A DNA stretch of 64,000 nucleotides from an uncultured Pirellulaceae bacterium. GTDB taxonomy: Bacteria > Planctomycetota > Planctomycetia > Pirellulales > Pirellulaceae. Both the position numbers and the translations under genes were made by a program. A model generated the notes under the pieces. It ran no database searches and had not been told where the DNA came from. It was given only the letters and a program-made list of their open reading frames with translations. Positions 1 through 64,000 of this stretch are shown in pieces (within the stretch, counting starts at the first letter, position 1; each line of letters opens with the position of its first letter). Where the stretch lies: positions 1 through 64,000 of the forward strand of contig CALDHM010000019.1 in assembly GCA_937941455.1 (NCBI GenBank). The letters are read 5' to 3'.

Positions 1-552
1 GGAAAACTCGGATGCACCGCCAATCCCAACAACCCTCGATCGCGCACTCCATTCACCCGATCCCGAAAATCAAGCAAGGGAGTCGTCAAGAGAATGCCGT
101 TTTGCACCACCCTTACGATGCCTCGCTGCTCGGCGATGTACCTCAAACTGCCATCGGGAGAAAAGTCCACGGTGGTCGGCTGGCTCAGGCCCGTGATCAC
201 GGCCTGAGCTTGCAAATTGCCCCCAGGCGTCATCGGGGGCGGCTCGGCGGGGTACAACGGACTGGCAGGAATGATTTCGAGCGGCTGCTCATTGCTTTGC
301 CAAGATAACTCGGCAACCGCCGAGCCCGCTCGTTCATAATAATCCATGCGGATGTCGTGAAAAACCCCCGCTTGCAAGGCTATCGTCCCCGTACGCACTG
401 TGGCCGCTTGGTCGATCCAACGATCGATGATCGACTGATGGTCGACCCACAATCGCACCCCGTCATCGACGCGAACTCGAAACGTATACAGACCAGTAAA
501 TCGCGGCTCGATCCGCCCCGTCCACCGCACCGTAAAATTATCAGCCGTCATT
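1..552 (-). CDS. PA14 domain plus glucose/sorbosone dehydrogenase-like protein, cut by the window edge
   Basis: This ORF is missing from the track because it has no stop inside the window. The minus strand reads TADNFTVRWTGRIEP, then FTGLYTFRVRVDDGVRLWVD and ALQAGVFHDIRMDYYE, which is a PA14 carbohydrate-binding domain. It continues with VITGLSQPTTVDFSPDGS and RDRGLLGLAVHPSF, the opening blade of a GSDH/PQQ-type sugar dehydrogenase propeller. The family is exported and acts on sugars outside the cytoplasm. The PA14 domain lacks its usual N-terminal strand and no signal peptide precedes it. The frame stays open upstream, but similarity seems to stop near 580, where a plus-strand ORF begins. 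I placed the start at the first internal ATG only for convenience. The gene is probably 5'-truncated. Confidence 0.75.
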
Positions 553-618
553 GATGTTCTGGGAGCCGGGCCATCCCCGTTCACGCTGAGCGCGGTCCGT
601 GACGACTGGTATCGGGAC

Positions 619-1077
619 GTGGCGCCGGCCGACCTCGGCGCGATCATGCGCACCGGCGAGGAGAGGTATGCCGACACCAAGGACGGCCGGCTACGCTGGT
701 CGCTTGCCGGGCGCGATCTATACATCCTGGGCAACAGCGATGAGTGGAACGGCCTGGTTTCCAGGCCCCGGCTCGTGCTCGGCGATGAGCACGCCGTCCT
801 CTGCACCGAGGAACTCATTCTCCAGGCGGAGGAACTTTTACAGGAGAGCTGCGGTAAAGTTCTTGATTGCCTGACGCACGATGACGGGATGCCCGCAGGC
901 TGGGTCGCTTATCAGCCGGTTGTTCCTACTAAGCCGCTGCCCCTCGGTCACACCGCCCATTTCCTTGACCCGTTGCGTCCCTCGCCGGACATCGAGATTG
1001 CCCTGCGCGGCGGCATCCGTCTCCACTATAGCCAATGGCTGGCCGGCTACCCGCCGGATCAAGTCATCACGCTGTAA
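619..1077 (+). CDS. Start-less chimeric ORF with a DsrE-like C-terminal tail (probable remnant)
   Basis: The frame is open well before the GTG at 619, and natural-looking protein (AVRDDWYRDVAPADLGAIM) already precedes it, so the true N-terminus seems to be lost. The body (GEERYADTKDGRLRW, SRPRLVLGDEHAVLC) belongs to no family I can name. Its codons are more GC-rich than those of the neighbours, which suggests transfer. The last residues, LAGYPPDQVITL, match the end of the DsrE-like protein at 9378-9755 (LAGNPPDQVITL) almost perfectly. The DNA shares GATCAAGTCATCACG. I infer a recombinant pseudogene joining a foreign 5' part to the tail of a lost dsrE-like copy. It could instead be an intact gene whose tail matches by chance. 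Confidence 0.45.
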   Translation: MAPADLGAIMRTGEERYADTKDGRLRWSLAGRDLYILGNSDEWNGLVSRPRLVLGDEHAVLCTEELILQAEELLQESCGKVLDCLTHDDGMPAGWVAYQPVVPTKPLPLGHTAHFLDPLRPSPDIEIALRGGIRLHYSQWLAGYPPDQVITL

Positions 1078-1199
1078 CCTCGGGGTTCGATCGTCGGCCA
1101 TTCGATACCGCTTGCAGATTGGGAATCTAAAGGTCGGATCAACGCGTCCGAAATGGGGTATCCCGTCGGCTTTGGAACTCGAAAGGTCGTTCAACATGG

Positions 1200-1634
1200 C
1201 TATCGACACTGATTGCAGTGTCCACGGACTAAAATTTCGGTGATTTCGCCCACCCGTTCTGTAACGCGCTGACTGCTCGCGGTGAGTTGAACGTCATCCA
1301 GACAAGTCACTTCGCCGCAGTCGACACATAGGAAATGCGGGTGCGCCGAGTCGCGTCCATGCTCGTGATCTCGAATCGCTTCGAACCTCCACACGTGGTC
1401 CCCCAGCTCTGCGCGCCGCAACAATCCGACTTGTGCCATCCCATTGAGATTGCGGAAGACGGTCGCACTATCGACACCCAGTGATGCCAATTTTTCGGCG
1501 ACCACGGAGTGCGGCAAAGGGGAGTTAGATTCCCACAGCATCTGCAAAATCGCAATTCGTGCGGGTGTCGCCCGCAAGCCCGCGTCGCGAATCGCACGCT
1601 TGACCAATTCAAGCGATTCGTCTTTCTTCGTCAC
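1200..1634 (-). CDS. Fur-family metal-responsive repressor, probably Zur-type
   Basis: A 144-residue cytoplasmic transcription factor of normal Fur length. Residues 10-80 form the winged helix (RATPARIAIL, SVVAEKL, DSATVFRNLNGM). The C-terminal dimerisation domain carries the HPHFLC-x2-C and HCNQC cysteine pairs that bind structural zinc, and a His-rich stretch EHGRDSAHPH that would form the sensory site. GTG is the start (GTGACGAAG). It is divergent from a COG0523 GTPase gene, with a TGCAAT palindrome between them. COG0523 genes are commonly zinc-repressed, so Zur is the best subtype call, but Fur, PerR and Zur cannot be told apart with certainty by eye. Confidence 0.85.
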   Translation of the reverse strand: MTKKDESLELVKRAIRDAGLRATPARIAILQMLWESNSPLPHSVVAEKLASLGVDSATVFRNLNGMAQVGLLRRAELGDHVWRFEAIRDHEHGRDSAHPHFLCVDCGEVTCLDDVQLTASSQRVTERVGEITEILVRGHCNQCR

Positions 1635-1722
1635 CGTTCGTTCCTATCAACTCAAGACCGGAAATCTCCCGTGCCGCCATTTCCCGCTTCGGCTTCCCAT
1701 TAAATTCGAACCGCCAACTACT

Positions 1723-1737
1723 TGCAATCGTATTGCA
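1723..1737. promoter_or_regulatory. Candidate Zur/Fur operator palindrome
   Basis: TGCAATCGTATTGCA is a perfect 6-3-6 inverted repeat in the divergent spacer between the Fur-family gene and the first COG0523 operon. It overlaps a second palindrome, TGCACGTGCA (1734-1743). The size and symmetry fit Fur-family operators. Its position would allow control of both directions. The assignment is inference; I saw no second copy upstream of the other COG0523 gene at 11636. Confidence 0.5.
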
Positions 1738-1785
1738 CGTGCATTAGCATAGGCTTTGTCAACTGGAACTCAAAGGGGAGCCCGT

Positions 1786-1947
1786 ATGTGGACGCTGATG
1801 TTGTCGGCCATCACCTCAATTGTAACACTTCTGGGAGCGAATCAGGAGATCCGCCCCGATTGGCTTTATTTAGCGAACGCTTTCAGCCTTCCGAGCGGGT
1901 CCGCCGCGATCCACTGGCAAGATTATTGCCGGAACTCGTCAAAGTGA
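1786..1947 (+). CDS. Small hydrophobic ORF upstream of COG0523 (53 aa)
   Basis: An ATG at 1786 follows AAAGGGGAG with 5 nt spacing. The product begins MWTLMLSAITSIVTLLGAN, which looks like a signal or membrane segment, and ends 19 nt before the likely GTPase start. I do not recognise the protein. It is the first ORF after the candidate operator. It could be a leader peptide, a small exported protein or a chance ORF. Confidence 0.4.
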   Translation: MWTLMLSAITSIVTLLGANQEIRPDWLYLANAFSLPSGSAAIHWQDYCRNSSK

Positions 1948-1966
1948 AAGGAGAATGATTTTCCTA

Positions 1967-3235
1967 ATGGTCAGTTTGCAGCAAACTAGGCAAACCAAAC
2001 GGCTTCCTGTAACCGTTCTGTCCGGATTTTTGGGTGCGGGAAAGACGACGTTACTGAATCACGTGTTGGCCAATCGCAGCGGGCTGCGGGTCGCGGTGAT
2101 CGTCAATGACATGAGCGAAATCAATGTCGATGCCGCCTTGATTCGAAACGGCGAAGCGAATCTCTCGCGCACTGAAGAGCAACTTATCGAAATGACCAAC
2201 GGCTGCATCTGTTGCACGCTGCGAGAGGACTTGTTGATCGAGGTCGCCAAGCTGGCTCGGCAGGGGCGATTCGACTACCTGTTGATCGAATCGACTGGCA
2301 TCAGCGAGCCGATGCCGGTGGCCGAGACGTTTACGTTCGAAGACGAGGACGGAAATAGCCTGTCCGATTTGGCTGAGCTGGACACCATGGTCACGGTGGT
2401 CGATGCAGCTAATTTTATGCGGGAGTATCACTCGTACGACGACCTGTCGGATCGTGGACTGGGTTTGAACGACGACGACAAACGAAACATCGTTGACCTG
2501 CTGGTCGATCAAGTCGAATTTGCGAACGTGATTGTCATCAACAAGACCGACTTAGTCACTCCCTACGATCTGGAGCAGTTGACCGTACTGATTCGAGCGC
2601 TCAACGGAAACGCGAAGATCATTCACACCACGGAGGGGCGCGTCCCGCTGGATCAAGTGCTCGGCACGGGCCTTTTCTCGTTGAGCGAAGCCGAGCAGCA
2701 GCCGCTGTGGCTGGCGGTACCTCGCGGACAAGAGACGACGGAGACGGAAGAGTATGGCATTTCCAGCTTCGTCTTTCGCAGCCGTCGCCCGTTTCATCCG
2801 CAGCGGCTATCCGATGCGCTCGATGCCGATCACGACGAGGGATTGTTTCGAGGAGTGTTGCGCAGCAAAGGCCTGGTTTGGATCGCGTCAAGAAATGACT
2901 GGGCCTACGACTGGTCGCAGGCCGGATGTTCGGTCCGTTTGGACCCCGCTGGCTTGTGGTGGGCAGCAGCTCCAGAAGAAGAGTGGCCGGAAAACGACGA
3001 TGAGATCGCGCGAATTAAGGCAAACTTCGCGGGATCGTATGGCGACCGGCGGCAGGAATTGGTCTTTATTGGTAACGCAATGGACGAACTGCGAACGCGC
3101 GAGATTCTTGAAAAGTGTTTGCTCACCGATCTCGAATTTGTTCAAGGGACTGTCTTCTGGGAACAGCTTCCCGATCCCCTTCCTGCTGTCGAACTTCAAA
3201 ACGACCAGGACGATTTTGGAGCTGTCACCAATTGA
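1967..3235 (+). CDS. COG0523 GTP-dependent zinc metallochaperone, copy 1
   Basis: A G3E-family GTPase (CobW/ZigA/ZagA type) thought to deliver zinc to client enzymes under zinc limitation. It shows the Walker A motif [10 protein letters not shown], the metal-binding CICC motif inside [17 protein letters not shown], and the NKTD base-specificity motif. A CobW C-terminal domain follows (FRSRRPFHPQRL, WSQAGCSVRLDP). The ORF opens at ATG 1955, but the AAAGGAG at 1947-1953 lies only 1 nt before it, so I prefer the ATG at 1967 (MVSLQQT); spacing there is 13 nt, which is long. It lies downstream of the putative Zur palindrome, and copy 2 is at 11636-12862. The zinc role is inferred from family and context. 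Confidence 0.88.
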   Translation: MVSLQQTRQTKRLPVTVLSGFLGAGKTTLLNHVLANRSGLRVAVIVNDMSEINVDAALIRNGEANLSRTEEQLIEMTNGCICCTLREDLLIEVAKLARQGRFDYLLIESTGISEPMPVAETFTFEDEDGNSLSDLAELDTMVTVVDAANFMREYHSYDDLSDRGLGLNDDDKRNIVDLLVDQVEFANVIVINKTDLVTPYDLEQLTVLIRALNGNAKIIHTTEGRVPLDQVLGTGLFSLSEAEQQPLWLAVPRGQETTETEEYGISSFVFRSRRPFHPQRLSDALDADHDEGLFRGVLRSKGLVWIASRNDWAYDWSQAGCSVRLDPAGLWWAAAPEEEWPENDDEIARIKANFAGSYGDRRQELVFIGNAMDELRTREILEKCLLTDLEFVQGTVFWEQLPDPLPAVELQNDQDDFGAVTN

Positions 3236-3330
3236 TACTCTCCGACAGCGTGAAAGTCATGAGTATTGAAGTTTGTTGTAGGACCATCGATAACCTATTT
3301 TAATCACAAAGCAACAAGGAGAAGAAGTTT

Positions 3331-4470
3331 ATGCTTCAAGTGCCAGTTCAATTGTTTGTCAAAATGTTTACGTTTATTGCGATGCTACCAATCGCAAACC
3401 TTGTACTTGGTGATTACGTGATCATCAACTTAGGTGCTTCCGGAAACTACGTTGCAGGTGAGGAGGTCAGTGAGAACGGCTTGGTCGCGGGAGGGTTTTT
3501 CGACGCAGCGGACGTCGAAGGGGCTTTTACTTTTAATGGAGCGACCTCCTATTTAAGTGGTTTGCCAGGAGGCACCGGCACCTACGCAAATAGCATTAAC
3601 AATTCCGGTATCGCGGTCGGTTATGCCAACAATGCCAGCGGACAGCGTCGGGCTGTTCTGTGGAGTTCACCTTCGAGCGTTACCGAGCTTGGAACGCTGG
3701 GCGGAACTCAAAGTAATGCTCGAGGCATCGACAACCTAGGACGGGTTGTTGGTGACAGTCGCAATAGTTCGGATCAGACGCGCCCGTTTCTTTGGACCAG
3801 CAGCACCGGCATGGTCGAATTGGCGATGAGTTTGGGCGGTATGACCGCCAGCGCGCGAGCCATCAATGACAACGGCCAAATTGCCGGAAATGCACGGCTT
3901 ACCTCAGGCGAGACGCGAGCTGTAAGGTTCGATTTGACAACGGCAACCACGCTGAACTTGGGCACGCTCGGTGGCGAATCCAGTTTTGCCAATGGAATCA
4001 GTCCCAATGGTTATGTGGCGGGATTGAGCGATGCACCTGATGACGAATTCAGGCCTTTCTTCTGGTCCGAGCTCACCGGGATGATCGATATTTTTGCCGA
4101 TTCGCATCTCGGGTCGCCATTCGGAGCAGCATACGACGTGAACAGCAGCGGCTGGGTGGTTGGATATGGAGAAATCAACGACAACTTCGATTCTCATGCG
4201 TTTTTGTGGTCTCAAAGTTTTGGTTTGATCGATCTCAATAGTTTCCTGCCTGCTGGTAGTGATTGGGTGCTGATGGGGGCTGCAGGCATCAATGATCGGG
4301 GGCAAATCACCGGTTGGGGAACCTATCAAGGACAGCCCAGCGGCTTTCTGCTGAGCCCAGTTCCCGAACCCAGTTCGGCATTTCTACTGATCTCAGCCGC
4401 AGCAGTCAGCGGACTGGCGCGAGTATCCAAACGTCGTAGAGTCGTCCCCGCTCTCGAGTCAATAGGGTAG
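3331..4470 (+). CDS. HAF-repeat PEP-CTERM surface protein 1
   Basis: A 379-residue exported protein with an N-terminal hydrophobic signal (FIAMLPIANLVLG). About seven imperfect 45-60 residue HAF-type repeats follow, of the form GTLGG-x2-S-A-x-GI-x-N-x-G-V-x-G-x-S followed by RPFLW. It ends with VPEPSS, a hydrophobic helix and a basic tail (KRRR), the PEP-CTERM sorting signal cut by an exosortase. No exosortase lies in this window. The repeats probably form a beta-propeller-like fold; their ligand is unknown. AAGGAG precedes the ATG. It is the first of three PEP-CTERM genes between the two COG0523 genes. Confidence 0.85.
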   Translation: MLQVPVQLFVKMFTFIAMLPIANLVLGDYVIINLGASGNYVAGEEVSENGLVAGGFFDAADVEGAFTFNGATSYLSGLPGGTGTYANSINNSGIAVGYANNASGQRRAVLWSSPSSVTELGTLGGTQSNARGIDNLGRVVGDSRNSSDQTRPFLWTSSTGMVELAMSLGGMTASARAINDNGQIAGNARLTSGETRAVRFDLTTATTLNLGTLGGESSFANGISPNGYVAGLSDAPDDEFRPFFWSELTGMIDIFADSHLGSPFGAAYDVNSSGWVVGYGEINDNFDSHAFLWSQSFGLIDLNSFLPAGSDWVLMGAAGINDRGQITGWGTYQGQPSGFLLSPVPEPSSAFLLISAAAVSGLARVSKRRRVVPALESIG

Positions 4471-4777
4471 CGGAGGTAGTAATCACAGATGTCCTAGTCC
4501 GAGGGGCAGGTGTCCCAGGCAAATGAATGAAACATCGTAATTGTTCTGGTTCTCGCCCTGCCCTGAGTGAGACTTGGATTCAGTGACTTGAGGATCGGAG
4601 GGTTCGGTTTGGGTCGGATGAATTTTCAGAGCGTTTTCGAGTACGAGCAGGAGCAAGAGTGGAAGTACGAGTCAGGAGCAGGAGCAGCTAGAGCGTCGTG
4701 GGTTAACGAGAGACATGAACAAGCACCCGGTATACATCATCTAATAATTTTCCATCACTAAAGCAGGGATTTTTAAC
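4471..4777. other. Intergenic spacer with purine-rich degenerate repeat
   Basis: This 307-bp spacer lies between the two HAF genes. It holds a purine-rich tract at 4638-4690 built from GAGTACGAG, GAGCAGGAG and AAGTACGAG units. I see no convincing gene, RNA or strong terminator. Confidence 0.5.
4638..4690 (+). repeat. Degenerate GAGTACGAG/GAGCAGGAG tract
   Basis: Hexamer and nonamer units such as CGAGTACGAGCAGGAGCAAG recur with changes over about 53 bp. The tract is non-coding by position. Such strand-biased purine tracts can expand by slippage. Confidence 0.5.
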
Positions 4778-5944
4778 ATGCATTTTGCGTTCGATCTGAA
4801 CATCTTGGTGAAGCGATCTTTGTTTTGCTTCGCACTGATATTGTTACTTTCCAGTTCTCGTTCTGTGCTGGCACAGTACCAGCTCATCGATCTGGGAACT
4901 CTGGGAGGTTCCACCAGTTTCGCCCGCGCAGTCAACGATTTTGGTCAAGTGACGGGAAACGCCCAGTTACCCGTTGGACAACCTAATCCTAGGCTTAATG
5001 CCTTCTCTTGGAACAACCCTGGGCCGATGCAAAACTTGGGCACGCTTCCAGGCAGCAACAACTTCAGTCGAGGCTATGACATTAACAACGCTGGTGTGAT
5101 CGTCGGAGAGTCCGACAACAATATCCCTCGCGCATTTCGTTGGGATCCCGTCAATGGCATGGTAGGTTTGATTCGTTTGGCGGGGGACAACGATCGCGGC
5201 GTGGCTCACGGCATTAACAACAATGGTCGGATCGTCGGCATCAGCAGCAATGGAACAGCGAGCCGGCCAACGATGTGGGTCAATGATGTCGCTCACGATT
5301 TAGGATCGCTCGATGGCGTCAACACGAGCTTCGGTCGAGCCTGGTCGATCAACGACAACAACGTTGCTGTCGGCTTTTCATCGACCGGCATTCCTGGTGT
5401 TTCTTCCAAAGCCACCATGTGGGACAACGGCAACATTATTAACTTGGGTTCGTGGCAAACCAATTCGTTCAGTGAAGCCCTCGATGTCAATCTTTCGGGA
5501 ATCGCAGTCGGAGCAGCGGTCAATGGAACGACCGGCAGCGGGACATCGATTCGTCGCGCTACCCGCTGGAAGATCGTTAATGGCACGCCGGTGCTAACGG
5601 ATTTGGGATCCCTGGGATTGACTTTTTCGGACGCCAGAAGCATTAACGATTTGGGGCAGATCGTCGGTTTTGCCACCAACATCTCCGGCCAGACCCAGCG
5701 AGCATTCTTGTGGGAGAACGGAGTCCAGATTGACTTGAATTCGCTCATCGATCCCGGTTTGGGCTGGACGCTGACTACCGCCGAATCGATCAATAACCGC
5801 GGCGACATCGTGGGCTGGGGAACATTTGAAGGTAACACCCGCGCCTACATGCTGGTCAACGTCGTTCCCGAACCCAGTTCGTTCGGGCTTCTGTCGTTGG
5901 CCATTTTGTTTGCAACCGCGAGACGACGGTGTTGCCAGGTGTAG
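4778..5944 (+). CDS. HAF-repeat PEP-CTERM surface protein 2
   Basis: A 388-residue paralogue of the gene at 3331. It has a signal peptide (SLFCFALILLLSSSRSVLA, likely cut after VLAQ). HAF repeats follow (IDLGTLGGSTSFARAVNDFGQVTG, LGTLPGSNNFSRGYDINNAG and others). The end is VVPEPSSFGLLSLAILFATARRRC, a PEP-CTERM anchor. Each repeat pairs a GTLGG-type turn with an IN-x-x-G-x-IVG strand. It is expected at the cell surface through exosortase processing. It is codirectional with its neighbours, but the 307-bp spacer suggests its own promoter. The function beyond surface display is unknown. Confidence 0.85.
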   Translation: MHFAFDLNILVKRSLFCFALILLLSSSRSVLAQYQLIDLGTLGGSTSFARAVNDFGQVTGNAQLPVGQPNPRLNAFSWNNPGPMQNLGTLPGSNNFSRGYDINNAGVIVGESDNNIPRAFRWDPVNGMVGLIRLAGDNDRGVAHGINNNGRIVGISSNGTASRPTMWVNDVAHDLGSLDGVNTSFGRAWSINDNNVAVGFSSTGIPGVSSKATMWDNGNIINLGSWQTNSFSEALDVNLSGIAVGAAVNGTTGSGTSIRRATRWKIVNGTPVLTDLGSLGLTFSDARSINDLGQIVGFATNISGQTQRAFLWENGVQIDLNSLIDPGLGWTLTTAESINNRGDIVGWGTFEGNTRAYMLVNVVPEPSSFGLLSLAILFATARRRCCQV

Positions 5945-6067
5945 TAGTGAATCCGATTTTCATAGCCTCGTTGATGGCAGTCATTGCGTCAACGAAGATC
6001 GCCAAACAGTCAAATGAGTTTCGTAAGTATCTGTTTAATCTAACGTAAATTTGCAAAGGTAAAAATA

Positions 6068-8962
6068 ATGATATCGTATCGCCGTTGGTTAATGCCTAGC
6101 TTTTTGATCATTTCGTTTCTCGTTTTTCCTGCCCCTACAATTCTTGGTCAAATCTGGATTTCGTCATCCAGCGGCCTCTGGAGCGATCCGGATAACTGGT
6201 CTGGCGGCGTTCCCGTCTCATCGCCAACGACCCAATTGGCATTTGAGAATCGACTTCCGCTGGTTGCACCTCAGATGGCTAATAATGATGTAGCCTCTCC
6301 ATTTCAATTTCAGTCGATTGCTTTGCAAGCTCGCTACGGCTATGTGCCGTTTAATGCGCCTTACAATTCTCTCACCATTTCAGGCTCTTCGTTACAGTCG
6401 GCTGCTACGACGGGCGTGATTGATCACCAAACAGGAGCGGCGTTTCGGTTTGAATCGGCAATCGACTCTGGTAGCGGGTTGAATTTAATTGGTTCCAGCA
6501 ATGGTCATCTGCAGATCGTTCAAATTGCTGGTAATGGTCCTGTTTCGATTCAGCGGACGGGTCGAGGCCACTTGGTTTTGGTCAACAACACCACTAGTGG
6601 AGGTGTCGTGCTCAACAGTGGCGAACTCTCCTTGGACAACAGCGGCTCTCTGGGCAGCGGAACGCTCACGGTCAATGGTGGTTCCTTAAGAATGAATAGT
6701 TTCGTGGGACCGTCGGGCATTGAAATAGCGAATCAGGCGATTCTCAATAGCGACTTGAACATCAGCGGGAACAATTCAGTGCTAATGTCGGGGGTATTAA
6801 GTGGCTCCGGTGGTGTGGTCAATCGCTCGATTGCTGGGATCACACTGCGAATGACGGCTGCCAATACCTATTCTGGACACACCGTTGCGGCGAATACTCC
6901 GACCCTGGGTGGCACGACGATTCAGTTGCAAGGGACTGACGGATCGATCATGAATTCGTCGGGCATAACCGTCGCGCGGCTTTCGACATTTGCGCTCGAT
7001 AATAGCGACTCGTTAGGAAGCTTTAATGCGAATCGTGTGGCCGATACCACGTCCGTTAACCTGCGTGGCGGGACATTTCGCTTCACCGGTAGCGGAACTG
7101 TTGACAGCTCGGAGACCGTTGGATTGCTGAGTGCAGAGAGTGCTTCGACGATCAACGTGAGTGCTGGTTCCGCCTCAAACAGAGCGATTCTTACAGCGGT
7201 TGGTTATCAGCGTCTAAATCGTGGAACGACCACTTTGGCGGGAACCGGAGTCGGAACTGGCCCGCTTAGTTCGCCGGGTGTCGGTACATTGATACTCAAT
7301 GATTCCAGTGGATTTGTGGCAGACATGGTTGGCGGGGGAGGGAGTTCTGGTTCTACGACGATCAGTATTAATCCCTCCTTTATCGCTGCGCCCAGCGGAG
7401 GTGCGGTCAATTCTACTTGGACCACGTATGATCAAGGTGTCCGCCCACTTGATTTGGCAACGGAATACACCAACGCGATCGTCGATGGCTCGACGTCGGC
7501 CAACAATGTTCGTTTGACGAATAGCACTGCGACGATCAATTCGGCGACCACAATCAATTCGTTGATCCTCAGCAATACCCTCGGGCCGGTTGCTTACGGC
7601 AGCGTGACTGGCTTGGGAACTCTGACGATCACCAGCGGTGGACTAATGTCGGCCGTCAGCGGTGCGGGGACGGGAGCACCTCCCACAATCGCGGTGGCCA
7701 CACTGGACTTTGGCAATCGTGAGGCAGTTGTGCATGTCACCTCTGGAAATGCCTCACCTTTGCAAATCGACTCGACTATTCTCGGTTCAGGAGGGTTGAC
7801 GAAATCTGGAAACGGCATTTTGCGATTAAATGGAAATGCCCTTTACGCCGGAACTTTGACAGTAAACGCGGGAACCATCGAGTTCGACGATTCAGCAAAG
7901 CTCGGCGGAACCGGTGCCGTGGTTTTGAATGGAGGTACGTTGCGAAATACAACCGCGATGACCCTTTCTCGGGATATAACCCTCGGCCTCGGACACGGTA
8001 CGTTCTCGGTCAACGCCGGAGTCGATCTAACCCTCAGCGGAAATATTGCGGGGGCTGGAGGACTTAGTAAATTCGGCGCAGGAACACTCGTGTTAACTGG
8101 AAACAACTCCTACAGCGGGCCGACACGCATTGGCGGAGGCACGCTCAGCATCAGCGAGGCCAGTAATTTAGGGACCGGTGAAATCGTACTCGCCCCTGGA
8201 GCGACGTTGCAGAATACAGCCGCGTTGACAATTCAACAAGACATGGTCGTGGTCGCAGGAGCTGGCGTGAGGAACGTGCAAACGTTGGCTGACCTGACAT
8301 TCCAAGGCAACATTTACGAAGACGCGGCTGTGACCAACGCCTTGCCACTGACGAAAACAGGGTCTGCCAGCTTGATTCTCAATGGCAATAACACGTTTCG
8401 CGGGCAGATGCTGGTTAACGAGGGCTCGCTGTATGTCAACGGTTTCCTAGATCAAGTCAACTCGGCTTCGGTAGGTGTTGTCGTCGCTGATGGCGCGGGC
8501 TTGGGAGGAAGCGGTATCATTGCACGCGACGTTTTGCTTGAAAGTGGAGCGTTGGTGCTGCCCGGAGCGAGCGTCGGAACCTTGTCGATTGACGGAGCCG
8601 TCAGTTTCGCCGGTGACTTCGAAACGTTTTTGGAATTTGATGGTAACGGCTTGGATTTACTAGCGATCAATGGACTCGCCGCTTTCAATGGCGGAACGGC
8701 TAACTTGCGTCTGGTTGATCTGGGCGGCAACTTTTCTTTTGCCACGCCGCAGATTTTTTTGTCAACCGAGGGTTGGTCTGGCACATTGCCAGAATGGTCG
8801 CTCGATTTCACTCAAGCCGCTGCTTACGCAGGTACTGGTTTGCGAGTGGTTCAATTAGGAAATCAGTTTGCCATTGCCATTCCCGAACCCAGTTCGGCGG
8901 TATTGATTGCTTTTTGCGGATTGGTGCTGGCCTGCCGTCGAAGGAAAAAATCCGATGGATGA
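6068..8962 (+). CDS. Autotransporter-type beta-strand repeat PEP-CTERM protein
   Basis: A 964-residue exported protein. The N-terminus MISYRRWLMPSFLIISFLVF is a signal peptide, and ISSSSGLWSDPDNWSGGVP is a typical opening of planctomycete secreted beta-solenoids. The middle carries PATR-type repeats, for example GGLTKSGNGILRLNGNALYAG, GGLSKFGAGTLVLTGNNSYSG and LPLTKTGSASLILNGNNTF, each beginning a strand-turn-strand unit. It ends with IPEPSSAVLIAFCGLVLACRRRKK, a PEP-CTERM tag. There is no beta-barrel translocator, so this is a sorted surface fibre rather than a true autotransporter. Its stop overlaps the next ORF by 8 nt (ATGGATGA). AAAGG sits upstream of the ATG. Confidence 0.85.
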   Translation: MISYRRWLMPSFLIISFLVFPAPTILGQIWISSSSGLWSDPDNWSGGVPVSSPTTQLAFENRLPLVAPQMANNDVASPFQFQSIALQARYGYVPFNAPYNSLTISGSSLQSAATTGVIDHQTGAAFRFESAIDSGSGLNLIGSSNGHLQIVQIAGNGPVSIQRTGRGHLVLVNNTTSGGVVLNSGELSLDNSGSLGSGTLTVNGGSLRMNSFVGPSGIEIANQAILNSDLNISGNNSVLMSGVLSGSGGVVNRSIAGITLRMTAANTYSGHTVAANTPTLGGTTIQLQGTDGSIMNSSGITVARLSTFALDNSDSLGSFNANRVADTTSVNLRGGTFRFTGSGTVDSSETVGLLSAESASTINVSAGSASNRAILTAVGYQRLNRGTTTLAGTGVGTGPLSSPGVGTLILNDSSGFVADMVGGGGSSGSTTISINPSFIAAPSGGAVNSTWTTYDQGVRPLDLATEYTNAIVDGSTSANNVRLTNSTATINSATTINSLILSNTLGPVAYGSVTGLGTLTITSGGLMSAVSGAGTGAPPTIAVATLDFGNREAVVHVTSGNASPLQIDSTILGSGGLTKSGNGILRLNGNALYAGTLTVNAGTIEFDDSAKLGGTGAVVLNGGTLRNTTAMTLSRDITLGLGHGTFSVNAGVDLTLSGNIAGAGGLSKFGAGTLVLTGNNSYSGPTRIGGGTLSISEASNLGTGEIVLAPGATLQNTAALTIQQDMVVVAGAGVRNVQTLADLTFQGNIYEDAAVTNALPLTKTGSASLILNGNNTFRGQMLVNEGSLYVNGFLDQVNSASVGVVVADGAGLGGSGIIARDVLLESGALVLPGASVGTLSIDGAVSFAGDFETFLEFDGNGLDLLAINGLAAFNGGTANLRLVDLGGNFSFATPQIFLSTEGWSGTLPEWSLDFTQAAAYAGTGLRVVQLGNQFAIAIPEPSSAVLIAFCGLVLACRRRKKSDG

Positions 8963-9323
8963 CGCCGAGCAAATCACCAGTCGCAGGTTGTCTGTGTACT
9001 TGATGTTTCAATTTTGGATTTTCGCTCTTGCCGTTCCATGGCTCGCTCCGGACCATCGGCAAGCCGACCATTCAACCGACGATCCTCCCGTATTGGTTGT
9101 TAACCATCTGTATGTGGTGGTTGAGGACTTCGATTTGTCTCTGGTCCGAGCGGATCCGACGATGCCTGCGGGTCTCCGCTCGATCCAATTTGACTCAAAC
9201 CATCGAGATCAGAAACCGATCCGGATTCAGTTTTTGGAACATTTGACGATCCAAAATGAGGGAACCAACCAGTTGTGGATCGACGTATGGCCTACTAAAT
9301 GGAATGCCGCAGCATCCATTTGA
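8955..9323 (+). CDS. Internally deleted DUF5829-like ORF
   Basis: A 122-residue ORF whose ATG overlaps the stop of the PATR gene, so translation is probably coupled. Residues 10-30 are a hydrophobic signal (VYLMFQFWIFALAVPWL). Then PPVLVVNHLYVVVEDF matches PPEVKFNHLYVVLNQEDF of the large protein at 12956-14788. Right after this, GLRSIQFDSNH through LWIDVW matches that protein's last residues (KIRSIGFETNP through GWLKF). About 200 residues in between are absent. I infer an internal deletion of a DUF5829-type gene. It may be non-functional, but the frame and signal are intact. Confidence 0.55.
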   Translation: MDDAEQITSRRLSVYLMFQFWIFALAVPWLAPDHRQADHSTDDPPVLVVNHLYVVVEDFDLSLVRADPTMPAGLRSIQFDSNHRDQKPIRIQFLEHLTIQNEGTNQLWIDVWPTKWNAAASI

Positions 9324-9377
9324 AACAAGAGAAACTATCACAACGAGATTTTTTAACCTTTGAGGAGTTATCGAAAG

Positions 9378-9755
9378 ATGAAAGTAGCCTATGTTTTTGC
9401 GGCCAATATGGCCTGCACGTTCAAGTTGGCGACGATGATTTTGCCGCAACTGGAGCAGGGAACGCACGGAGCCCAGGTCATCGGTATGATGTTCTTTGAC
9501 GACAACATTTATACGCTCCGATCCGGTGACCCGATCGGAGAGCGGCTGGCGAAAATCGCCCGTGAGCAAAACATTCTGCTGATGGTCTGCGACCAGTGCG
9601 CCGTTCGGCGCGGATTGGCCGAGGGCGGTTTTTCGCAGTGTGGCAGCGGAGAGGTGCAGGCCAAGGGACTTGTGGAAGGAGTGGTCGCTGGCTGTTTTCC
9701 GCAACTCTACGCCGCCCTGGCTGGCAATCCCCCTGATCAAGTCATCACGTTATGA
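9378..9755 (+). CDS. DsrE-like small sulfur/thiol-handling protein
   Basis: A 125-residue cytoplasmic protein. It starts MKVAYVFAANMACTFKLATM after GAGGAG, 10 nt upstream; the track's TTG start is less likely. The fold resembles DsrE/TusD proteins: an alternating alpha/beta pattern with the motif MMFFDDNIYTL and a redox-type CDQCAVRRGL segment near residue 70. DsrE relatives pass persulfide sulfur on active-site cysteines. The tail AGNPPDQVITL recurs in the chimeric ORF at 619-1077. It stands ahead of the FAD oxidoreductase and second COG0523 gene, suggesting a thiol- or metal-related role, but its substrate is unknown. Confidence 0.7.
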   Translation: MKVAYVFAANMACTFKLATMILPQLEQGTHGAQVIGMMFFDDNIYTLRSGDPIGERLAKIAREQNILLMVCDQCAVRRGLAEGGFSQCGSGEVQAKGLVEGVVAGCFPQLYAALAGNPPDQVITL

Positions 9756-9812
9756 AACGATTTGACTGAACCAAAGTGTAACGTACTTCCACAACAACTG
9801 AAGGAGCTGAAC

Positions 9813-9884
9813 GTGAGACGGAAGAAAAGGCGACTGCTGTCGCGGAAAACTTGGATGGCTCCCCTAAACAACCATTTCTTTTAA
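9813..9884 (+). CDS. Candidate 23-aa basic small protein
   Basis: Too short for the ORF track. GTG at 9813 follows AAGGAG with suitable spacing and reads MRRKKRRLLSRKTWMAPLNNHFF before TAA. Nine of the first twelve residues are Arg or Lys. It fills the gap between the dsrE-like and FAD genes, 15 nt before the latter. It may be a regulatory leader or small RNA-binding peptide. Coding is unproven. Confidence 0.35.
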   Translation: MRRKKRRLLSRKTWMAPLNNHFF

Positions 9885-9899
9885 TTCAGAGGCGCCGTA

Positions 9900-11015
9900 A
9901 TGAAGAGTGAACCCGTCGATGTCATCGTCATCGGAGCTGGCGCGGCAGGAGTCGGAGTGGGGGTCGCGCTACGGCATGCAGGGATCGACAATTTTGCGAT
10001 ACTCGACCGCTTTGAAGTCGGCGCTTCCTTCCGCCGGTGGCCGGCAGAAACGCGGTTCATTACCCCCTCATTTCCAACCAATTCGATTGGCATGCTGGAC
10101 ATCAACTCGGTGGCCCTCGGAGTTTCGCCTGCGTACAGTATGGGAGTCGAGCATCCGACTGGGGCCGAATATGCGGCTCACTTGCAGGGAGTCGCTAAGT
10201 TCTTCGAACTGCCCGTCCAAGCTGGGATTGAAGTGCTCCGCATCACGCGCGTCGGCCAGGATTTCCGAGTTGATACGGCCAAAGAAACCCTTCGCTGCAA
10301 ACATGTCATTTGGGCGGCGGGAGAATTTCAATACCCGACAACAAAGCTCTTTCCCGGCAGCGAGCTGTGCAGGCACACGGCCACGATTCCCACCTACAGC
10401 AGCCTCGCAGGGGACGAGTTCGTCATCATCGGCGGTTACGAAAGTGGGATCGATGCGGCGTACCACTTGGCCTTACGAGGTAAGCCAGTGCAACTGCTCG
10501 AGAAGGGTTGTCCTTGGAACGACGAGAGTTCTGACCCGAGTGTCTCGCTGTCAACCTACTCGTTGGAACGGATGCGCGACACACGCTTCCGGGAAAATGT
10601 AGAGCTATATCCCAATTGTTCTGTCGAGTCGGTTTTCCATCGTGAAGGCGTCTATGAAGTTGCCTGCGCGGATGGTCGGAGTGTGACGACTCGATCCCAG
10701 CCTTTGCTAGCTACAGGCTTTGCAGGCAGCCACAAACTCGTGGCCGATTTGTTCCAGCTGCGGGACGACGGCTTTCCGCTCTTGAACCAGCACGATGAGT
10801 CGACGATCACGCCGGGCCTTTTCTTGTGCGGTCCCTCTGTGCGGCACGACGAGCATGTGTTTTGCTTCATCTACAAATTTCGGCAGCGGTTTGCGGTCGT
10901 CGCCAAGGCGATTGCAAACTCACTCGGCCTGCCCGCGGAAGAGCTGGAGATGTATCGCAAGTGGGGAATGTACTTGGATGACTTGTCCTGTTGTGGGGAA
11001 GAATGTGTCTGTTAA
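9900..11015 (+). CDS. FAD/NAD(P)-dependent oxidoreductase with Cys-rich C-terminal tail
   Basis: A 371-residue flavoprotein of the CzcO/YpdA-like pyridine nucleotide-disulphide family. The N-terminus has the FAD-binding VIVIGAGAAGVGVG and, near residue 38, RFEVGASFRRWP. The second dinucleotide site is EFVIIGGYESGIDAAYHL (about residue 175). LLATGFAGSH and PGLFLCGPSVRHDEHVFC are the C-terminal FAD contacts. The protein ends DLSCCGEECVC, a cluster of four cysteines not typical of the family that could bind zinc or act as a redox relay. It is likely co-expressed with its neighbours and overlaps the next gene by 11 nt. The substrate is unknown. Confidence 0.8.
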   Translation: MKSEPVDVIVIGAGAAGVGVGVALRHAGIDNFAILDRFEVGASFRRWPAETRFITPSFPTNSIGMLDINSVALGVSPAYSMGVEHPTGAEYAAHLQGVAKFFELPVQAGIEVLRITRVGQDFRVDTAKETLRCKHVIWAAGEFQYPTTKLFPGSELCRHTATIPTYSSLAGDEFVIIGGYESGIDAAYHLALRGKPVQLLEKGCPWNDESSDPSVSLSTYSLERMRDTRFRENVELYPNCSVESVFHREGVYEVACADGRSVTTRSQPLLATGFAGSHKLVADLFQLRDDGFPLLNQHDESTITPGLFLCGPSVRHDEHVFCFIYKFRQRFAVVAKAIANSLGLPAEELEMYRKWGMYLDDLSCCGEECVC

Positions 11016-11562
11016 CGCATCGCTTGAGCCCTATTGGCGCAATGACGAGAAGCTCGCTCTGATGAGTGGCCTGATGCATCAGCAGCTTTATGTGATCGGC
11101 CGCGATATCGAATCCAAGCACGGCAATCTATTGATGCAATTTGGAGCGAAAAAAACCTGTGCTCCGGAGGGTTGTGCCGTCAGCCTGTATTCCTTTACGT
11201 TGCCCGGCAAGTATCGGCTGGCTCTGCGCGGTTTTGGGGTGTTCATCGGAGCGGATCACCTCGGCGGTATCTTCATCCGTCGCTACGAAGTAGAACCGCG
11301 CTGGATGCCGTCCTCGCGGTTCGAACCGATCGTCTGGTTGCCGCAGCAAATGCCTCGCCTGCGCAAAGTTCGCGTTTCGGAGATAGAGCCCGCGCGGAAG
11401 CTCACCGATCAAGTCATGCAGTTCTTTATCTGCTATGAGCTGTGGATTCGTGAACGCTTCGGGAAACGGCTTCGAGTTGGCCAGTTGGTGAGCTTTAAGC
11501 GATTAGGTAATCAGCGTGTTTACTGGGACATGGCCGAGGCCTGGGAGGACGTACGGAAATGA
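11005..11562 (+). CDS. Conserved-looking protein of unknown function in the COG0523 module
   Basis: I do not recognise this family. I chose the GTG at 11005 (VSVNASLEPYWRNDEKL) because it overlaps the FAD gene's stop and follows GGGGAAG; GTG 10993 is an alternative. The product is about 185 residues and cytoplasmic, with no membrane segment. Notable parts are HGNLLMQFGAKKTCAPEGC (two cysteines), IFIRRYEVEPRW, and a C-terminal half rich in Arg and Trp (YELWIRERFGKRL). Tight coupling to the oxidoreductase and proximity to COG0523 copy 2 argue that it is a working part of the same pathway. Confidence 0.65.
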   Translation: MSVNASLEPYWRNDEKLALMSGLMHQQLYVIGRDIESKHGNLLMQFGAKKTCAPEGCAVSLYSFTLPGKYRLALRGFGVFIGADHLGGIFIRRYEVEPRWMPSSRFEPIVWLPQQMPRLRKVRVSEIEPARKLTDQVMQFFICYELWIRERFGKRLRVGQLVSFKRLGNQRVYWDMAEAWEDVRK

Positions 11563-11635
11563 TGGATGCTAACTCGTTTTTTTGCCGCAGCTTCTTGATG
11601 AAGATTACTCGGTGTTTAACTAATTTGGGAAGGCT

Positions 11636-12862
11636 ATGAAAAAACTACCCGTAACCGTCCTCTCTGGTTTTCTTGGGGCCGGTAAAACGACACTTCTCAA
11701 TCATGTCCTCTGCAATCGCCAAGGATTGCGTGTTGCCGTGATTGTCAATGATATGAGCGAGGTGAACATCGATGCTCAGTTGATCGCTGGCGGCGATGCT
11801 CGGCTGAGTCGAACCGACGAAAAACTCATCGAGATGACAAACGGTTGCATCTGTTGTACGCTCCGCGAGGACTTGCTCGTCGAAGTCGCCAACCTGGCCA
11901 AGGAAGGCCGTTTTGATTATCTATTGATTGAATCGACGGGTATCTCCGAGCCTGCACCCGTCGCAGATACGTTTACATTTGCTTTGGCAGATGGTGTGGC
12001 GCTTTCGGAAATTGCCGAGCTAGACACGATGGTCACCGTGGTCGACTGTGCTAACTTTTTGACAGAGCTTCAGTTGAGCAAGGATCTGCAAAGCTTGGGG
12101 CAGGCGGTCAATGAGAACGACACGCGCACCGTTGCCGACCTGCTTATCGATCAAGTCGAGTTTGCCAATGTCATTGTGCTCAACAAAACAGACGCCGTCG
12201 ATGAGGCCACCCTGCAGAAGATCGAATCGCTAGTCGAGCAATTGAATCCATACGCGCTTAAGGTGAAAAGCGAGTTCGGAAAGATCGAACCCTCAAGCAT
12301 TCTTGGAACGAGCCGTTTTGATTTTGAAGTAGCCAAGCAGTCCAAGGGTTGGCAGTTGACGTTGCGCGGCGAGGGAGCCAATGAAACGGAAGAATATGGC
12401 GTGACCAGTTTCGTCTATCGGGCGCGACGTCCATTCCACCCCGCACGCTTCTACGATCGCTTGAGTCGAGATTGGCATGGTATCCTGCGTTCCAAAGGGT
12501 TCTTTTGGCTCGCCAGTCGTCTCGATAAAATCGGCGTTTGGTCGCAAGCCGGCAGTATGGCTCGGCTTGACTTTGGCGGCTTCTGGTGGGCGGCGATACC
12601 AAGAGACTATTGGCCTGACATTCCGCAGATTCGAGACTCGATCGATAAGGTCTGGCACCCAGGCGTTGGTGATTGCCGTCAGGAACTGGTTTTCATTGGA
12701 ATCGACATGGATGAACTGGAGATTTACGATTCTCTGCAAGCATGTTTGTTGACCGACGAGGAGATGGCGCTTGGCCCTGCTGCTTGGATGTCCTTCGCAG
12801 ATCCGTTTCCCAAGTGGAACCGTACCGTTGACGACTTGTTGGCTGCAGCGCGATTATCGTAG
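11636..12862 (+). CDS. COG0523 GTP-dependent zinc metallochaperone, copy 2
   Basis: A 408-residue paralogue of the 1967-3235 gene with the same motifs: [48 protein letters not shown] and NKTD, then the CobW C-terminal domain ([34 protein letters not shown]). It starts with ATG directly before KKLPV after GGGAAGG. Having two copies within 10 kb suggests different clients or conditions. It lies downstream of the DsrE-FAD-unknown trio with a 73-bp gap. I found no Zur-like palindrome directly upstream, so it may be read from an earlier promoter. Confidence 0.88.
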
Positions 12863-12955
12863 TCAGTGAGTCAAAATAACAGCCTATTCAACAGGCATTC
12901 CAGCCTGACCAGAAATAGAAAACAATCGCAAAATTAGAATGCCGTTGAAATTCAA

Positions 12956-14788
12956 GTGGATTTATCCTTGAACGCATTATCAATCGCAACGAGAGTCTGG
13001 ATAAAGCTGAGTTGGTTGTTGGCTATTTCGGTTGTTGGCCTCATTTTAGCAAAGCCAACTCTTGTATCCGCACAGGATCGAGGCATTGCCGATTTGAGCC
13101 GCGTGGCAACTGCCGCCGCTGAGAGTGCCGTTTCTCGCGAAGCTTTTTTCTCACTAGAGTCGCTCGACGAGTCGACGAGGCGGTTATCCGAAGAGTTGCT
13201 GTTCAAGGCTCTGGACAGCGAAGCCTTCTACAGCCTAGTCGGCCAATTGAAACCAGTCTCCGAAGGATTTTGGGGAGGATTTTTTTCGATTGATCCGGTT
13301 GATCTTACGGAAATCCAACAAGTTCGCGCGGCCCTGCAACCTTGGAACGTACCCGGCCTGTACTTTGCTGATGTTCTGATTTACGAGACGATTCAATTCG
13401 GACAACGTTATGCCTCTGCTTACATCGTGCACATACCGAGTCTGCGGAAAGTGATTGAAAGGGAGCGGGAATTCTTTTCCCGTTGGGGAATCACGAGTGA
13501 TTCTCTTCCCAACGAAGTCATGCTGACCATTGAGCGGAGTCGTCAGCCGGATGAGCGATGGCGAGGCTTTGGGCTGGTTTTCGGCTATCCAAAATACGCC
13601 ATCGATTTTTTTGTCGCCGCCGGATTGCATCAACGCGCCACCGGTGAGTTCGTTGAGCGGGATTTCCGACAGATCGCCACGTTTTCCAGTCGCTCTGGCC
13701 GCTTTGTCTACGCGGTGCCCAAGCTCAATCCGTTGTTGCCCGAGGATATCGCGTTGCAGCAGCGTGCAGCAGCTCTGTTGCTGGAATACAAGTCACTTCG
13801 TCCAAAATATGCCATGCCAACGAAAAATCCCGCCGAACTGCTGCGGGATTGGATGGATGATGGCAGCGGGAACTGCCACCCCGATCATCTGTTGGGCAAA
13901 CTTCCGCTGCGGACCGAGGCCGAGTTGGACGCCGAAATCGCCAGTTGGAAAGCGCCCGAAACTCAGCCTCCTGAAGTGAAGTTCAACCATCTCTACGTTG
14001 TCCTGAACCAGGAAGACTTTGAAGCGGTTCGCAATTCGCAGTTCATGCTCCATCAGTTGGCCGCTTCCGACCAGGGATTCCCAAGGTTCCTGCCGGTCGA
14101 CGACGAATGCCAGTCGATTTATTTGCGCGGGCGTGATACCTACCTCGAAATATTCGGACCAGAAAATCAATTTCGCGAGCCCCCAGGAAAATTTGGTCTG
14201 GCGTGGTCCGTGGAGAAAGTCGGTGAGCTGGATACTGCGGAACGACGGCTTGCCGACCCAAATGCAAACGAATGGACTCGGGTTTTGAACCGCTGGGACT
14301 TTGATCGCGAAGGGGCCGTCGATTGGTATCACGCACTGTATCGCAGCGAGCCACCAGCCGAGGATGCGGTCTGGTGGTTCAGCGAAACCCACATCGACTT
14401 TATTCCCGCTCTCTATCCGCACCTGGCGTCGGATGGGGAGCGGATTTTGCGGCGAGACTTCCTGCACTCGCGGTATGACTCGACTCGGCTCTTAAAGAAC
14501 GTGACAAGCCTGACCATCGAGTTGCCACTAGCTGCCGCCCGTTTGCTGCGAAGGGACATGGAACAAGTGGGATGGCGGAGCGAAGAGTTTGACTCACGCA
14601 CGTGGATTCTACGCGGCCCCGAGTTTCGCATTCTGCTGATGGTTCAACCGCCGGGAACGCCATCCAAAATCCGTTCGATCGGCTTTGAGACCAATCCGGT
14701 CATCGCCCCTCCAGCAGAACTTGAAATGGGTCAGCACATCAAGCTGAATTTTGATGGCAATCAATCGGGGTGGCTAAAGTTCGAGTAG
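12956..14788 (+). CDS. Exported two-part protein with C-terminal DUF5829-like domain
   Basis: A 610-residue exported protein. Its signal peptide runs through LLAISVVGLILAKPTLVSAQ, cut before DRGIAD. Residues 45-330 form a domain I cannot name. Residues 335-610 begin VKFNHLYVVLNQEDFEAVRNS and continue with SIYLRGRDTYLEIFGPENQF and FGLAWSVEKV. This resembles the DUF5829 family, distantly glyoxalase-like in layout. The start is a GTG with no clear ribosome site; a TTG four codons later is possible. A shrunken version of the same C-terminal domain lies at 8955-9323. The catalytic role is unknown. Confidence 0.7.
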   Translation: MDLSLNALSIATRVWIKLSWLLAISVVGLILAKPTLVSAQDRGIADLSRVATAAAESAVSREAFFSLESLDESTRRLSEELLFKALDSEAFYSLVGQLKPVSEGFWGGFFSIDPVDLTEIQQVRAALQPWNVPGLYFADVLIYETIQFGQRYASAYIVHIPSLRKVIEREREFFSRWGITSDSLPNEVMLTIERSRQPDERWRGFGLVFGYPKYAIDFFVAAGLHQRATGEFVERDFRQIATFSSRSGRFVYAVPKLNPLLPEDIALQQRAAALLLEYKSLRPKYAMPTKNPAELLRDWMDDGSGNCHPDHLLGKLPLRTEAELDAEIASWKAPETQPPEVKFNHLYVVLNQEDFEAVRNSQFMLHQLAASDQGFPRFLPVDDECQSIYLRGRDTYLEIFGPENQFREPPGKFGLAWSVEKVGELDTAERRLADPNANEWTRVLNRWDFDREGAVDWYHALYRSEPPAEDAVWWFSETHIDFIPALYPHLASDGERILRRDFLHSRYDSTRLLKNVTSLTIELPLAAARLLRRDMEQVGWRSEEFDSRTWILRGPEFRILLMVQPPGTPSKIRSIGFETNPVIAPPAELEMGQHIKLNFDGNQSGWLKFE

Positions 14789-14899
14789 GATTCGCCTGAC
14801 GAGCACTCCCGGTCTTACTCGTTGAATTGCAATCACCTTCTTTTCGAGGGTGGCAGCTTGTTTTTTTATTTTGCCTAGTCGTTTAATGGGAAAATCGAG

Positions 14900-16132
14900 C
14901 TAGCGGAGTTTCTTGAAGATCACGTTGTCGAATGAAATTGAGCCGGTGGCTCCGAACAGGCCGAAGCGGACGATGACCTCGCGAGCGGCTTTAGGGACCG
15001 AGATATCTTTTTGATGGGTCCGCCACCCGGTTTGGGTTCCCACAAATGGGCCGAAGAATTCTTCGTGAATGATGCGGCGATCTTGGTCGTAGAACGCCAC
15101 CACGAACGAAGCGAAATCGTATTCCCCTGGTCCCTTGACGACCCCCTCGAATCGCGTCGTGACCCCCATCGACAATCGCGAGACCTGGCGGCCATCCACC
15201 ATGACGCCTTGCATCAGGTGAGCGTTTTGGCCGGGAACTTGGTTGTCGAATTTCACGAAGTGCTTGCCGCTGGGAGCCGCGTCATCAGCCACACAAGTCA
15301 AAAGTCGCTCGTAATACCAGCCTTTGACAAAGTTATTTTCATCGAGTCCGTCCTCGAAGTCAGGATTGACGAGCACTGGGTTGGCTGGATCCGGTTTGAT
15401 GGCACGCTTATTTTCGGCCTCGCCGGTCATAGGGACAAACAAAGTCGGTTGCAGCGCCGTCTGAATCAATTCACCATTTCGTTTCTCAAATAGACAAAGC
15501 GTTTGTTGATGGCGCTGCCCGACGGGGACCACCATCTTGCCCCCTTCGGCCAATTGATCGATAAGGGGTTGCGGTACGTTTTCTGGGGAGCAAGTCACGA
15601 TGATTTTGTCGAAGGGAGCGTGCTCTTCCCAGCCAAGATACCCGTCGCCGATTTTGACAAACACGTTGGAATACCCCAACCGCTCGAGAGTTTTCATCGC
15701 TTTGAGGCCGAGTTCTTCGACGATTTCGATCGTGTAGACTTCCTTGACAAGCGGGCTGAGAATCGCCGCTTGATAGCCGCTCCCTGTGCCGATTTCCAGC
15801 ACCTTGTCGGTCGGTTGAGGATCGAGGCATTCGGTCATGTAAGCCACGATAAAGGGGGAGGAGATCGTCTGTTGCTTCCCGATGGCAATCCCGCCATCGA
15901 TGTACGCTTGCTCCCAGACCTTGCGGGGCATGAATTCATGCCTCAGCGTTTCGCGCATCGCCTTGAGTACTCGCTCATTTTTGACCCCGGCTCCTACGAC
16001 GGCGAATTTGACCATTTCCTCGCGGCGGCGCGTCAATTCTTTTTCCGTTAGGTTTTGTCCTCTAACTGCAGAGATGTCAAACGAAAGAGTCAAAAAAATG
16101 AATGCGAAGAGAGATGCCGCAAAACGAGACAT
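14900..16132 (-). CDS. Exported protein-L-isoaspartate O-methyltransferase-like protein with extra C-terminal domain
   Basis: SAM-dependent methyltransferase of the PCMT family, which repairs isoaspartyl residues. After a signal peptide (FAASLFAFIFLTLSFDISAVRG) come RREEMVKFAVVGAGVKNERVL, DGGIAIGKQQTISSPFIVAYM and the SAM motif VLEIGTGSGYQAAIL, then VTCSPENVPQPLIDQLAEGG. The enzyme normally ends near residue 230. Here about 180 more residues form a beta-rich carbohydrate-module-like domain (VNPDFEDGLDENNFVKGWYYE, ARFG-type end). I start at the second Met (MSRFAA) with AGGGG upstream. An exported PCMT is uncommon because SAM is cytoplasmic. Confidence 0.82.
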   Translation of the reverse strand: MSRFAASLFAFIFLTLSFDISAVRGQNLTEKELTRRREEMVKFAVVGAGVKNERVLKAMRETLRHEFMPRKVWEQAYIDGGIAIGKQQTISSPFIVAYMTECLDPQPTDKVLEIGTGSGYQAAILSPLVKEVYTIEIVEELGLKAMKTLERLGYSNVFVKIGDGYLGWEEHAPFDKIIVTCSPENVPQPLIDQLAEGGKMVVPVGQRHQQTLCLFEKRNGELIQTALQPTLFVPMTGEAENKRAIKPDPANPVLVNPDFEDGLDENNFVKGWYYERLLTCVADDAAPSGKHFVKFDNQVPGQNAHLMQGVMVDGRQVSRLSMGVTTRFEGVVKGPGEYDFASFVVAFYDQDRRIIHEEFFGPFVGTQTGWRTHQKDISVPKAAREVIVRFGLFGATGSISFDNVIFKKLR

Positions 16133-16417
16133 ATTCAAAAACCCCTGTTGCATCGAAAATCCGCCAATGCCAGTTCATTTTTTGTCGGCTACAAGCCCTA
16201 GGCAAGTCCACGCCGATATGCCAGTCTATCGTAATCGTAGACCGGCGGCGACGATGGCAATGAGTATTCCTGCCGTTCTATCGAATCGAGTTTGAACAAC
16301 GGGACACCACTCGTTCTGACTACGAATTTTGCTGGACTCGAATCGGGTCTGGCGAGGTGCCGATCCTCGGTCTCAACAGTTCAACCCTTTTTCCCCCAAG
16401 TCATTCGATACGCATCG

Positions 16418-17164
16418 ATGGTGGAAGCTACACGAAGTCAACATTCTGAAAGGCCCTGGTGGTATCTAGCCCCGCTGGCCGTACTATTCGCCGCCTCGTT
16501 ACTGGCACCTAGCGGACCGGATCCGAACTTCGACACCGAAGAGGCTCGATCGCAATTTGGGATGCACATGTTGATTTACTATGCGATCGTCGGCGGCGGT
16601 ATGCTTGCGGCGATCGGTATGGTGTGGCGCAAGGTTTTGGCGCACCACTCGCCGCAAATCTCGAGGCTCGCGATCATCACGGGAGTGTTAGGAGTCGTGG
16701 CCTGGATCTTGATTTGCCAGCTGAAATGGGAGTCGGCCGCGATCGAGGGTTTAGGGTTTCAAAAGTATTTGCCAGCGCGGATGGGATTCAACCCCTTCCG
16801 TCATTTCGACTCGCTGTGGATGCTTAGCCTGTTTTTGGCAGCTCGATTCGTTGTGCTGGCCATTGCTGTTCCGATTGCCGAAGAGTGGTTTCTCCGCGGA
16901 TTTCTGGCTCGCTATTTGGATGGCGGTGAACAGTGGCCGAAAATCGGTTTGCGAGAGATCTCGTTCCAAACGCTGGTCGCGATCGTGATTTTCTGCGTTT
17001 TATCTCATCCGCGCGAAGCGTTGGCCGCGGTGGTGTGGTTCAGCATGGTGAACTGGCTCATGAAGAAAACCGGCAATCTATGGGATTGCGTGGCCGCTCA
17101 TATGCTCACCAATTTTTTGCTGGGGATTTACATTTTGACCTTCGATGCCTGGCATTTGTGGTGA
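16418..17164 (+). CDS. CPBP-family intramembrane metalloprotease
   Basis: An integral membrane protein of about 248 residues with several hydrophobic segments. It has the CPBP/CAAX-protease signature EEWFLRGFLARYL (EE-x3-R) at about residue 155, a histidine in CVLSHPREAL, and a further His/Asn motif (AAHMLTNFLLG). These supply the metal ligands of the glutamic/CAAX protease family. The ORF opens at TTG 16292, but the ATG at 16418 (MVEATRSQHSERPWW) is a more natural start. Its 3' end overlaps the convergent O-antigen ligase-like gene by 87 bp. Planctomycete CPBP proteins often accompany exosortase systems, but no exosortase is visible here. Confidence 0.75.
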   Translation: MVEATRSQHSERPWWYLAPLAVLFAASLLAPSGPDPNFDTEEARSQFGMHMLIYYAIVGGGMLAAIGMVWRKVLAHHSPQISRLAIITGVLGVVAWILICQLKWESAAIEGLGFQKYLPARMGFNPFRHFDSLWMLSLFLAARFVVLAIAVPIAEEWFLRGFLARYLDGGEQWPKIGLREISFQTLVAIVIFCVLSHPREALAAVVWFSMVNWLMKKTGNLWDCVAAHMLTNFLLGIYILTFDAWHLW

Positions 17165-18523
17165 TCCGACTACGGTGCTGAAGGCGACTCGACCGATCAA
17201 TCCTTGCCCAAACAATAACAGGCAGTTGGCCATGGGGATCAACGACACGTCGTGGAAAAGCCCGTTCACGACGTAGACGATCACCACTGCCAAGCCGAAG
17301 TACCCGAAGCGTGCCGATGCTGACGTTCCCGAGGCGGCAGTCTTGATCATCGACCAACTGCCGACAACCAACACTCCTAACATCGCCATTAAGGCCCCGC
17401 AGCCAATCAAGCCAACCTCGACGAGGTAAGATAGAAACACATTGTGCTGCGTGTAATCGAGAGCCTTCCGGATGGGTAAATGGTACTCATCGGTGTAATG
17501 ATAGGGCAGCTTATACTTGTGATACAAACCAAACCCGAAGCCAGTGATCGGCTTTTCTTGAAACATTTCCCAGGCGACCGCCGCAAATAGGGGCCGCAAA
17601 CGAATCGAATCCGACATATCCTCGACCGAGACGTTGCGATCCCGTTTGAATTGATTGAGGACCTCGAATCCGATCGTGTAGGCAAAGACCCCGAGGATCA
17701 ATGCACCGCACACGAGAGCCACTCGCCAGCGGGGTGTCGACCAGGCAATGACATAGACACCGGCGACCATCGCAGCTGCCATCCACACGCTCCGTGTCAG
17801 CGTCGCGAAAATACCGCCGCCGAGGACTAGTAAGAGCATGACCCAGGCAGGCCAATATTTTCGACGCGATTCAGGCAATTCGGTCAGCAGGGCTGCCAAA
17901 CCGAGGATCATCAAACTGCCGTTAATGACGGGATTCAGAAGTGGCCCGCGGCCGCGCCCCAAAAATTCCTCGAACTTTTCGCTCACGATATAGCGTGGAT
18001 AGACCAAGTCGTGCCACGCGCGCCACTCGGCAATCGCCAGCAAACCGAGCAAAGTCGCGAATACCAGCCAGACTCGAATCAACCAGCGCAGGTGTTGCGG
18101 CTCCCAAGCGGTATGTTTGACGATTCCATACACGAGAAGAGGGAAAAAATTGAAAAATAGCAACCGCGACAGTGGCAGGTTGTTGCGAAACTGGTAGTCG
18201 CCCAGCAGGGTGCTGAGTCCGATCACTCCAAACCAAAATAAAACGATAACATCGCAGCGATCCAGTTGTAGTTTCCCACCAAGATTTCGCCACAAATAAT
18301 ACAGCCACAATCCGGTCACTACTGCCAGCACGACGCGGTCGATCGTCAACGGGATCGGACCGACGTCCACGTGAAAAAATTCATACCCGAAAAAAATTTG
18401 AGCGAACAGGTAAACAGCAAGTCCCACCAAGATCACCACTGGCTGAATTGTGGGCCCGCGCCGCAAAACTACGAGTGCCCAGACGACGCTCGCAGCCAGA
18501 AATATCAGAACGATAGGATTCAT
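17078..18523 (-). CDS. O-antigen ligase/Wzy-like polymerase membrane protein
   Basis: A protein of about 481 residues with 10-12 hydrophobic helices (PIVLIFLAASVVWALVVL, IVLFWFGVIGLSTLL and others). A large loop holds a GRGRGPLLNP-type motif and ends in the Wzy_C-like segment RLRPLFAAVAWEMFQEKPITGFGFG, then YTQHNVFLSYLVEVGLIG. This layout is typical of the O-antigen ligase (WaaL/Wzy_C) family that polymerises or transfers surface glycans. I take the second Met (MNPIVLIF) as the start. It converges on and overlaps the CPBP gene. The exact glycan cannot be told. Confidence 0.8.
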   Translation of the reverse strand: MNPIVLIFLAASVVWALVVLRRGPTIQPVVILVGLAVYLFAQIFFGYEFFHVDVGPIPLTIDRVVLAVVTGLWLYYLWRNLGGKLQLDRCDVIVLFWFGVIGLSTLLGDYQFRNNLPLSRLLFFNFFPLLVYGIVKHTAWEPQHLRWLIRVWLVFATLLGLLAIAEWRAWHDLVYPRYIVSEKFEEFLGRGRGPLLNPVINGSLMILGLAALLTELPESRRKYWPAWVMLLLVLGGGIFATLTRSVWMAAAMVAGVYVIAWSTPRWRVALVCGALILGVFAYTIGFEVLNQFKRDRNVSVEDMSDSIRLRPLFAAVAWEMFQEKPITGFGFGLYHKYKLPYHYTDEYHLPIRKALDYTQHNVFLSYLVEVGLIGCGALMAMLGVLVVGSWSMIKTAASGTSASARFGYFGLAVVIVYVVNGLFHDVSLIPMANCLLLFGQGLIGRVAFSTVVGSPQMPGIEGQNVNPQQKIGEHMSGHAIP

Positions 18524-18673
18524 GAGGGGAGCCGTACTGTGGCGATGCAAACCGTGTCATTTTTATCGGCTGAACCGCCAAGTTTCGCCTATTCCGTCGA
18601 CACGTTTCGTCGGCGTACGCTAGTGGATCGACGAAACTAGCCAATTTGAAAAACTTGGGCAAACCGAACTGCA

Positions 18674-20230
18674 TCAACGAACGGCGAAGGCGAGTGGCGG
18701 ATCAAGAGTCGTGGTTTTGTTGCCTTCCAAATCGGTCACGCTGAGGTACAAACGATACCGGCCGGCGTTCAATTGGCCGACTGTGAACGGAACATAGAGA
18801 TAGAAATCCCGGCGATAGCAACGTGCATGATCTTCCACGGTTGGGAAATCGATTTGCTGTACGATTCGATTATCCTCGTTGCAAACGACTAATGAGGTGC
18901 GGAGGCGCGTTGTGAAAGTTAACGCTGTCGAGTCGTTGCGGCGGCGCGCGACATGGTTCTCCAGTTCGCAGTAGATCAGTACGGGCTGATTCGGGCTGAA
19001 TTCGTTGGTGGGGATTTCGCGGTATTGTCCGAATCCGAGTACTTCGCTGCAGAAATTCGGGTTATTGATCCGCAAGTTCGCGGTACAGATCAATTTTTGC
19101 TCTGCCTCGCGCAGTTTGTTCAATGCGATCAACGTTTGGGCGTTTCTTTGCGGGATGGAATCTTCAGAGGTCCGCGAGAGTAGCGTTTCGATCGCCGCAA
19201 AATGAGACTCGATCAAGTTGAGCTCACCAACGTCACTTGTCTCGGTTTCGCCCAGCAGATCGACGACGCGCCGGGCGAGTAACAAGGCCTGCTGGCGAGT
19301 GTTCGGGAGGTTTTCTGCCGCAAGTTCTGCATCGATGATCGCCGACAATTCATCGAGTTTGTTGTTCAACCGGGCGCCCGTGAAAGGGGCTGAACTGTCG
19401 CGATTTGCACCATGATGATTTGCACCACAGGCCACACTCGCGGGCGTGGCTGGAATCGCTGCCTGGCACCATCGAAAAACTTGCAAGGACGAGATTACCA
19501 ACCAGGGCAGGGCGGTAGTGGACGCCTCCGAGTAATCCTTAGTCGCTGAAGGGCGGAGCCCATTAGCTGCGGACGCCGTTGGCGCGACGCCATGATCAAT
19601 CCGCTCGAGTGTTTCCAGCTGTTCAAAATTGGCGAGAACAACTTGATGATCTCTGTGAACGGTTGCAGGCGATGGAGTCGTGGCGTTCAACGAACGGACC
19701 GCGATGACTTCGGGATTATCGATCACGGCATCACCGCTGGTCTTGGTCTTACTCGCCAATTTCACGACGGGTAATGAAGACGGTGGCGGCGTATCGCGTT
19801 GGGTGGCCGCAACGGGTAGCGGTTGCAAGGGTTGAATCACGACCCCGGCAGGACTGACCTCGCGGGTGTCGGCTGCGTTGATCTGCCGATAAACTTCTTC
19901 CCAGTAAACGGATTCAGGCCAAGCTGGGGATTGGTACTCGGGTCGCGGCACTTGGTAGACGGTGGAGACTTTTTGGTTGCTGGTAGCGGAAGCCGATGAC
20001 TGTTCCGCCATTTCAGCGTTTCGGGCTAAGCTGCCGGTACCGACGACTTTTTCATGAACCTTACCGCGCGAGTCGTCACGACCGGCTTGTTGGTTGCTCT
20101 GACAGGATGAGGCACTCGATCGCGGCGATTCCAGTGTCCCACGCGAGATTTGCCAAGCGGTACAGCCGCCGCAAATTAAGCAGGCGCTGGCCAATCCGAG
20201 CATGGCGAGTCTTCGAAAATCCAGCGGCAT
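18674..20230 (-). CDS. Hypothetical lipoprotein-like protein with a C-terminal beta domain
   Basis: A 518-residue protein of unknown function. The N-terminus MPLDFRRLAMLGLASACLICGGC resembles a lipoprotein signal, although the residues before each Cys are not a perfect lipobox. Residues 30-260 are low complexity, rich in Ser, Ala, Gln and Pro. Residues 290-390 are helical (LDELSAIIDAELAAENL, LLARRVVDLLGE). The last 120 residues are beta-rich (TTRLRTSLVVCNEDNRIVQQ, NAGRYRLYLSVTDLEGN), like an Ig-type domain. It is probably exported. It lies 151 bp upstream of the O-antigen ligase-like gene on the same strand. Confidence 0.6.
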   Translation of the reverse strand: MPLDFRRLAMLGLASACLICGGCTAWQISRGTLESPRSSASSCQSNQQAGRDDSRGKVHEKVVGTGSLARNAEMAEQSSASATSNQKVSTVYQVPRPEYQSPAWPESVYWEEVYRQINAADTREVSPAGVVIQPLQPLPVAATQRDTPPPSSLPVVKLASKTKTSGDAVIDNPEVIAVRSLNATTPSPATVHRDHQVVLANFEQLETLERIDHGVAPTASAANGLRPSATKDYSEASTTALPWLVISSLQVFRWCQAAIPATPASVACGANHHGANRDSSAPFTGARLNNKLDELSAIIDAELAAENLPNTRQQALLLARRVVDLLGETETSDVGELNLIESHFAAIETLLSRTSEDSIPQRNAQTLIALNKLREAEQKLICTANLRINNPNFCSEVLGFGQYREIPTNEFSPNQPVLIYCELENHVARRRNDSTALTFTTRLRTSLVVCNEDNRIVQQIDFPTVEDHARCYRRDFYLYVPFTVGQLNAGRYRLYLSVTDLEGNKTTTLDPPLAFAVR

Positions 20231-20396
20231 GGCGTACCTAGTTGATGCGATCTCACGAGACGAACCCTATCGCGGCGGGGATATTAGCCCTTTGGGTGAT
20301 TCAGAACAAGACAAGCCGATGACTACTGCAGAGTTCAGCTAGCTATCGCGGAAGAATCGCTCGAACGTGGTCAGGGAAGCGAATCAACGCCGCGAT

Positions 20397-21509
20397 TCAG
20401 CCATTTTTTTCCATGGCCAAGCTGGCTGCCAACATTTCCAGGAGCAACCGACCGCGGCTGTCGGCGGAGTGGGAACCCTTAAGAGCCAAATCGCAGGCGA
20501 GCAGTTGCGTCCCCAGCCGTTCGACGCGCGCCCGTCCCAGTCGCTTCAAGTTGTGCTGAGCTCGAGGAACCTCGTCTCCCCAGCTTCGAAAGCCTGCCTT
20601 ACTCACGGCGCTCGATACGTCGGGACGTGCCGCTTTTTGCCGCATGCGATCGTAAATTTCGACAGCCCGGGGATATCGGCGGAGAGACCAGGAAAGTTGC
20701 CCGTAAAGGGCTAGGGGGTGCTCGCCGGAGAGAAGCAACCGATCGAGGGATTCGATCGCATCCTTGAGTCGGCCGTCAGCCATCGCGTCAACCGTCACCC
20801 ACATGGTCTTGGCGATCCAGCCGCCCACATGTTGCTCGACGAGGGCCAAGTCGACCGCCCCCTCCTCAGGAATGTAAAGGGACAACTTTGCCAATTCGCT
20901 GTCGATGCGACCGAGATTCGATTCTGTAAGGTCGCAGAGCAGGCGGATCGCTTTCGGTTCTACTACCAAGCCGTACGTCGATCGAGCATATTCGGCCAAC
21001 CACCGATCGAGCTTGCCGACATCGACACCCTTGGTTCTGCCGCGGGTCGTTTCAGGGAGCTCACAATTGATTTGCAGACCATGTTGGTCAATCTGCTTGT
21101 ACAATCGCGTGTTGCTGGGCCAGGAATCGACGATCAGGATCAACGTTGCCGACAAGCGTCGTTGCACGACGTCTTCCAATCGTTCGCGGTACTTCGTTAC
21201 AAACTCTTCGGCCTTGTCAACGATCACGCGTTTGTTGCCGCCGAAAAGGGAGGTGGTCATCACCTCGTCCATCAGCACACGCCACTCTGGGCTTTCCTCG
21301 AAGCGCGTCGTCGAAAACTCGTCATCCTCGCCCGCGTTACCTCGAAAACTGTGCAGGACGAGTTGCTTCAAAAACCGCTGCCCCCCAAACAAGACGCAAA
21401 CACCAGGCTGGGGTACCGTGTCGCTGCGGTGCAAGTAGTCGAAAGCGTGCACAGTGTTTCCCGCGGGCTTTTGCGAATGGGCGTCGGATTTGGAAGTTGC
21501 TTTAGCCAT
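20397..21509 (-). CDS. holA: DNA polymerase III delta subunit
   Basis: The clamp-loader delta subunit, which opens the beta sliding clamp during replication. The 370-residue length fits. Residues 38-55 show VCVLFGGQRFLKQLVL, the degenerate nucleotide-binding start of delta. TTSLFGGNKRVIVDKAEEF (about residue 85) is the diagnostic LFG-x2-R-x-V-x-V motif. The C-terminal collar includes ALYGQLSWSLRRYPRA. It starts at the ATG just before AKATSKS. It is divergent from pgi, with a nested inverted repeat in the 294-bp spacer. Confidence 0.88.
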   Translation of the reverse strand: MAKATSKSDAHSQKPAGNTVHAFDYLHRSDTVPQPGVCVLFGGQRFLKQLVLHSFRGNAGEDDEFSTTRFEESPEWRVLMDEVMTTSLFGGNKRVIVDKAEEFVTKYRERLEDVVQRRLSATLILIVDSWPSNTRLYKQIDQHGLQINCELPETTRGRTKGVDVGKLDRWLAEYARSTYGLVVEPKAIRLLCDLTESNLGRIDSELAKLSLYIPEEGAVDLALVEQHVGGWIAKTMWVTVDAMADGRLKDAIESLDRLLLSGEHPLALYGQLSWSLRRYPRAVEIYDRMRQKAARPDVSSAVSKAGFRSWGDEVPRAQHNLKRLGRARVERLGTQLLACDLALKGSHSADSRGRLLLEMLAASLAMEKNG

Positions 21510-21676
21510 ATCCCTCGAAGCAGTTCGTTGCGAGCAGACAGAATCGATCAGCGAACAGGTAGAATTTTACAGGCCGAGCCCCTCGCGAACGTTCGGCCAT
21601 TAAAATCGGGCTCATTTATGGTACACTTCGCGGATTGTAAGCGGTTTCTTGGGGTGGCGGCAGCAAAACCGCACGC

Positions 21677-21721
21677 GATGCGGAACGGATGGGCATCCCC
21701 ATCGACGTTGCGTTCCGCATC
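21677..21721. repeat. Nested inverted repeat between holA and pgi
   Basis: The 11-bp arms GATGCGGAACG (21677-21687) and CGTTCCGCATC (21711-21721) pair perfectly. They enclose a second perfect hairpin GATGGG-CATC-CCCATC. No T-run follows on either strand, so it is not a standard terminator. It lies 82 bp upstream of pgi and could be a folded leader or operator. Confidence 0.6.
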
Positions 21722-21802
21722 AGCCAATCGAAACCGAAAGCCGCAAGCCGTTCGAACTCCCTGACTCATGTCCACGAGATTGTATCCTGAAACAGGTCGT
21801 CC

Positions 21803-23227
21803 ATGAATCACTATCCACCGCTTCGTTTCGATTACTCAGGGGTGTTACGACCTGAATTTGGTCTGTCGGAATCTCAGATCGAGGCGGCGCTGTCCGAACT
21901 CGACGCCTACCGCCGCGAGATGTTGACGACAGATTTAGAGTTGTTCGGCCGGGGCACGGACATCCCCGCCGAAAAGGTGCCGCTCGATGCCGGCTTCATC
22001 GACCTGCCGGACCGTTTGCTCGACGAATATCGAACGGTGCGAAGCACCAGCGAGTTGCGGTCGATCCTGGTAGCCGCCAAACGAATTCAAGACTCTTTTG
22101 ACCGTGTCGTCATTCTGGGGATCGGCGGTTCATATATGGGGGCTCGGGCGATTCTGGAATCCTGTTGCGATCCCTTCTACAACGAGTTGCCCTGCGGCGA
22201 ACGGGGTGGGCGCCCCAAAATTTATTTCGCGGGGAACAATGTCGACAATGATCACACTCAAGGGTTGCTGCACCTGCTGCGATCGACCACCATTTCCGGC
22301 GATCCTCACTCTCGATGGGCCTTGGTGGTGATCAGCAAAAGTGGCGGGACGTTAGAAACCGCAGTGGCGCTGCGGCAATTCATGCAAGAGTTGAAGCGAT
22401 CGTTTGGTGCCGAAGCGCTGCCCGATGCTCTGATTCCGATCACGGGAGCTTCCGGGAAACTGTCCGAGCTTGCGGAGGCAATTGGTTGCCGGACTCGTTT
22501 CGCGGTACCCGAAGGGGTGGGGGGAAGATTTTCGATTTTTTCTGCCGTGGGACTGGTGCCGGCGGCGATCATGGGTGCCGACATCGTGAAATTGCTGGAG
22601 GGGGCGTCGCAAATGACGGATCATTTCCGCCGCGAGGCTCCAGCTGAAAACCTGGTGATGAACTATGTCGCCGTCAACCGGCTTATGGAGCTGCGACATG
22701 GGTGCCTCACGCGGGTTCTGTCGGCGTGGTCCAATGCCTTGGAATCGACTGGATTTTGGTACGATCAACTGCTGGCGGAAAGTCTCGGCAAACAGGAGCA
22801 AGGGGCTTTGCCGCTGACGGTCGTCAATACCCGCGATCTGCACTCCCGCGCCCAGCAGCACCAAGAAGGTCGCCGCGACAAACTGATGAACAATCTCATA
22901 GTGGACCGGTACCGTCACGATTCTTTAGCTGTCGGCAAAATCGGCTGGAACCAAGACGGTTTGGACGCCTACGCGGACCTGACCCTGCCACAAATCATGC
23001 AGGCGGCCATCCAAGGAACCAATCAAGCGTATGCCGAAGATAGGCGACCTTCGACGAACCTGCATTTGCCGGCCACCGACGAACCGTCGCTGGGACAATT
23101 TTTCCAGATGATGATGTTGGCCACTGTTTTGGAAGGACGATGGATGAGGATCAATCCTTATGGGCAACCTGGGGTCGAGGCGTATAAAATGCACATGAAA
23201 CGGTTCCTGGAATCGCAACGGGTTTAG
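21803..23227 (+). CDS. pgi: Glucose-6-phosphate isomerase
   Basis: Cytoplasmic enzyme that interconverts glucose 6-phosphate and fructose 6-phosphate in glycolysis and gluconeogenesis. The 474-residue protein has the sugar-isomerase core: VVILGIGGSYMGARAILE (phosphate loop), VVISKSGGTLETAVALR and GVGGRFSIFSAVGLVPAA, the PGI signature with the invariant GGR. ESLGKQEQGALPL and a late PGVEAYKMHMKRFLE follow. The ATG start gives MNHYPPLRFDYSG. It resembles the shorter Bacillus-type enzymes rather than the 550-residue E. coli type. It is followed by the UPF0173 hydrolase 80 bp downstream. Confidence 0.93.
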   Translation: MNHYPPLRFDYSGVLRPEFGLSESQIEAALSELDAYRREMLTTDLELFGRGTDIPAEKVPLDAGFIDLPDRLLDEYRTVRSTSELRSILVAAKRIQDSFDRVVILGIGGSYMGARAILESCCDPFYNELPCGERGGRPKIYFAGNNVDNDHTQGLLHLLRSTTISGDPHSRWALVVISKSGGTLETAVALRQFMQELKRSFGAEALPDALIPITGASGKLSELAEAIGCRTRFAVPEGVGGRFSIFSAVGLVPAAIMGADIVKLLEGASQMTDHFRREAPAENLVMNYVAVNRLMELRHGCLTRVLSAWSNALESTGFWYDQLLAESLGKQEQGALPLTVVNTRDLHSRAQQHQEGRRDKLMNNLIVDRYRHDSLAVGKIGWNQDGLDAYADLTLPQIMQAAIQGTNQAYAEDRRPSTNLHLPATDEPSLGQFFQMMMLATVLEGRWMRINPYGQPGVEAYKMHMKRFLESQRV

Positions 23228-23306
23228 CCGGCTGGGGCGGAAGCCCGCTGCAGGACCGGAATCGGCCGCTTTTGTTAAAGGGAGTTGAGTCTACTTCGAG
23301 GCATCG

Positions 23307-24008
23307 ATGGCGTTGAAATTAACTTGGTACGGCCACGCGACATGGGGCATTGAATTCGGGGGCAAGAAAATCATCGTCGACCCGTTCTTCGATCAAAACC
23401 CCGCTTGCTCGAAAAAAGCTAGTGAAATCGAATGCGATCTGATGCTGATCACTCACGGTCACGGCGATCACATTGCCGATGCTGCAGCCATCGGCAAGAG
23501 AACCAAGGCCCAGATCGTCTGTGTATTTGAAATTGCCGAATGGCTGGGCAAGCAAGGCGTAACCAACCTGTCGGCGATGAATCTCGGGGGCACGCTCAAG
23601 TTGCCGTTCGGATCCATCAAGATGACGCCAGCCTTCCATAGTTCCGCTTTGCCCGACGGCTCCAACGGGGGCGTGGCCGGCGGTTTCGTGCTGAATCTCG
23701 GCGGGCGGCGCATTTATTTCTCTGGCGATACCGCTTTGTTTTCGGACATGAATTTGATCGGAGAGATGGGCATCGAGGTCGCGGTGATTCCCATTGGCGA
23801 TTTGTACACGATGGGTATCGAGGACAGCGTGACGGCCACCAATCTCATCAATCCGAAATTCGTGGTTCCCAGCCACTACAACACGTGGCCCCCGATCGAG
23901 CAGGACGCGGGGGCTTGGGCTGACGCCATCCAGCGCGAGACCTCCGCCGAGCCGATTGTCCTGGCCGCAGGTCAATCCCACGAATTTTCTGCCTTCGCCG
24001 CTAATTAA
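23307..24008 (+). CDS. UPF0173-type metallo-beta-lactamase-fold hydrolase
   Basis: A 233-residue cytoplasmic protein of the UPF0173 (YtkL) family. It opens LKLTWYGHATWGIEFGGKKI. The metal-binding LITHGHGDHIADA (H-x-H-x-D-H) is near residue 55. YFSGDTALFSDMNLIG supplies the bridging Asp, and VPSHYNTWPPIEQDA a late His. Family members are small metal-dependent hydrolases whose natural substrate is mostly unknown. It stands at the head of a tight run of plus-strand genes. Confidence 0.87.
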   Translation: MALKLTWYGHATWGIEFGGKKIIVDPFFDQNPACSKKASEIECDLMLITHGHGDHIADAAAIGKRTKAQIVCVFEIAEWLGKQGVTNLSAMNLGGTLKLPFGSIKMTPAFHSSALPDGSNGGVAGGFVLNLGGRRIYFSGDTALFSDMNLIGEMGIEVAVIPIGDLYTMGIEDSVTATNLINPKFVVPSHYNTWPPIEQDAGAWADAIQRETSAEPIVLAAGQSHEFSAFAAN

Positions 24009-24021
24009 CGAAGGGAATCCC

Positions 24022-24966
24022 ATGCAAATCGATCTCCATTTCAATCGTCTCGTTCCGACGGCACTAGCAGTATGGTTGCTGGTTACGTGGAGCGCCATGG
24101 CGCATGAGGAATTCCGCTGGAAGCTTTCCCCAGGCGATCGCTTGAGCGTTACGATCAACCAAGCCAGCGAAACCCAATCGGTGTGCGAGACCGTCAAGCG
24201 GATTTCCGGCAACGAGATTGCCGTGGAAATCGACTGGACCGTCACAGCAGTCGAGGACGACATTGTTCAAATCCGCCAAACCATCAAGCGAATCCAAATC
24301 CGCCTGGCCACCCCCACCGCGGACGGGTCGAATCAAGTTGAAATCGACACGTCGGCCAACGCTGCGGCCCGTCCGAAAAAGGGGGTCGAGCTCAAGGTCC
24401 TCGACGATCTCAACTCCTTGATCGGGGTCAGCGTCGATTTGTCAATGAATACGCGAGGCGAAATTCTGGATCTGCGAATTGCTGAGGATGACCTCCAAAA
24501 AATTCGGCAGGCCGGCAGCCAGACTCCATTGTTGAACCTCATGTCGGTCGAAGGCATGCAGGATCTATTCCGCGCGTCGTCGTTCGTTCTGCCGGAGGAG
24601 CCGCTCAACCCGGGCGCGACCTGGGAGCACCGACGGACATCCGAAAGCCCGTTCGGAAAATTCACTACGAAGGAAAGTTTTGAATTCGCCGGCGAGGTCG
24701 ATCGCGATGGGCGGAAACAGCTCCAGTTCGCCTCGAAAACGACAGTTGATCAACTGCCAGAACGCCCTGCGAACGTGAACCCCGTCGACCCGCCACCCGA
24801 ACTGCGCGAGATCAGCGGCCAAGGAACCTATTGGTTCGACCCCGAACGTGGAATTTTCACTGAGGCGAATACGAACTCCGTTCTTCGCTCTCGAAAATCC
24901 TTTCGCGATCTCGTCGTTAACACCACGATCACGAGCCGAGCGTCTCTGATCATAGAACGACGCTAG
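24022..24966 (+). CDS. Exported DUF6263-like protein
   Basis: A 314-residue protein. I use the ATG at 24022 (MQIDLHFNRL) with GAAGGGAA just upstream; the track's longer start overlaps the previous gene. The signal peptide runs through VWLLVTWSAMA. The mature part is beta-rich (RWKLSPGDRLSVTINQ, VDLSMNTRGEILDLRI, EPLNPGATWEHRRT) and resembles the DUF6263 family of secreted planctomycete proteins, whose function is unknown. It sits 13 bp after the hydrolase and 17 bp before the Rieske gene, so an operon is likely. Confidence 0.7.
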   Translation: MQIDLHFNRLVPTALAVWLLVTWSAMAHEEFRWKLSPGDRLSVTINQASETQSVCETVKRISGNEIAVEIDWTVTAVEDDIVQIRQTIKRIQIRLATPTADGSNQVEIDTSANAAARPKKGVELKVLDDLNSLIGVSVDLSMNTRGEILDLRIAEDDLQKIRQAGSQTPLLNLMSVEGMQDLFRASSFVLPEEPLNPGATWEHRRTSESPFGKFTTKESFEFAGEVDRDGRKQLQFASKTTVDQLPERPANVNPVDPPPELREISGQGTYWFDPERGIFTEANTNSVLRSRKSFRDLVVNTTITSRASLIIERR

Positions 24967-24983
24967 AAGGATCGTCACGCAAC

Positions 24984-25325
24984 ATGCCCTTGCCAGAGTT
25001 CCCAGACTACACAGAAGTTGCCTCTATTTCGGACATTCCCGCAGGGCAGGGGAGAGCCTACGAGGTCGCTGGAAAAGCCATCGCGATTTTTAATTGCGGC
25101 GGACAATTTTTCGCCATCGACGATCAGTGCCCACACATGGGAGCCTCGCTGGCTGATGGCTGTTTGGAAGGTTGCGTCGTGTCCTGTCCGTGGCATGCTT
25201 GGCGATTTGATGTTCGCGATGGCACTTGGGTCGACAATCCCAGGATCAAGACGGACGCTTATCCGCTTCAAGTTGTGGCCGGAAAAATTTGGATCGGCCC
25301 CAAGCCGATCACACCTAATTCCTAA
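24984..25325 (+). CDS. Rieske [2Fe-2S] ferredoxin-like protein (NirD type)
   Basis: A 113-residue soluble protein made almost only of a Rieske domain. The cluster ligands are CPHMGASL (C-x-H) and CPWHAWRF (C-x2-H), about 20 residues apart, separated by ADGCLEGCVV. Such small Rieske proteins pass electrons to oxygenases or nitrite reductases, or act as stand-alone ferredoxins. No oxygenase partner is visible next to it. There is no signal peptide. It is 24 bp upstream of mazG. Confidence 0.88.
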   Translation: MPLPEFPDYTEVASISDIPAGQGRAYEVAGKAIAIFNCGGQFFAIDDQCPHMGASLADGCLEGCVVSCPWHAWRFDVRDGTWVDNPRIKTDAYPLQVVAGKIWIGPKPITPNS

Positions 25326-25349
25326 ACCAAGTCGTTCACCAGGCGATCC

Positions 25350-25688
25350 ATGACTAAACCCAAAGCCAATCCAGCGGCCAACACTGAATTATCGCTGCGT
25401 GATTTTCAGGCGCTGATTCGCAAAATGTACTACGAGAAAGACGTCGCGCGAGGTATCGAAGGAACCTTCATGTGGCTGCTGGAAGAGGTCGGCGAACTTT
25501 CCGCGGCGCTCCGGGAGCGGAACCAAGTGAATCAAGCAGAGGAATTTGCGGATGTCCTCGCGTGGCTGTGCACGATCGCGAACGTCTGCGAGATCGATTT
25601 GACGGACGCTATCCAACGAAAGTATGGTACCGGTTGCCCAGGGTGCGGAAAATTTCTGTGTGTCTGCCCCGACTCGGAAAAACCTTGA
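25350..25688 (+). CDS. MazG-type nucleotide pyrophosphohydrolase with Cys tail
   Basis: A 112-residue single-domain all-alpha NTP pyrophosphatase. The metal-binding EEVGELSAALRE (E-x2-E) and EEFADVLAWL (E-x2-D) motifs are present, as in house-cleaning MazG enzymes that hydrolyse non-canonical dNTPs. The C-terminus GCPGCGKFLCVCPDSEKP adds four cysteines in C-x2-C and C-x-C spacing, a likely zinc knuckle not found in the basic family. Single-domain MazG proteins are typical of planctomycetes and phages. It lies in the run from UPF0173 to the ABC ATPase. Confidence 0.85.
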   Translation: MTKPKANPAANTELSLRDFQALIRKMYYEKDVARGIEGTFMWLLEEVGELSAALRERNQVNQAEEFADVLAWLCTIANVCEIDLTDAIQRKYGTGCPGCGKFLCVCPDSEKP

Positions 25689-25880
25689 CCTTTATGGCCA
25701 AGCCCTGGCCGACGCGATTCGATTAGGGCATGGTCGAATGCCGCCCCGTGGATTATGCTAGGAAGCTTGACTCGACAACTGCCAGCGCGACTGCCAGGCC
25801 CCCCCTGTCGGCCGCATGTTTCGCCCAGACAGATCGACTTTTCTCATAAACGACGATCATTCCGATCAACGATTGACGAC

Positions 25881-28145
25881 ATGATGCAATGCCGATTAAA
25901 AGTCACCCTGATGGTACTGGCGGCTTTGTTGATCGGATCGCACTGCACACTGCGATCAGCAGGTGCCTCGCAGCAGAACCAACAAGATTCACCAGCTCCT
26001 GGTGGGCCGAATCAAGCTCAGGGCAGCGAGCTGCCGTTGGCATCCTTTCAAATTGGATTTGCCAATCATATCCGACTCGGCCACTGGACACATCTTTCAT
26101 TGCAACTTCGCGACCCCACCCGCTGCACCTCGGTTCGCCATGTCGAAATCACCTGCCCCGACGGCGACGCGACACCTGTCACGTACCGTCAACCGGCCAC
26201 TTGCGACGACCAGGGGATAGTCCAAGCCTATTTTCGTTTGGGCCGCCCCCAAGGCGAAGTCTCCGTCCGCCTGTTGGATGGCACGGACAGCGTTGTATTC
26301 CAGTATCAATTTTCCGTGAGCGAAGCGGGTGAAATAGTCAAAACAGTACGCCCGACGGCTCGATTGATTGTCGGCATTGGGAATGTACCGGAATTCCGAC
26401 GAAGCACGAACGCTGAAGAGACTGCCGAACTGGATCTGGCAACGTTCTTGTTGAAGGATTCACCGATCATTCATTTACCGCGTGACCAACAAGGCTATCG
26501 CGGCATCGACACGGTCGTCCTTGCCGCAACCACACGCGAATTGCTGGACGCTCTGTCGAACGAGCAAATTCAAGCCCTGACGAACTGGGTCGAACGGGGC
26601 GGCAAACTCCTGATGTGGGTCAACCCTGATTTGATTGACGAACTGCGCGGTAATGGCCGGCTGAGTTCCTTGGGCCGTTTCGACTCACTGAAGCCACAGA
26701 CCCAGCGGCGTTTGTCGGTCGTCGAACGGTTCGCTGACGCCACGGTTCCCATTGCAATGGAAAATCCGATTGCAGTGCTGAACCTGGGTGAGTCCATAAG
26801 CCAAGTGGTCCTCTCTCAAGACGGTTGGGCCGTCGCCGGTCGTTATCGACTGGGCATGGGTACGGCCACGATCGTCGCGCTATCGCTGAGTGATCCCCCC
26901 TTGAGTTCGTGGAAATACACGCCGGTCATGCTGCACAAATTCCTGTTCGCCGACGACGCCGCGGTCGATTCGGGATCGCTACCGGGTTCCGCCCGCATGA
27001 TTGACAATGGCTACCGTGATCTGGCTGGCCAATTTCGGGTGCCGCTGGAAGCGTTTTCTAATGTTTCGCTGATCCCATTCACGCTCGTCGCGGTATTAAT
27101 CGGATTGTTTTTGCTGATTGTCGGCCCGGCCGAGTATTTTCTGCTCCGTTCGCTACGCGAAAAAATGCATTGGACTTGGGTCAGTTTTCCGATCTTGGTA
27201 GCCGCATTTTGTGGTCTGGCGTATTGGCTCAACCATTCGTTCAAATCACCGACTTCACAAGTCAATGTTTGCGAGGTGATCGATGTCGAACCCTCGACGT
27301 CGCTCGTCACGGGACGAATGTGGGCCGGAATCTACAGTCCGACCGCCGACGAACTGACCATCAAGACTCGAATTCGAAATTTGCAATGGGGAGAACCGAC
27401 CCGCTGCGAAGTCACATGGATGGGGCACCCCGGGTCGGGCCTTGGGGGGATGCAAACCAAGGTCACAGCCTTCGCGACGCCCGAAGGGTACCTGCAACCG
27501 ATCGCAAATCAGGGCGAGCAACAAAACTGTTGGCTCGAGAACTACCCGATCAACTTCGCGTCGACCCGCACGGTTGCGGCTTACTTCGAATCGCGAACCA
27601 CGATCCGCTCCAACTCGCGACTGATCCGTACACGCCGACTCGATCGCCTAGACGGTCAAGTTGGCAATCCATTTGATTTCACTCTCTACAATGCCCGTTT
27701 GTTTTATGGAGAATCGATCTTCGTTCCCGAGAAGCATTTGGAGCCCGGCGACGCCGTCGATGTCTTTACGGAAATGAAGGAGAGGACCATCAAAAACTAC
27801 TTTGCAGGCCGCACCGGAGACGCGACCAAGGAAGGCAGTAAAGCTCAGCGGTGGAACCCAAATGAACGCGATGTTAATCGCATCCTCTCCTTGGCGATGA
27901 TCCACAACATGCTCGGCGGACAACGCTACTCGGGCCTGAGTAATCGATATCTCGAAGGTTTGGAATTGTCGGACCAACTCCTACCCGATCGCGCCATCCT
28001 GGTCGCCGATATTACCGATCCCGTTTGGCAACTGGAGATCGATGGCAAGGGGCAAAGCGCCGCTGCGCCTCCACGAACCACTATCATCCGTATTTTTCTG
28101 CCCGTCGAAATCGAACGCGCACGGTCGGAGTCCAGAACCGAATGA
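25881..28145 (+). CDS. Large exported/membrane protein coupled to an ABC ATPase
   Basis: About 754 residues. I choose MMQCRLKVTLM at 25881 because it begins a signal peptide (LMVLAALLIGSHC). The extracytoplasmic N-terminal half includes a glutamine-amidotransferase-like stretch (DTVVLAATTRELLDALSNEQ, NWVERGGKLLMWVNPD). Two membrane helices follow near residues 395-455 (IPFTLVAVLIGLFLLIVGPAEYFLL, WVSFPILVAAFCGLAYWL), then a beta-rich C-terminal domain. The stop overlaps the next gene by ATGA, so the two are translated together. It may be an export or gliding-type ABC accessory. No classical ABC-2 permease is present. Confidence 0.68.
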   Translation: MMQCRLKVTLMVLAALLIGSHCTLRSAGASQQNQQDSPAPGGPNQAQGSELPLASFQIGFANHIRLGHWTHLSLQLRDPTRCTSVRHVEITCPDGDATPVTYRQPATCDDQGIVQAYFRLGRPQGEVSVRLLDGTDSVVFQYQFSVSEAGEIVKTVRPTARLIVGIGNVPEFRRSTNAEETAELDLATFLLKDSPIIHLPRDQQGYRGIDTVVLAATTRELLDALSNEQIQALTNWVERGGKLLMWVNPDLIDELRGNGRLSSLGRFDSLKPQTQRRLSVVERFADATVPIAMENPIAVLNLGESISQVVLSQDGWAVAGRYRLGMGTATIVALSLSDPPLSSWKYTPVMLHKFLFADDAAVDSGSLPGSARMIDNGYRDLAGQFRVPLEAFSNVSLIPFTLVAVLIGLFLLIVGPAEYFLLRSLREKMHWTWVSFPILVAAFCGLAYWLNHSFKSPTSQVNVCEVIDVEPSTSLVTGRMWAGIYSPTADELTIKTRIRNLQWGEPTRCEVTWMGHPGSGLGGMQTKVTAFATPEGYLQPIANQGEQQNCWLENYPINFASTRTVAAYFESRTTIRSNSRLIRTRRLDRLDGQVGNPFDFTLYNARLFYGESIFVPEKHLEPGDAVDVFTEMKERTIKNYFAGRTGDATKEGSKAQRWNPNERDVNRILSLAMIHNMLGGQRYSGLSNRYLEGLELSDQLLPDRAILVADITDPVWQLEIDGKGQSAAAPPRTTIIRIFLPVEIERARSESRTE

Positions 28146-29074
28146 TTCGCACAGAAAATCTCACGAAGAAGTATGGCGATTTTTACGCCATCAAGAACAT
28201 CAATTTGTCTTTAGAAGCCGGCGACTTGTTTGGCTTCATCGGCCCCAACGGTGCCGGGAAAACCACCACCATGCGGATCATCGCCACCTTGCTGGAACCC
28301 TCGCACGGCGAAGCGTATGTATGCGGCCACTCGATCTACGAAAACCCCCGGGAAATTCGCCGCTTGGTGGGCTACATGCCTGACTTCTTCGGCGTCTACG
28401 ACGACATGAAGGTCATCGAGTACTTGGAATTCTTCGCGGCAGCCTACCGGATCAATGGCCCCGAGCGGAAAAAACGCTGCGATGAACTGTTGGAAGTTGT
28501 CGATCTCGAGTTCAAAAGATACGCCCTGGCCAACACCCTCTCTCGCGGCCAAACCCAGCGACTTGGCCTGGCCCGGGTTCTGCTGCATGACCCTCAAGTT
28601 CTGCTGCTGGACGAGCCGCTCAGTGGACTCGACCCCCGCGCTCGCATTGAAATGCGGAATCTGATGAGACAACTCGGCAAAATGGGGAAAACCATTATCG
28701 TCTCCAGCCACATCCTGCCGGAACTCGCCGACATCTGCAACAAAGTCGGCATCATCGATCGCGGCGAAATGATGCTGTCCGCCGAAGTCAACGACGTGAT
28801 TCGTCGAGTCCGTGGCCGAACGGTTCTGCATATCGGCGTCCGCGATGGTTTGGACAAAGCCCTTCGCCTGATCTCCGAACAACCGATCGTGGCGACAGCG
28901 ACCATTGGCGATGGATTCGTCACGGCAACCTTGAATGAAAACGTCGAGGACTACTCGGAACTCGCCACAGTCTTGGTCCAGAACGGACTAAGGTTGACGA
29001 TGCTCCGCGAGGAAGAAATCAATCTGGAGTCAGCCTTCATGGTGCTGACCAAGGGAGTCGGCGCCAAAATCTAG
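28142..29074 (+). CDS. ABC transporter ATP-binding protein
   Basis: A 310-residue cytoplasmic ATPase of the ABC-2/drug-export type. Walker A is GFIGPNGAGKTT, the Q-loop is in VGYMPDFFGVYDDM, the signature is LSRGQTQRLGLARVL (LSRGQ in place of LSGGQ), and Walker B is VLLLDEPLSGLDPRAR with H-loop VSSHILPEL. The C-terminal 90 residues are a regulatory domain (VRRVRGRTVLHIG). The ATG at 28142 overlaps the upstream stop by 4 bp; the longer track start is not needed. The partner is probably the preceding membrane protein or a distant permease. Confidence 0.9.
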   Translation: MIRTENLTKKYGDFYAIKNINLSLEAGDLFGFIGPNGAGKTTTMRIIATLLEPSHGEAYVCGHSIYENPREIRRLVGYMPDFFGVYDDMKVIEYLEFFAAAYRINGPERKKRCDELLEVVDLEFKRYALANTLSRGQTQRLGLARVLLHDPQVLLLDEPLSGLDPRARIEMRNLMRQLGKMGKTIIVSSHILPELADICNKVGIIDRGEMMLSAEVNDVIRRVRGRTVLHIGVRDGLDKALRLISEQPIVATATIGDGFVTATLNENVEDYSELATVLVQNGLRLTMLREEEINLESAFMVLTKGVGAKI

Positions 29075-29105
29075 GCCAAATGCTGATCCGCCAATTTGGG
29101 CGGGC

Positions 29106-29453
29106 TCAAATGGCTTCCGGGCCTCGCTCTCCCGTGCGGATGCGCACAACATCCTCCAGCGGCAAGATGAAGATTTTGCCGTCGCCCACCTCTCCTTTGT
29201 CTCCCGTGCGGCCCCCCTTGATGATCGCGGCAATGGTCGGCTCAACGAATTGTTCATTGACGGCGATCTGCAATTGGACCTTGCGACGCAGGTTGTTGGT
29301 GAAACCTTCGCCCCCGTACAACTCCGATTTGCCGGTTTGTCGGCCGAAGCCCTGACAATCCATGATCGTGAGCCGATAGACCTCGACTTCGGTAAGGGCC
29401 TGTTTGACCGATTCCAGATTGTGTGGCTGAATTATCGCGATGATGAGCTTCAT
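29106..29453 (-). CDS. glnB: PII nitrogen-signalling protein, altered T-loop
   Basis: A 115-residue PII signal-transduction protein that senses 2-oxoglutarate and ATP/ADP and controls nitrogen assimilation partners. MKLIIAIIQPHNLESVKQAL, MDCQGFGRQTG and the C-terminal GDGKIFILPLEDVVRIRTGE are typical. The T-loop reads KSELYGGEGFTNNLRRKVQ instead of the usual RGAEYxVDFLPK: the uridylylated Tyr51 position is Phe, although Tyr46 is kept. No amtB or glnA is adjacent. Control by uridylylation is therefore unlikely. Confidence 0.85.
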   Translation of the reverse strand: MKLIIAIIQPHNLESVKQALTEVEVYRLTIMDCQGFGRQTGKSELYGGEGFTNNLRRKVQLQIAVNEQFVEPTIAAIIKGGRTGDKGEVGDGKIFILPLEDVVRIRTGERGPEAI

Positions 29454-29692
29454 TGGGGGCTCCCACAGGAATGAGCCCTATGAATCTACCCCAAATGCCT
29501 GGCATCGCCAATCGGCAACGAGCGATATCGCTATTTGGTCGCATCCTGCGACTCTGTTCAACGCGCCGTTGAAGAGCCCAGTTATTTCGACTTGGTCGGC
29601 AGTGAATCTTTGCCCAAACGTGCCTTTGCTGATGCGTCGGTTTACGGACTCTGACCGTTTTAGAATTGTCCCTTGTCCCCAAAGTTCCGCTT

Positions 29693-31045
29693 TTAGAACA
29701 AGATAATCGCGTCCATCGCTGGAATCAGGCGGCCCGAATCAATGGCCGACGCTCCGTAATCGATACGCAGTTCAGGACGAAATACGAAATTCGCATGGGG
29801 ACGGAAGTTCAGGCCGGTCGTGAAGTCCCACGTTGACCGGGCCGTGCCGAAGATTTGATCGGACTTCCACCACTCGACGCGGGTTCCCAAGGCCAAGCAA
29901 GGATTGATTTGATAGAACAGATAGTTCGTGATGCCGAATTCATTGTTGTTCTGCAAATTCAAGAAATCCCCTGCGAACACATAGCAAAGCCGATCCGTCA
30001 CTTGAAACCGGGCGACTGCCGATTGCAAGATGCCGCTACCACGGTGACCAGTATCTCCGAGAGAACTGGTCAACTCCAATGACGTGCGCTGCGAAGGTTG
30101 CAAACGCAGGCCGGCGAGCAGATTGAAGCCGTTGTCGGTTTGGTCGAAACCTGTATCCCAGCCCAGCGTAGCCCCCCCTAGTAGCGTCACACCGGGAGCA
30201 CGCTGATGGGTAGCCAAAATCCCCGTGTGCCCGAACGGTTGCGTGTAGAAGCGGGTGTAGGTCCGGCTATAGAAAAAGTTCTCTGCCGAAGGGATGCTCT
30301 CGGCACCGAACGGCGACAGAAAGCGGCCGATTTTGACTGACGTGCAGCTGTTGGCACGCTCGATGTAGGCTTGAGGCAAGGCCCAACCGTAGATCCCATG
30401 ATCCCAGCCATTGTCCCACCCGGTCGGGGCACCTGTCGGACTATTGCCGAACGATTGAATCTCCGGTCCGTCGATACCGTAAACGGCGTCAATGCGATAG
30501 CCCCAAGAGCCGTTCCTCTGACGCGCGGCCGGACGCTCGATGAAGCCCCAAACCTGATGCAGGTTGAGGCGTTCCTCACGCGTGTTCAAGTACGGCAGAT
30601 TCGAATCGTGAATCCCGACTTGAAAAAAACCACCAGCCCGCCGCCCATTGCAAGCAGTACCGAAGATTCGCTGCACATCTCCGAGTTGGCAGCACGTGCC
30701 GCGACTGGAACGGGTTCGATTTTCATAATCGGGATCCGTGGCATTGCTGCGGGTATCGAGTGGCGGCCGTTGCTCGAAGGGATTGTTGCCCGTTGATTGC
30801 GGGGCCCCGGGAACTTGATCGTAGCCGTCTTGAATCCTTTCGGTCTTGGCTTCCGGATCTTGATTGGACTTGAACAACCGCACCCCCCGATTACTCGCCG
30901 CAGTCGCAGGAGGCGTTGGAACTCCGACCGCTGGGCGGGAGGCATCGCTCGCGCGCCAGGGGTACCATTCCGCATTTTGTTGGCCAGACAACACGGTGGT
31001 TGAACAAGCGGTGAGGATTCCCACCCAATAACAGAGCACTCGCAT
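29693..31045 (-). CDS. Outer-membrane beta-barrel protein (BBP2-like porin)
   Basis: About 450 residues. The signal peptide is MRVLCYWVGILTACSTTVLSG, chosen as start over the longer track ORF. Residues 30-120 are a disordered, Pro- and Asn-rich linker. After CCQLGDVQRIFG begins a beta-barrel with alternating aromatic strands: GGFFQVGIHDSNLPY, WGYRIDAVYGIDGPE, SCTSVKIGRFLSPFGAES and GITNYLFYQINPCLALGTR. It ends DAIILF, with the C-terminal Phe expected by the BAM machinery. These barrels are common in planctomycetes; the solute is not known. Confidence 0.78.
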   Translation of the reverse strand: MRVLCYWVGILTACSTTVLSGQQNAEWYPWRASDASRPAVGVPTPPATAASNRGVRLFKSNQDPEAKTERIQDGYDQVPGAPQSTGNNPFEQRPPLDTRSNATDPDYENRTRSSRGTCCQLGDVQRIFGTACNGRRAGGFFQVGIHDSNLPYLNTREERLNLHQVWGFIERPAARQRNGSWGYRIDAVYGIDGPEIQSFGNSPTGAPTGWDNGWDHGIYGWALPQAYIERANSCTSVKIGRFLSPFGAESIPSAENFFYSRTYTRFYTQPFGHTGILATHQRAPGVTLLGGATLGWDTGFDQTDNGFNLLAGLRLQPSQRTSLELTSSLGDTGHRGSGILQSAVARFQVTDRLCYVFAGDFLNLQNNNEFGITNYLFYQINPCLALGTRVEWWKSDQIFGTARSTWDFTTGLNFRPHANFVFRPELRIDYGASAIDSGRLIPAMDAIILF

Positions 31046-31447
31046 GCGACCTTCCCTTGTCGTCAAATCCGTTGCCTTACTCTCGCCGTACGACTCACAG
31101 AGTGCGTGCGCACGTTACGATCGAAAGAATCTGAACCTCAGTTGGGATATCGGATGCGCTTTAAAACGAAAATAACCAATTTGGCCAAAGTCGCAATTGG
31201 CGAAACTTGGCAAACTGTAACGGACCGTTCCCAGCGGCTTGGGCGACGCCAACGAAGCAACAGTCATGCCAGCGAAAGCCCTGCCACGGAACTGCCCCGA
31301 CCAAGCCCCATGTGCGTTGCCCCGTCCCTATGTTCGGGACGGCTGCGTGGCTACAGCGTCGATTCGGATCAAAATGACCATAGGCGAATCCCCCAGAGCT
31401 GATGATTCTCAAACGCCGACAATAGGTTGCGTCCTATCGTCTGCCTG

Positions 31448-32545
31448 CTAGCGATCGGAATCAAAGAGGGCGTCGACATAGGTATCGACGTCGAATTCTG
31501 CCAGGGCGTCGGGCGTCTCCCCCAATCCGATGAACTTGACGGGCAAATCGAACTCCTGGCGAATCGGGATCGCGACGCCTCCCTTGGCAGTACCATCGAG
31601 TTTTGCAAGGACGATTCCCGTGCAGTCGGCGGCTTGTGAGAATCCCTTGGCCTGGCTGATCGCGTTTTGGCCAGCCGTGGCATCGAGGACGAGCAGCACC
31701 TCATGCGGAGCCTCGGGGATCACCTTCCCGATTACCTTTTTAACGCGGGATAATTCATCCATCAAATTGGTTTGAGTTTGCAAGCGTCCCGCCGTATCGA
31801 TAATACAGATATCGGCATTTTGATTTTTGGCGGCCTCCGTCGCCTTGTAAGCAACGCTGGCCGGATCGCTCCCCGGTTTGCCAGTTACGATTTGAGCGCC
31901 GAGACGTTGTGCCCAAATGGTAAGTTGCTCTACAGCCGCGGCGCGAAATGTATCTCCGGCGCCGAGGACAACAGTTTTTCCGGCTTGCACAAAGCGGTAC
32001 GTCAGCTTGGCGATGCTGGTCGTTTTTCCCGAACCGTTGACGCCGACGACCATGATCACCGTTGGCCCCGTGTCGGCCATCCGCAAACCGTTCGACTCCT
32101 GCCGCATGATTTGGCGAATGGATTCCTTGGCGGATTGAACCAGGTCCTGCAGATGCACCTTGCGGCCACGGAATTTGCGATGGATATCGTCGCGGATCTG
32201 TGCTGCCGACCGATTCCCCATGTCCGTTTTGACCAGGTAGAGGAACAGTTCATCGAGGAATTCGTCGTCAACCAGGCGACCATCCTTGACCAAATCTCGA
32301 ATGTCGGTGTTGAAGAATTTGATGGTATTTTGCAAGGCACTTCGCAAACTTCCGAAGAAACCCACTTTTTGAGAAGTGCTGGCCGGGGCCGCAGACGGCA
32401 ACGCCGTGGGGGCAGGCAGCTCGTGGGTGGCGGAATCGCCTGGCGGCTCGTCAGGCTGCCGCTCCGGTTGCCCCGACGCATCAGGCTGGGCAAGAGTTTC
32501 AGCTGCGGGAGTCTCTTTTTTGCGAAAGGGGTTCCAAAGTGCCAT
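31448..32545 (-). CDS. ftsY: Signal recognition particle receptor FtsY
   Basis: SRP receptor GTPase that docks ribosome-SRP complexes at the membrane for co-translational insertion. The first ~70 residues are an acidic, Pro-rich linker. The helical N domain starts near FGSLRSALQNTIKFF. The G domain has VVGVNGSGKTTSIAKL, DTFRAAAVEQLTIWAQ, DTAGRLQTQTNLMDEL and TKLDGTAKGG (here AKLDGTAKGG). It ends FIGLGETPDALAEFDVDTYVDALF, standard for FtsY. It is the last gene of the rho-ribH-nusB-ftsY run, 15 bp after nusB. Confidence 0.95.
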   Translation of the reverse strand: MALWNPFRKKETPAAETLAQPDASGQPERQPDEPPGDSATHELPAPTALPSAAPASTSQKVGFFGSLRSALQNTIKFFNTDIRDLVKDGRLVDDEFLDELFLYLVKTDMGNRSAAQIRDDIHRKFRGRKVHLQDLVQSAKESIRQIMRQESNGLRMADTGPTVIMVVGVNGSGKTTSIAKLTYRFVQAGKTVVLGAGDTFRAAAVEQLTIWAQRLGAQIVTGKPGSDPASVAYKATEAAKNQNADICIIDTAGRLQTQTNLMDELSRVKKVIGKVIPEAPHEVLLVLDATAGQNAISQAKGFSQAADCTGIVLAKLDGTAKGGVAIPIRQEFDLPVKFIGLGETPDALAEFDVDTYVDALFDSDR

Positions 32546-32560
32546 GGATCGCTTGAATAG

Positions 32561-33010
32561 TTACAGGGGATGTGAACGTTCGATGTTTTGTGCGCTGGGT
32601 ACGGGAGTGTGATGCATTTGCCGCAATTTGTCGAGGATGCCATTGACGAAGGCGGGAGAGTCTTTGGTGCCGTAACGCCGAGAAAGCTCGATCGCTTCAT
32701 TGATCGCCACGGCAGCCGGCGTTCCGAAGAACAAAAATTCGAATGCCCCCAATCGGATCACGTTGCGATCAATCAGCGGCATCCGCGAGAGTCGCCAGTT
32801 TTTCGAAACCTGGGCAACGAGCTGATCGATTTCTTGACGTTTGCTGTTGACACCGAGGTACAGTTGCGTCCCCAGTTCCACCAAATCCGGCACGCCGCCG
32901 AGCCGCCTCCGGAGAAACTGCCTCCATTGTGATTCGGCTGGCAGGTTGATTTCCGCTTGGTAGAGGAGCTGCAAGACGACTTGGCGAACTCGCGAGCGGC
33001 GGGAAATCAC
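32561..33010 (-). CDS. nusB: Transcription antitermination factor NusB
   Basis: A 149-residue all-alpha RNA-binding protein that works with NusE at boxA for rRNA antitermination. It shows RRSRVRQVVLQLLYQAEI at the N-terminus, then NWRLSRMPLIDRNVIRLGAFEFLF and VAINEAIELSRRYGTKDSPAFVNGILDKL, the strongest NusB signature. It starts at GTG within the GTGA overlap with the ribH stop, so the two are translationally coupled. A ribH-nusB pair is common in bacteria. Confidence 0.93.
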   Translation of the reverse strand: MISRRSRVRQVVLQLLYQAEINLPAESQWRQFLRRRLGGVPDLVELGTQLYLGVNSKRQEIDQLVAQVSKNWRLSRMPLIDRNVIRLGAFEFLFFGTPAAVAINEAIELSRRYGTKDSPAFVNGILDKLRQMHHTPVPSAQNIERSHPL

Positions 33011-33471
33011 GCGTCGGCTCCCTTGTGCGGACGTAGTTGAACCATGGCCAATGCCGCTTCGGCGGCTTCTTCCCCTTTATTACCCAGTTTTCCTCCCGCG
33101 CGGTCAACGGCCTGCTGCAACGTGTCGCAGGTTAGGACGCCGAGCGCGACAGGAATGCCCGAGTTCAACGAAATCTGTCCGAGTGCGAGTGTCACGAAGC
33201 GATTGATGTGCTGGTCGTGGGTCGTTTCCCCCTTGATGACGACACCGATCGCAATCACGGCGGCGAGATAGGGCCGGGAATTGACGAGCCATTGCGTGGC
33301 AAGCGGGAGCTCCCAGGCCCCGGGAACACGAACGACTTCGATGGCATCAGGGGCCACGCCGTGGCGTTGGAGCGTGGCCTGAGCTCCCTCGCGAAGTTTT
33401 TCCGTGATCGACTCGTTGTAACGCGAGACGACAATCGCAAATTTTTGATCCATCCGTTTTTCTGTCGGCAT
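33007..33471 (-). CDS. ribH: 6,7-dimethyl-8-ribityllumazine synthase
   Basis: The penultimate enzyme of riboflavin synthesis, which condenses the ribityl-pyrimidine with dihydroxybutanone phosphate. KFAIVVSRYNESITEKL, VVRVPGAWELPLATQWL, AVIAIGVVIKGETTHDQHINRF (substrate loop and catalytic His) and IPVALGVLTCDTLQQAVDRAG are all present. The start is ambiguous: MPTEKRMDQ (33471) or MDQKFA (33453). The longer track ORF runs into rho. The gene ends in a 4-bp overlap with nusB. Confidence 0.93.
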   Translation of the reverse strand: MPTEKRMDQKFAIVVSRYNESITEKLREGAQATLQRHGVAPDAIEVVRVPGAWELPLATQWLVNSRPYLAAVIAIGVVIKGETTHDQHINRFVTLALGQISLNSGIPVALGVLTCDTLQQAVDRAGGKLGNKGEEAAEAALAMVQLRPHKGADA

Positions 33472-33484
33472 CTGCTGTCTTGGC

Positions 33485-34987
33485 CTAGATTCCGCCAGCC
33501 TTGAGGCTAAGCAAGAATTCTGCATTCGTCTGAGTTTTTCGCAGGCGTTCGGTCAGGGTGAGCATGGCGTCGGCGGGACTCAGCGTACTGAGTGCCCGGC
33601 GGACTTGACAAATCCGCTGATATTCGTCGGGGTCGAGCAATTTTTCTTCGCGTCGCGTTCCCGAGCGATTGATGTCGATGGCCGGCCAGATTCTTCGTTC
33701 GACCAGGCTGCGATCGAGGACGATTTCCATATTGCCGGTCCCTTTGAATTCCTCGAAGATCACTTCATCCATCCGGCTTCCCGTGTCGATGAGGGCCGTG
33801 GCAATGATCGTTAGCGAACCACCTTCCTCGATCTTGCGTGCCGCCCCGAAGAACGCCTTGGGTCGCTGCATGGCGTTAGCATCGAGGCCCCCGGTCAAGG
33901 TCTTGCCCGATTGCGGCACCTCAGCGTTCCAGGCTCGCCCCAAGCGGGTGATGGAATCCAGGAATAAGACTACGTCCACTCGCGATTCGACCAACCGCTT
34001 GGCCTTCTCGAGTACCATCTCGGACACTTGAATATGGCGAGCCGGCGTTTCATCGAAGGTCGAGCTGATCACTTCGCAGCGTTCACCGTGCACCTCGCGT
34101 TCCATATCGGTAACTTCCTCGGGGCGTTCGTCAACCAGCAGCATGATGACGTAGGCCTGCGCATAATTTTTCAAAACGGCGCGGGCCATGTTCTGCATCA
34201 ATATGGTTTTGCCCGCCCGCGGCGGACTGACGATCAGCCCGCGTTGTCCGAAACCGAGGGGCGTGATCATATCGACGACGCGCGTCGACAATTCTTGAGG
34301 ATCGTGCTCCATCACGATCCGCTGGTCGGGATGCAGGGGCGTCAATTCATCGAAATGTTTGACGCGGTAATAATCGTTGGGGTCGAGTCCGTTGATCAGC
34401 TCGACCCGCAAGAGTGCGAAATACTTTTCGTTCTGCTTGGGAGGACGCACTTGACCACAAACGTGCGAGCCGTTCCGCAAGTTGAATTTTCGCACCTGGC
34501 TGGGCGAGACGTAGATATCGTCGGCGCAACTGAGGTAGGAGGATTTCGACGAGCGCAGAAAGCCGAACCCGTCGGGCAGAATCTGCAAAGTTCCCTCACC
34601 GTACATCAGGCCCTGATCCTTGATCCGTTGCTTGATGATTTTCAGCAGAATTTCACGATGAGACTGACTGTCGTCGACCGAAGAAACGTTTTCGGCAGCC
34701 GCTTGAGCCCGCAGGCTCGGCAAATCCATCCGCAGCAATTGCGAAACTGGAATCTCGCCTTCCTTGACTTCGCGGCGGACGTCGGTCGAGTTTTCCGGTC
34801 GAATTTCGTCCAGATGCGACCGTTCCGACAAGGAAACGGGCTCGCCGCTTTGCTCGATTTCCTTCAATTGCTCGACGACCTCAGGCGGGAGCTGCTCTCG
34901 CTTGGAGGCTTTCGATTTGGGACTGGCAGGCCGTGGCCGTTTCGGTCTTCCACTAGACCGGGGTTGATTTTGAGGTGAATTGGACAT
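33485..34987 (-). CDS. rho: Transcription termination factor Rho
   Basis: Hexameric RNA helicase that terminates transcription. A basic, Pro-rich N-terminal extension of about 90 residues precedes the usual Rho N domain ([18 protein letters not shown]). The cold-shock-like RNA-binding fold follows ([32 protein letters not shown]). The ATPase has [19 protein letters not shown] and [15 protein letters not shown], plus Q- and R-loop segments ([17 protein letters not shown]). A strong hairpin lies in its leader (35045-35077). Confidence 0.96.
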
Positions 34988-35044
34988 TAACGAAACCTAG
35001 AGAAGAGTAGAACGGAGCGAATTGCGCGGGAAAGCACGGGGAAG

Positions 35045-35077
35045 CAGAAGTCATCGTTGCCTCAGCGATGGCTTCTG
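35045..35077 (-). terminator. 13-bp-class hairpin between coaE and rho
   Basis: CAGAAGTCATCG and CGATGGCTTCTG pair over 12 bp with one G-U, with a 9-nt loop. It lies 58 bp upstream of the rho start and 74 bp after coaE. No T-run follows, so it is either a weak terminator for coaE or a structured leader of rho. Rho is self-regulated through its leader in E. coli, which makes the second option plausible. Confidence 0.45.
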
Positions 35078-35150
35078 TCTAGAGAGAAGTTTTCCCGAAA
35101 TTACCGGCCGCAATTTTAGTCTTTGATCGGGGAACAATTCAAGCAACTGT

Positions 35151-35789
35151 TCACAACATTTCCCGAACTTTTCGGTATTTTTCGGCATCTAGCCCCCATT
35201 TCGCCCATAACTGTCGGACTTGGTCCGCCAAGGGGGCACTCGGTTGATCGTCATTATCCACAAGATCGGTCGCTCTGGCTCGCTTTTCCGCCAGCGGCGT
35301 TTGTCTCGCCTCGCGATCGAGCAGCTCGCGACGCGTCCAACCTCGAGCCTCGGCGCGGCGAATTCGAGTCTCCTGCGAACATTCCACAAATACGATGCGA
35401 TCGCACCAGCGGTTCCAACCCGACTTGAACATGACGGCCGCATCGACAACTACTGCGGGGTATCCTGCAGCCCGAAAATCGTCGAGACGCTGGCGCACTA
35501 AAGCCTCGATTCGGGGATGGCTGATCCGCTCGAGCCGCCCAAGTCGCGTCTGTGCTGCCAGGGAGTCGGCAAAAACCAGACGAGCCAACGCTCGGCGATC
35601 GATTTCGCCCCGTTCGTCGAGAATTTCCCCTCCAAATTCGGCCACCAGCTCGTCGCGGACATCGGCGTTGCGCAGAACCTCATGGCCCAAGCGGTCGGCA
35701 TCGATCACGGCAGCCCCCAAGCGGCCGAATTCCGCCGCCACATAACTTTTGCCGCTGGCAATGCCGCCCGCCAATCCAATGATCAACAT
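35151..35789 (-). CDS. coaE: Dephospho-CoA kinase
   Basis: The last step of coenzyme A synthesis, phosphorylation of the ribose 3'-OH. About 212 residues from MLIIGLAGGIASGKSYVAAEF, which is the P-loop. VIDADRLGHEVL follows, with the Asp-Ala-Asp motif, then ISHPRIEALVRQRL and VVDAAVMFKSGWNRWCDRIVFV. I prefer this internal Met over the track start because it places the P-loop at the usual distance. It lies between polA and rho on the same strand. Confidence 0.9.
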   Translation of the reverse strand: MLIIGLAGGIASGKSYVAAEFGRLGAAVIDADRLGHEVLRNADVRDELVAEFGGEILDERGEIDRRALARLVFADSLAAQTRLGRLERISHPRIEALVRQRLDDFRAAGYPAVVVDAAVMFKSGWNRWCDRIVFVECSQETRIRRAEARGWTRRELLDREARQTPLAEKRARATDLVDNDDQPSAPLADQVRQLWAKWGLDAEKYRKVREML

Positions 35790-35958
35790 GCCCAAAATTC
35801 CGCAATTTTCGGATAATCCTTGGAGCATATCATCGCCAGCCGCGAAATTGAACTAGCGACCACGTCAATACCACAGAACCAACCCCTCAATCGCGGGTTT
35901 CGATTTCGCCGCTACCCCGAGCCACCGGTCCCCCCTCCGCGCATCGATCTTGTCCCCG

Positions 35959-38817
35959 TCATGCAAAACAATCCTCCGTATCATTCCAGTTCTTGCCGCA
36001 CTCGACAGCGACCTTAAGGGGAACTCGTAGCTGGAAGGCATTGCTCATTTCGTGACGCAGCATCGTCGCGACCTCGCGCTGCTGTGCGACCGGTGCCTCA
36101 ACGACCAACTCGTCGTGAATCTGCAGCAACAATTGAGCCTCCGGAAATTCGGTAGCGAGTCGATCGGCGACGCGAAGCATAGCCGTTTTGATCAGATCCG
36201 CCGCCGATCCCTGACTGACCGTATTGATGGCGATTCGCTCGGGCATCGTCCGAGATCGTTGTCCAGCCGTTCTTCGCGGATCGCGGACTCCCTCGATCCC
36301 TCGGCGCCGGCCGAGAATCGTGCGAACTTCGCGATGGTCGTACGCTTGTTGCAATATTTCCGACAAAAATTTGTCGACGGCTGGGTACCGCGTGAAATAA
36401 GCCTCGATGAACTCGGCAGCCGCCTCTTTGCTGATATTGAGTTCCCGCGCCAGTCCAAATGGGCTCTGGCCGTAGATGATGCCAAAATTGATGGCCTTCG
36501 CTTGACGCCGCATTTCCGCGGTGACCCGCTCCAGCGGCACGCCACCGACTTGGGCCGCGACCACCGCGTGGATATCCTCGTCATGGGCGAACGCGGTCGC
36601 TAAGGCGCCATCCTGACAAAAGTGGGCCAACACACGCAATTCGATTTGCGAATAATCGGCGGCGATCAATGCGGCTTTTGGACTTCCGGCGACAAACGCC
36701 TGACGGATCCGCCTCCCTGGTTCCGACCGAATCGGAATATTCTGCAAATTAGGGTCCTTCGAACTCAAACGGCCCGTGCGGGCGACGTCCTGTTGGAACG
36801 AAGTATGCACGCGGCCCGTGCGCGGATTGATCTGTTCCAGCAGCGCGTCGGTATACGTATTTTTCAATTTGGCGAGTTGACGGTATTCGATCATCGCCTG
36901 TGGCAAGGGGTGCCGCGGGGCGAGTTCCTCGAGGACTTCGTTATCGGTGCTGCGGGCCAACTTGGTTTTCTTGACGACCGGCAAGTTCAATTGATCGAAC
37001 AAGACATCGGCCAATTGTCTAGGTGAATCGACATTGAATGTCGTCCCGGCCAGACGATGAATCGCCACCTCGAGTTCCTTGAGCCGCTCGCCGAACTCCG
37101 CCGACAAACGACGCAAGGCAGCGGCGTCGACGGTGATGCCATGATATTCCATGTCCGCCAAGACGCGTACCAACTTCATTTCGACGTCATCGAATAGGCT
37201 TCGCAAACCACTGGCATCGAGTTGAGCCGCGAGATTCGGCCGCAGCCGCCAAGGCACGTCGGCGTCTTCTGCGGCATATTCGGTGATTTTCGCCACGGGC
37301 ACGGCGCTCATCAAGATTTGCCCCTTACCACTACCGATCAAATCGGTAATCTTGATCGTACGGTGATTCAAAAACCGCAACGCCAAGTCGTCCAGATTGT
37401 GGACATTCCGGCCAGGATTCAAAAGATAATCCGCCACCATGGTGTCGAACAATCGGGCACGCACGTCGCAGCCGAGTGCCTTCATCACGATCAGGTCATA
37501 TTTCAGATTCTGGCCGATGATCAAATGAGCGGGGTTCTGTAGTAGCGGTCGCAGCACGTCGATCAGTAACGACTCGTCAATCGTCGCCGCCCCCTCAGGT
37601 GCACGTACAGGAATATAGACCGCTTCGCCGTCAGCCCAGCCCAACGACACCCCGACCAACTCTGCCCAACGCGGATGCGGTGATGTGGTCTCGGTGTCGA
37701 ACGAGAATTCGCCTTGGGCCGCGAGACGGCCCACGAGGTCGCGCAACTCATCGGCGTCGGTCACCGTGCGGTATTCTGTGTGCCAAACAGCCGGTTGGAC
37801 GATCGGTGCGAGTTTTTCTACGCGATCCTTCAGCGAGCGAAAACCGGCCTCTTCGCAAATCGCGATCGCTTGCGGGACATCCATGCCACCCAAACGCCCG
37901 GCGACCCAATCGATTTCGATCGGCACGTTCGCATCCAATCGCACCAGTTGCTGACTGAGCAAGGCTTGATCACCCGATTCGCGAATGACACGCCCTTTCT
38001 TCCCCTTGATTTTGTCGGTGTTCGCCAAAATCTGTTCCAAGGTGCCGAACTCGTTCAATAGTTGTTGGGCTGTCTTCGGACCAATCGACGGGACACCGGG
38101 GACGTTATCGCTCGTATCGCCAACCAAGGCCTGAAAGTCGACGACTTGATCCGGGCGAATCCCCCAATCTTTCGCGAGTTGCTCGGCGTCGTAGAACGTT
38201 CCTTTCCTCAAATTCAACAAGGCGACATTGTCGGAAATCAGTTGGCGACAATCCTTGTCGCTGGTGACCAGCACACATCTGCCACCGCGCTCGGTCGCGA
38301 TGCGAGCGATGGTCGCTAAGATGTCGTCGGCCTCGTAACCCTCCACATCCAACACGGGAATTGCCAACGCGTGGAGCAACCGCTGAATCTCCGGTATCTG
38401 CGACCGCAAGTCTTCGGGCATTTCTTCGCGATGGGCTTTGTACTCCGGGTAGATCTCGTTGCGAAAGGTCGTGTCGCTATGATCGAACGCTGCGAACAGA
38501 TAATCGGGCTTCCGCGTCTGTAGAATATCCAGCAAATCTCTCGTGAATCCGAACAAAGCATTGACAGCACGCCCGTCCGGTCCCGTCATTTCCCCGATGG
38601 CGTGAAAGACTTGATAGATCAAGGAATGAGAATCGATCACATAGACCGTTTTGCCGGCCAAGCTCTCAGGCGATTCGGGAATCGCCTCAACGTTGTTTAC
38701 TGCCAAGGAAGGCGTCGTCGGCGGCTGCTCCGGCGTTTCGGCAGGGTCATCAGGTGCTAAATCGGCGAATAACTGGCCGGTGCAATTGCCCGCATTTGCT
38801 TTTTTGCTTTTCAACAT
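35959..38817 (-). CDS. polA: DNA polymerase I
   Basis: Repair and Okazaki-processing polymerase of about 952 residues. The start MLKSKKANAG is supported by AAGGAGCGA directly upstream. After a linker, the 5'-nuclease domain begins VYVIDSHSLIYQVFHAIGEM and includes GYEADDILATIA and DNVPGVPSIGPKTAQQLL. The 3'-5' exonuclease is intact, with FDTETTSPHPRW, GQNLKYDLIVM and YAAEDADV. The polymerase palm has ADYSQIELRVLAHF and LLQIHDELVVEAP, and the O-helix is RRQAKAINFGIIYGQSPFGL. Proofreading is thus expected. Confidence 0.96.
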   Translation of the reverse strand: MLKSKKANAGNCTGQLFADLAPDDPAETPEQPPTTPSLAVNNVEAIPESPESLAGKTVYVIDSHSLIYQVFHAIGEMTGPDGRAVNALFGFTRDLLDILQTRKPDYLFAAFDHSDTTFRNEIYPEYKAHREEMPEDLRSQIPEIQRLLHALAIPVLDVEGYEADDILATIARIATERGGRCVLVTSDKDCRQLISDNVALLNLRKGTFYDAEQLAKDWGIRPDQVVDFQALVGDTSDNVPGVPSIGPKTAQQLLNEFGTLEQILANTDKIKGKKGRVIRESGDQALLSQQLVRLDANVPIEIDWVAGRLGGMDVPQAIAICEEAGFRSLKDRVEKLAPIVQPAVWHTEYRTVTDADELRDLVGRLAAQGEFSFDTETTSPHPRWAELVGVSLGWADGEAVYIPVRAPEGAATIDESLLIDVLRPLLQNPAHLIIGQNLKYDLIVMKALGCDVRARLFDTMVADYLLNPGRNVHNLDDLALRFLNHRTIKITDLIGSGKGQILMSAVPVAKITEYAAEDADVPWRLRPNLAAQLDASGLRSLFDDVEMKLVRVLADMEYHGITVDAAALRRLSAEFGERLKELEVAIHRLAGTTFNVDSPRQLADVLFDQLNLPVVKKTKLARSTDNEVLEELAPRHPLPQAMIEYRQLAKLKNTYTDALLEQINPRTGRVHTSFQQDVARTGRLSSKDPNLQNIPIRSEPGRRIRQAFVAGSPKAALIAADYSQIELRVLAHFCQDGALATAFAHDEDIHAVVAAQVGGVPLERVTAEMRRQAKAINFGIIYGQSPFGLARELNISKEAAAEFIEAYFTRYPAVDKFLSEILQQAYDHREVRTILGRRRGIEGVRDPRRTAGQRSRTMPERIAINTVSQGSAADLIKTAMLRVADRLATEFPEAQLLLQIHDELVVEAPVAQQREVATMLRHEMSNAFQLRVPLKVAVECGKNWNDTEDCFA

Positions 38818-39264
38818 TCGCTCCTTATCGCGAGCTATGCCTAGGATGTGCTTAGAGCCTTTCCCAAACCCCACAACACCCGTATCCCGAAGCGTAAGCG
38901 AGGGCTGGTTATGGGATCGGTTGTTAAAGGGAATTCTAAACTGACACGGCCGGTTTCAGGGACGGTCCAACCGGCGCGGTTTAGCCGTAAAAATCGGAGT
39001 ATTCGCGCTCGTTTAGCGGTTTAATTCGAACTTTTGCAGACTTCTGAGAATTTCTCCCCAGTTGGTCGATAAACTGAAACTGTCTGATTCTCGGGAAATC
39101 GAAAGTTTGACACTGATTTTACCCGTATTTAGAATTGATTCACGGGAGTGTGCGGGCCAGTTTTTCCTGAAGTTCTGGCCAGACATACGGGCGCTCATCC
39201 ATTCTGTTCGGTCTGTTCGGTCGAAAGTTAGTTCGTTTTAAATTCTCCACAGGAGTTTGGTTTC
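38818..39264. other. Intergenic region between polA and the coiled-coil gene
   Basis: A 447-bp divergent spacer. It contains one dispersed repeat (38886-38904) and otherwise AT-richer sequence likely to hold the two promoters. I see no gene in it; the 61-aa minus-strand ORF at 39013 has no family features. Confidence 0.5.
38886..38904 (+). repeat. Dispersed CCCGAAGCGTAAGCGAGGG repeat, copy 1
   Basis: CCCGAAGCGTAAGCGAGGG is identical over 18 bases to 44397-44414, and a variant is at 44523-44540. It is intergenic, just upstream of polA. Confidence 0.7.
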
Positions 39265-40701
39265 ATGGCAGCTCGCGAGAATCAAGGCTATTTGATTGCC
39301 GTCATCTTGTTGGTTCTGCTCAGCTTGGTACTCGCGCTGCTCTTCTTTTTGAACTGGATGAGGGCCAATGACCTGGCGGATGCCAAGTTGCAAGCCGAAC
39401 AAAAGGCGAAAAGCGAAGGAGCTCTACGCGAGGCCTATGAGAAAAAGTCCGAAATCCTGATGGCGCTCGTCGGCGGATTGGGCAAAAGCGTGGCCGAGGT
39501 CGAAACCAGCCGCCAAATGCTCGATCGGACAGTCGACCAACTCCAAGGTGGTGATCGTGACGCTGTCGTCAAGGTCAAAAACGATGTCGACCAAATCATG
39601 GCCGAATACGAAAAAGACATGAAGCTGTTCCTCGGGGCTCGAGACGCGAACCGCGAAGAGACCTGGCGTAGCCTCACGAAAAACTTTAGCGACGCCCTCA
39701 GCCGCAACTACGGCGAATTAGAAACAGAGCGGAATACACGCGCTCGAGTCGAGCGTGAAGCCGCAGCCGAAATCGCTGCGAAACAAAAAGAAGTCGAGGA
39801 GAAAACGCAACTCTGGCAGGCAGCTCTCCGTGACCTCTCCGTTAAAACTGAAGAATTCAACAACTACAAATCCCAACAGGACGCCAAATTCGAGGAATTC
39901 CAATCTCGGTACACGGGCCTCGAGCGGAATTTCGGTGACGAGCGCCGTAGCTTGGCCAGCGAAATCAGCAAACGCGACGAAACCATCCGCGAAAACGAGA
40001 ACCGGATTTCAATGCTCAAGACCAAGGTCGATCAATATGAAAAAGAAAATTTCGACCTGGCCGATGGAAAGGTCATCCGCGTCAGTAGCAACAGCATTTT
40101 CATCAACGTCGGCTCGCGCGACGGCTTGAAACCAACGCAGACTTTTTCAGTCTTCGATGCGTCTGCCACCAATTTCGACTCGAAGGCTCCCAAGGGTGGC
40201 ATCGAAGTCATCAAGGTCTGGGATCATCAGGCCGAAGCCCGTATCCTCGCCGAAAACCCCCTCAAGCCGATCTTGGCAGATGACCAAATCTTGAACCCCG
40301 TATGGGATCCGGGCTACAGCGTTCCGATCGCCCTCGCCGGTATCTTCGATCTGGATGGTGATGGAATGGACGACACCCCGCGACTCATTCAAATGATCCG
40401 CCAAAATGGTGGCAACGTCGTGGCCTACCATGATGGCGAGGGCCAAGTACAAGGCCAAATCGATCCCGCCACCCGTTATTTGGTGGTTGGTCGCAGCCCC
40501 ATGACCGGCACCGATGACAACGCCGAAAAAGTCAGCCGCGGCATGAGAAATATTCTCAACCAGGGCAAAGACCACCAAATCCAGGAAATCGATCTGCGAA
40601 AACTACTCAACTGGATGGGTCGGCATAGCCTTCCCTCCGTCGAGCGACTCGACTCCAAAATCGGCAATCAATTCCGCGGCAGCGAGTCCGCCGTCCGCTA
40701 G
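39265..40701 (+). CDS. Membrane-anchored coiled-coil protein of unknown function
   Basis: A 478-residue protein I do not recognise. Residues 8-30 are a membrane helix (YLIAVILLVLLSLVLALLFFL). Residues 40-265 are a long coiled coil (ADAKLQAEQKAKSEGALREA, EREAAAEIAAKQKEVEEK). A small beta domain follows (GKVIRVSSNSIFINVGSRDG), like those in envelope scaffold proteins. After DLDGDGMDDTPRLIQMIRQNGGNVVAY comes a region ending ATRYLVVGRSP, with a BRCT-like pattern. It may be an envelope or division scaffold. The ATG start follows ACAGGAG. Confidence 0.65.
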   Translation: MAARENQGYLIAVILLVLLSLVLALLFFLNWMRANDLADAKLQAEQKAKSEGALREAYEKKSEILMALVGGLGKSVAEVETSRQMLDRTVDQLQGGDRDAVVKVKNDVDQIMAEYEKDMKLFLGARDANREETWRSLTKNFSDALSRNYGELETERNTRARVEREAAAEIAAKQKEVEEKTQLWQAALRDLSVKTEEFNNYKSQQDAKFEEFQSRYTGLERNFGDERRSLASEISKRDETIRENENRISMLKTKVDQYEKENFDLADGKVIRVSSNSIFINVGSRDGLKPTQTFSVFDASATNFDSKAPKGGIEVIKVWDHQAEARILAENPLKPILADDQILNPVWDPGYSVPIALAGIFDLDGDGMDDTPRLIQMIRQNGGNVVAYHDGEGQVQGQIDPATRYLVVGRSPMTGTDDNAEKVSRGMRNILNQGKDHQIQEIDLRKLLNWMGRHSLPSVERLDSKIGNQFRGSESAVR

Positions 40702-40830
40702 ACGCAACGCTCCTGTCTCCGGATTTCGCAAACGGGGGCTGCAATCGATCTGGCTCAGAATTAGCTTGGTATGGCAGATCGACCTTGCGCTATGGCCGAT
40801 CAGAACCATCCATCATACTTAATCCCCAGT

Positions 40831-42291
40831 TCAACTAGGATTGGCTAACACGTCGTCATCAAAAGGCGAACGCGAGGCGGGCTTCCACAAACACATCAGC
40901 ACGCCGCCGAAATACAAAATGGTCAACGGGACCGCCAGGAGCAACATGCTGATCGGATCGGCCGGAGTCAAGAACATCGCCAATATAAAGATGACCATGA
41001 TGGCGATTCGCCAATGGACAAGATACGTCGAAACGTCGATCAAACCGATGCGATTCAAGAAAAGCATCAACAGCGGAAGCTGAAAAGCGATCCCGAAGCC
41101 TAACGGCAGAATCAACACAAAACTCAACCACTCCGACACGCGAGGTTGCGGCTCAATCCCCGTCTGCGCGTTGAACGCAAATAAAAACTGTAGCACTGGA
41201 TCGAACACGAAAAAATACGCAAGCAGAATGCCGCTCAAAAACAGACCTAGACTGATCGGTAAAAACACGTGGACGTAACGCTGCTCGTGGGGATACAATC
41301 CAGCTGCCACGAAGGTCCATAGCTGATAAAACACCCAGGGACTGGCTAAAAACAGCCCCGCAATTACTCCGGCCTTTACCCAAATCATAAACGGCTCCGT
41401 GATCGCCAACGATTGAGCACTGACCTTGACCTCCCGCCATGTCGTCAGCGGAACTAGGTTCGTCTTCAGGGGCGGCAGCAAATCGCTGAACGCTCGATGC
41501 AGCAATACTCGATTTAATTTCCGGTTTAGCACGGCGTCGGCTTGCCGATCCAACCGTTGATTCATCGCCTTGATTCCCGAATTGCGGTCATCCGTTTCTC
41601 CTAGTGCTTGTTGCCACCAACTCACGGTGGCGTCAGGTGAGCGGAACTCGGCGAGTTGCCTCAGTTCGTGATCGTTCAGCAACCGGTCCAATATCTCGAG
41701 AAACGCTTCGGCATCCGCATCGCTTAATTCCTCGTCTCGATCGCTCCACGCGGTCACCCGTGCTCGGTCGTTTTCACTCAGCTGGCGAAAAATGGCCCGA
41801 GGCAGTACATAAGCGTCCTTAGTCGATGCCATCCGGCGACAGGCTTCCCGCATCTTTTCCCGTGGAAACTCGGTCAAACCGATGTGGTCCGTCACCGGTG
41901 CGGCCGGTGGCAGGGATCGCTGCATTTCGGGAGGTAAAGATTCCGCAAGATCGGCCGGATCAACCCAGATTTTTTGCGGGATGTATCCAGCTTGAAGCCA
42001 GACCTCGAACTCCTCCGGTACCCACCCCGCCTCGTCAACAATCGCCTGCCGCGCTCTCGTCTGATTGAACTTCTCGATGGAGCGATTCAGCGGTTTTAAT
42101 AAAACGGCGATAATCGAATTGCCGAAATACAAACCGATGGCTGTCCCGACAGCGACGCCGATGAGCGCACGGACTAAGACCTTCCGCAATTCCTCCAGAT
42201 GTTCACCGAACGACATGCGCGTGTGCTCAAACAGGTCTTCGTCGGTCCGCCGACCAGATTTGGAGCGAGTATCAGGGGCTCTTGTCGCCAA
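40831..42291 (-). CDS. tatC: Twin-arginine translocase subunit TatC with giant periplasmic loop
   Basis: Membrane receptor of the Tat pathway, which exports folded proteins with RR signals. The N-terminus MSFGEHLEELRKVLVRAL is the conserved TatC start. TM1 ends near residue 65. TM2 (MIWVKAGVIAGLFLASPWVFYQLW) begins only near residue 302. The intervening ~215 residues are a soluble insertion in the first periplasmic loop, giving 486 instead of about 250 residues. Later segments (FLFAFNAQTGIEPQPRVSEW, FQLPLLMLFLNRIGLI, FLTPADPISMLLLAVPL) are typical. No tatA is in view. Confidence 0.92.
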   Translation of the reverse strand: MATRAPDTRSKSGRRTDEDLFEHTRMSFGEHLEELRKVLVRALIGVAVGTAIGLYFGNSIIAVLLKPLNRSIEKFNQTRARQAIVDEAGWVPEEFEVWLQAGYIPQKIWVDPADLAESLPPEMQRSLPPAAPVTDHIGLTEFPREKMREACRRMASTKDAYVLPRAIFRQLSENDRARVTAWSDRDEELSDADAEAFLEILDRLLNDHELRQLAEFRSPDATVSWWQQALGETDDRNSGIKAMNQRLDRQADAVLNRKLNRVLLHRAFSDLLPPLKTNLVPLTTWREVKVSAQSLAITEPFMIWVKAGVIAGLFLASPWVFYQLWTFVAAGLYPHEQRYVHVFLPISLGLFLSGILLAYFFVFDPVLQFLFAFNAQTGIEPQPRVSEWLSFVLILPLGFGIAFQLPLLMLFLNRIGLIDVSTYLVHWRIAIMVIFILAMFLTPADPISMLLLAVPLTILYFGGVLMCLWKPASRSPFDDDVLANPS

Positions 42292-42523
42292 GGTTTGTCC
42301 TTTAGAATGGAATCCGAAGTCGTATTCAGGTTCGGTGCCAGACCACTGTCAAACTCGTGTGGCTTTGTCCCATGCTGCGTAAGTCCATGGCTAATAAAAC
42401 GCATTAAACGCGAAAAACGGGTGCCACCGCGTTTCAAGTGGTAGTATTGGGATAAAGCATAGTTTAACTGGCCAACCGCTTACTCTTCAACTCTAAACGC
42501 TCGCATCCCATTTCTCGATCCAC

Positions 42524-43579
42524 ATGACGACGCTTTCTTGCAACAAGTGCCCCACCGACGAACTGCCACGCCTGCCCATCGTATTTCGTCCGCTCTTTAA
42601 GGACTACCTTTGGGGTGGACAGAAGCTTCGAACCGAACTCGCCAAGCCAACGGGCAATGGCATCTGGGCCGAAAGCTGGGAGATTGTCGATTGGCAGCAA
42701 GATCAAAGCATCGTTGCTGCCGGACCACTCAACGGCTTGTCGCTCCACCAACTCCTAGAAAAATTCGGCTCGCAACTTGTAGGAACAGAGATTTGGGATC
42801 AAATCTCGTCCGAGCGAGTCCCCCCCCCATTGCGCGGCCGATTCCCCTTGCTCGTAAAATTCCTTGACGCCAAACAGCAACTCTCCGTCCAAGTTCATCC
42901 GAATGATGAACAAGCCTCGCAGAATTCGCCACCAGACCTGGGGAAAACCGAGGCCTGGTATGTCATCGATGCCGAACCGCAGGCGACGATTTACGCCGGC
43001 CTCAAATCAGAAATCACACGCGAAAGCTTTCGCGCGGCGATCGCCGCCGGTAACGCAGAGTCCTGTTTGCATGCCTTGACCCCCAACCGCGGCGATTGTT
43101 TGTTGATTCGCGCCGGTACGCAGCACGCCTTGGGTGCCGGACTATTGATTCTGGAGGTGCAACAAGCCAGCAATACGACCTACCGCGTCTACGACTGGAA
43201 CCGCCACGACGCGCAAGGGAATCTGCGACCGTTGCATATCGAGCAAGCTTTGGCGGTCACCGACTTTTCTCGGGGACCTGTCAATCCGCTAACCGCTATC
43301 CCCGATCGCGACGGCAGCCTGCTGCGTGTCTCTTGCGAAAAGTTCGCCATGCGGGAATGGCGTGGACCGATCGAAAATCGATATGGGCTCGCTGATCGAT
43401 TCGAGATTCTGGTCGTTTTGGCAGGGAAATTGCGACTCGATGGACTTATCCTGTCGCGTGGCCAGTCGACGTTGCTGCCCCCGTCTCCGAACGGATATGC
43501 AGCAACACTCAGCGAGGACTCCTTGCTGCTTGAGATTTGGATTCCCCCAACGGCAAACCACAGCTCGCCGAAATCGTGA
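42524..43579 (+). CDS. manA: Class I mannose-6-phosphate isomerase
   Basis: Zinc enzyme that interconverts fructose 6-phosphate and mannose 6-phosphate, feeding GDP-sugar and polysaccharide synthesis. RPLFKDYLWGGQKLRTEL is the opening. QLSVQVHPNDEQA carries the zinc-ligand Gln/His pair. GKTEAWYVIDAEPQATIYAG holds the catalytic Glu. IRAGTQHALGAGLLILEVQQASNTTYRVYDWNR is the class I core. The length of 351 fits. It is divergent from tatC and followed by a planctomycete lipoprotein. Confidence 0.92.
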   Translation: MTTLSCNKCPTDELPRLPIVFRPLFKDYLWGGQKLRTELAKPTGNGIWAESWEIVDWQQDQSIVAAGPLNGLSLHQLLEKFGSQLVGTEIWDQISSERVPPPLRGRFPLLVKFLDAKQQLSVQVHPNDEQASQNSPPDLGKTEAWYVIDAEPQATIYAGLKSEITRESFRAAIAAGNAESCLHALTPNRGDCLLIRAGTQHALGAGLLILEVQQASNTTYRVYDWNRHDAQGNLRPLHIEQALAVTDFSRGPVNPLTAIPDRDGSLLRVSCEKFAMREWRGPIENRYGLADRFEILVVLAGKLRLDGLILSRGQSTLLPPSPNGYAATLSEDSLLLEIWIPPTANHSSPKS

Positions 43580-43687
43580 CGGCATGGTCGGAAATTCGGT
43601 GTTGCGGCAATCGGTGAAATTGCCTACGCTTTCGTCGGCAATGGTATGCCATGGCAAGCGTGAAAAGACAGCCTCCAGAGAGAACGC

Positions 43688-44107
43688 GTGAAACATTTCA
43701 AGGCCGCGCGGCAACAGCCCCAACAACTGCCACATCAAGTTCGCGGCGTCACCGCGCCTACTCGTTGGCTCTCAAGTTTGGCCGGACTTGTCAAACGCTC
43801 GTTGCAAGCTCAACCTCAACAATGCTGCGCATCGCGAAGAATCCGATCGTGGCAACTATTGCTAGTTTTTGTGGTAGCGATCGGAATCCAAGGCTGCCAC
43901 CTGGCAGGTCCCAATTTCGGCCCGCAAGGCACCTTCGACTACCAACGCGGACAAGCCGTCCTGCACGACCCGTTTCCCAATAATGAAGTGGCTCCGCCAA
44001 TCGTCGGCGCCAGGGCTCCCGGCTACACCCACCCCCTCCCTGAGCCGAAGAACATTCAAGAGTTCCGCAACCGCGGCGCTCGCGTGCAGCCCTACTACGG
44101 GTTCTAG
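43688..44107 (+). CDS. Small planctomycete lipoprotein
   Basis: A 139-residue protein starting at GTG. A long basic N-terminal stretch precedes the helix QLLLVFVVAIGIQGC, whose Cys can act as a lipobox. The mature part (GTFDYQRGQAVLHDPFPNNEVAPPIVGARAPGYTHPLPEPKN) resembles short secreted proteins I associate with planctomycetes, of the pattern YQR-x-A-V-x-HDP-x-P. The function is unknown. The start may lie closer to the hydrophobic segment. Confidence 0.65.
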   Translation: MKHFKAARQQPQQLPHQVRGVTAPTRWLSSLAGLVKRSLQAQPQQCCASRRIRSWQLLLVFVVAIGIQGCHLAGPNFGPQGTFDYQRGQAVLHDPFPNNEVAPPIVGARAPGYTHPLPEPKNIQEFRNRGARVQPYYGF

Positions 44108-44396
44108 CGGTCGATCAACTCTCGAGCCTAGAGCTCGCCAGATTCTCAACCGACAATCGCGATTGTGCCTGCAACGTTTAAACGTCAGCCGCAGGCGAAG
44201 GCAAGCCGACCATCAACCGCAGGCCTAGGCGATTTCGACTGCGAAACCACTGGTAAACCGGCACACCTGCGCAGGCTGACCAGTGATTCCAGCTACCGCG
44301 ATCAGTTATCACCAACAACGGCGCGGCGGCAACCGTACTCCACAAGCCCTACGGCACAAGCAACAGGTCTCGCCCAAAACTGTCAAAGTCAATAAT

Positions 44397-44414
44397 CCGA
44401 AGCGTAAGCGAGGG
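44397..44414 (+). repeat. Dispersed CCGAAGCGTAAGCGAGGG repeat, copy 2
   Basis: Identical over 18 bases to the copy upstream of polA at 38886-38904. Confidence 0.7.
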
Positions 44415-44522
44415 CATCTTTGGATATCGGCTCTAATCGCATCGTCAAGTCCGCCTGCGGCTGACTGTTAAACGAGCTTGGCTCGTCGTGGTGAAAAGAC
44501 ATTTCAGCAAAGCCTCTCGTAA

Positions 44523-44540
44523 CCCGAAGCTCAGCGAGGG
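44523..44540 (+). repeat. Dispersed repeat, diverged copy 3
   Basis: CCCGAAGCTCAGCGAGGG differs from copy 1 mainly in the central GTAA/TC block. Confidence 0.55.
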
Positions 44541-45042
44541 ACATCACATCGACGCCCAACACAATAGCTCGATGCGTCAGCGAGGGAGACGCTCAATGGC
44601 CAGTAGCCTGATCGATGTCAGCAAAGCGAAGCGTCGAGATTTTTCCCCAGGCAATGGTGAAACAACCAGGCAGGACACCAAGAGCACGAAGGCGTTCCTC
44701 AAGATCGAACAGCGCCAGAGTTTCCCAGTACGCCAGTTTGTACGACGGAGTGACTGAACAGATCGGGCAACTCAAAACCCGGCGGCTTGCGTTGCTCGGC
44801 TGACGTTGAACGAGCCTTGGCGAGTCTGTTCGTCGTTGCGATGGGCGTAGGCGAACCAGCCCCCGCTGCTGCCGCTTGCGGAGCAGAAAACGCCTGTGGC
44901 TCAACCGCCTGGACTCGAACGGCGTTACCTGTAAAGCTGCCAGCAATTGTCAAATGCCGAACCAAGAATTTCCGGCCGCGTCTCGATAGACGATCAACGA
45001 CTCGCTCGTCACAAATTCACTTTGGCCCAGCATGTCAGGCTA

Positions 45043-48000
45043 TTATTGTGCCGGTTGCGGTTGCGTGCTGCCTCCACGGGGGGCAGGCTCTGGCAAGCTC
45101 GCTCCGGGTTTGGCCTCCGGTCGGCTTACGGCGCGTTGGCTCGAACGACGCCTTGGGGTGCTGAGAGGTTGGCCGGCAAAGAAATATTCAACCCGCACCA
45201 ACAGGCTCAACATCGTGGGAATCAAAAACAACGTAAGTAACGTCGAGAGCAACAAGCCGCCGAGTACGACAGCGCCCAAGCCGCGATACAGTTCGCTACC
45301 TGCACCTGGAAAAAAGACCAACGGCGACAGCCCGAACAAGGTCGTCAATGTCGACATGAAGATCGGGCGAATCCGAGTTCGCACGCTGTCACTGATCGCA
45401 TCTAAGGGGTGCCTCCCTTCCAAGCGAAAGATTCGCGATTGATGGACGATCAAAATGGCATTGTTGACGACTGTCCCCACGAGGATGACAAAGCCCAGCA
45501 TGGTTAATACATCAAGCGACTGCGGCGGCTCGCCAATTCCCTCCAGGTACCGACTGAGCGCCAACAGACCGATGATTCCCCCAACCGCCCCGAGCGGTAC
45601 GCTCAACATGATCACCAGCGGATATGTCCACGATTCAAATAGAGCAGCCATAAGTAAATAAGTGATCAGAACAGCGAGAGCGAAGTTCCACTTGAGCGCA
45701 TTCCAAGTTTGCGCCAATTTATCGGCGGTCCCGCTAAGATTGACCGTATATTCGGCACCCAACGTTCCGTCGGCCTCGAGCGGAGCGAGCACCTTGGTGC
45801 GAATTAAGGTGATCGCCTCTTCGAGAGACATTTTGGGAGGGGGGGAAACTTCGAGGGTAATGGCTCGTTGCCGCTCGCGATGGTGAATCTGCTCGGGGCC
45901 GCTGCTGAGCGTCGCGTCGGCGATGGCCTCCAGTCGCACGGGTTCCGCCAGGTTTCTCGTGGCGATGTATTGGCCCATGATATCGGGTGTAAGACTGACT
46001 TCTGTTTCGGCTCCCTTGATCACCAAATCGATCTTGTCCCCTTCCATGTAGTAATCGGCAGCGTAGGCTCCGTCGACGAGGGCACTGATGTTGTAGCCCA
46101 ATTCGTCATTGGTGATGCCGACGGCAGCACCTTGTTCTTGTTTGAGCTTGATGTGCAACTCCGGATTGGACAAATCGAGTCCGGGGTTCGGGCGGACTTG
46201 CACGTCGGGAGGAAAATTAGCGCGAATGCTGGCCATCATCCGCCCGCCGAGTTCTACCAGTCGTTCCAGATTCGGCCCTGTAATCTCCAGGTCGATATTG
46301 CGTCCCCCTCCCATGCCGCGTCCGAACAAGCTGGTTTGCGAGGCAACGACGGTGGTGCCCGGGAACCGATTGCGGAGCTTGTTTTGCACCATGTCGACCA
46401 TTTTTCGCGCTCGCAAGTCGTCATGCGCACGCATACCGGCGAACACCGATCGATCGCGAGCCATGTAAAAAAAGTCGGCGATGCTTGGGTAGTCCAAGTG
46501 AGAAGTGTCCTCCGTATCGGGATCAATATCCCAGTAAGGACGCAGGATAGACTCAACCTCCGCTCCCATTTCGTCGAGTTGGTAGATACTGTAGCCGGGC
46601 GGCGTCACAATCGTGCAGAAGACCAGGTTGCGATTGCCGGCCGGCAAATATTCGATCTTGGGAAATTTCCACCAAGCGAACGCGAAGCTGGCACCGATGA
46701 CGCCCAGGATTAACGTTAGGCCGATCCAGACATGGCTGGCAAAATAGCGATTGGCCGAAGTAATCGAGTCGGAAAACCATTGCCCAAAGCTCCGCAAGGC
46801 CCGCGCCGTTTCCGAATCCTCTTGCGGCTCGCCGTGATTGGCGCCCGCCGAGTAGATTCGTGCCGCAGCCGTCGGAATCACCACGACGCTGACCAGGAGC
46901 GACAAGCTGACTGCGATGCAGATGGCCAGCGCGATGTCGCCGAACAGCTGGCCAACTTCGCCCTGCAGAAAAATGACGGGCAAAAACACGGCGAGCGTCG
47001 TCAAAGTCGAGGCGAGCACCGCGCCCCACACCTCGCCGGCGCCGCGTTTTCCAGCTTCGCGCGGAGCGACGCCCTTGTCGAGAAAGCGAACTACGTTTTC
47101 CAGCACGACGATCGCGTTGTCCACCAACATACCAACGGCGAAGGCCAACCCTGCAAGGCTGATGACATTCAGTGTCCGCCCGAGATAACGCAGAAACAAA
47201 AACGTGCCGATCACGCTCAGAGGGATCGCAATCGCGACCACCAACGTTCCGCGAGCGAACCAGAATCCGGCGCCCAGAATCAAGGCGAGCGTCACCAAAA
47301 ACACCCAAGTCGGACCCGAAATTGCAATCAATGCGGTCGCGAGAATCAGCGGCGCGACTATCAGCGATCGTCGCCGCAGATGCAAAAACAACATGAGCAC
47401 GATGACGGTCAACGCTCCGCCGAGGATGATATTTTGCTGGACCAAGCCGACCGCCGATTCGATGTAAGTCGTCTCGTCATACATCTGCACGAGCACCAAA
47501 TCCATTTGATTGAGGATGCCGCGATTGAAGCGTTCCGTCACCTTGCGTAGTTCTCGCATCACCTCGACCGCGTTGGCCGACGTGTCAAGCTGCACGGAGA
47601 GGGACGCCGTGCGCTCGCCGAGGCGTCGCACGAAGCCGGTGTTCTTTTCGAAACCTAATTTGACTTCAGCGACGTCTCTGACGTAAACGCTGGTGCCATC
47701 TCGGTGGCTAATGATCTGATTCGCAACATCCTCCTCAGATTGGTATTTGCCGATCGTACGGACACCGATTTGCTGTTTTCCTTGAACGAAGCTACCGCCC
47801 GAAACGTCGGCATTGTTCTGCAAAAATGCGTTGCGCAGATCAGCGATTGTCAGCCCGCGGGCAGCAAGTTTTGCCGGGTCGACGATTACGTGCAGTTGCC
47901 TTAATTCGCCGCCGCGGACTAAGGTATCCGAAACTCCCGGCACGCGATCGAATTGCGGTTTGAGAACATCCTCCATGAACTTGCGATATTTGGGGACATC

Positions 48001-48600
48001 AAGTTCGGGGGGGACGAGCCTTGCAATTTCAGGATGCTCCCGCGCCAACTCTTTGATGCGAAAAATTTGCAAGCCGACATTTTTGGGGGCGATGGCTCGT
48101 TCCAGCTTCTCGCGCAGGTGGGGGAATCGCCGAGCATACTCCTCGACTTGTTCGCGCGTCGGCGGCTTCTTCGTGAGAATGAACCATCCCGCCGAGCGAT
48201 CGTTTTGGTTGCTGGTCCGGATCACCGGTTTTTGGGCGTCGATCGGATAGTCCCGCACTTGTTGGAGTTGACTATTGACCTTCAGCAACGCCTCGTTCAT
48301 GTTCGTACCGACGCGAAATTCGAGGTTGACCGTACCTGAGGACGTGCGAGCCTCGGAGTACATTTTGGTTACGCCTTCGACGCTTTTGAGTTTTTCCTCT
48401 TGCTCCTTGATAATTTTTGTTTCGACCTCGTGCGGACTGGCTCCTGGCCACATGGTCTGGATGGAAATCTGCGGCCGAGTCACCTCGGGCGAGAGTTGCA
48501 TGGGCATATTGAACATGGCGATCAGCCCAAACAAGCTGAGCAAGATCATCGCCACAGCGACCTTGACGGGATTATTGATAAACCAACCGATTAGCTCCAC
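45043..48600 (-). CDS. RND-family efflux pump permease (AcrB/HAE type)
   Basis: A 1185-residue inner-membrane proton-driven exporter. The N-terminal helix is followed by LSPEVTRPQISIQTMWPGASPHEVE, typical of RND pumps. Two sets of six helices flank two periplasmic domains. TM4 has GLAFAVGMLVDNAIVVLENV, where the acidic pair is Asp-Asn rather than Asp-Asp. The tail after PTMLSLLVRVEYFFAG is a Pro/Arg-rich extension. It lies 57 bp after the adaptor gene. No outer-membrane channel gene is adjacent. The substrate is unknown; the divergent two-component pair may control it. Confidence 0.92.
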   Translation of the reverse strand: MELIGWFINNPVKVAVAMILLSLFGLIAMFNMPMQLSPEVTRPQISIQTMWPGASPHEVETKIIKEQEEKLKSVEGVTKMYSEARTSSGTVNLEFRVGTNMNEALLKVNSQLQQVRDYPIDAQKPVIRTSNQNDRSAGWFILTKKPPTREQVEEYARRFPHLREKLERAIAPKNVGLQIFRIKELAREHPEIARLVPPELDVPKYRKFMEDVLKPQFDRVPGVSDTLVRGGELRQLHVIVDPAKLAARGLTIADLRNAFLQNNADVSGGSFVQGKQQIGVRTIGKYQSEEDVANQIISHRDGTSVYVRDVAEVKLGFEKNTGFVRRLGERTASLSVQLDTSANAVEVMRELRKVTERFNRGILNQMDLVLVQMYDETTYIESAVGLVQQNIILGGALTVIVLMLFLHLRRRSLIVAPLILATALIAISGPTWVFLVTLALILGAGFWFARGTLVVAIAIPLSVIGTFLFLRYLGRTLNVISLAGLAFAVGMLVDNAIVVLENVVRFLDKGVAPREAGKRGAGEVWGAVLASTLTTLAVFLPVIFLQGEVGQLFGDIALAICIAVSLSLLVSVVVIPTAAARIYSAGANHGEPQEDSETARALRSFGQWFSDSITSANRYFASHVWIGLTLILGVIGASFAFAWWKFPKIEYLPAGNRNLVFCTIVTPPGYSIYQLDEMGAEVESILRPYWDIDPDTEDTSHLDYPSIADFFYMARDRSVFAGMRAHDDLRARKMVDMVQNKLRNRFPGTTVVASQTSLFGRGMGGGRNIDLEITGPNLERLVELGGRMMASIRANFPPDVQVRPNPGLDLSNPELHIKLKQEQGAAVGITNDELGYNISALVDGAYAADYYMEGDKIDLVIKGAETEVSLTPDIMGQYIATRNLAEPVRLEAIADATLSSGPEQIHHRERQRAITLEVSPPPKMSLEEAITLIRTKVLAPLEADGTLGAEYTVNLSGTADKLAQTWNALKWNFALAVLITYLLMAALFESWTYPLVIMLSVPLGAVGGIIGLLALSRYLEGIGEPPQSLDVLTMLGFVILVGTVVNNAILIVHQSRIFRLEGRHPLDAISDSVRTRIRPIFMSTLTTLFGLSPLVFFPGAGSELYRGLGAVVLGGLLLSTLLTLFLIPTMLSLLVRVEYFFAGQPLSTPRRRSSQRAVSRPEAKPGASLPEPAPRGGSTQPQPAQ

Positions 48601-48657
48601 GGTTGAATTCCTTTCACTGCATATCGTTGAATGATTGCGTCAAGCTTATTCGGGGAT

Positions 48658-49995
48658 TTATTTGGCATCGCTCGTCGCAAGGTCGCCAAACTCCGGGCGT
48701 TTACTCTGGTTGCGGGTGACGACGACCAAATCGTTGGACTGCAAACGCTCATTTCCTTGAACGACGATCTGATCTCCCGGCTTCAAGTCTCCCGACACTT
48801 CGACCCAAGTGCCGATTTTGTTCCCCAGTTTGACGGGAACCGACACAACGCTCATCCCTTTTTCGACCGGAACGACTTTGAACAGCACCGGCTCAGGCCC
48901 TCCCAGCACGATGGCATCGGTCGAAACAACATTCATTTCTCTGGGAACCCCTACTGTCATCGTAGCCTTTCCGAGCATGCCTGGCTTGAGGACCGGTTGC
49001 TGGCCGACCTGTGGATTAGCGACGCGGGCCACAACAGAAATCATCCGCGTTCGGGTATCGAGTTGAGGAATGACCGCGACGAGGCGTCCTTGTAAAGGCT
49101 CTCGGTATCCATCGACACGCACCTCGATTTGGCTCGCCAATTTTTGATCCGCAAAGGTTTCTTGTAGATCGCCAATGAACTCTTGCGGCACCGAGAAAGA
49201 AAAATCGACGGAACTGAGTTCCACGATCTCGACTACCGGTTGGCCTCTCGACAACCAAGCGCCAACCTCAACCGTTTTGTTGACGATGTAGCCATCAAAA
49301 GAAGCCCGGATATGATGCTTTCGTTCTTGATCCTCGAGGCGAAGAATCTCCTGTCGTGCTGCCGCGCAGCGAGCGGCAGCCTGTTTCAATTTCAGGTCGC
49401 GGGTGGCGCGGAGCGTCTCGAGAGTCCCCTCCGCCTGGATGCGCAACTGGGTATCGGCGAGGTACTGACTGCGCGCCTGCTCGAGTTCCGCCGGAGAAAT
49501 CGCCGTAGCTGAAATTTTCTGCAAGCGGTTGAATTCGTTTTCCGAGAATTTCAGCCGAGCAGCCATCTCTTCGACGCGGGCCTCGGCCAGCTTGATCTCC
49601 AACGGTAGGCTGACGTTCAACTCCTCCGAGGCTTGCTCGGCCAGTTGCAGTTGAATGCGGGCTGCCTGCAGTTCGATCTGCAAGGCTTCGGTCTCGACCT
49701 CCACGAGAACCTGCCCCGGCTCTCGAACTCCCGACTCGCTCGATTTTGGTCCAAAGACCACGTCGCCGCGTTCGACATGGACCGCCTTGACGCGGCCCTC
49801 GACCGCCGATCCGATGACCGCCTGCCGGACCGCCTGCACGTTACCGACGAAGGTTTGCCGATTGACAAAACGCGTCGAGAAAACCTCACTGGTCACCACC
49901 AGTTTGTTTTGGCTGGGCTGCCCGTGCAGGGCCCCCGCAGTCGCCAGAAAAACTATGGTTAGCACCCCCGTCTGGGCCGATCGTCTCATCGTCAT
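48658..49995 (-). CDS. RND efflux periplasmic adaptor (membrane fusion protein)
   Basis: About 445 residues from MTMRRSAQTGVLTIV, a signal peptide. The lipoyl half-motifs are VGNVQAVRQAVIGSAVEGRV and HIRASFDGYIVNKTVEVGAWL. They surround a coiled-coil hairpin (AARIQLQLAEQASEEL, RLQKISATAISPAELEQARSQ). A beta-barrel domain (LASQIEVRVDGYREPLQG) and a C-terminal membrane-proximal domain (GNKIGTWVEVSGDLKPGDQIVV) follow. It would link the RND pump to an outer-membrane channel. The track's longer N-terminus is not needed. Confidence 0.88.
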   Translation of the reverse strand: MTMRRSAQTGVLTIVFLATAGALHGQPSQNKLVVTSEVFSTRFVNRQTFVGNVQAVRQAVIGSAVEGRVKAVHVERGDVVFGPKSSESGVREPGQVLVEVETEALQIELQAARIQLQLAEQASEELNVSLPLEIKLAEARVEEMAARLKFSENEFNRLQKISATAISPAELEQARSQYLADTQLRIQAEGTLETLRATRDLKLKQAAARCAAARQEILRLEDQERKHHIRASFDGYIVNKTVEVGAWLSRGQPVVEIVELSSVDFSFSVPQEFIGDLQETFADQKLASQIEVRVDGYREPLQGRLVAVIPQLDTRTRMISVVARVANPQVGQQPVLKPGMLGKATMTVGVPREMNVVSTDAIVLGGPEPVLFKVVPVEKGMSVVSVPVKLGNKIGTWVEVSGDLKPGDQIVVQGNERLQSNDLVVVTRNQSKRPEFGDLATSDAK

Positions 49996-50354
49996 CTCGT
50001 TTCTGATCTTTCGGAAATTTTTCGCAAAACTTGGTGTACGGTGACGGTAATCAAGTCTACTCCGAGCCAGGGGGTGGTTGATGCCCCACTGTCTCGGCTG
50101 TCCGCCCCGCTCATGCGACGATCCACTCCGCCCGCTTTCTGGGCCGCTCACCTCCCCACTATTGTATTTCACGTGCGTGACTAACGGCCCAATTTACCCG
50201 CAAACCCGTGCCGTTTAAAACGGGCTGCGCGAATTTATGGGAAAAACCGTGGGATTTCGCGAATGGAATTGAGGTTGGTTGGCTTGGGGGAAATTGGTAC
50301 AGTCCCGCCACAAAAAAATTTCGGTTTCTTAACTGCATCGATTATCCGGCCGCC
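49996..50354. other. Divergent spacer between efflux operon and two-component genes
   Basis: About 360 bp. I see no gene and no clear sigma-54 -24/-12 site (TGGC-N8-TTGC) by eye, although the neighbouring regulator is of the NtrC class. Confidence 0.4.
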
Positions 50355-51912
50355 GTGATCGCCCGTTTTCGCATTCGAACGCAACTGTTCATCGCCTTGG
50401 CGATGCTGCTGGTGTTCGTCGGAACGTTGACCTGGACATCCTACCAAGGGGTGGCGAAGTTCCGACAACTGACGAAGAACCTGCACGCCCGTTCGAGCGA
50501 ACTGCCGCTGGTGGCAAAGCTCTCGACGGAGGTCAACGCCCAGCGAGCGCTCTTGACGCAATGCTGCTCGCATCAAGCGGGATCGCCCAGCGAGATTTGG
50601 CTGAATCGGGATCTGTTTCGAAAGAATTTGTCGAGCATTGAGATCGCGTTGGATAACTATGTTGACCAATTAGAAAGCGGTCATGTTTCCGATCCCCTCA
50701 TCGCCGACATTTCGGAGGAGCGGGAACTGGTCAACCTCTTCCGCGTGTCGCTGGCAAAGATCAAAACGTTGTCCGCCGAACAGGACTGGTATTTTGGTCG
50801 TTTTTTTTCGCCGCTGGAGATGGAGCTGGAGACCTTGCAGAAACTCGCCAGCAACCTGCCCTCCATTCTCAAAAAGCGGATGGATGATTTCGCCGACGAT
50901 GCGCGGCGGGAATATCGTGCCGTGGTGAATCTGTCGATGGCTGTTTGCCTCAGCGGTTTCGCCTTGCTTGGATTCCTGGCATGGTCGTTTCACCGCTCAC
51001 TGTTTTCACCCTTGGCGGCCTTGTTGCACGGTACGCGCGAGGTGGCGTCGGGGAATTTCAATTTTCGGGTTTGCACATCTGCGGTCGGCGAAATTGCCGA
51101 ATTGGTCGACGCGTTCAACGGAATGACCGATCGGGTGCAGGAAATCAATCGCGATTTGAACGAGCAAGTACGACAACGCACGAAACAAGTTGTACGCAGT
51201 GAACAAATGGCGAGCGTCGGATTCCTCGCCGCCGGAGTCGCTCATGAAATCAACAACCCGTTGGCCTCGATCGCCTGGAGCGCCGAATCGTTAGAGAATC
51301 GCCTGCCTGAAATCTTGGCGGTCAGCGGCGACAAGACCGAAAAAGAACGGACCGCTGAGATCGAACTCGTGAAGAAATACCTGCGACGGATCCAGGAAGA
51401 AGCCTTTCGCTGCAAGGGGATTACGCATAGCCTCCTGGATTTTTCCCGGTTGGGAGACGCCCGCAAAGCTCCGCACGTCCTGGCAGAGATCGTGGAGGCG
51501 GTGATCGAAATGGTCAAGCCACTCGGGAAATATCGGCACCGGAAAATCCATTTCGTCGGGGATCGTACGCTACGGGTCACCATGAACCCGCAAGAGATCA
51601 AGCAGGTCGTGCTGAACTTGATCACGAACTCGCTGGACGCCATCGATGAAGACGGCGAGGTCTGGATCGAACTTTCACGACAACAAGATCAAGCTGTCCT
51701 CGTCGTGCGGGATAACGGTTGCGGCATGACCGACGAGGTGCGCCGCCACATGTTCGAGCCGTTTTTCACGCGCCGCCGAGACGGGCAGGGGACAGGGTTG
51801 GGCTTGTCCATCAGCTACCGCATCATCGAAGAACACAACGGTCAAATCGAGGCCCACAGTGATGGCCCTGGGACCGGCAGTCAATTTATCATCAGCCTTC
51901 CATTGAATCATC

Positions 51913-53313
<1,401 letters not shown>

Positions 53314-53340
53314 TCCTGTCGATCGGCGAATCCGACCAGG

Positions 53341-53420
53341 GGCAAACTCTACACTAGTCAACTGCAGGCCGGTGGCTTGGGGTTCTCCCGAAAACCAATC
53401 GCCAGCGCGTTCCGGCTAAG
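53341..53420 (+). repeat. Dispersed TTCTCxCGAAAACC repeat, copy A
   Basis: GGTTCTCCCGAAAACC, then GCCAGCGCGTTCCGGCTAA. It shares the block order with copies at 57939-58022 and 59587-59670. It is intergenic, between a regulator gene and the YceI gene. Confidence 0.6.
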
Positions 53421-53476
53421 AGTTTGGAGACCAAGTCTATATTTGCTTTAGGCGTGATGGAATGGCGGCGTGCCGC

Positions 53477-53516
53477 GGCGTTGTACCGATCAATTAGGCG
53501 TTGTACCGATCAATTA
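53477..53516. repeat. Perfect 20-bp tandem duplication
   Basis: GGCGTTGTACCGATCAATTA occurs twice in direct succession with no change. On the minus strand the second copy begins with the TAA that ends the HMA-like reading frame. Confidence 0.85.
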
Positions 53517-53702
53517 CTCGATGCGGCTCCAATTCGCGAACTTATCATTTTTCTCCGCAAGTTCATTAAGGAGCGAATAAAGGTCTTTGTACTTGCTCCT
53601 CGCGATTTGAAATTCGCAGGTCATTTCCTCGACATCGGTCTTGATCAACAAAATCCCCGGACAGGCCGCCAGCTCGCTTCGCACGGAAGCCGCACAACCC
53701 GT
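53514..53702 (-). CDS. In-frame HMA-like continuation of the YceI gene behind a TGA codon
   Basis: Directly after the YceI TGA, the same frame reads 62 residues to TAA: TGCAASVRSELAACPGILL, IKTDVEEMTCEFQIARSKY and so on. Joined to the preceding EMS, this gives M-S-(TGA)-T-G-C, the position of the M-x-C-x-x-C metal loop of HMA domains, followed by an HMA-like helix and strand (V-x3-L-x3-PGI-x5-D). No start codon or ribosome site serves this part alone. It is either the C-terminal half of a selenoprotein or the remains of a fusion protein cut by a nonsense mutation. Confidence 0.7.
   Translation of the reverse strand, partial: TGCAASVRSELAACPGILLIKTDVEEMTCEFQIARSKYKDLYSLLNELAEKNDKFANWSRIE
53676..53690 (-). 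promoter_or_regulatory. Candidate SECIS-like hairpin after the TGA
   Basis: On the minus strand GCTTC-CGTGC-GAAGC forms a perfect 5-bp stem with a 5-nt loop. It begins 12 nt after the TGA, so the loop starts 17 nt downstream. The second loop base is G. From memory, this meets the loose bacterial SECIS pattern. A 5-bp stem in GC-rich DNA can also arise by chance. Confidence 0.35.
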
Positions 53703-54440
53703 TCAGCTCATCTCCGGCAACGACAGCCGCACGTGAATGTAGCCCGGAAGAGCGGCCGCGGACGACTCTTTCGCCTTGTTGCCGCGACGCCGCGGCGGTG
53801 CACTTTCACGCGGTTTCGTCGCCTCACCGACCTTGACCTCGATCGTAACGATCGGCTCGACGCCGTTGGTCATTTTCTTCATGCCGAAGTGGGTCCGATC
53901 GATCTGGAACTTGCCATGCAGGGTCAAGCCTTCAGGACTCAGCTCCGGTCGGGCCGAAAAGGTAATCTCCTTGGTTTCGCCGTGCATGGTCAGGTTCCCT
54001 GAGATCGCCAGACTGCCACCATCTGCTTTCTTGATCGAAGTGCTGCTAAACGTAGCGGACGGAAATTTCTCTGCTTCAAAAAAATCAGCATTCATCAGAT
54101 GCGCGGTCAAGTCATCGAATTCTGTCCAAATGGAATTGATTTTGAATTCGACATCGATCTTTTCGATTTCGGTGCCGTCGGCATTGACCTTGATTTTTCC
54201 AGCGAACTCGCGAAATCCGCCGAGACGGGGCATCGGATCGTCCCCAACGTGCGTGCCGACGAACTCCACCGACGTATTGCCAGGATTCAACTCAGCAATT
54301 TGGTCAACGATCTTCAGGGGAGCCAATCGAACTTGGTCATTGGCCTGGGCATTCTGCCCGTTCACGGCCCGGCAGGTAGCACAAAAAATGACGGACAGTG
54401 CGAAAAGCGGCAACAGTTTGTTCGAAAACACTTTGGGCAT
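53703..54440 (-). CDS. YceI-family lipid-binding-type periplasmic protein (up to the TGA)
   Basis: 245 residues to the TGA. The start MPKVFSNKLLPLFALS gives a signal peptide ending AVNGQ; the track's longer start lacks support. The YceI lipocalin-like barrel is clear: NPGNTSVEFVGTHVG, FAGKIKVNADGTEIEKIDVEFKINSIWTEFDDLTAHLMNADFFEAEKFPSATFSSTSI, GNLTMHGETKEITF and KFQIDRTHFGMKKM. Members bind polyisoprenoids or respond to stress. A basic linker (PPRRRGNKAKE) then leads to GYIHVRLSLPEMS and the TGA. That linker plus strand would open an HMA domain, so this stop may not be the real end. Confidence 0.85.
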   Translation of the reverse strand: MPKVFSNKLLPLFALSVIFCATCRAVNGQNAQANDQVRLAPLKIVDQIAELNPGNTSVEFVGTHVGDDPMPRLGGFREFAGKIKVNADGTEIEKIDVEFKINSIWTEFDDLTAHLMNADFFEAEKFPSATFSSTSIKKADGGSLAISGNLTMHGETKEITFSARPELSPEGLTLHGKFQIDRTHFGMKKMTNGVEPIVTIEVKVGEATKPRESAPPRRRGNKAKESSAAALPGYIHVRLSLPEMS

Positions 54441-54583
54441 GGTAGCTTTTTCACCTTGATTGAAATGAGTAGGTACTCCGGAGCGCGCCGTGTAACCGCA
54501 AAACATTTTAATCTTACAACAGCACGAACCAACAGCTTGCCGGATTCGGGAAATCGGCTTTTTTTCCGAATGGATCGGTGGAG

Positions 54584-55429
54584 TCATTCAACGGCCGCGG
54601 TGGCGTACCCGTGAAACAGAGGCTGATGACCGCTGCCAACCCGAACTCGACGCACGGCCGCGGACATAGCTGCCGCTACGAAAGCTTTGGCGCGGTGAGT
54701 CGCCTCCAGCTTGGTCAGACCGAGAGCCAAACCTGCCGAGATTCCCGCCGAAAATGTACAACCGGTGCCATGGTCGTGACGCGATGCCAGACGATATCCT
54801 TCTAACAAGGCGAGTTGGCGATGATCCACGTAGACGTCGAGCGCCGGCAGATTTTCGGCAGCGCCCCCTTTGACCACGACAGCCTGACAGCCAAGTCCCA
54901 GAAGTTCTCGGGCCGCCGCGCTCATCGCATCTCTGTCGCTTGGGACCTCACGAGACAACAAGACACCAGCCTCATGCAAATTCGGGGTGATGACAACGGC
55001 CAAAGGAATCAAGTGTCGTTTGATTGCTTCCGCGGCGGTGTCGTCCACGAGTCGGCAACCGCTTTTGGAAACCATCACGGGATCCACCACGATGCTGCCC
55101 GTATTTTGCCGCTTCCACTCGATCAGCACATTGGCCACGGTTTCGGCGATCGAAGCCGTGGCCACCATTCCTACCTTGATGCTGCCGATCTTGACGTCGG
55201 CCAATAGTGTTTGCAGTTGCTCTCGCACGAATTCCGGTGGCGGCACATGGACATTGCCCACGGTCAAGGAGTTTTGGCATGTGAGCGCCGTGATCACGGC
55301 ACAGCCGAACACTTGAAAGGCGGCGAAGGTTTTCAAGTCGGCCTGAATGCCTGCCCCACCCGAAGGGTCTGATCCGGCAATCGTCAGCACGTTGGGGATT
55401 CGAATCACATGGCATGCGTCGGCGAACAT
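54584..55429 (-). CDS. thiD: Hydroxymethylpyrimidine/phosphomethylpyrimidine kinase
   Basis: ThiD of thiamine synthesis, which phosphorylates HMP and HMP-P. From the chosen Met (MFADACHVIRIPNVLTIAGSD) the product has about 281 residues. VLTIAGSDPSGGAGIQADLKTFAAF is the family N-terminus. IVVDPVMVSKSGCRLVDD and VVKGGAAENLPALDVYVDH follow, and GTGCTFSAGISAGLALG is the anion-hole/ATP site of the ribokinase fold. The upstream track sequence reaches into the ctaA gene region and is not typical. No thi box is evident upstream. Confidence 0.88.
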   Translation of the reverse strand: MFADACHVIRIPNVLTIAGSDPSGGAGIQADLKTFAAFQVFGCAVITALTCQNSLTVGNVHVPPPEFVREQLQTLLADVKIGSIKVGMVATASIAETVANVLIEWKRQNTGSIVVDPVMVSKSGCRLVDDTAAEAIKRHLIPLAVVITPNLHEAGVLLSREVPSDRDAMSAAARELLGLGCQAVVVKGGAAENLPALDVYVDHRQLALLEGYRLASRHDHGTGCTFSAGISAGLALGLTKLEATHRAKAFVAAAMSAAVRRVRVGSGHQPLFHGYATAAVE

Positions 55430-55559
55430 CTGGCGATTTGCTTTCACACAAACTTTTTGGAAATGCTCCAGCACAAACCGCTGCGCCGGGGAGTTTCGCG
55501 AACAGCCTCGATAGTGTGACTTGACACCCGTCGGCCAAGCCTGCGATGGCCTCAGGCGA

Positions 55560-56594
55560 TCAAGTGCCCAACGGCATGGGTTCGGCTGCGGCTTCTGCTC
55601 TAGGCGATGTCGCTGTCGAGAATTTTGTCCGCAAGCAATGGAAACGAACGACATGCAGCGTCCACAATCCCAGAATGGCGGACCCCATCGCCATATGGGC
55701 TGTTACCAGCAGCGTTTGTTGCATGGTTTTGTCCGGCACGACGAATCGAGCCGCGAAAAGATACTGGTCGAGCCACCAAGGAAATCCGTACTTCATGACC
55801 CAGGTGATCAGGCCCAAAACGACTTGAACGATAATTGCCAACGCCAAAGCGTGGATTTGCCAACGCAGCCCAGTATTCGCCAGCATGCCGGTTCGCAGCC
55901 AATACAGTCCGGTCGCCAGCATCAGGAAGATCCCGAGCGCTAGATGCGTGTAAACCAAATGCGGAAAGCCGCGCGGCGAGATCGTGACATCAACATGCCG
56001 CAGCAATGAACCAACCGCCAACTGCAGATAACACAAGACCAGCAAGACGACCGCCCAACGGAATAATCCCGCTCGACCGAAATCGGCTTGCCGCCGTTCC
56101 GCTCGCACGACATTTTGGGAATACCATCGCGAACTCAGCGTACAAAAGGCCACCACCAGCGCAAAAAACGCGGGCCCAACCAATCCGTGGAGGTTCGCGA
56201 CCAGACGGTCATCGCGCAAAACGCGAATGCCACCGAGGACGCCTTGAAATATGACCAGCGCGAGCAACGCTACCGAAAATCGGCGCATCGTGGTGGAGCG
56301 AGTTGCTCGGAAAGTCGCAATGACCAGCAAGATTGCCAAAATGCCCGCCGAGGTTCCAAGCAAACGATGGCCATGCTCCACGAACAAATCCCAGGGGCCG
56401 AAAAACCAGTCATAAAACGGATACAAAAACATGTTATATCCGTACGTTCTTGGCCAGTCGGGAACCGCCATCCCCGCTACTGTAGTGGTGACCAAGCCGC
56501 CGAAAAAAATCAAAACAAACGATACGCTTGCCAACAGTTTGCCCCACCGATTAGGCCATCGCGATGGCGACGCCGAATTTTGCTCATTCATCAT
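55560..56594 (-). CDS. ctaA: Heme A synthase, CtaA/Cox15 family
   Basis: An inner-membrane monooxygenase that converts heme O to heme A for aa3-type oxidases. About 344 residues in eight helices (LLASVSFVLIFFGGLVTTTVAG is TM1). The four heme-ligand histidines appear in EHGHRLLG, NLHGLVG, YTHLALG and TAHMAMG. MAVPDWPRTYG after TM1 is a Cox15 hallmark. The start MMNEQN lies in an ATGA overlap with the cytochrome c stop, so the two are coupled. The oxidase genes themselves are not in the window. Confidence 0.9.
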   Translation of the reverse strand: MMNEQNSASPSRWPNRWGKLLASVSFVLIFFGGLVTTTVAGMAVPDWPRTYGYNMFLYPFYDWFFGPWDLFVEHGHRLLGTSAGILAILLVIATFRATRSTTMRRFSVALLALVIFQGVLGGIRVLRDDRLVANLHGLVGPAFFALVVAFCTLSSRWYSQNVVRAERRQADFGRAGLFRWAVVLLVLCYLQLAVGSLLRHVDVTISPRGFPHLVYTHLALGIFLMLATGLYWLRTGMLANTGLRWQIHALALAIIVQVVLGLITWVMKYGFPWWLDQYLFAARFVVPDKTMQQTLLVTAHMAMGSAILGLWTLHVVRFHCLRTKFSTATSPRAEAAAEPMPLGT

Positions 56595-57892
56595 TGCTTT
56601 CCTCCCAGCGGCAAAGATCGCACGAAGGCGACCAACTCCCAAATTTCGGTGTCGCTCAATGAAACCGATGACGGCATTGGCGTTCCCTCGATACCGTTCT
56701 TGATTCGCAAGTATAGCGCCTCGGCCTCCCCACCGCCGCGATAGACTGGAAACGCCAAGTTCCGTGGGCGAATCTGCCGTGGGGGCAGGGCACCAGCGCG
56801 AATGAAGTCGCGCATCGTTTTCCGGATTAAAACATCAACGCCCGGCGTCTTGACCCAGTCATTGGTCCAGTCGTCGTAATGTACCGGTTGCGTAGCCGCC
56901 TGCCCCGGAATGCCGTGGCACTGAATGCAGTTCGCCTTGCCGACGAACAACTCTCGGCCGTTGGCGGCGAATCTCGAAAACTCCGACGACTCGACGGCGA
57001 CTCCGGCCGGAATCTCCCCTACCTGCGTCACCCGCTGATCTCGCTCCACCCACCGCGGCAGAACATCGTCAAACAGGATGGCTGTGACCGCGCTGTTCGG
57101 GTCGCTGACGATTCGCTTGCGGAACGCCTCGCGGGCTTCTGCCGTTTGCAGTTTGCCGGGTATCTCGACGAGCGGTTCGCCATTCAAGTTCGTGACTTCA
57201 TCCCATAGTCGCCGCTCTACCTCGCCCCGTATCGAAAGGTATTTAACGTAGTCCACAAGTGCTGCCAATTCGTGAGGAGGCAATCCAGGAAAAGCTGGCA
57301 TGGCCGTTCCCGGAATTCCATGTCGAATTATTTTCGCCAGATCCGCATCGGTTGGCGGCACGCGGAGAGGTGTCGACTTGAACTTGAATTTTCCCAAGCG
57401 AAAATCGCGCGGATACGGATTGAGCGTTAATGCCACGGGCCCCGCACCATCGCCCACCAGGCCATGGCAGTTTGCGCAATGTTTGCGGTAAAGACCGAGA
57501 TTGGTTTTACCATCGTCCACACTTGCGACTGGACCTGCGGCGACCGCCACATGCTCCATCGAAAGAATTTGCCGGAAACTCGATTCGTCATTCGCGGGAA
57601 ATGGGAACGCGGGTTCATCGGGCGTACCAAATAAACTCGCCATCACCGCATCGACCTGCTCGCGATAGCTTGGATCCAGTCGTTGGCCGGGCGCGAATTT
57701 GTAACGCTCCAGTTTCAGTAATTCGACTTCATTCGCCGCAAACTCGAGGCCACGGCTGGGACGGCAACCAGCGACAGTAGCCACTAGGATCGCGATCGCC
57801 AGTGCGATCCATGCACCTGTATACTGTCGACAACACGGGACCACAGTAGCAGTTGGCGCGTCGAAACCGGTTTTTGGAATTTTCGTCTGCAT
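56591..57892 (-). CDS. Two-heme cytochrome c
   Basis: A 433-residue exported electron carrier. The hydrophobic segment IALAIAILVATVAGC near residue 40 looks like a lipoprotein signal. Heme site 1 is CANCHGLVGDGAGP, with IPGTAMPAFPGLP as a likely Met-ligand loop. Heme site 2 is CIQCHGIPGQAATQP, with GTPMPSSVSLSDTEIWELVAF. This is a tandem cytochrome c arrangement. It is coupled to ctaA and near a cupredoxin-like gene, suggesting that it feeds a terminal oxidase. Confidence 0.88.
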   Translation of the reverse strand: MQTKIPKTGFDAPTATVVPCCRQYTGAWIALAIAILVATVAGCRPSRGLEFAANEVELLKLERYKFAPGQRLDPSYREQVDAVMASLFGTPDEPAFPFPANDESSFRQILSMEHVAVAAGPVASVDDGKTNLGLYRKHCANCHGLVGDGAGPVALTLNPYPRDFRLGKFKFKSTPLRVPPTDADLAKIIRHGIPGTAMPAFPGLPPHELAALVDYVKYLSIRGEVERRLWDEVTNLNGEPLVEIPGKLQTAEAREAFRKRIVSDPNSAVTAILFDDVLPRWVERDQRVTQVGEIPAGVAVESSEFSRFAANGRELFVGKANCIQCHGIPGQAATQPVHYDDWTNDWVKTPGVDVLIRKTMRDFIRAGALPPRQIRPRNLAFPVYRGGGEAEALYLRIKNGIEGTPMPSSVSLSDTEIWELVAFVRSLPLGGKQ

Positions 57893-58388
57893 GAAACGAT
57901 CGCTTCTCGTGTGCCAAGTGATCGGCCTACTCGCAAAACTAGGCGTTGTGCCAAAATCCGTCAGCTGCAGACGGCCAGGCCAAGGGTCTCGCGAAAACCG
58001 TTAGCTCGCACGTTCCGGCTGATCTTTTAGAAACAAACCCCAGACGTTTCGCCGCTAAGTCTTCCCTTTTTGGCAAACTCGCGATGACCCGTCCAGCGTC
58101 ACCTGCGGTCGATTCGGAATTTGCTTCCGTTTCTTGGTCCCGCACAGTCGTATGCGTGAGAACCTGACCCGTTTGCGAGACGCCGATCCTCTTTGGATTA
58201 CCGTTTATCTTTGCATCTTTTGCCGGAGCGACGAGACGTCAAATTGTCGCGAAGTGCCGGTGGTACGTCTTGGGATGGGATCTCCGCGATAACAAAGAAG
58301 CGCACGGACCGATCTCGATGGCAACGACGGGCTTGGATGATGAATGACGTTCACGTCGAGTCGCAAGGCCGACCGCGAGAGTCGAAAC
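57893..58388. other. 496-bp spacer with dispersed repeat
   Basis: It holds repeat copy B at 57939-58022. The rest shows no gene with family features. Confidence 0.45.
57939..58022 (+). repeat. Dispersed TTCTCxCGAAAACC repeat, copy B
   Basis: CTAGGCGTTGTGCCAAAATC, then GGGTCTCGCGAAAACCG and GCTCGCACGTTCCGGCT. It lines up with copy C along its whole length and with copy A over the second half. Confidence 0.65.
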
Positions 58389-59198
58389 TCATTTCGCCGG
58401 GCCGTCACCTTGCAGCAAGGCTGCGTCGAGGGTGATCGTCCCGAGGTCCAGCGTCTCACCTGGGGCAATGGTTAATTCCAACTCACCGCGACGTCCGGTC
58501 TTCCCGCTTCCCACCTTGATCTCTCGCAAGAAACCGACTTTCTTGTGCCAGAACTGAAATTTCCAATTTCCCGCGGGCAAGTTATCGATTTGAAAGGTAC
58601 CGTCGGCTGCGGTTATGGCAGCGTAGGGCTCGTCGCGAACCAAAACCAGTCCTTCCATCCATTTATGAATGTCGCACACGACGGTGCCGGGAACTCGGTC
58701 CGCCTTCTTGAGCACCATTTCCACGGAACCGCCAGCAACCAGATTGACATTTTCTTCGTTATTGAAAGTCACGATATGGCAGTTATGGCCGATGGCATCG
58801 CTGTTTTTCAACGTGAGTTTTTGTCCCGAGCGAACGAAAATCGCATGAGGCTCAAAGCGGCATTCGACATTGTCGAGCACGATCGCTTGTGATTTGCTCT
58901 CCGCATAAGAAGGATGTACAGGAATCGGTGCCGCATCGCGTTCCAGCAGCAACATCACGAACACATCCCGTAGACCGCCGTCATTAGCGGTCACCACGGT
59001 CTCGTCGAGAATCGGCTTACCGGTGCGGGAACAATACGCGGCATCGTTGTCGATCGTTTTCTGGGCTGCCGGGGGAAGTTTGCCATCGACCACAAAGCGG
59101 CCTTTGAGATGCCCCCAATTCTCCTCCCCCGCGACAATTGCTGGCGCGAAGAAAAGGGTGCTGACCAAACACGCGAGGATAAACGCTCGAAACTTCAT
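58389..59198 (-). CDS. Exported cupredoxin-like protein with carboxypeptidase-regulatory-like end
   Basis: About 269 residues. The start MKFRAFILACLVS follows AAAGGA, and the signal ends IVAGEE. The central domain resembles blue-copper folds: GHNCHIVTFNN supplies a His, and VVCDIHKWMEGLVLV gives Cys, His and Met ligands in plastocyanin-like order. Residues 190-260 (AAITAADGTFQIDNLPAGNWKFQFWH) form a carboxypeptidase-regulatory-like beta domain. It lies upstream of the cytochrome c and ctaA pair on the same strand and may carry electrons in that chain. Confidence 0.75.
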   Translation of the reverse strand: MKFRAFILACLVSTLFFAPAIVAGEENWGHLKGRFVVDGKLPPAAQKTIDNDAAYCSRTGKPILDETVVTANDGGLRDVFVMLLLERDAAPIPVHPSYAESKSQAIVLDNVECRFEPHAIFVRSGQKLTLKNSDAIGHNCHIVTFNNEENVNLVAGGSVEMVLKKADRVPGTVVCDIHKWMEGLVLVRDEPYAAITAADGTFQIDNLPAGNWKFQFWHKKVGFLREIKVGSGKTGRRGELELTIAPGETLDLGTITLDAALLQGDGPAK

Positions 59199-59882
59199 CA
59201 ACCATGTTCCTTTCGATTTCACGTCCAGTTACCGTCGATATTATCCCAAGTCGAAACTGCGACGGTTGAGTTCCTGGTCGATTATACGCCGCAATCCCCC
59301 GCTTTGATCAGCCCTAGCACTCATTGCCTCACGGGGCTCGATGGGGGTTAGTTGCCAAGTCCCGACAAAAACGTCAAAATGCGATATCGTTGCGGGAAAG
59401 CGAACGAAGGGCAAGACGATCTTGTTCGCCGAACAACAGCTTGATCGCCAGCGTTGCGCCTGCGATCCGCTTATTTTTATTCAGCGGAGCGCACACTCCG
59501 TTGCGGCAGCAAGAGCGAACCACAACGGGAACCCTTAGCGAAAATTATTTTGCGAAGGCATTGTCCCGTAACCAAGAGCCGCAAGGCCTAGGCTCTGTGC
59601 CAAACTCCGTAAGCCGCTGTGGATTCGTCGGCGGTTCTCGGGAAAACCGGACGCTGACGCGTTCCGGAGGATCGTTTCGGAGCAAGGCACTAGCCCTCGG
59701 ATCGTGAAAGACCGAATGGTAACGGGTTCGGGCTAACGATTTGGGGAAAAGCCCGACATGGCAGCGTGTTGCCGTGTGGAGCGACTCGACAACGCGCGAT
59801 TACGGGCATGGCCTTCGGCCTCAGCTCCCGCGGAGGTTTACTTTCGTCCTTGGTATGCGAATAGAGACGGCAATCTTTTCAA
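59199..59882. other. 684-bp spacer with dispersed repeat
   Basis: It holds repeat copy C at 59587-59670. The 127-aa plus ORF at 59324 overlaps this repeat and has no family signs, so I do not call a gene. Confidence 0.45.
59587..59670 (+). repeat. Dispersed TTCTCxCGAAAACC repeat, copy C
   Basis: CTAGGCTCTGTGCCAAACTC, then GCGGTTCTCGGGAAAACCGG and GCTGACGCGTTCCGG. The block order is the same as in copy B. Confidence 0.65.
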
Positions 59883-61187
<1,305 letters not shown>

Positions 61188-61313
61188 ACCGCGCTTGCGA
61201 ATTTCAAGTCAAGCATCTGAGAAAGTCGGCGGGGCGTTAAACCTGGGGAACCCGCCGTCGGAAGTCCTTGCTGAGATTGCCCCTGCTGTTTGATTAACCC
61301 AACTGAAAGCAAC

Positions 61314-63026
61314 ATGAGATTCGATTCGGACTTGATTAATAGCCTCAGCTTGGTTGTCAGTCGTATCGGTGAACTGCTCGATGACTCGCAGTTTCGCAAA
61401 AGCCTGCGGGCGGTCGCTCGGGCCGTGCTGGAGTTGATCCCCGAGGAATCGCAAGCGCCGTTGAATTCTCCAGAACTAACCCAAATTCAGGGCCCAGCGA
61501 ACGCGGCAGGTGACCAACGCAACGTTGGAATTGGCAAGGCTGTCCATGATGACACGCTATCGGCAATCGCGGCAGGGGAATTCGCGAGACACTCGAAAAC
61601 CAATCCTCCCGATGACTATTCGCCACGCGAATCGAACGGTTCTCAGAGCGCCAACCCAGACTCTTACCGCGATAGGCCCCTCACCGCGGCCGAGGCGATT
61701 GAACGACTCACCCTCGGCCAATCGAAAACTACGACGTTTGCACGAGCTGAGTCGCGGACAAACGCCGCCGAACCGTCCAGTGCATCAAGATCCCTGGCAG
61801 ACGAATCCTGGGACATGGAAAACCTGGCATTGATTCGCCAACGTGTCCAATTGAAGGCCGACGCGGCGAGATGGGCCGTGGAGCGTCGGCGACTCCTGCG
61901 AGCAGGCCAAGACTATTCGTCAATGGTCAAACCTAAAGACAAAGAATTCATCGATGCGGCCAAACGACTCCCCAACTGCTATCTGTTAACCAACAACTCC
62001 GACTGCCCCGAACCTGAAGATGTTTCTGCATTTGAACAACTCGCTCAATGTTACGACAACCTATATGACGCCGTCGGCCTGATTGAAACGGTCCATGAAT
62101 TGGGTGACCGTGAACAATCGTTGTCCGAGGTCATGAAGTTAGTCGCCGAGTCTAAATCAGCCCTCCGCGGTGCCATTCGCCAAATCGGTTTCGAAGGGTT
62201 CGATTACGATCAGCAGGCGATTTACAATTGGTTGCGCGACATGGGTAGGCGGTGCTCGATCTATATCGAGCGGTACATGCAAGCCGGCGACATCGCCGAT
62301 CCGAGCAATAGCGAGAATTTGGCCGAACGGATTCGCGCCTACGAAGAGAAACTGCGTGCGGAGAACAGCCGCAGAAGAAAAATCAAACGGTTGCTTTCGA
62401 AACTGAGATTCGAAGCCGGCAAGATCGTCGCCGGCAAAGGGGACACGGAACGTCCGCTCAACACAATTCTGCGTACGATCGACGAACTAGTTCCCAGTTT
62501 GATTCCTCCCAGTCATGTCGATTTGCGCTCCGCCTTGCTGCCGATTTGGAATGAGTTAGAGAACTTGGAAGAACTCAATCCCTCGGCCGAACAAGTCATG
62601 CGAGAAATCGAGCGTTTTCTCGCCAGCAATCCCGCGGCAGAACCCGAACCGCGACAAGACATTACGCTCAGCGAGGAAGTGCTCAAGGTTCGAGAATGGC
62701 TACGGGGGAAATCCGTCATGATGATTGGTGGCGAGCGGCGGCCGCAGCGGCAAGCCGCCATCGAACGAGCTTTTGAACTCGAGGAGTTGGTTTGGGAATC
62801 GACTCGGCCTCACACATCCCTTTCGGCTTTCAAACCGACGATAGCTCGGCCAGAAATTGCCGTCGTGCTGTTAGCTATTCGCTGGTGCAGCCACGCCTAT
62901 TCGGAATTGGACAGCTCCTGCCAAGAGCACGACAAACCACTCGTCCGCTTGCCCGCAGGCACGAATGCCAACCAAATCGCCCATCAAATCCTGCAACAGA
63001 TCGGCGACCGCTTGAGTGCACCATAG
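61314..63026 (+). CDS. Unknown 570-residue protein
   Basis: I do not recognise it. The ATG at 61314 (MRFDSDLINSLSLVV) is preferred over the track's TTG. Residues 60-140 are polar and low complexity. Residues 165-480 are helical, with DMENLALIRQRVQLKADAARWAVERRRLLRAG, AYEEKLRAENSRRRKIKRLLSKL and similar stretches. The last 100 residues (EEVLKVREWLRGKSVMMIGGERRPQRQ, VVLLAIRWCSHAYSELDSSC) look like a small alpha/beta domain that begins with a nucleotide-binding-type strand and GG turn. It may be a planctomycete-specific cytoplasmic protein. No signal peptide is visible. Confidence 0.65.
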   Translation: MRFDSDLINSLSLVVSRIGELLDDSQFRKSLRAVARAVLELIPEESQAPLNSPELTQIQGPANAAGDQRNVGIGKAVHDDTLSAIAAGEFARHSKTNPPDDYSPRESNGSQSANPDSYRDRPLTAAEAIERLTLGQSKTTTFARAESRTNAAEPSSASRSLADESWDMENLALIRQRVQLKADAARWAVERRRLLRAGQDYSSMVKPKDKEFIDAAKRLPNCYLLTNNSDCPEPEDVSAFEQLAQCYDNLYDAVGLIETVHELGDREQSLSEVMKLVAESKSALRGAIRQIGFEGFDYDQQAIYNWLRDMGRRCSIYIERYMQAGDIADPSNSENLAERIRAYEEKLRAENSRRRKIKRLLSKLRFEAGKIVAGKGDTERPLNTILRTIDELVPSLIPPSHVDLRSALLPIWNELENLEELNPSAEQVMREIERFLASNPAAEPEPRQDITLSEEVLKVREWLRGKSVMMIGGERRPQRQAAIERAFELEELVWESTRPHTSLSAFKPTIARPEIAVVLLAIRWCSHAYSELDSSCQEHDKPLVRLPAGTNANQIAHQILQQIGDRLSAP

Positions 63027-63116
63027 GGTACAAATCGTTGGAACAAAGCAAACCTGTTCGCGGCTGGCTGCGTCAGCGGTCGATTTGTTGACCCCAACCT
63101 AAAACGGCGAAAGGTT

Positions 63117-63959
63117 CTACTTTTTCAACTCTGAACTGGAACCTTTCTCGAGTTTTTTTTGAACTTTCTCAGCCGCTTCTCGTTTGGTTATTTTGCCGTC
63201 CCGATTGAGATCGAGCCCTTTGTTTTGGTCGTAAACTTTGCCCTGTTCTTTTTCGAACAAGACAAAGTCGTCGGGTTGGCCGACCGCTTTGGGCCACAGA
63301 ATGGCCATGTAGACATCCGCTACGGTCTGAAGCTTTCCTCGGTACGGAGAAAAATATTTCTTCACGAAATCCAGTTGATCGACGGCGGTCATTTTCGCCA
63401 GGTCGTCTGTTGAGGTCCCCAACCGCTTGGCGGTCTCTGGCATGAATTGAATCAGTCCCGTCGCTCCACTGCCAGCCGCGTTTTTGATAGCGGGACTAAA
63501 GGTTTCCCCGGTTTCGAAAGCCATCGCCGCCATCAAGAAATTGGGATCGAGTTGCAAATCCTTAGCGACGGCAATCACCTTGGCCTTGAATGGCCCCGTC
63601 ACGATCGCTCCCCAAACCAACGGGTCACCTGATCGATCTTGTCCAGCGAAATCGACGAATTCGCTCAATCGCTGGAACGTGCGGCCAGACGGTTCGATCA
63701 AACCATCCGCGAAGGCAAGCTGAATTTTTTGAAACCGCTTGATCGCAGCCGCGGTGTTCGGCCCGAACTTGCTATCCTCGACCAAAGGGCGAAGCGGACC
63801 ACCGACGACACTAGGCACTTGATTCAACACTTTCTGCACCCAGAGGACATCGTCAGCCCGATTTCGCCCTCCTTCACCAACCGAACCGCTAATTCCCTGC
63901 CCTAAAACTTGAGGCGCAAGGCCGAAAAGCAAAACCACGAGCAAGATGACGCGACTCAT
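63117..63959 (-). CDS. Exported lytic transglycosylase-like protein with peptidoglycan-binding and EF-hand parts
   Basis: A 280-residue protein with signal MSRVILLVVLLFGLAPQVLG. Residues 35-105 form a peptidoglycan-binding_1-type unit (DDVLWVQKVLNQV, KFGPNTAAAIKRFQKIQL). Residues 125-220 form an SLT-like domain, with FETGETFSP holding the likely catalytic Glu and GATGLIQFMPETAKRLG. The C-terminus has an EF-hand loop (DLNRDGKITKREAAE) that could bind calcium. Together these suggest remodelling of peptidoglycan, of interest because planctomycete walls are thin. Confidence 0.8.
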   Translation of the reverse strand: MSRVILLVVLLFGLAPQVLGQGISGSVGEGGRNRADDVLWVQKVLNQVPSVVGGPLRPLVEDSKFGPNTAAAIKRFQKIQLAFADGLIEPSGRTFQRLSEFVDFAGQDRSGDPLVWGAIVTGPFKAKVIAVAKDLQLDPNFLMAAMAFETGETFSPAIKNAAGSGATGLIQFMPETAKRLGTSTDDLAKMTAVDQLDFVKKYFSPYRGKLQTVADVYMAILWPKAVGQPDDFVLFEKEQGKVYDQNKGLDLNRDGKITKREAAEKVQKKLEKGSSSELKK

Positions 63960-64000
63960 GGCAAATGGACCTCCTCAATCGATGACCGTTCGGCACGGGC

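Follow-up and report, generated by a model that had tools for sequence, protein, structure and literature searches.

Does the TGA in the metal loop of an apparently secreted YceI protein end the gene, or is it read as selenocysteine (Sec)? The question is posed by a minus-strand frame in the window, by which we mean the whole 64-kb stretch of DNA that was analysed. Starting at 54440, this frame reads MPKV...RLSLPEMS-TGA-TGCAASVRSELAACPGILL...SRIE-TAA, and downstream of the TGA it stays open as TGCAASVRSELAACPGILLIKTDVEEMTCEFQIARSKYKDLYSLLNELAEKNDKFANWSRIE, ending at a TAA at 53514-53516. Comparison with related genomes indicates that the TGA at 53703-53705 almost certainly encodes Sec in the metal loop of the secreted YceI protein.

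A YceI-HMA fusion with an internal TGA

A preliminary description of this DNA had read LPEMS-TGA followed by an HMA-like continuation, with the TGA in place of the first Cys of the HMA loop. Both readings proved sound and their coordinates correct (Table 1): when Cys is put for TGA, PF00403 (HMA; cut-off 24.8) scores 28.6 bits on the tail and 26.1 bits on the whole window protein, together with 34-39 bits in relatives, and with the TGA as Sec the metal loop becomes M-S-U-T-G-C. The body of the protein scores 107.9-109.5 bits with PF04264 (YceI).

Table 1 Features of the YceI-HMA locus and its neighbours in the window.
Feature	Position	Strand	Evidence or remark
RND efflux permease (45043-48600) and adaptor (48658-50172)	45043-50172	-	adaptor position kept in G022
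Sensor histidine kinase, divergent neighbour	50208-51950	+	same order in same-genus G022; not conserved in other genera
NtrC-type sigma-54 response regulator, neighbour	51913-53313	+	
YceI-HMA selenoprotein gene (predicted), complete	53514-54440	-	308 aa with TGA as Sec, then TAA; 9 homologues aligned over full length
HMA domain with predicted Sec, residues ~234-303	53532-53741	-	PF00403 above cut-off (Cys for Sec); predicted beta-alpha-beta-beta-alpha; Foldseek 1osd, 6a71
bSECIS-like hairpin GCTTC-CGTGC-GAAGC	53676-53690	-	same in 11/11 fusions; codons frozen 5/5; stem covariation in relatives
Partner Cys codon TGT, residue 249, of the U-x-x-C loop	53694-53696	-	invariant in alignments A1, A2 and A3
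In-frame TGA, predicted Sec codon, residue 246	53703-53705	-	same column in 10 other genomes
YceI domain (lipocalin-like, isoprenoid-binding)	53829-54290	-	PF04264 109.5 bits; Foldseek 1wub, 1y0g, 5ixh, E 1e-11 to 1e-12
Predicted signal peptide, residues ~1-28	54357-54440	-	inferred from hydrophobic N-terminus and low-confidence N-terminal helix in the model

A structural model of the window protein generated using AlphaFold2 (ten sequences, mean pLDDT 76) has a barrel in its YceI half, followed by a tail of beta-alpha-beta-beta-alpha order. Foldseek matched the YceI half to the polyisoprenoid-binding protein TT1927b, E. coli YceI and BcnA, and the HMA half to oxidised MerP (1osd, TMt 0.75) and an HMA domain of ATP7B (6a71, TMt 0.83). 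The order of the predicted elements and these Foldseek matches are those of the ferredoxin-like HMA fold, with a last strand that is short in the model, and a profile search returned Cu ATPases and MerP.

The order of adaptor, kinase, regulator and YceI-HMA genes is kept only in G022, a genome of the same genus; in other genera the neighbours are unrelated. Because the neighbours differ between genera, we do not assign YceI-HMA to the kinase, regulator and efflux cluster, and there is no conserved metal or redox operon backing a function for it.

Conservation of the TGA and of the frame behind it

Besides the host, 10 of 241 genomes of the same family encode a fusion whose alignment runs across the TGA (41-65% identity). 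These fusions contain exactly one internal stop apiece, which is always TGA, with the HMA frame open behind it, and the loop lies at the same column in all fusions as M-[STF]-U-[TS]-G-C-[AE]-A-S-V-R-S. The preliminary description had named two observations that would bear on its reading, namely HMA domains, with Cys at this position, at the C-terminus of YceI homologues and, as a refutation, sister strains with an early stop and a decayed tail. HMA domains were found in these ten further fusions, with TGA at the shared column; as to the second, the frame behind the TGA is open both in same-genus G022 and in nine genomes from other genera, contrary to the refuting condition. Invariance in the ten aligned fusions extends past the loop, to columns of T, L, A, N, K and W, which argues that the tail is not a decayed remnant.

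In the genomes compared, the YceI fusions are restricted to genera g1, g11 and g46, with a decayed copy in g23. Decay was seen in L057 (G061 contig 275, 24900-25277), a YceI-HMA sequence in which the TGA is kept, the second loop Cys has become Arg and in-frame TAG codons are present.

A hairpin downstream of the TGA is conserved as RNA

Bacterial SECIS elements have a small apical loop with a guanosine and lie after the UGA (PMC1088965). The hairpin GCTTC-CGTGC-GAAGC (53690-53676) has a 5-bp stem and a 5-nt loop with G as its second base, and starts 12 nt past the TGA, just as first described; its sequence occurs once in the 64-kb window, and it is conserved in the 10 other genomes, so that the 15 nt are identical in 11/11 YceI-HMA fusions. 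No base of its codons (GCT TCC GTG CGA AGC, from two codons past the partner Cys) varies across the ten aligned fusions. In these, all five hairpin codons are single-codon columns, as compared with 1 of 56 other invariant residue columns (Met and Trp excluded), an arrangement expected by chance about once in a million (hypergeometric, 6 single-codon columns among 61).

Among relatives, the stem changes and its pairing is retained, as seen in GCCTC-GGTCC-GAGGC, GCGTC-GGTCC-GACGC, ACGTC-GGTCC-GACGT, GTTTC-GGTCC-GAAAC, GCTGC-GGTCC-GCAGC, GCGTT-GGTCC-AACGC and CGTTC-CGTGC-GAACG. Over 63 unselected distinct TGA modules, 84% of stem positions pair in one fixed register, as against 33-49% when the partner is slid, and the highest value among 2,000 column shuffles was 75%; many of the modules that are off register pair via a longer loop (CGTGAA) or with the stem moved by 3 nt (TCAGTGC-GGTCT-GCACTGA). 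Two-sided changes were present in all 5 pairs among 21 representatives (alignment A4), and the observed covariation score was reached by 0 of 500 shuffles; the A4 rows were picked among modules with a 5-nt loop, and the unselected figure is the 84% over 63 modules. In minimum-energy folding of the window RNA alone, the hairpin was not the minimum-energy fold (z-scores -0.7 and +0.2), and folding of single relatives gave no significant hairpin. As energy folding gives no significant result for sequences taken singly, the hairpin claim rests on comparison, by which the hairpin is selected as RNA.

The host genome encodes the Sec machinery

The preliminary description had also pointed to the sel genes, whose absence would count against Sec. 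All were found in the host assembly (4.04 Mb, 77 contigs, 96% complete), including SelA (564 bits), SelB (335 bits, over cut-off), SelD (364 bits) and a tRNA-Sec (70.7 bits) for which ARAGORN concurs, with anticodon TCA (UCA). The host is thus equipped to decode UGA as Sec. SelD itself (L010, C73:15254-16189) has an in-frame TGA inside its SCAG-U motif, and is a second host gene with TGA at a known Sec position. The same genome encodes 17 PF07596 (DUF1559-type) proteins, a family typical of planctomycetes, as compared with 0 in 14 control genomes, and is thereby identified as that of a planctomycete.

Sec and Cys forms of the module

We ran a profile of the module (A1) on the 241 genomes of the same family. 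In another search profile, A2, one row is a composite of two relatives, used for searching only. With A1, TGA copies were identified in 48 of the 241 genomes. The TGA modules number 67 in all. SelA was present in 43 of these 48 genomes and in 73 of the 193 others (Fisher p = 3e-11, a value that is only indicative because the genomes are related). Of the five TGA-HMA genomes without SelA, SelB is present in three, and the other two are drafts that are 80 and 86% complete.

Some homologues (L083, L096, L108 and L121) have Cys where the others have Sec; SelB is missing from the genomes of L108 and L121. G004 and G005, which are 99% complete and without SelB, have Cys at this position and no hairpin; G019 and G045 carry the Cys form despite possessing SelB. 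Beyond the family, our class sample showed the TGA module in four or more further families of the class, and a thin sample of the phylum added one further TGA case, from the same class. A search of named genomes with a Cys-back-translated query returned Cys homologues only, mostly from Azospirillum. In G043 (contig 350, L094), the same two-part protein is encoded twice, side by side, once in a Sec form and once in a Cys form, making a natural Sec/Cys pair.

The module occurs in several architectures

The commonest architecture of the module is a stand-alone exported, lipoprotein-like protein, usually with a low-complexity linker. Elsewhere (L098, L109, L112, L124 and others) it is joined to a secreted domain that is helical and weakly resembles Spy or Metal_resist, with matches below curated cut-offs. 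Among the YceI proteins, paralogues of the same family (L035, L036, L037 and L041) bear C-terminal EF-hand-like DxDGDG repeats instead of HMA; given such tails on related proteins, YceI appears to be a carrier for exchangeable C-terminal domains.

One lipoprotein-like frame of 450 aa (L123:3534-4886, plus strand, G061 contig 92) contains the HMA module in four copies and has four TGA codons in frame, with a hairpin of the CAGTGC-GGTCT-GCACTG type behind each TGA, one of them a weaker variant. Its product is a candidate four-Sec protein, which would exceed the maximum of three Sec per protein in a 2026 inventory of prokaryotic selenoproteins (PMC13188914).

How is the UGA read?

As judged from sequence, the case for Sec combines the Sec machinery, the conserved TGA, a conserved and covarying hairpin, a conserved downstream domain and the use of Cys where SelB is absent, all of which were shown above. 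Points against it are that the hairpin is not the minimum-energy fold of this RNA by itself and that G019 and G045 carry Cys copies although they have SelB. On these grounds we consider the identity of residue 246 as Sec to be very nearly certain, and we have almost as much confidence that the locus as a whole, function apart, is a Sec-encoding YceI-HMA gene. A single-base nonsense mutation could in principle have ended the gene early and left the HMA tail as a decaying remnant, and one decayed YceI-HMA fusion, L057, is indeed known. Ten other genomes, however, share the TGA column together with an open and conserved tail, the hairpin codons are frozen and the stem covaries; this reading is refuted by these observations and has a negligible probability. 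It is also very improbable that the UGA is read as Cys or Trp, by near-cognate decoding or a variant code: relatives without SelB do have Cys at the position, but such a reading would leave the Sec machinery, the covarying hairpin at the bSECIS position and the co-occurrence with SelA without a role.

A further proposal extends the Sec reading, in that the UGA may act as a switch with two outcomes, yielding a free YceI lipocalin when selenium is low and adding the HMA domain when selenium is available. The UGA at residue 246 lies past the complete YceI domain (residues 51-204) and its linker, so that termination would leave a folded protein. In stand-alone copies, on the other hand, termination leaves a signal peptide and linker only, so that the module cannot in general have been built as a switch, and we think it rather unlikely that one operates here.

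Proposed function of the Sec-HMA module

Decoding of the UGA as Sec would yield an exported two-domain protein, with YceI at the N-terminus and HMA, carrying M-S-Sec-T-G-Cys, at the C-terminus. The lipocalin-like YceI domain would be expected to hold an isoprenoid or quinone: YceI lipocalins bind isoprenoids or ubiquinone-8, and the YceI protein BcnA helps to clear membrane lipid peroxyl radicals and protects against them (PMC9113575). In its extracytoplasmic setting the Sec-Cys pair may bind a soft metal, such as Cu(I), Hg(II) or Ag(I), with high affinity, or act as a selenol/thiol redox pair, which the YceI half would set at the membrane, plausibly limiting metal-driven lipid peroxidation.

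Judging from the loop, we lean slightly towards metal binding as the main role. Differing in function only, the module might instead be mainly a redox or peroxidase-like site, a role that would fit with UxxC as the usual redox signature of selenoproteins (PMC13188914), with the part played by secreted YceI lipocalins in lipid peroxide defence (PMC9113575) and with a further Cys in a later strand, which is common though not invariant. Yet the fold and the M-x-C-x-x-C loop are those of Cu/Hg carriers, and the best relatives in both sequence and fold are ATP7B, CopA and MerP, so that a mainly redox role seems plausible but somewhat improbable. At its broadest, the mobile Sec-HMA module could serve across the class as an envelope metal/redox device on varied carriers, with the UGA of the YceI fusion acting as a selenium switch as well; we offer this combined picture tentatively, and doubt that it holds in full.

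Comparison with known selenoproteins and metal carriers

The locus had been put forward as a candidate new selenoprotein. The predicted Sec reading stands on the TGA, the hairpin and the sel genes; the novelty needs to be narrowed, since Sec in HMA-type proteins is already known as a kind, in a UxxC P-type ATPase, NF041115 and NF045683. The 2026 inventory lists 119 prokaryotic selenoprotein families, including a UxxC P-type ATPase, a MerT-type transporter and a UxxU metal-binding protein (PMC13188914), but none of the 119 is a YceI family or a secreted HMA family with a single Sec. In the literature outside subscription papers, we found no paper joining selenoprotein and YceI.

What looks like a new selenoprotein family extends over 48 of 241 genomes of one family and several other families of the class, and takes in both a Sec-lipocalin fusion and a candidate four-Sec protein. 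Since standard annotation stops genes at UGA, databases probably lack the metal-binding half of many envelope proteins of this sort. The family also raises the question of why Sec is used in a metal-carrier loop outside the cell.

Several known systems resemble parts of the fusion. E. coli YceI, TT1927b and BcnA have the secreted N-terminal domain in common with it, without HMA or Sec. MerP, CopZ and the HMA domains of ATP7B share the fold and the M-x-[CU]-x-x-C loop with the module but have two Cys and no Sec, and the P-x-M-T-U-x-G-C-A-x-S-V-R block and C-terminal N-x(5)-W are traits of the present lineage. The cation-transporting E1-E2 ATPase selenoprotein (TIGR01525, ABB15669), of the heavy-metal ATPase family, likewise has UxxC, there within a large membrane pump and here in a small exported domain on YceI. 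NF045683, a MerT/CopZ fusion-like heavy metal transport selenoprotein, also places Sec in a CopZ/MerP-like transport protein, but is a membrane MerT fusion with a cut-off of 375; the HMA part of two relatives scored 20.7-23.2 bits, and the window protein gave no match to it at E 0.1. Finally, NF041115, a UxxU metal-binding (seleno)protein formerly described as a putative mercuric reductase, has a similar HMA-like metal loop with Sec. It contains two Sec and has a cut-off of 95, whereas the modules tested here are UxxC and scored 14.1-28.3 bits. With scores far below both of these cut-offs and absence from the 2026 inventory, the module is best seen as a new family of a known kind, and apparently as one widespread, so far undescribed family of putative Sec metal-binding domains.
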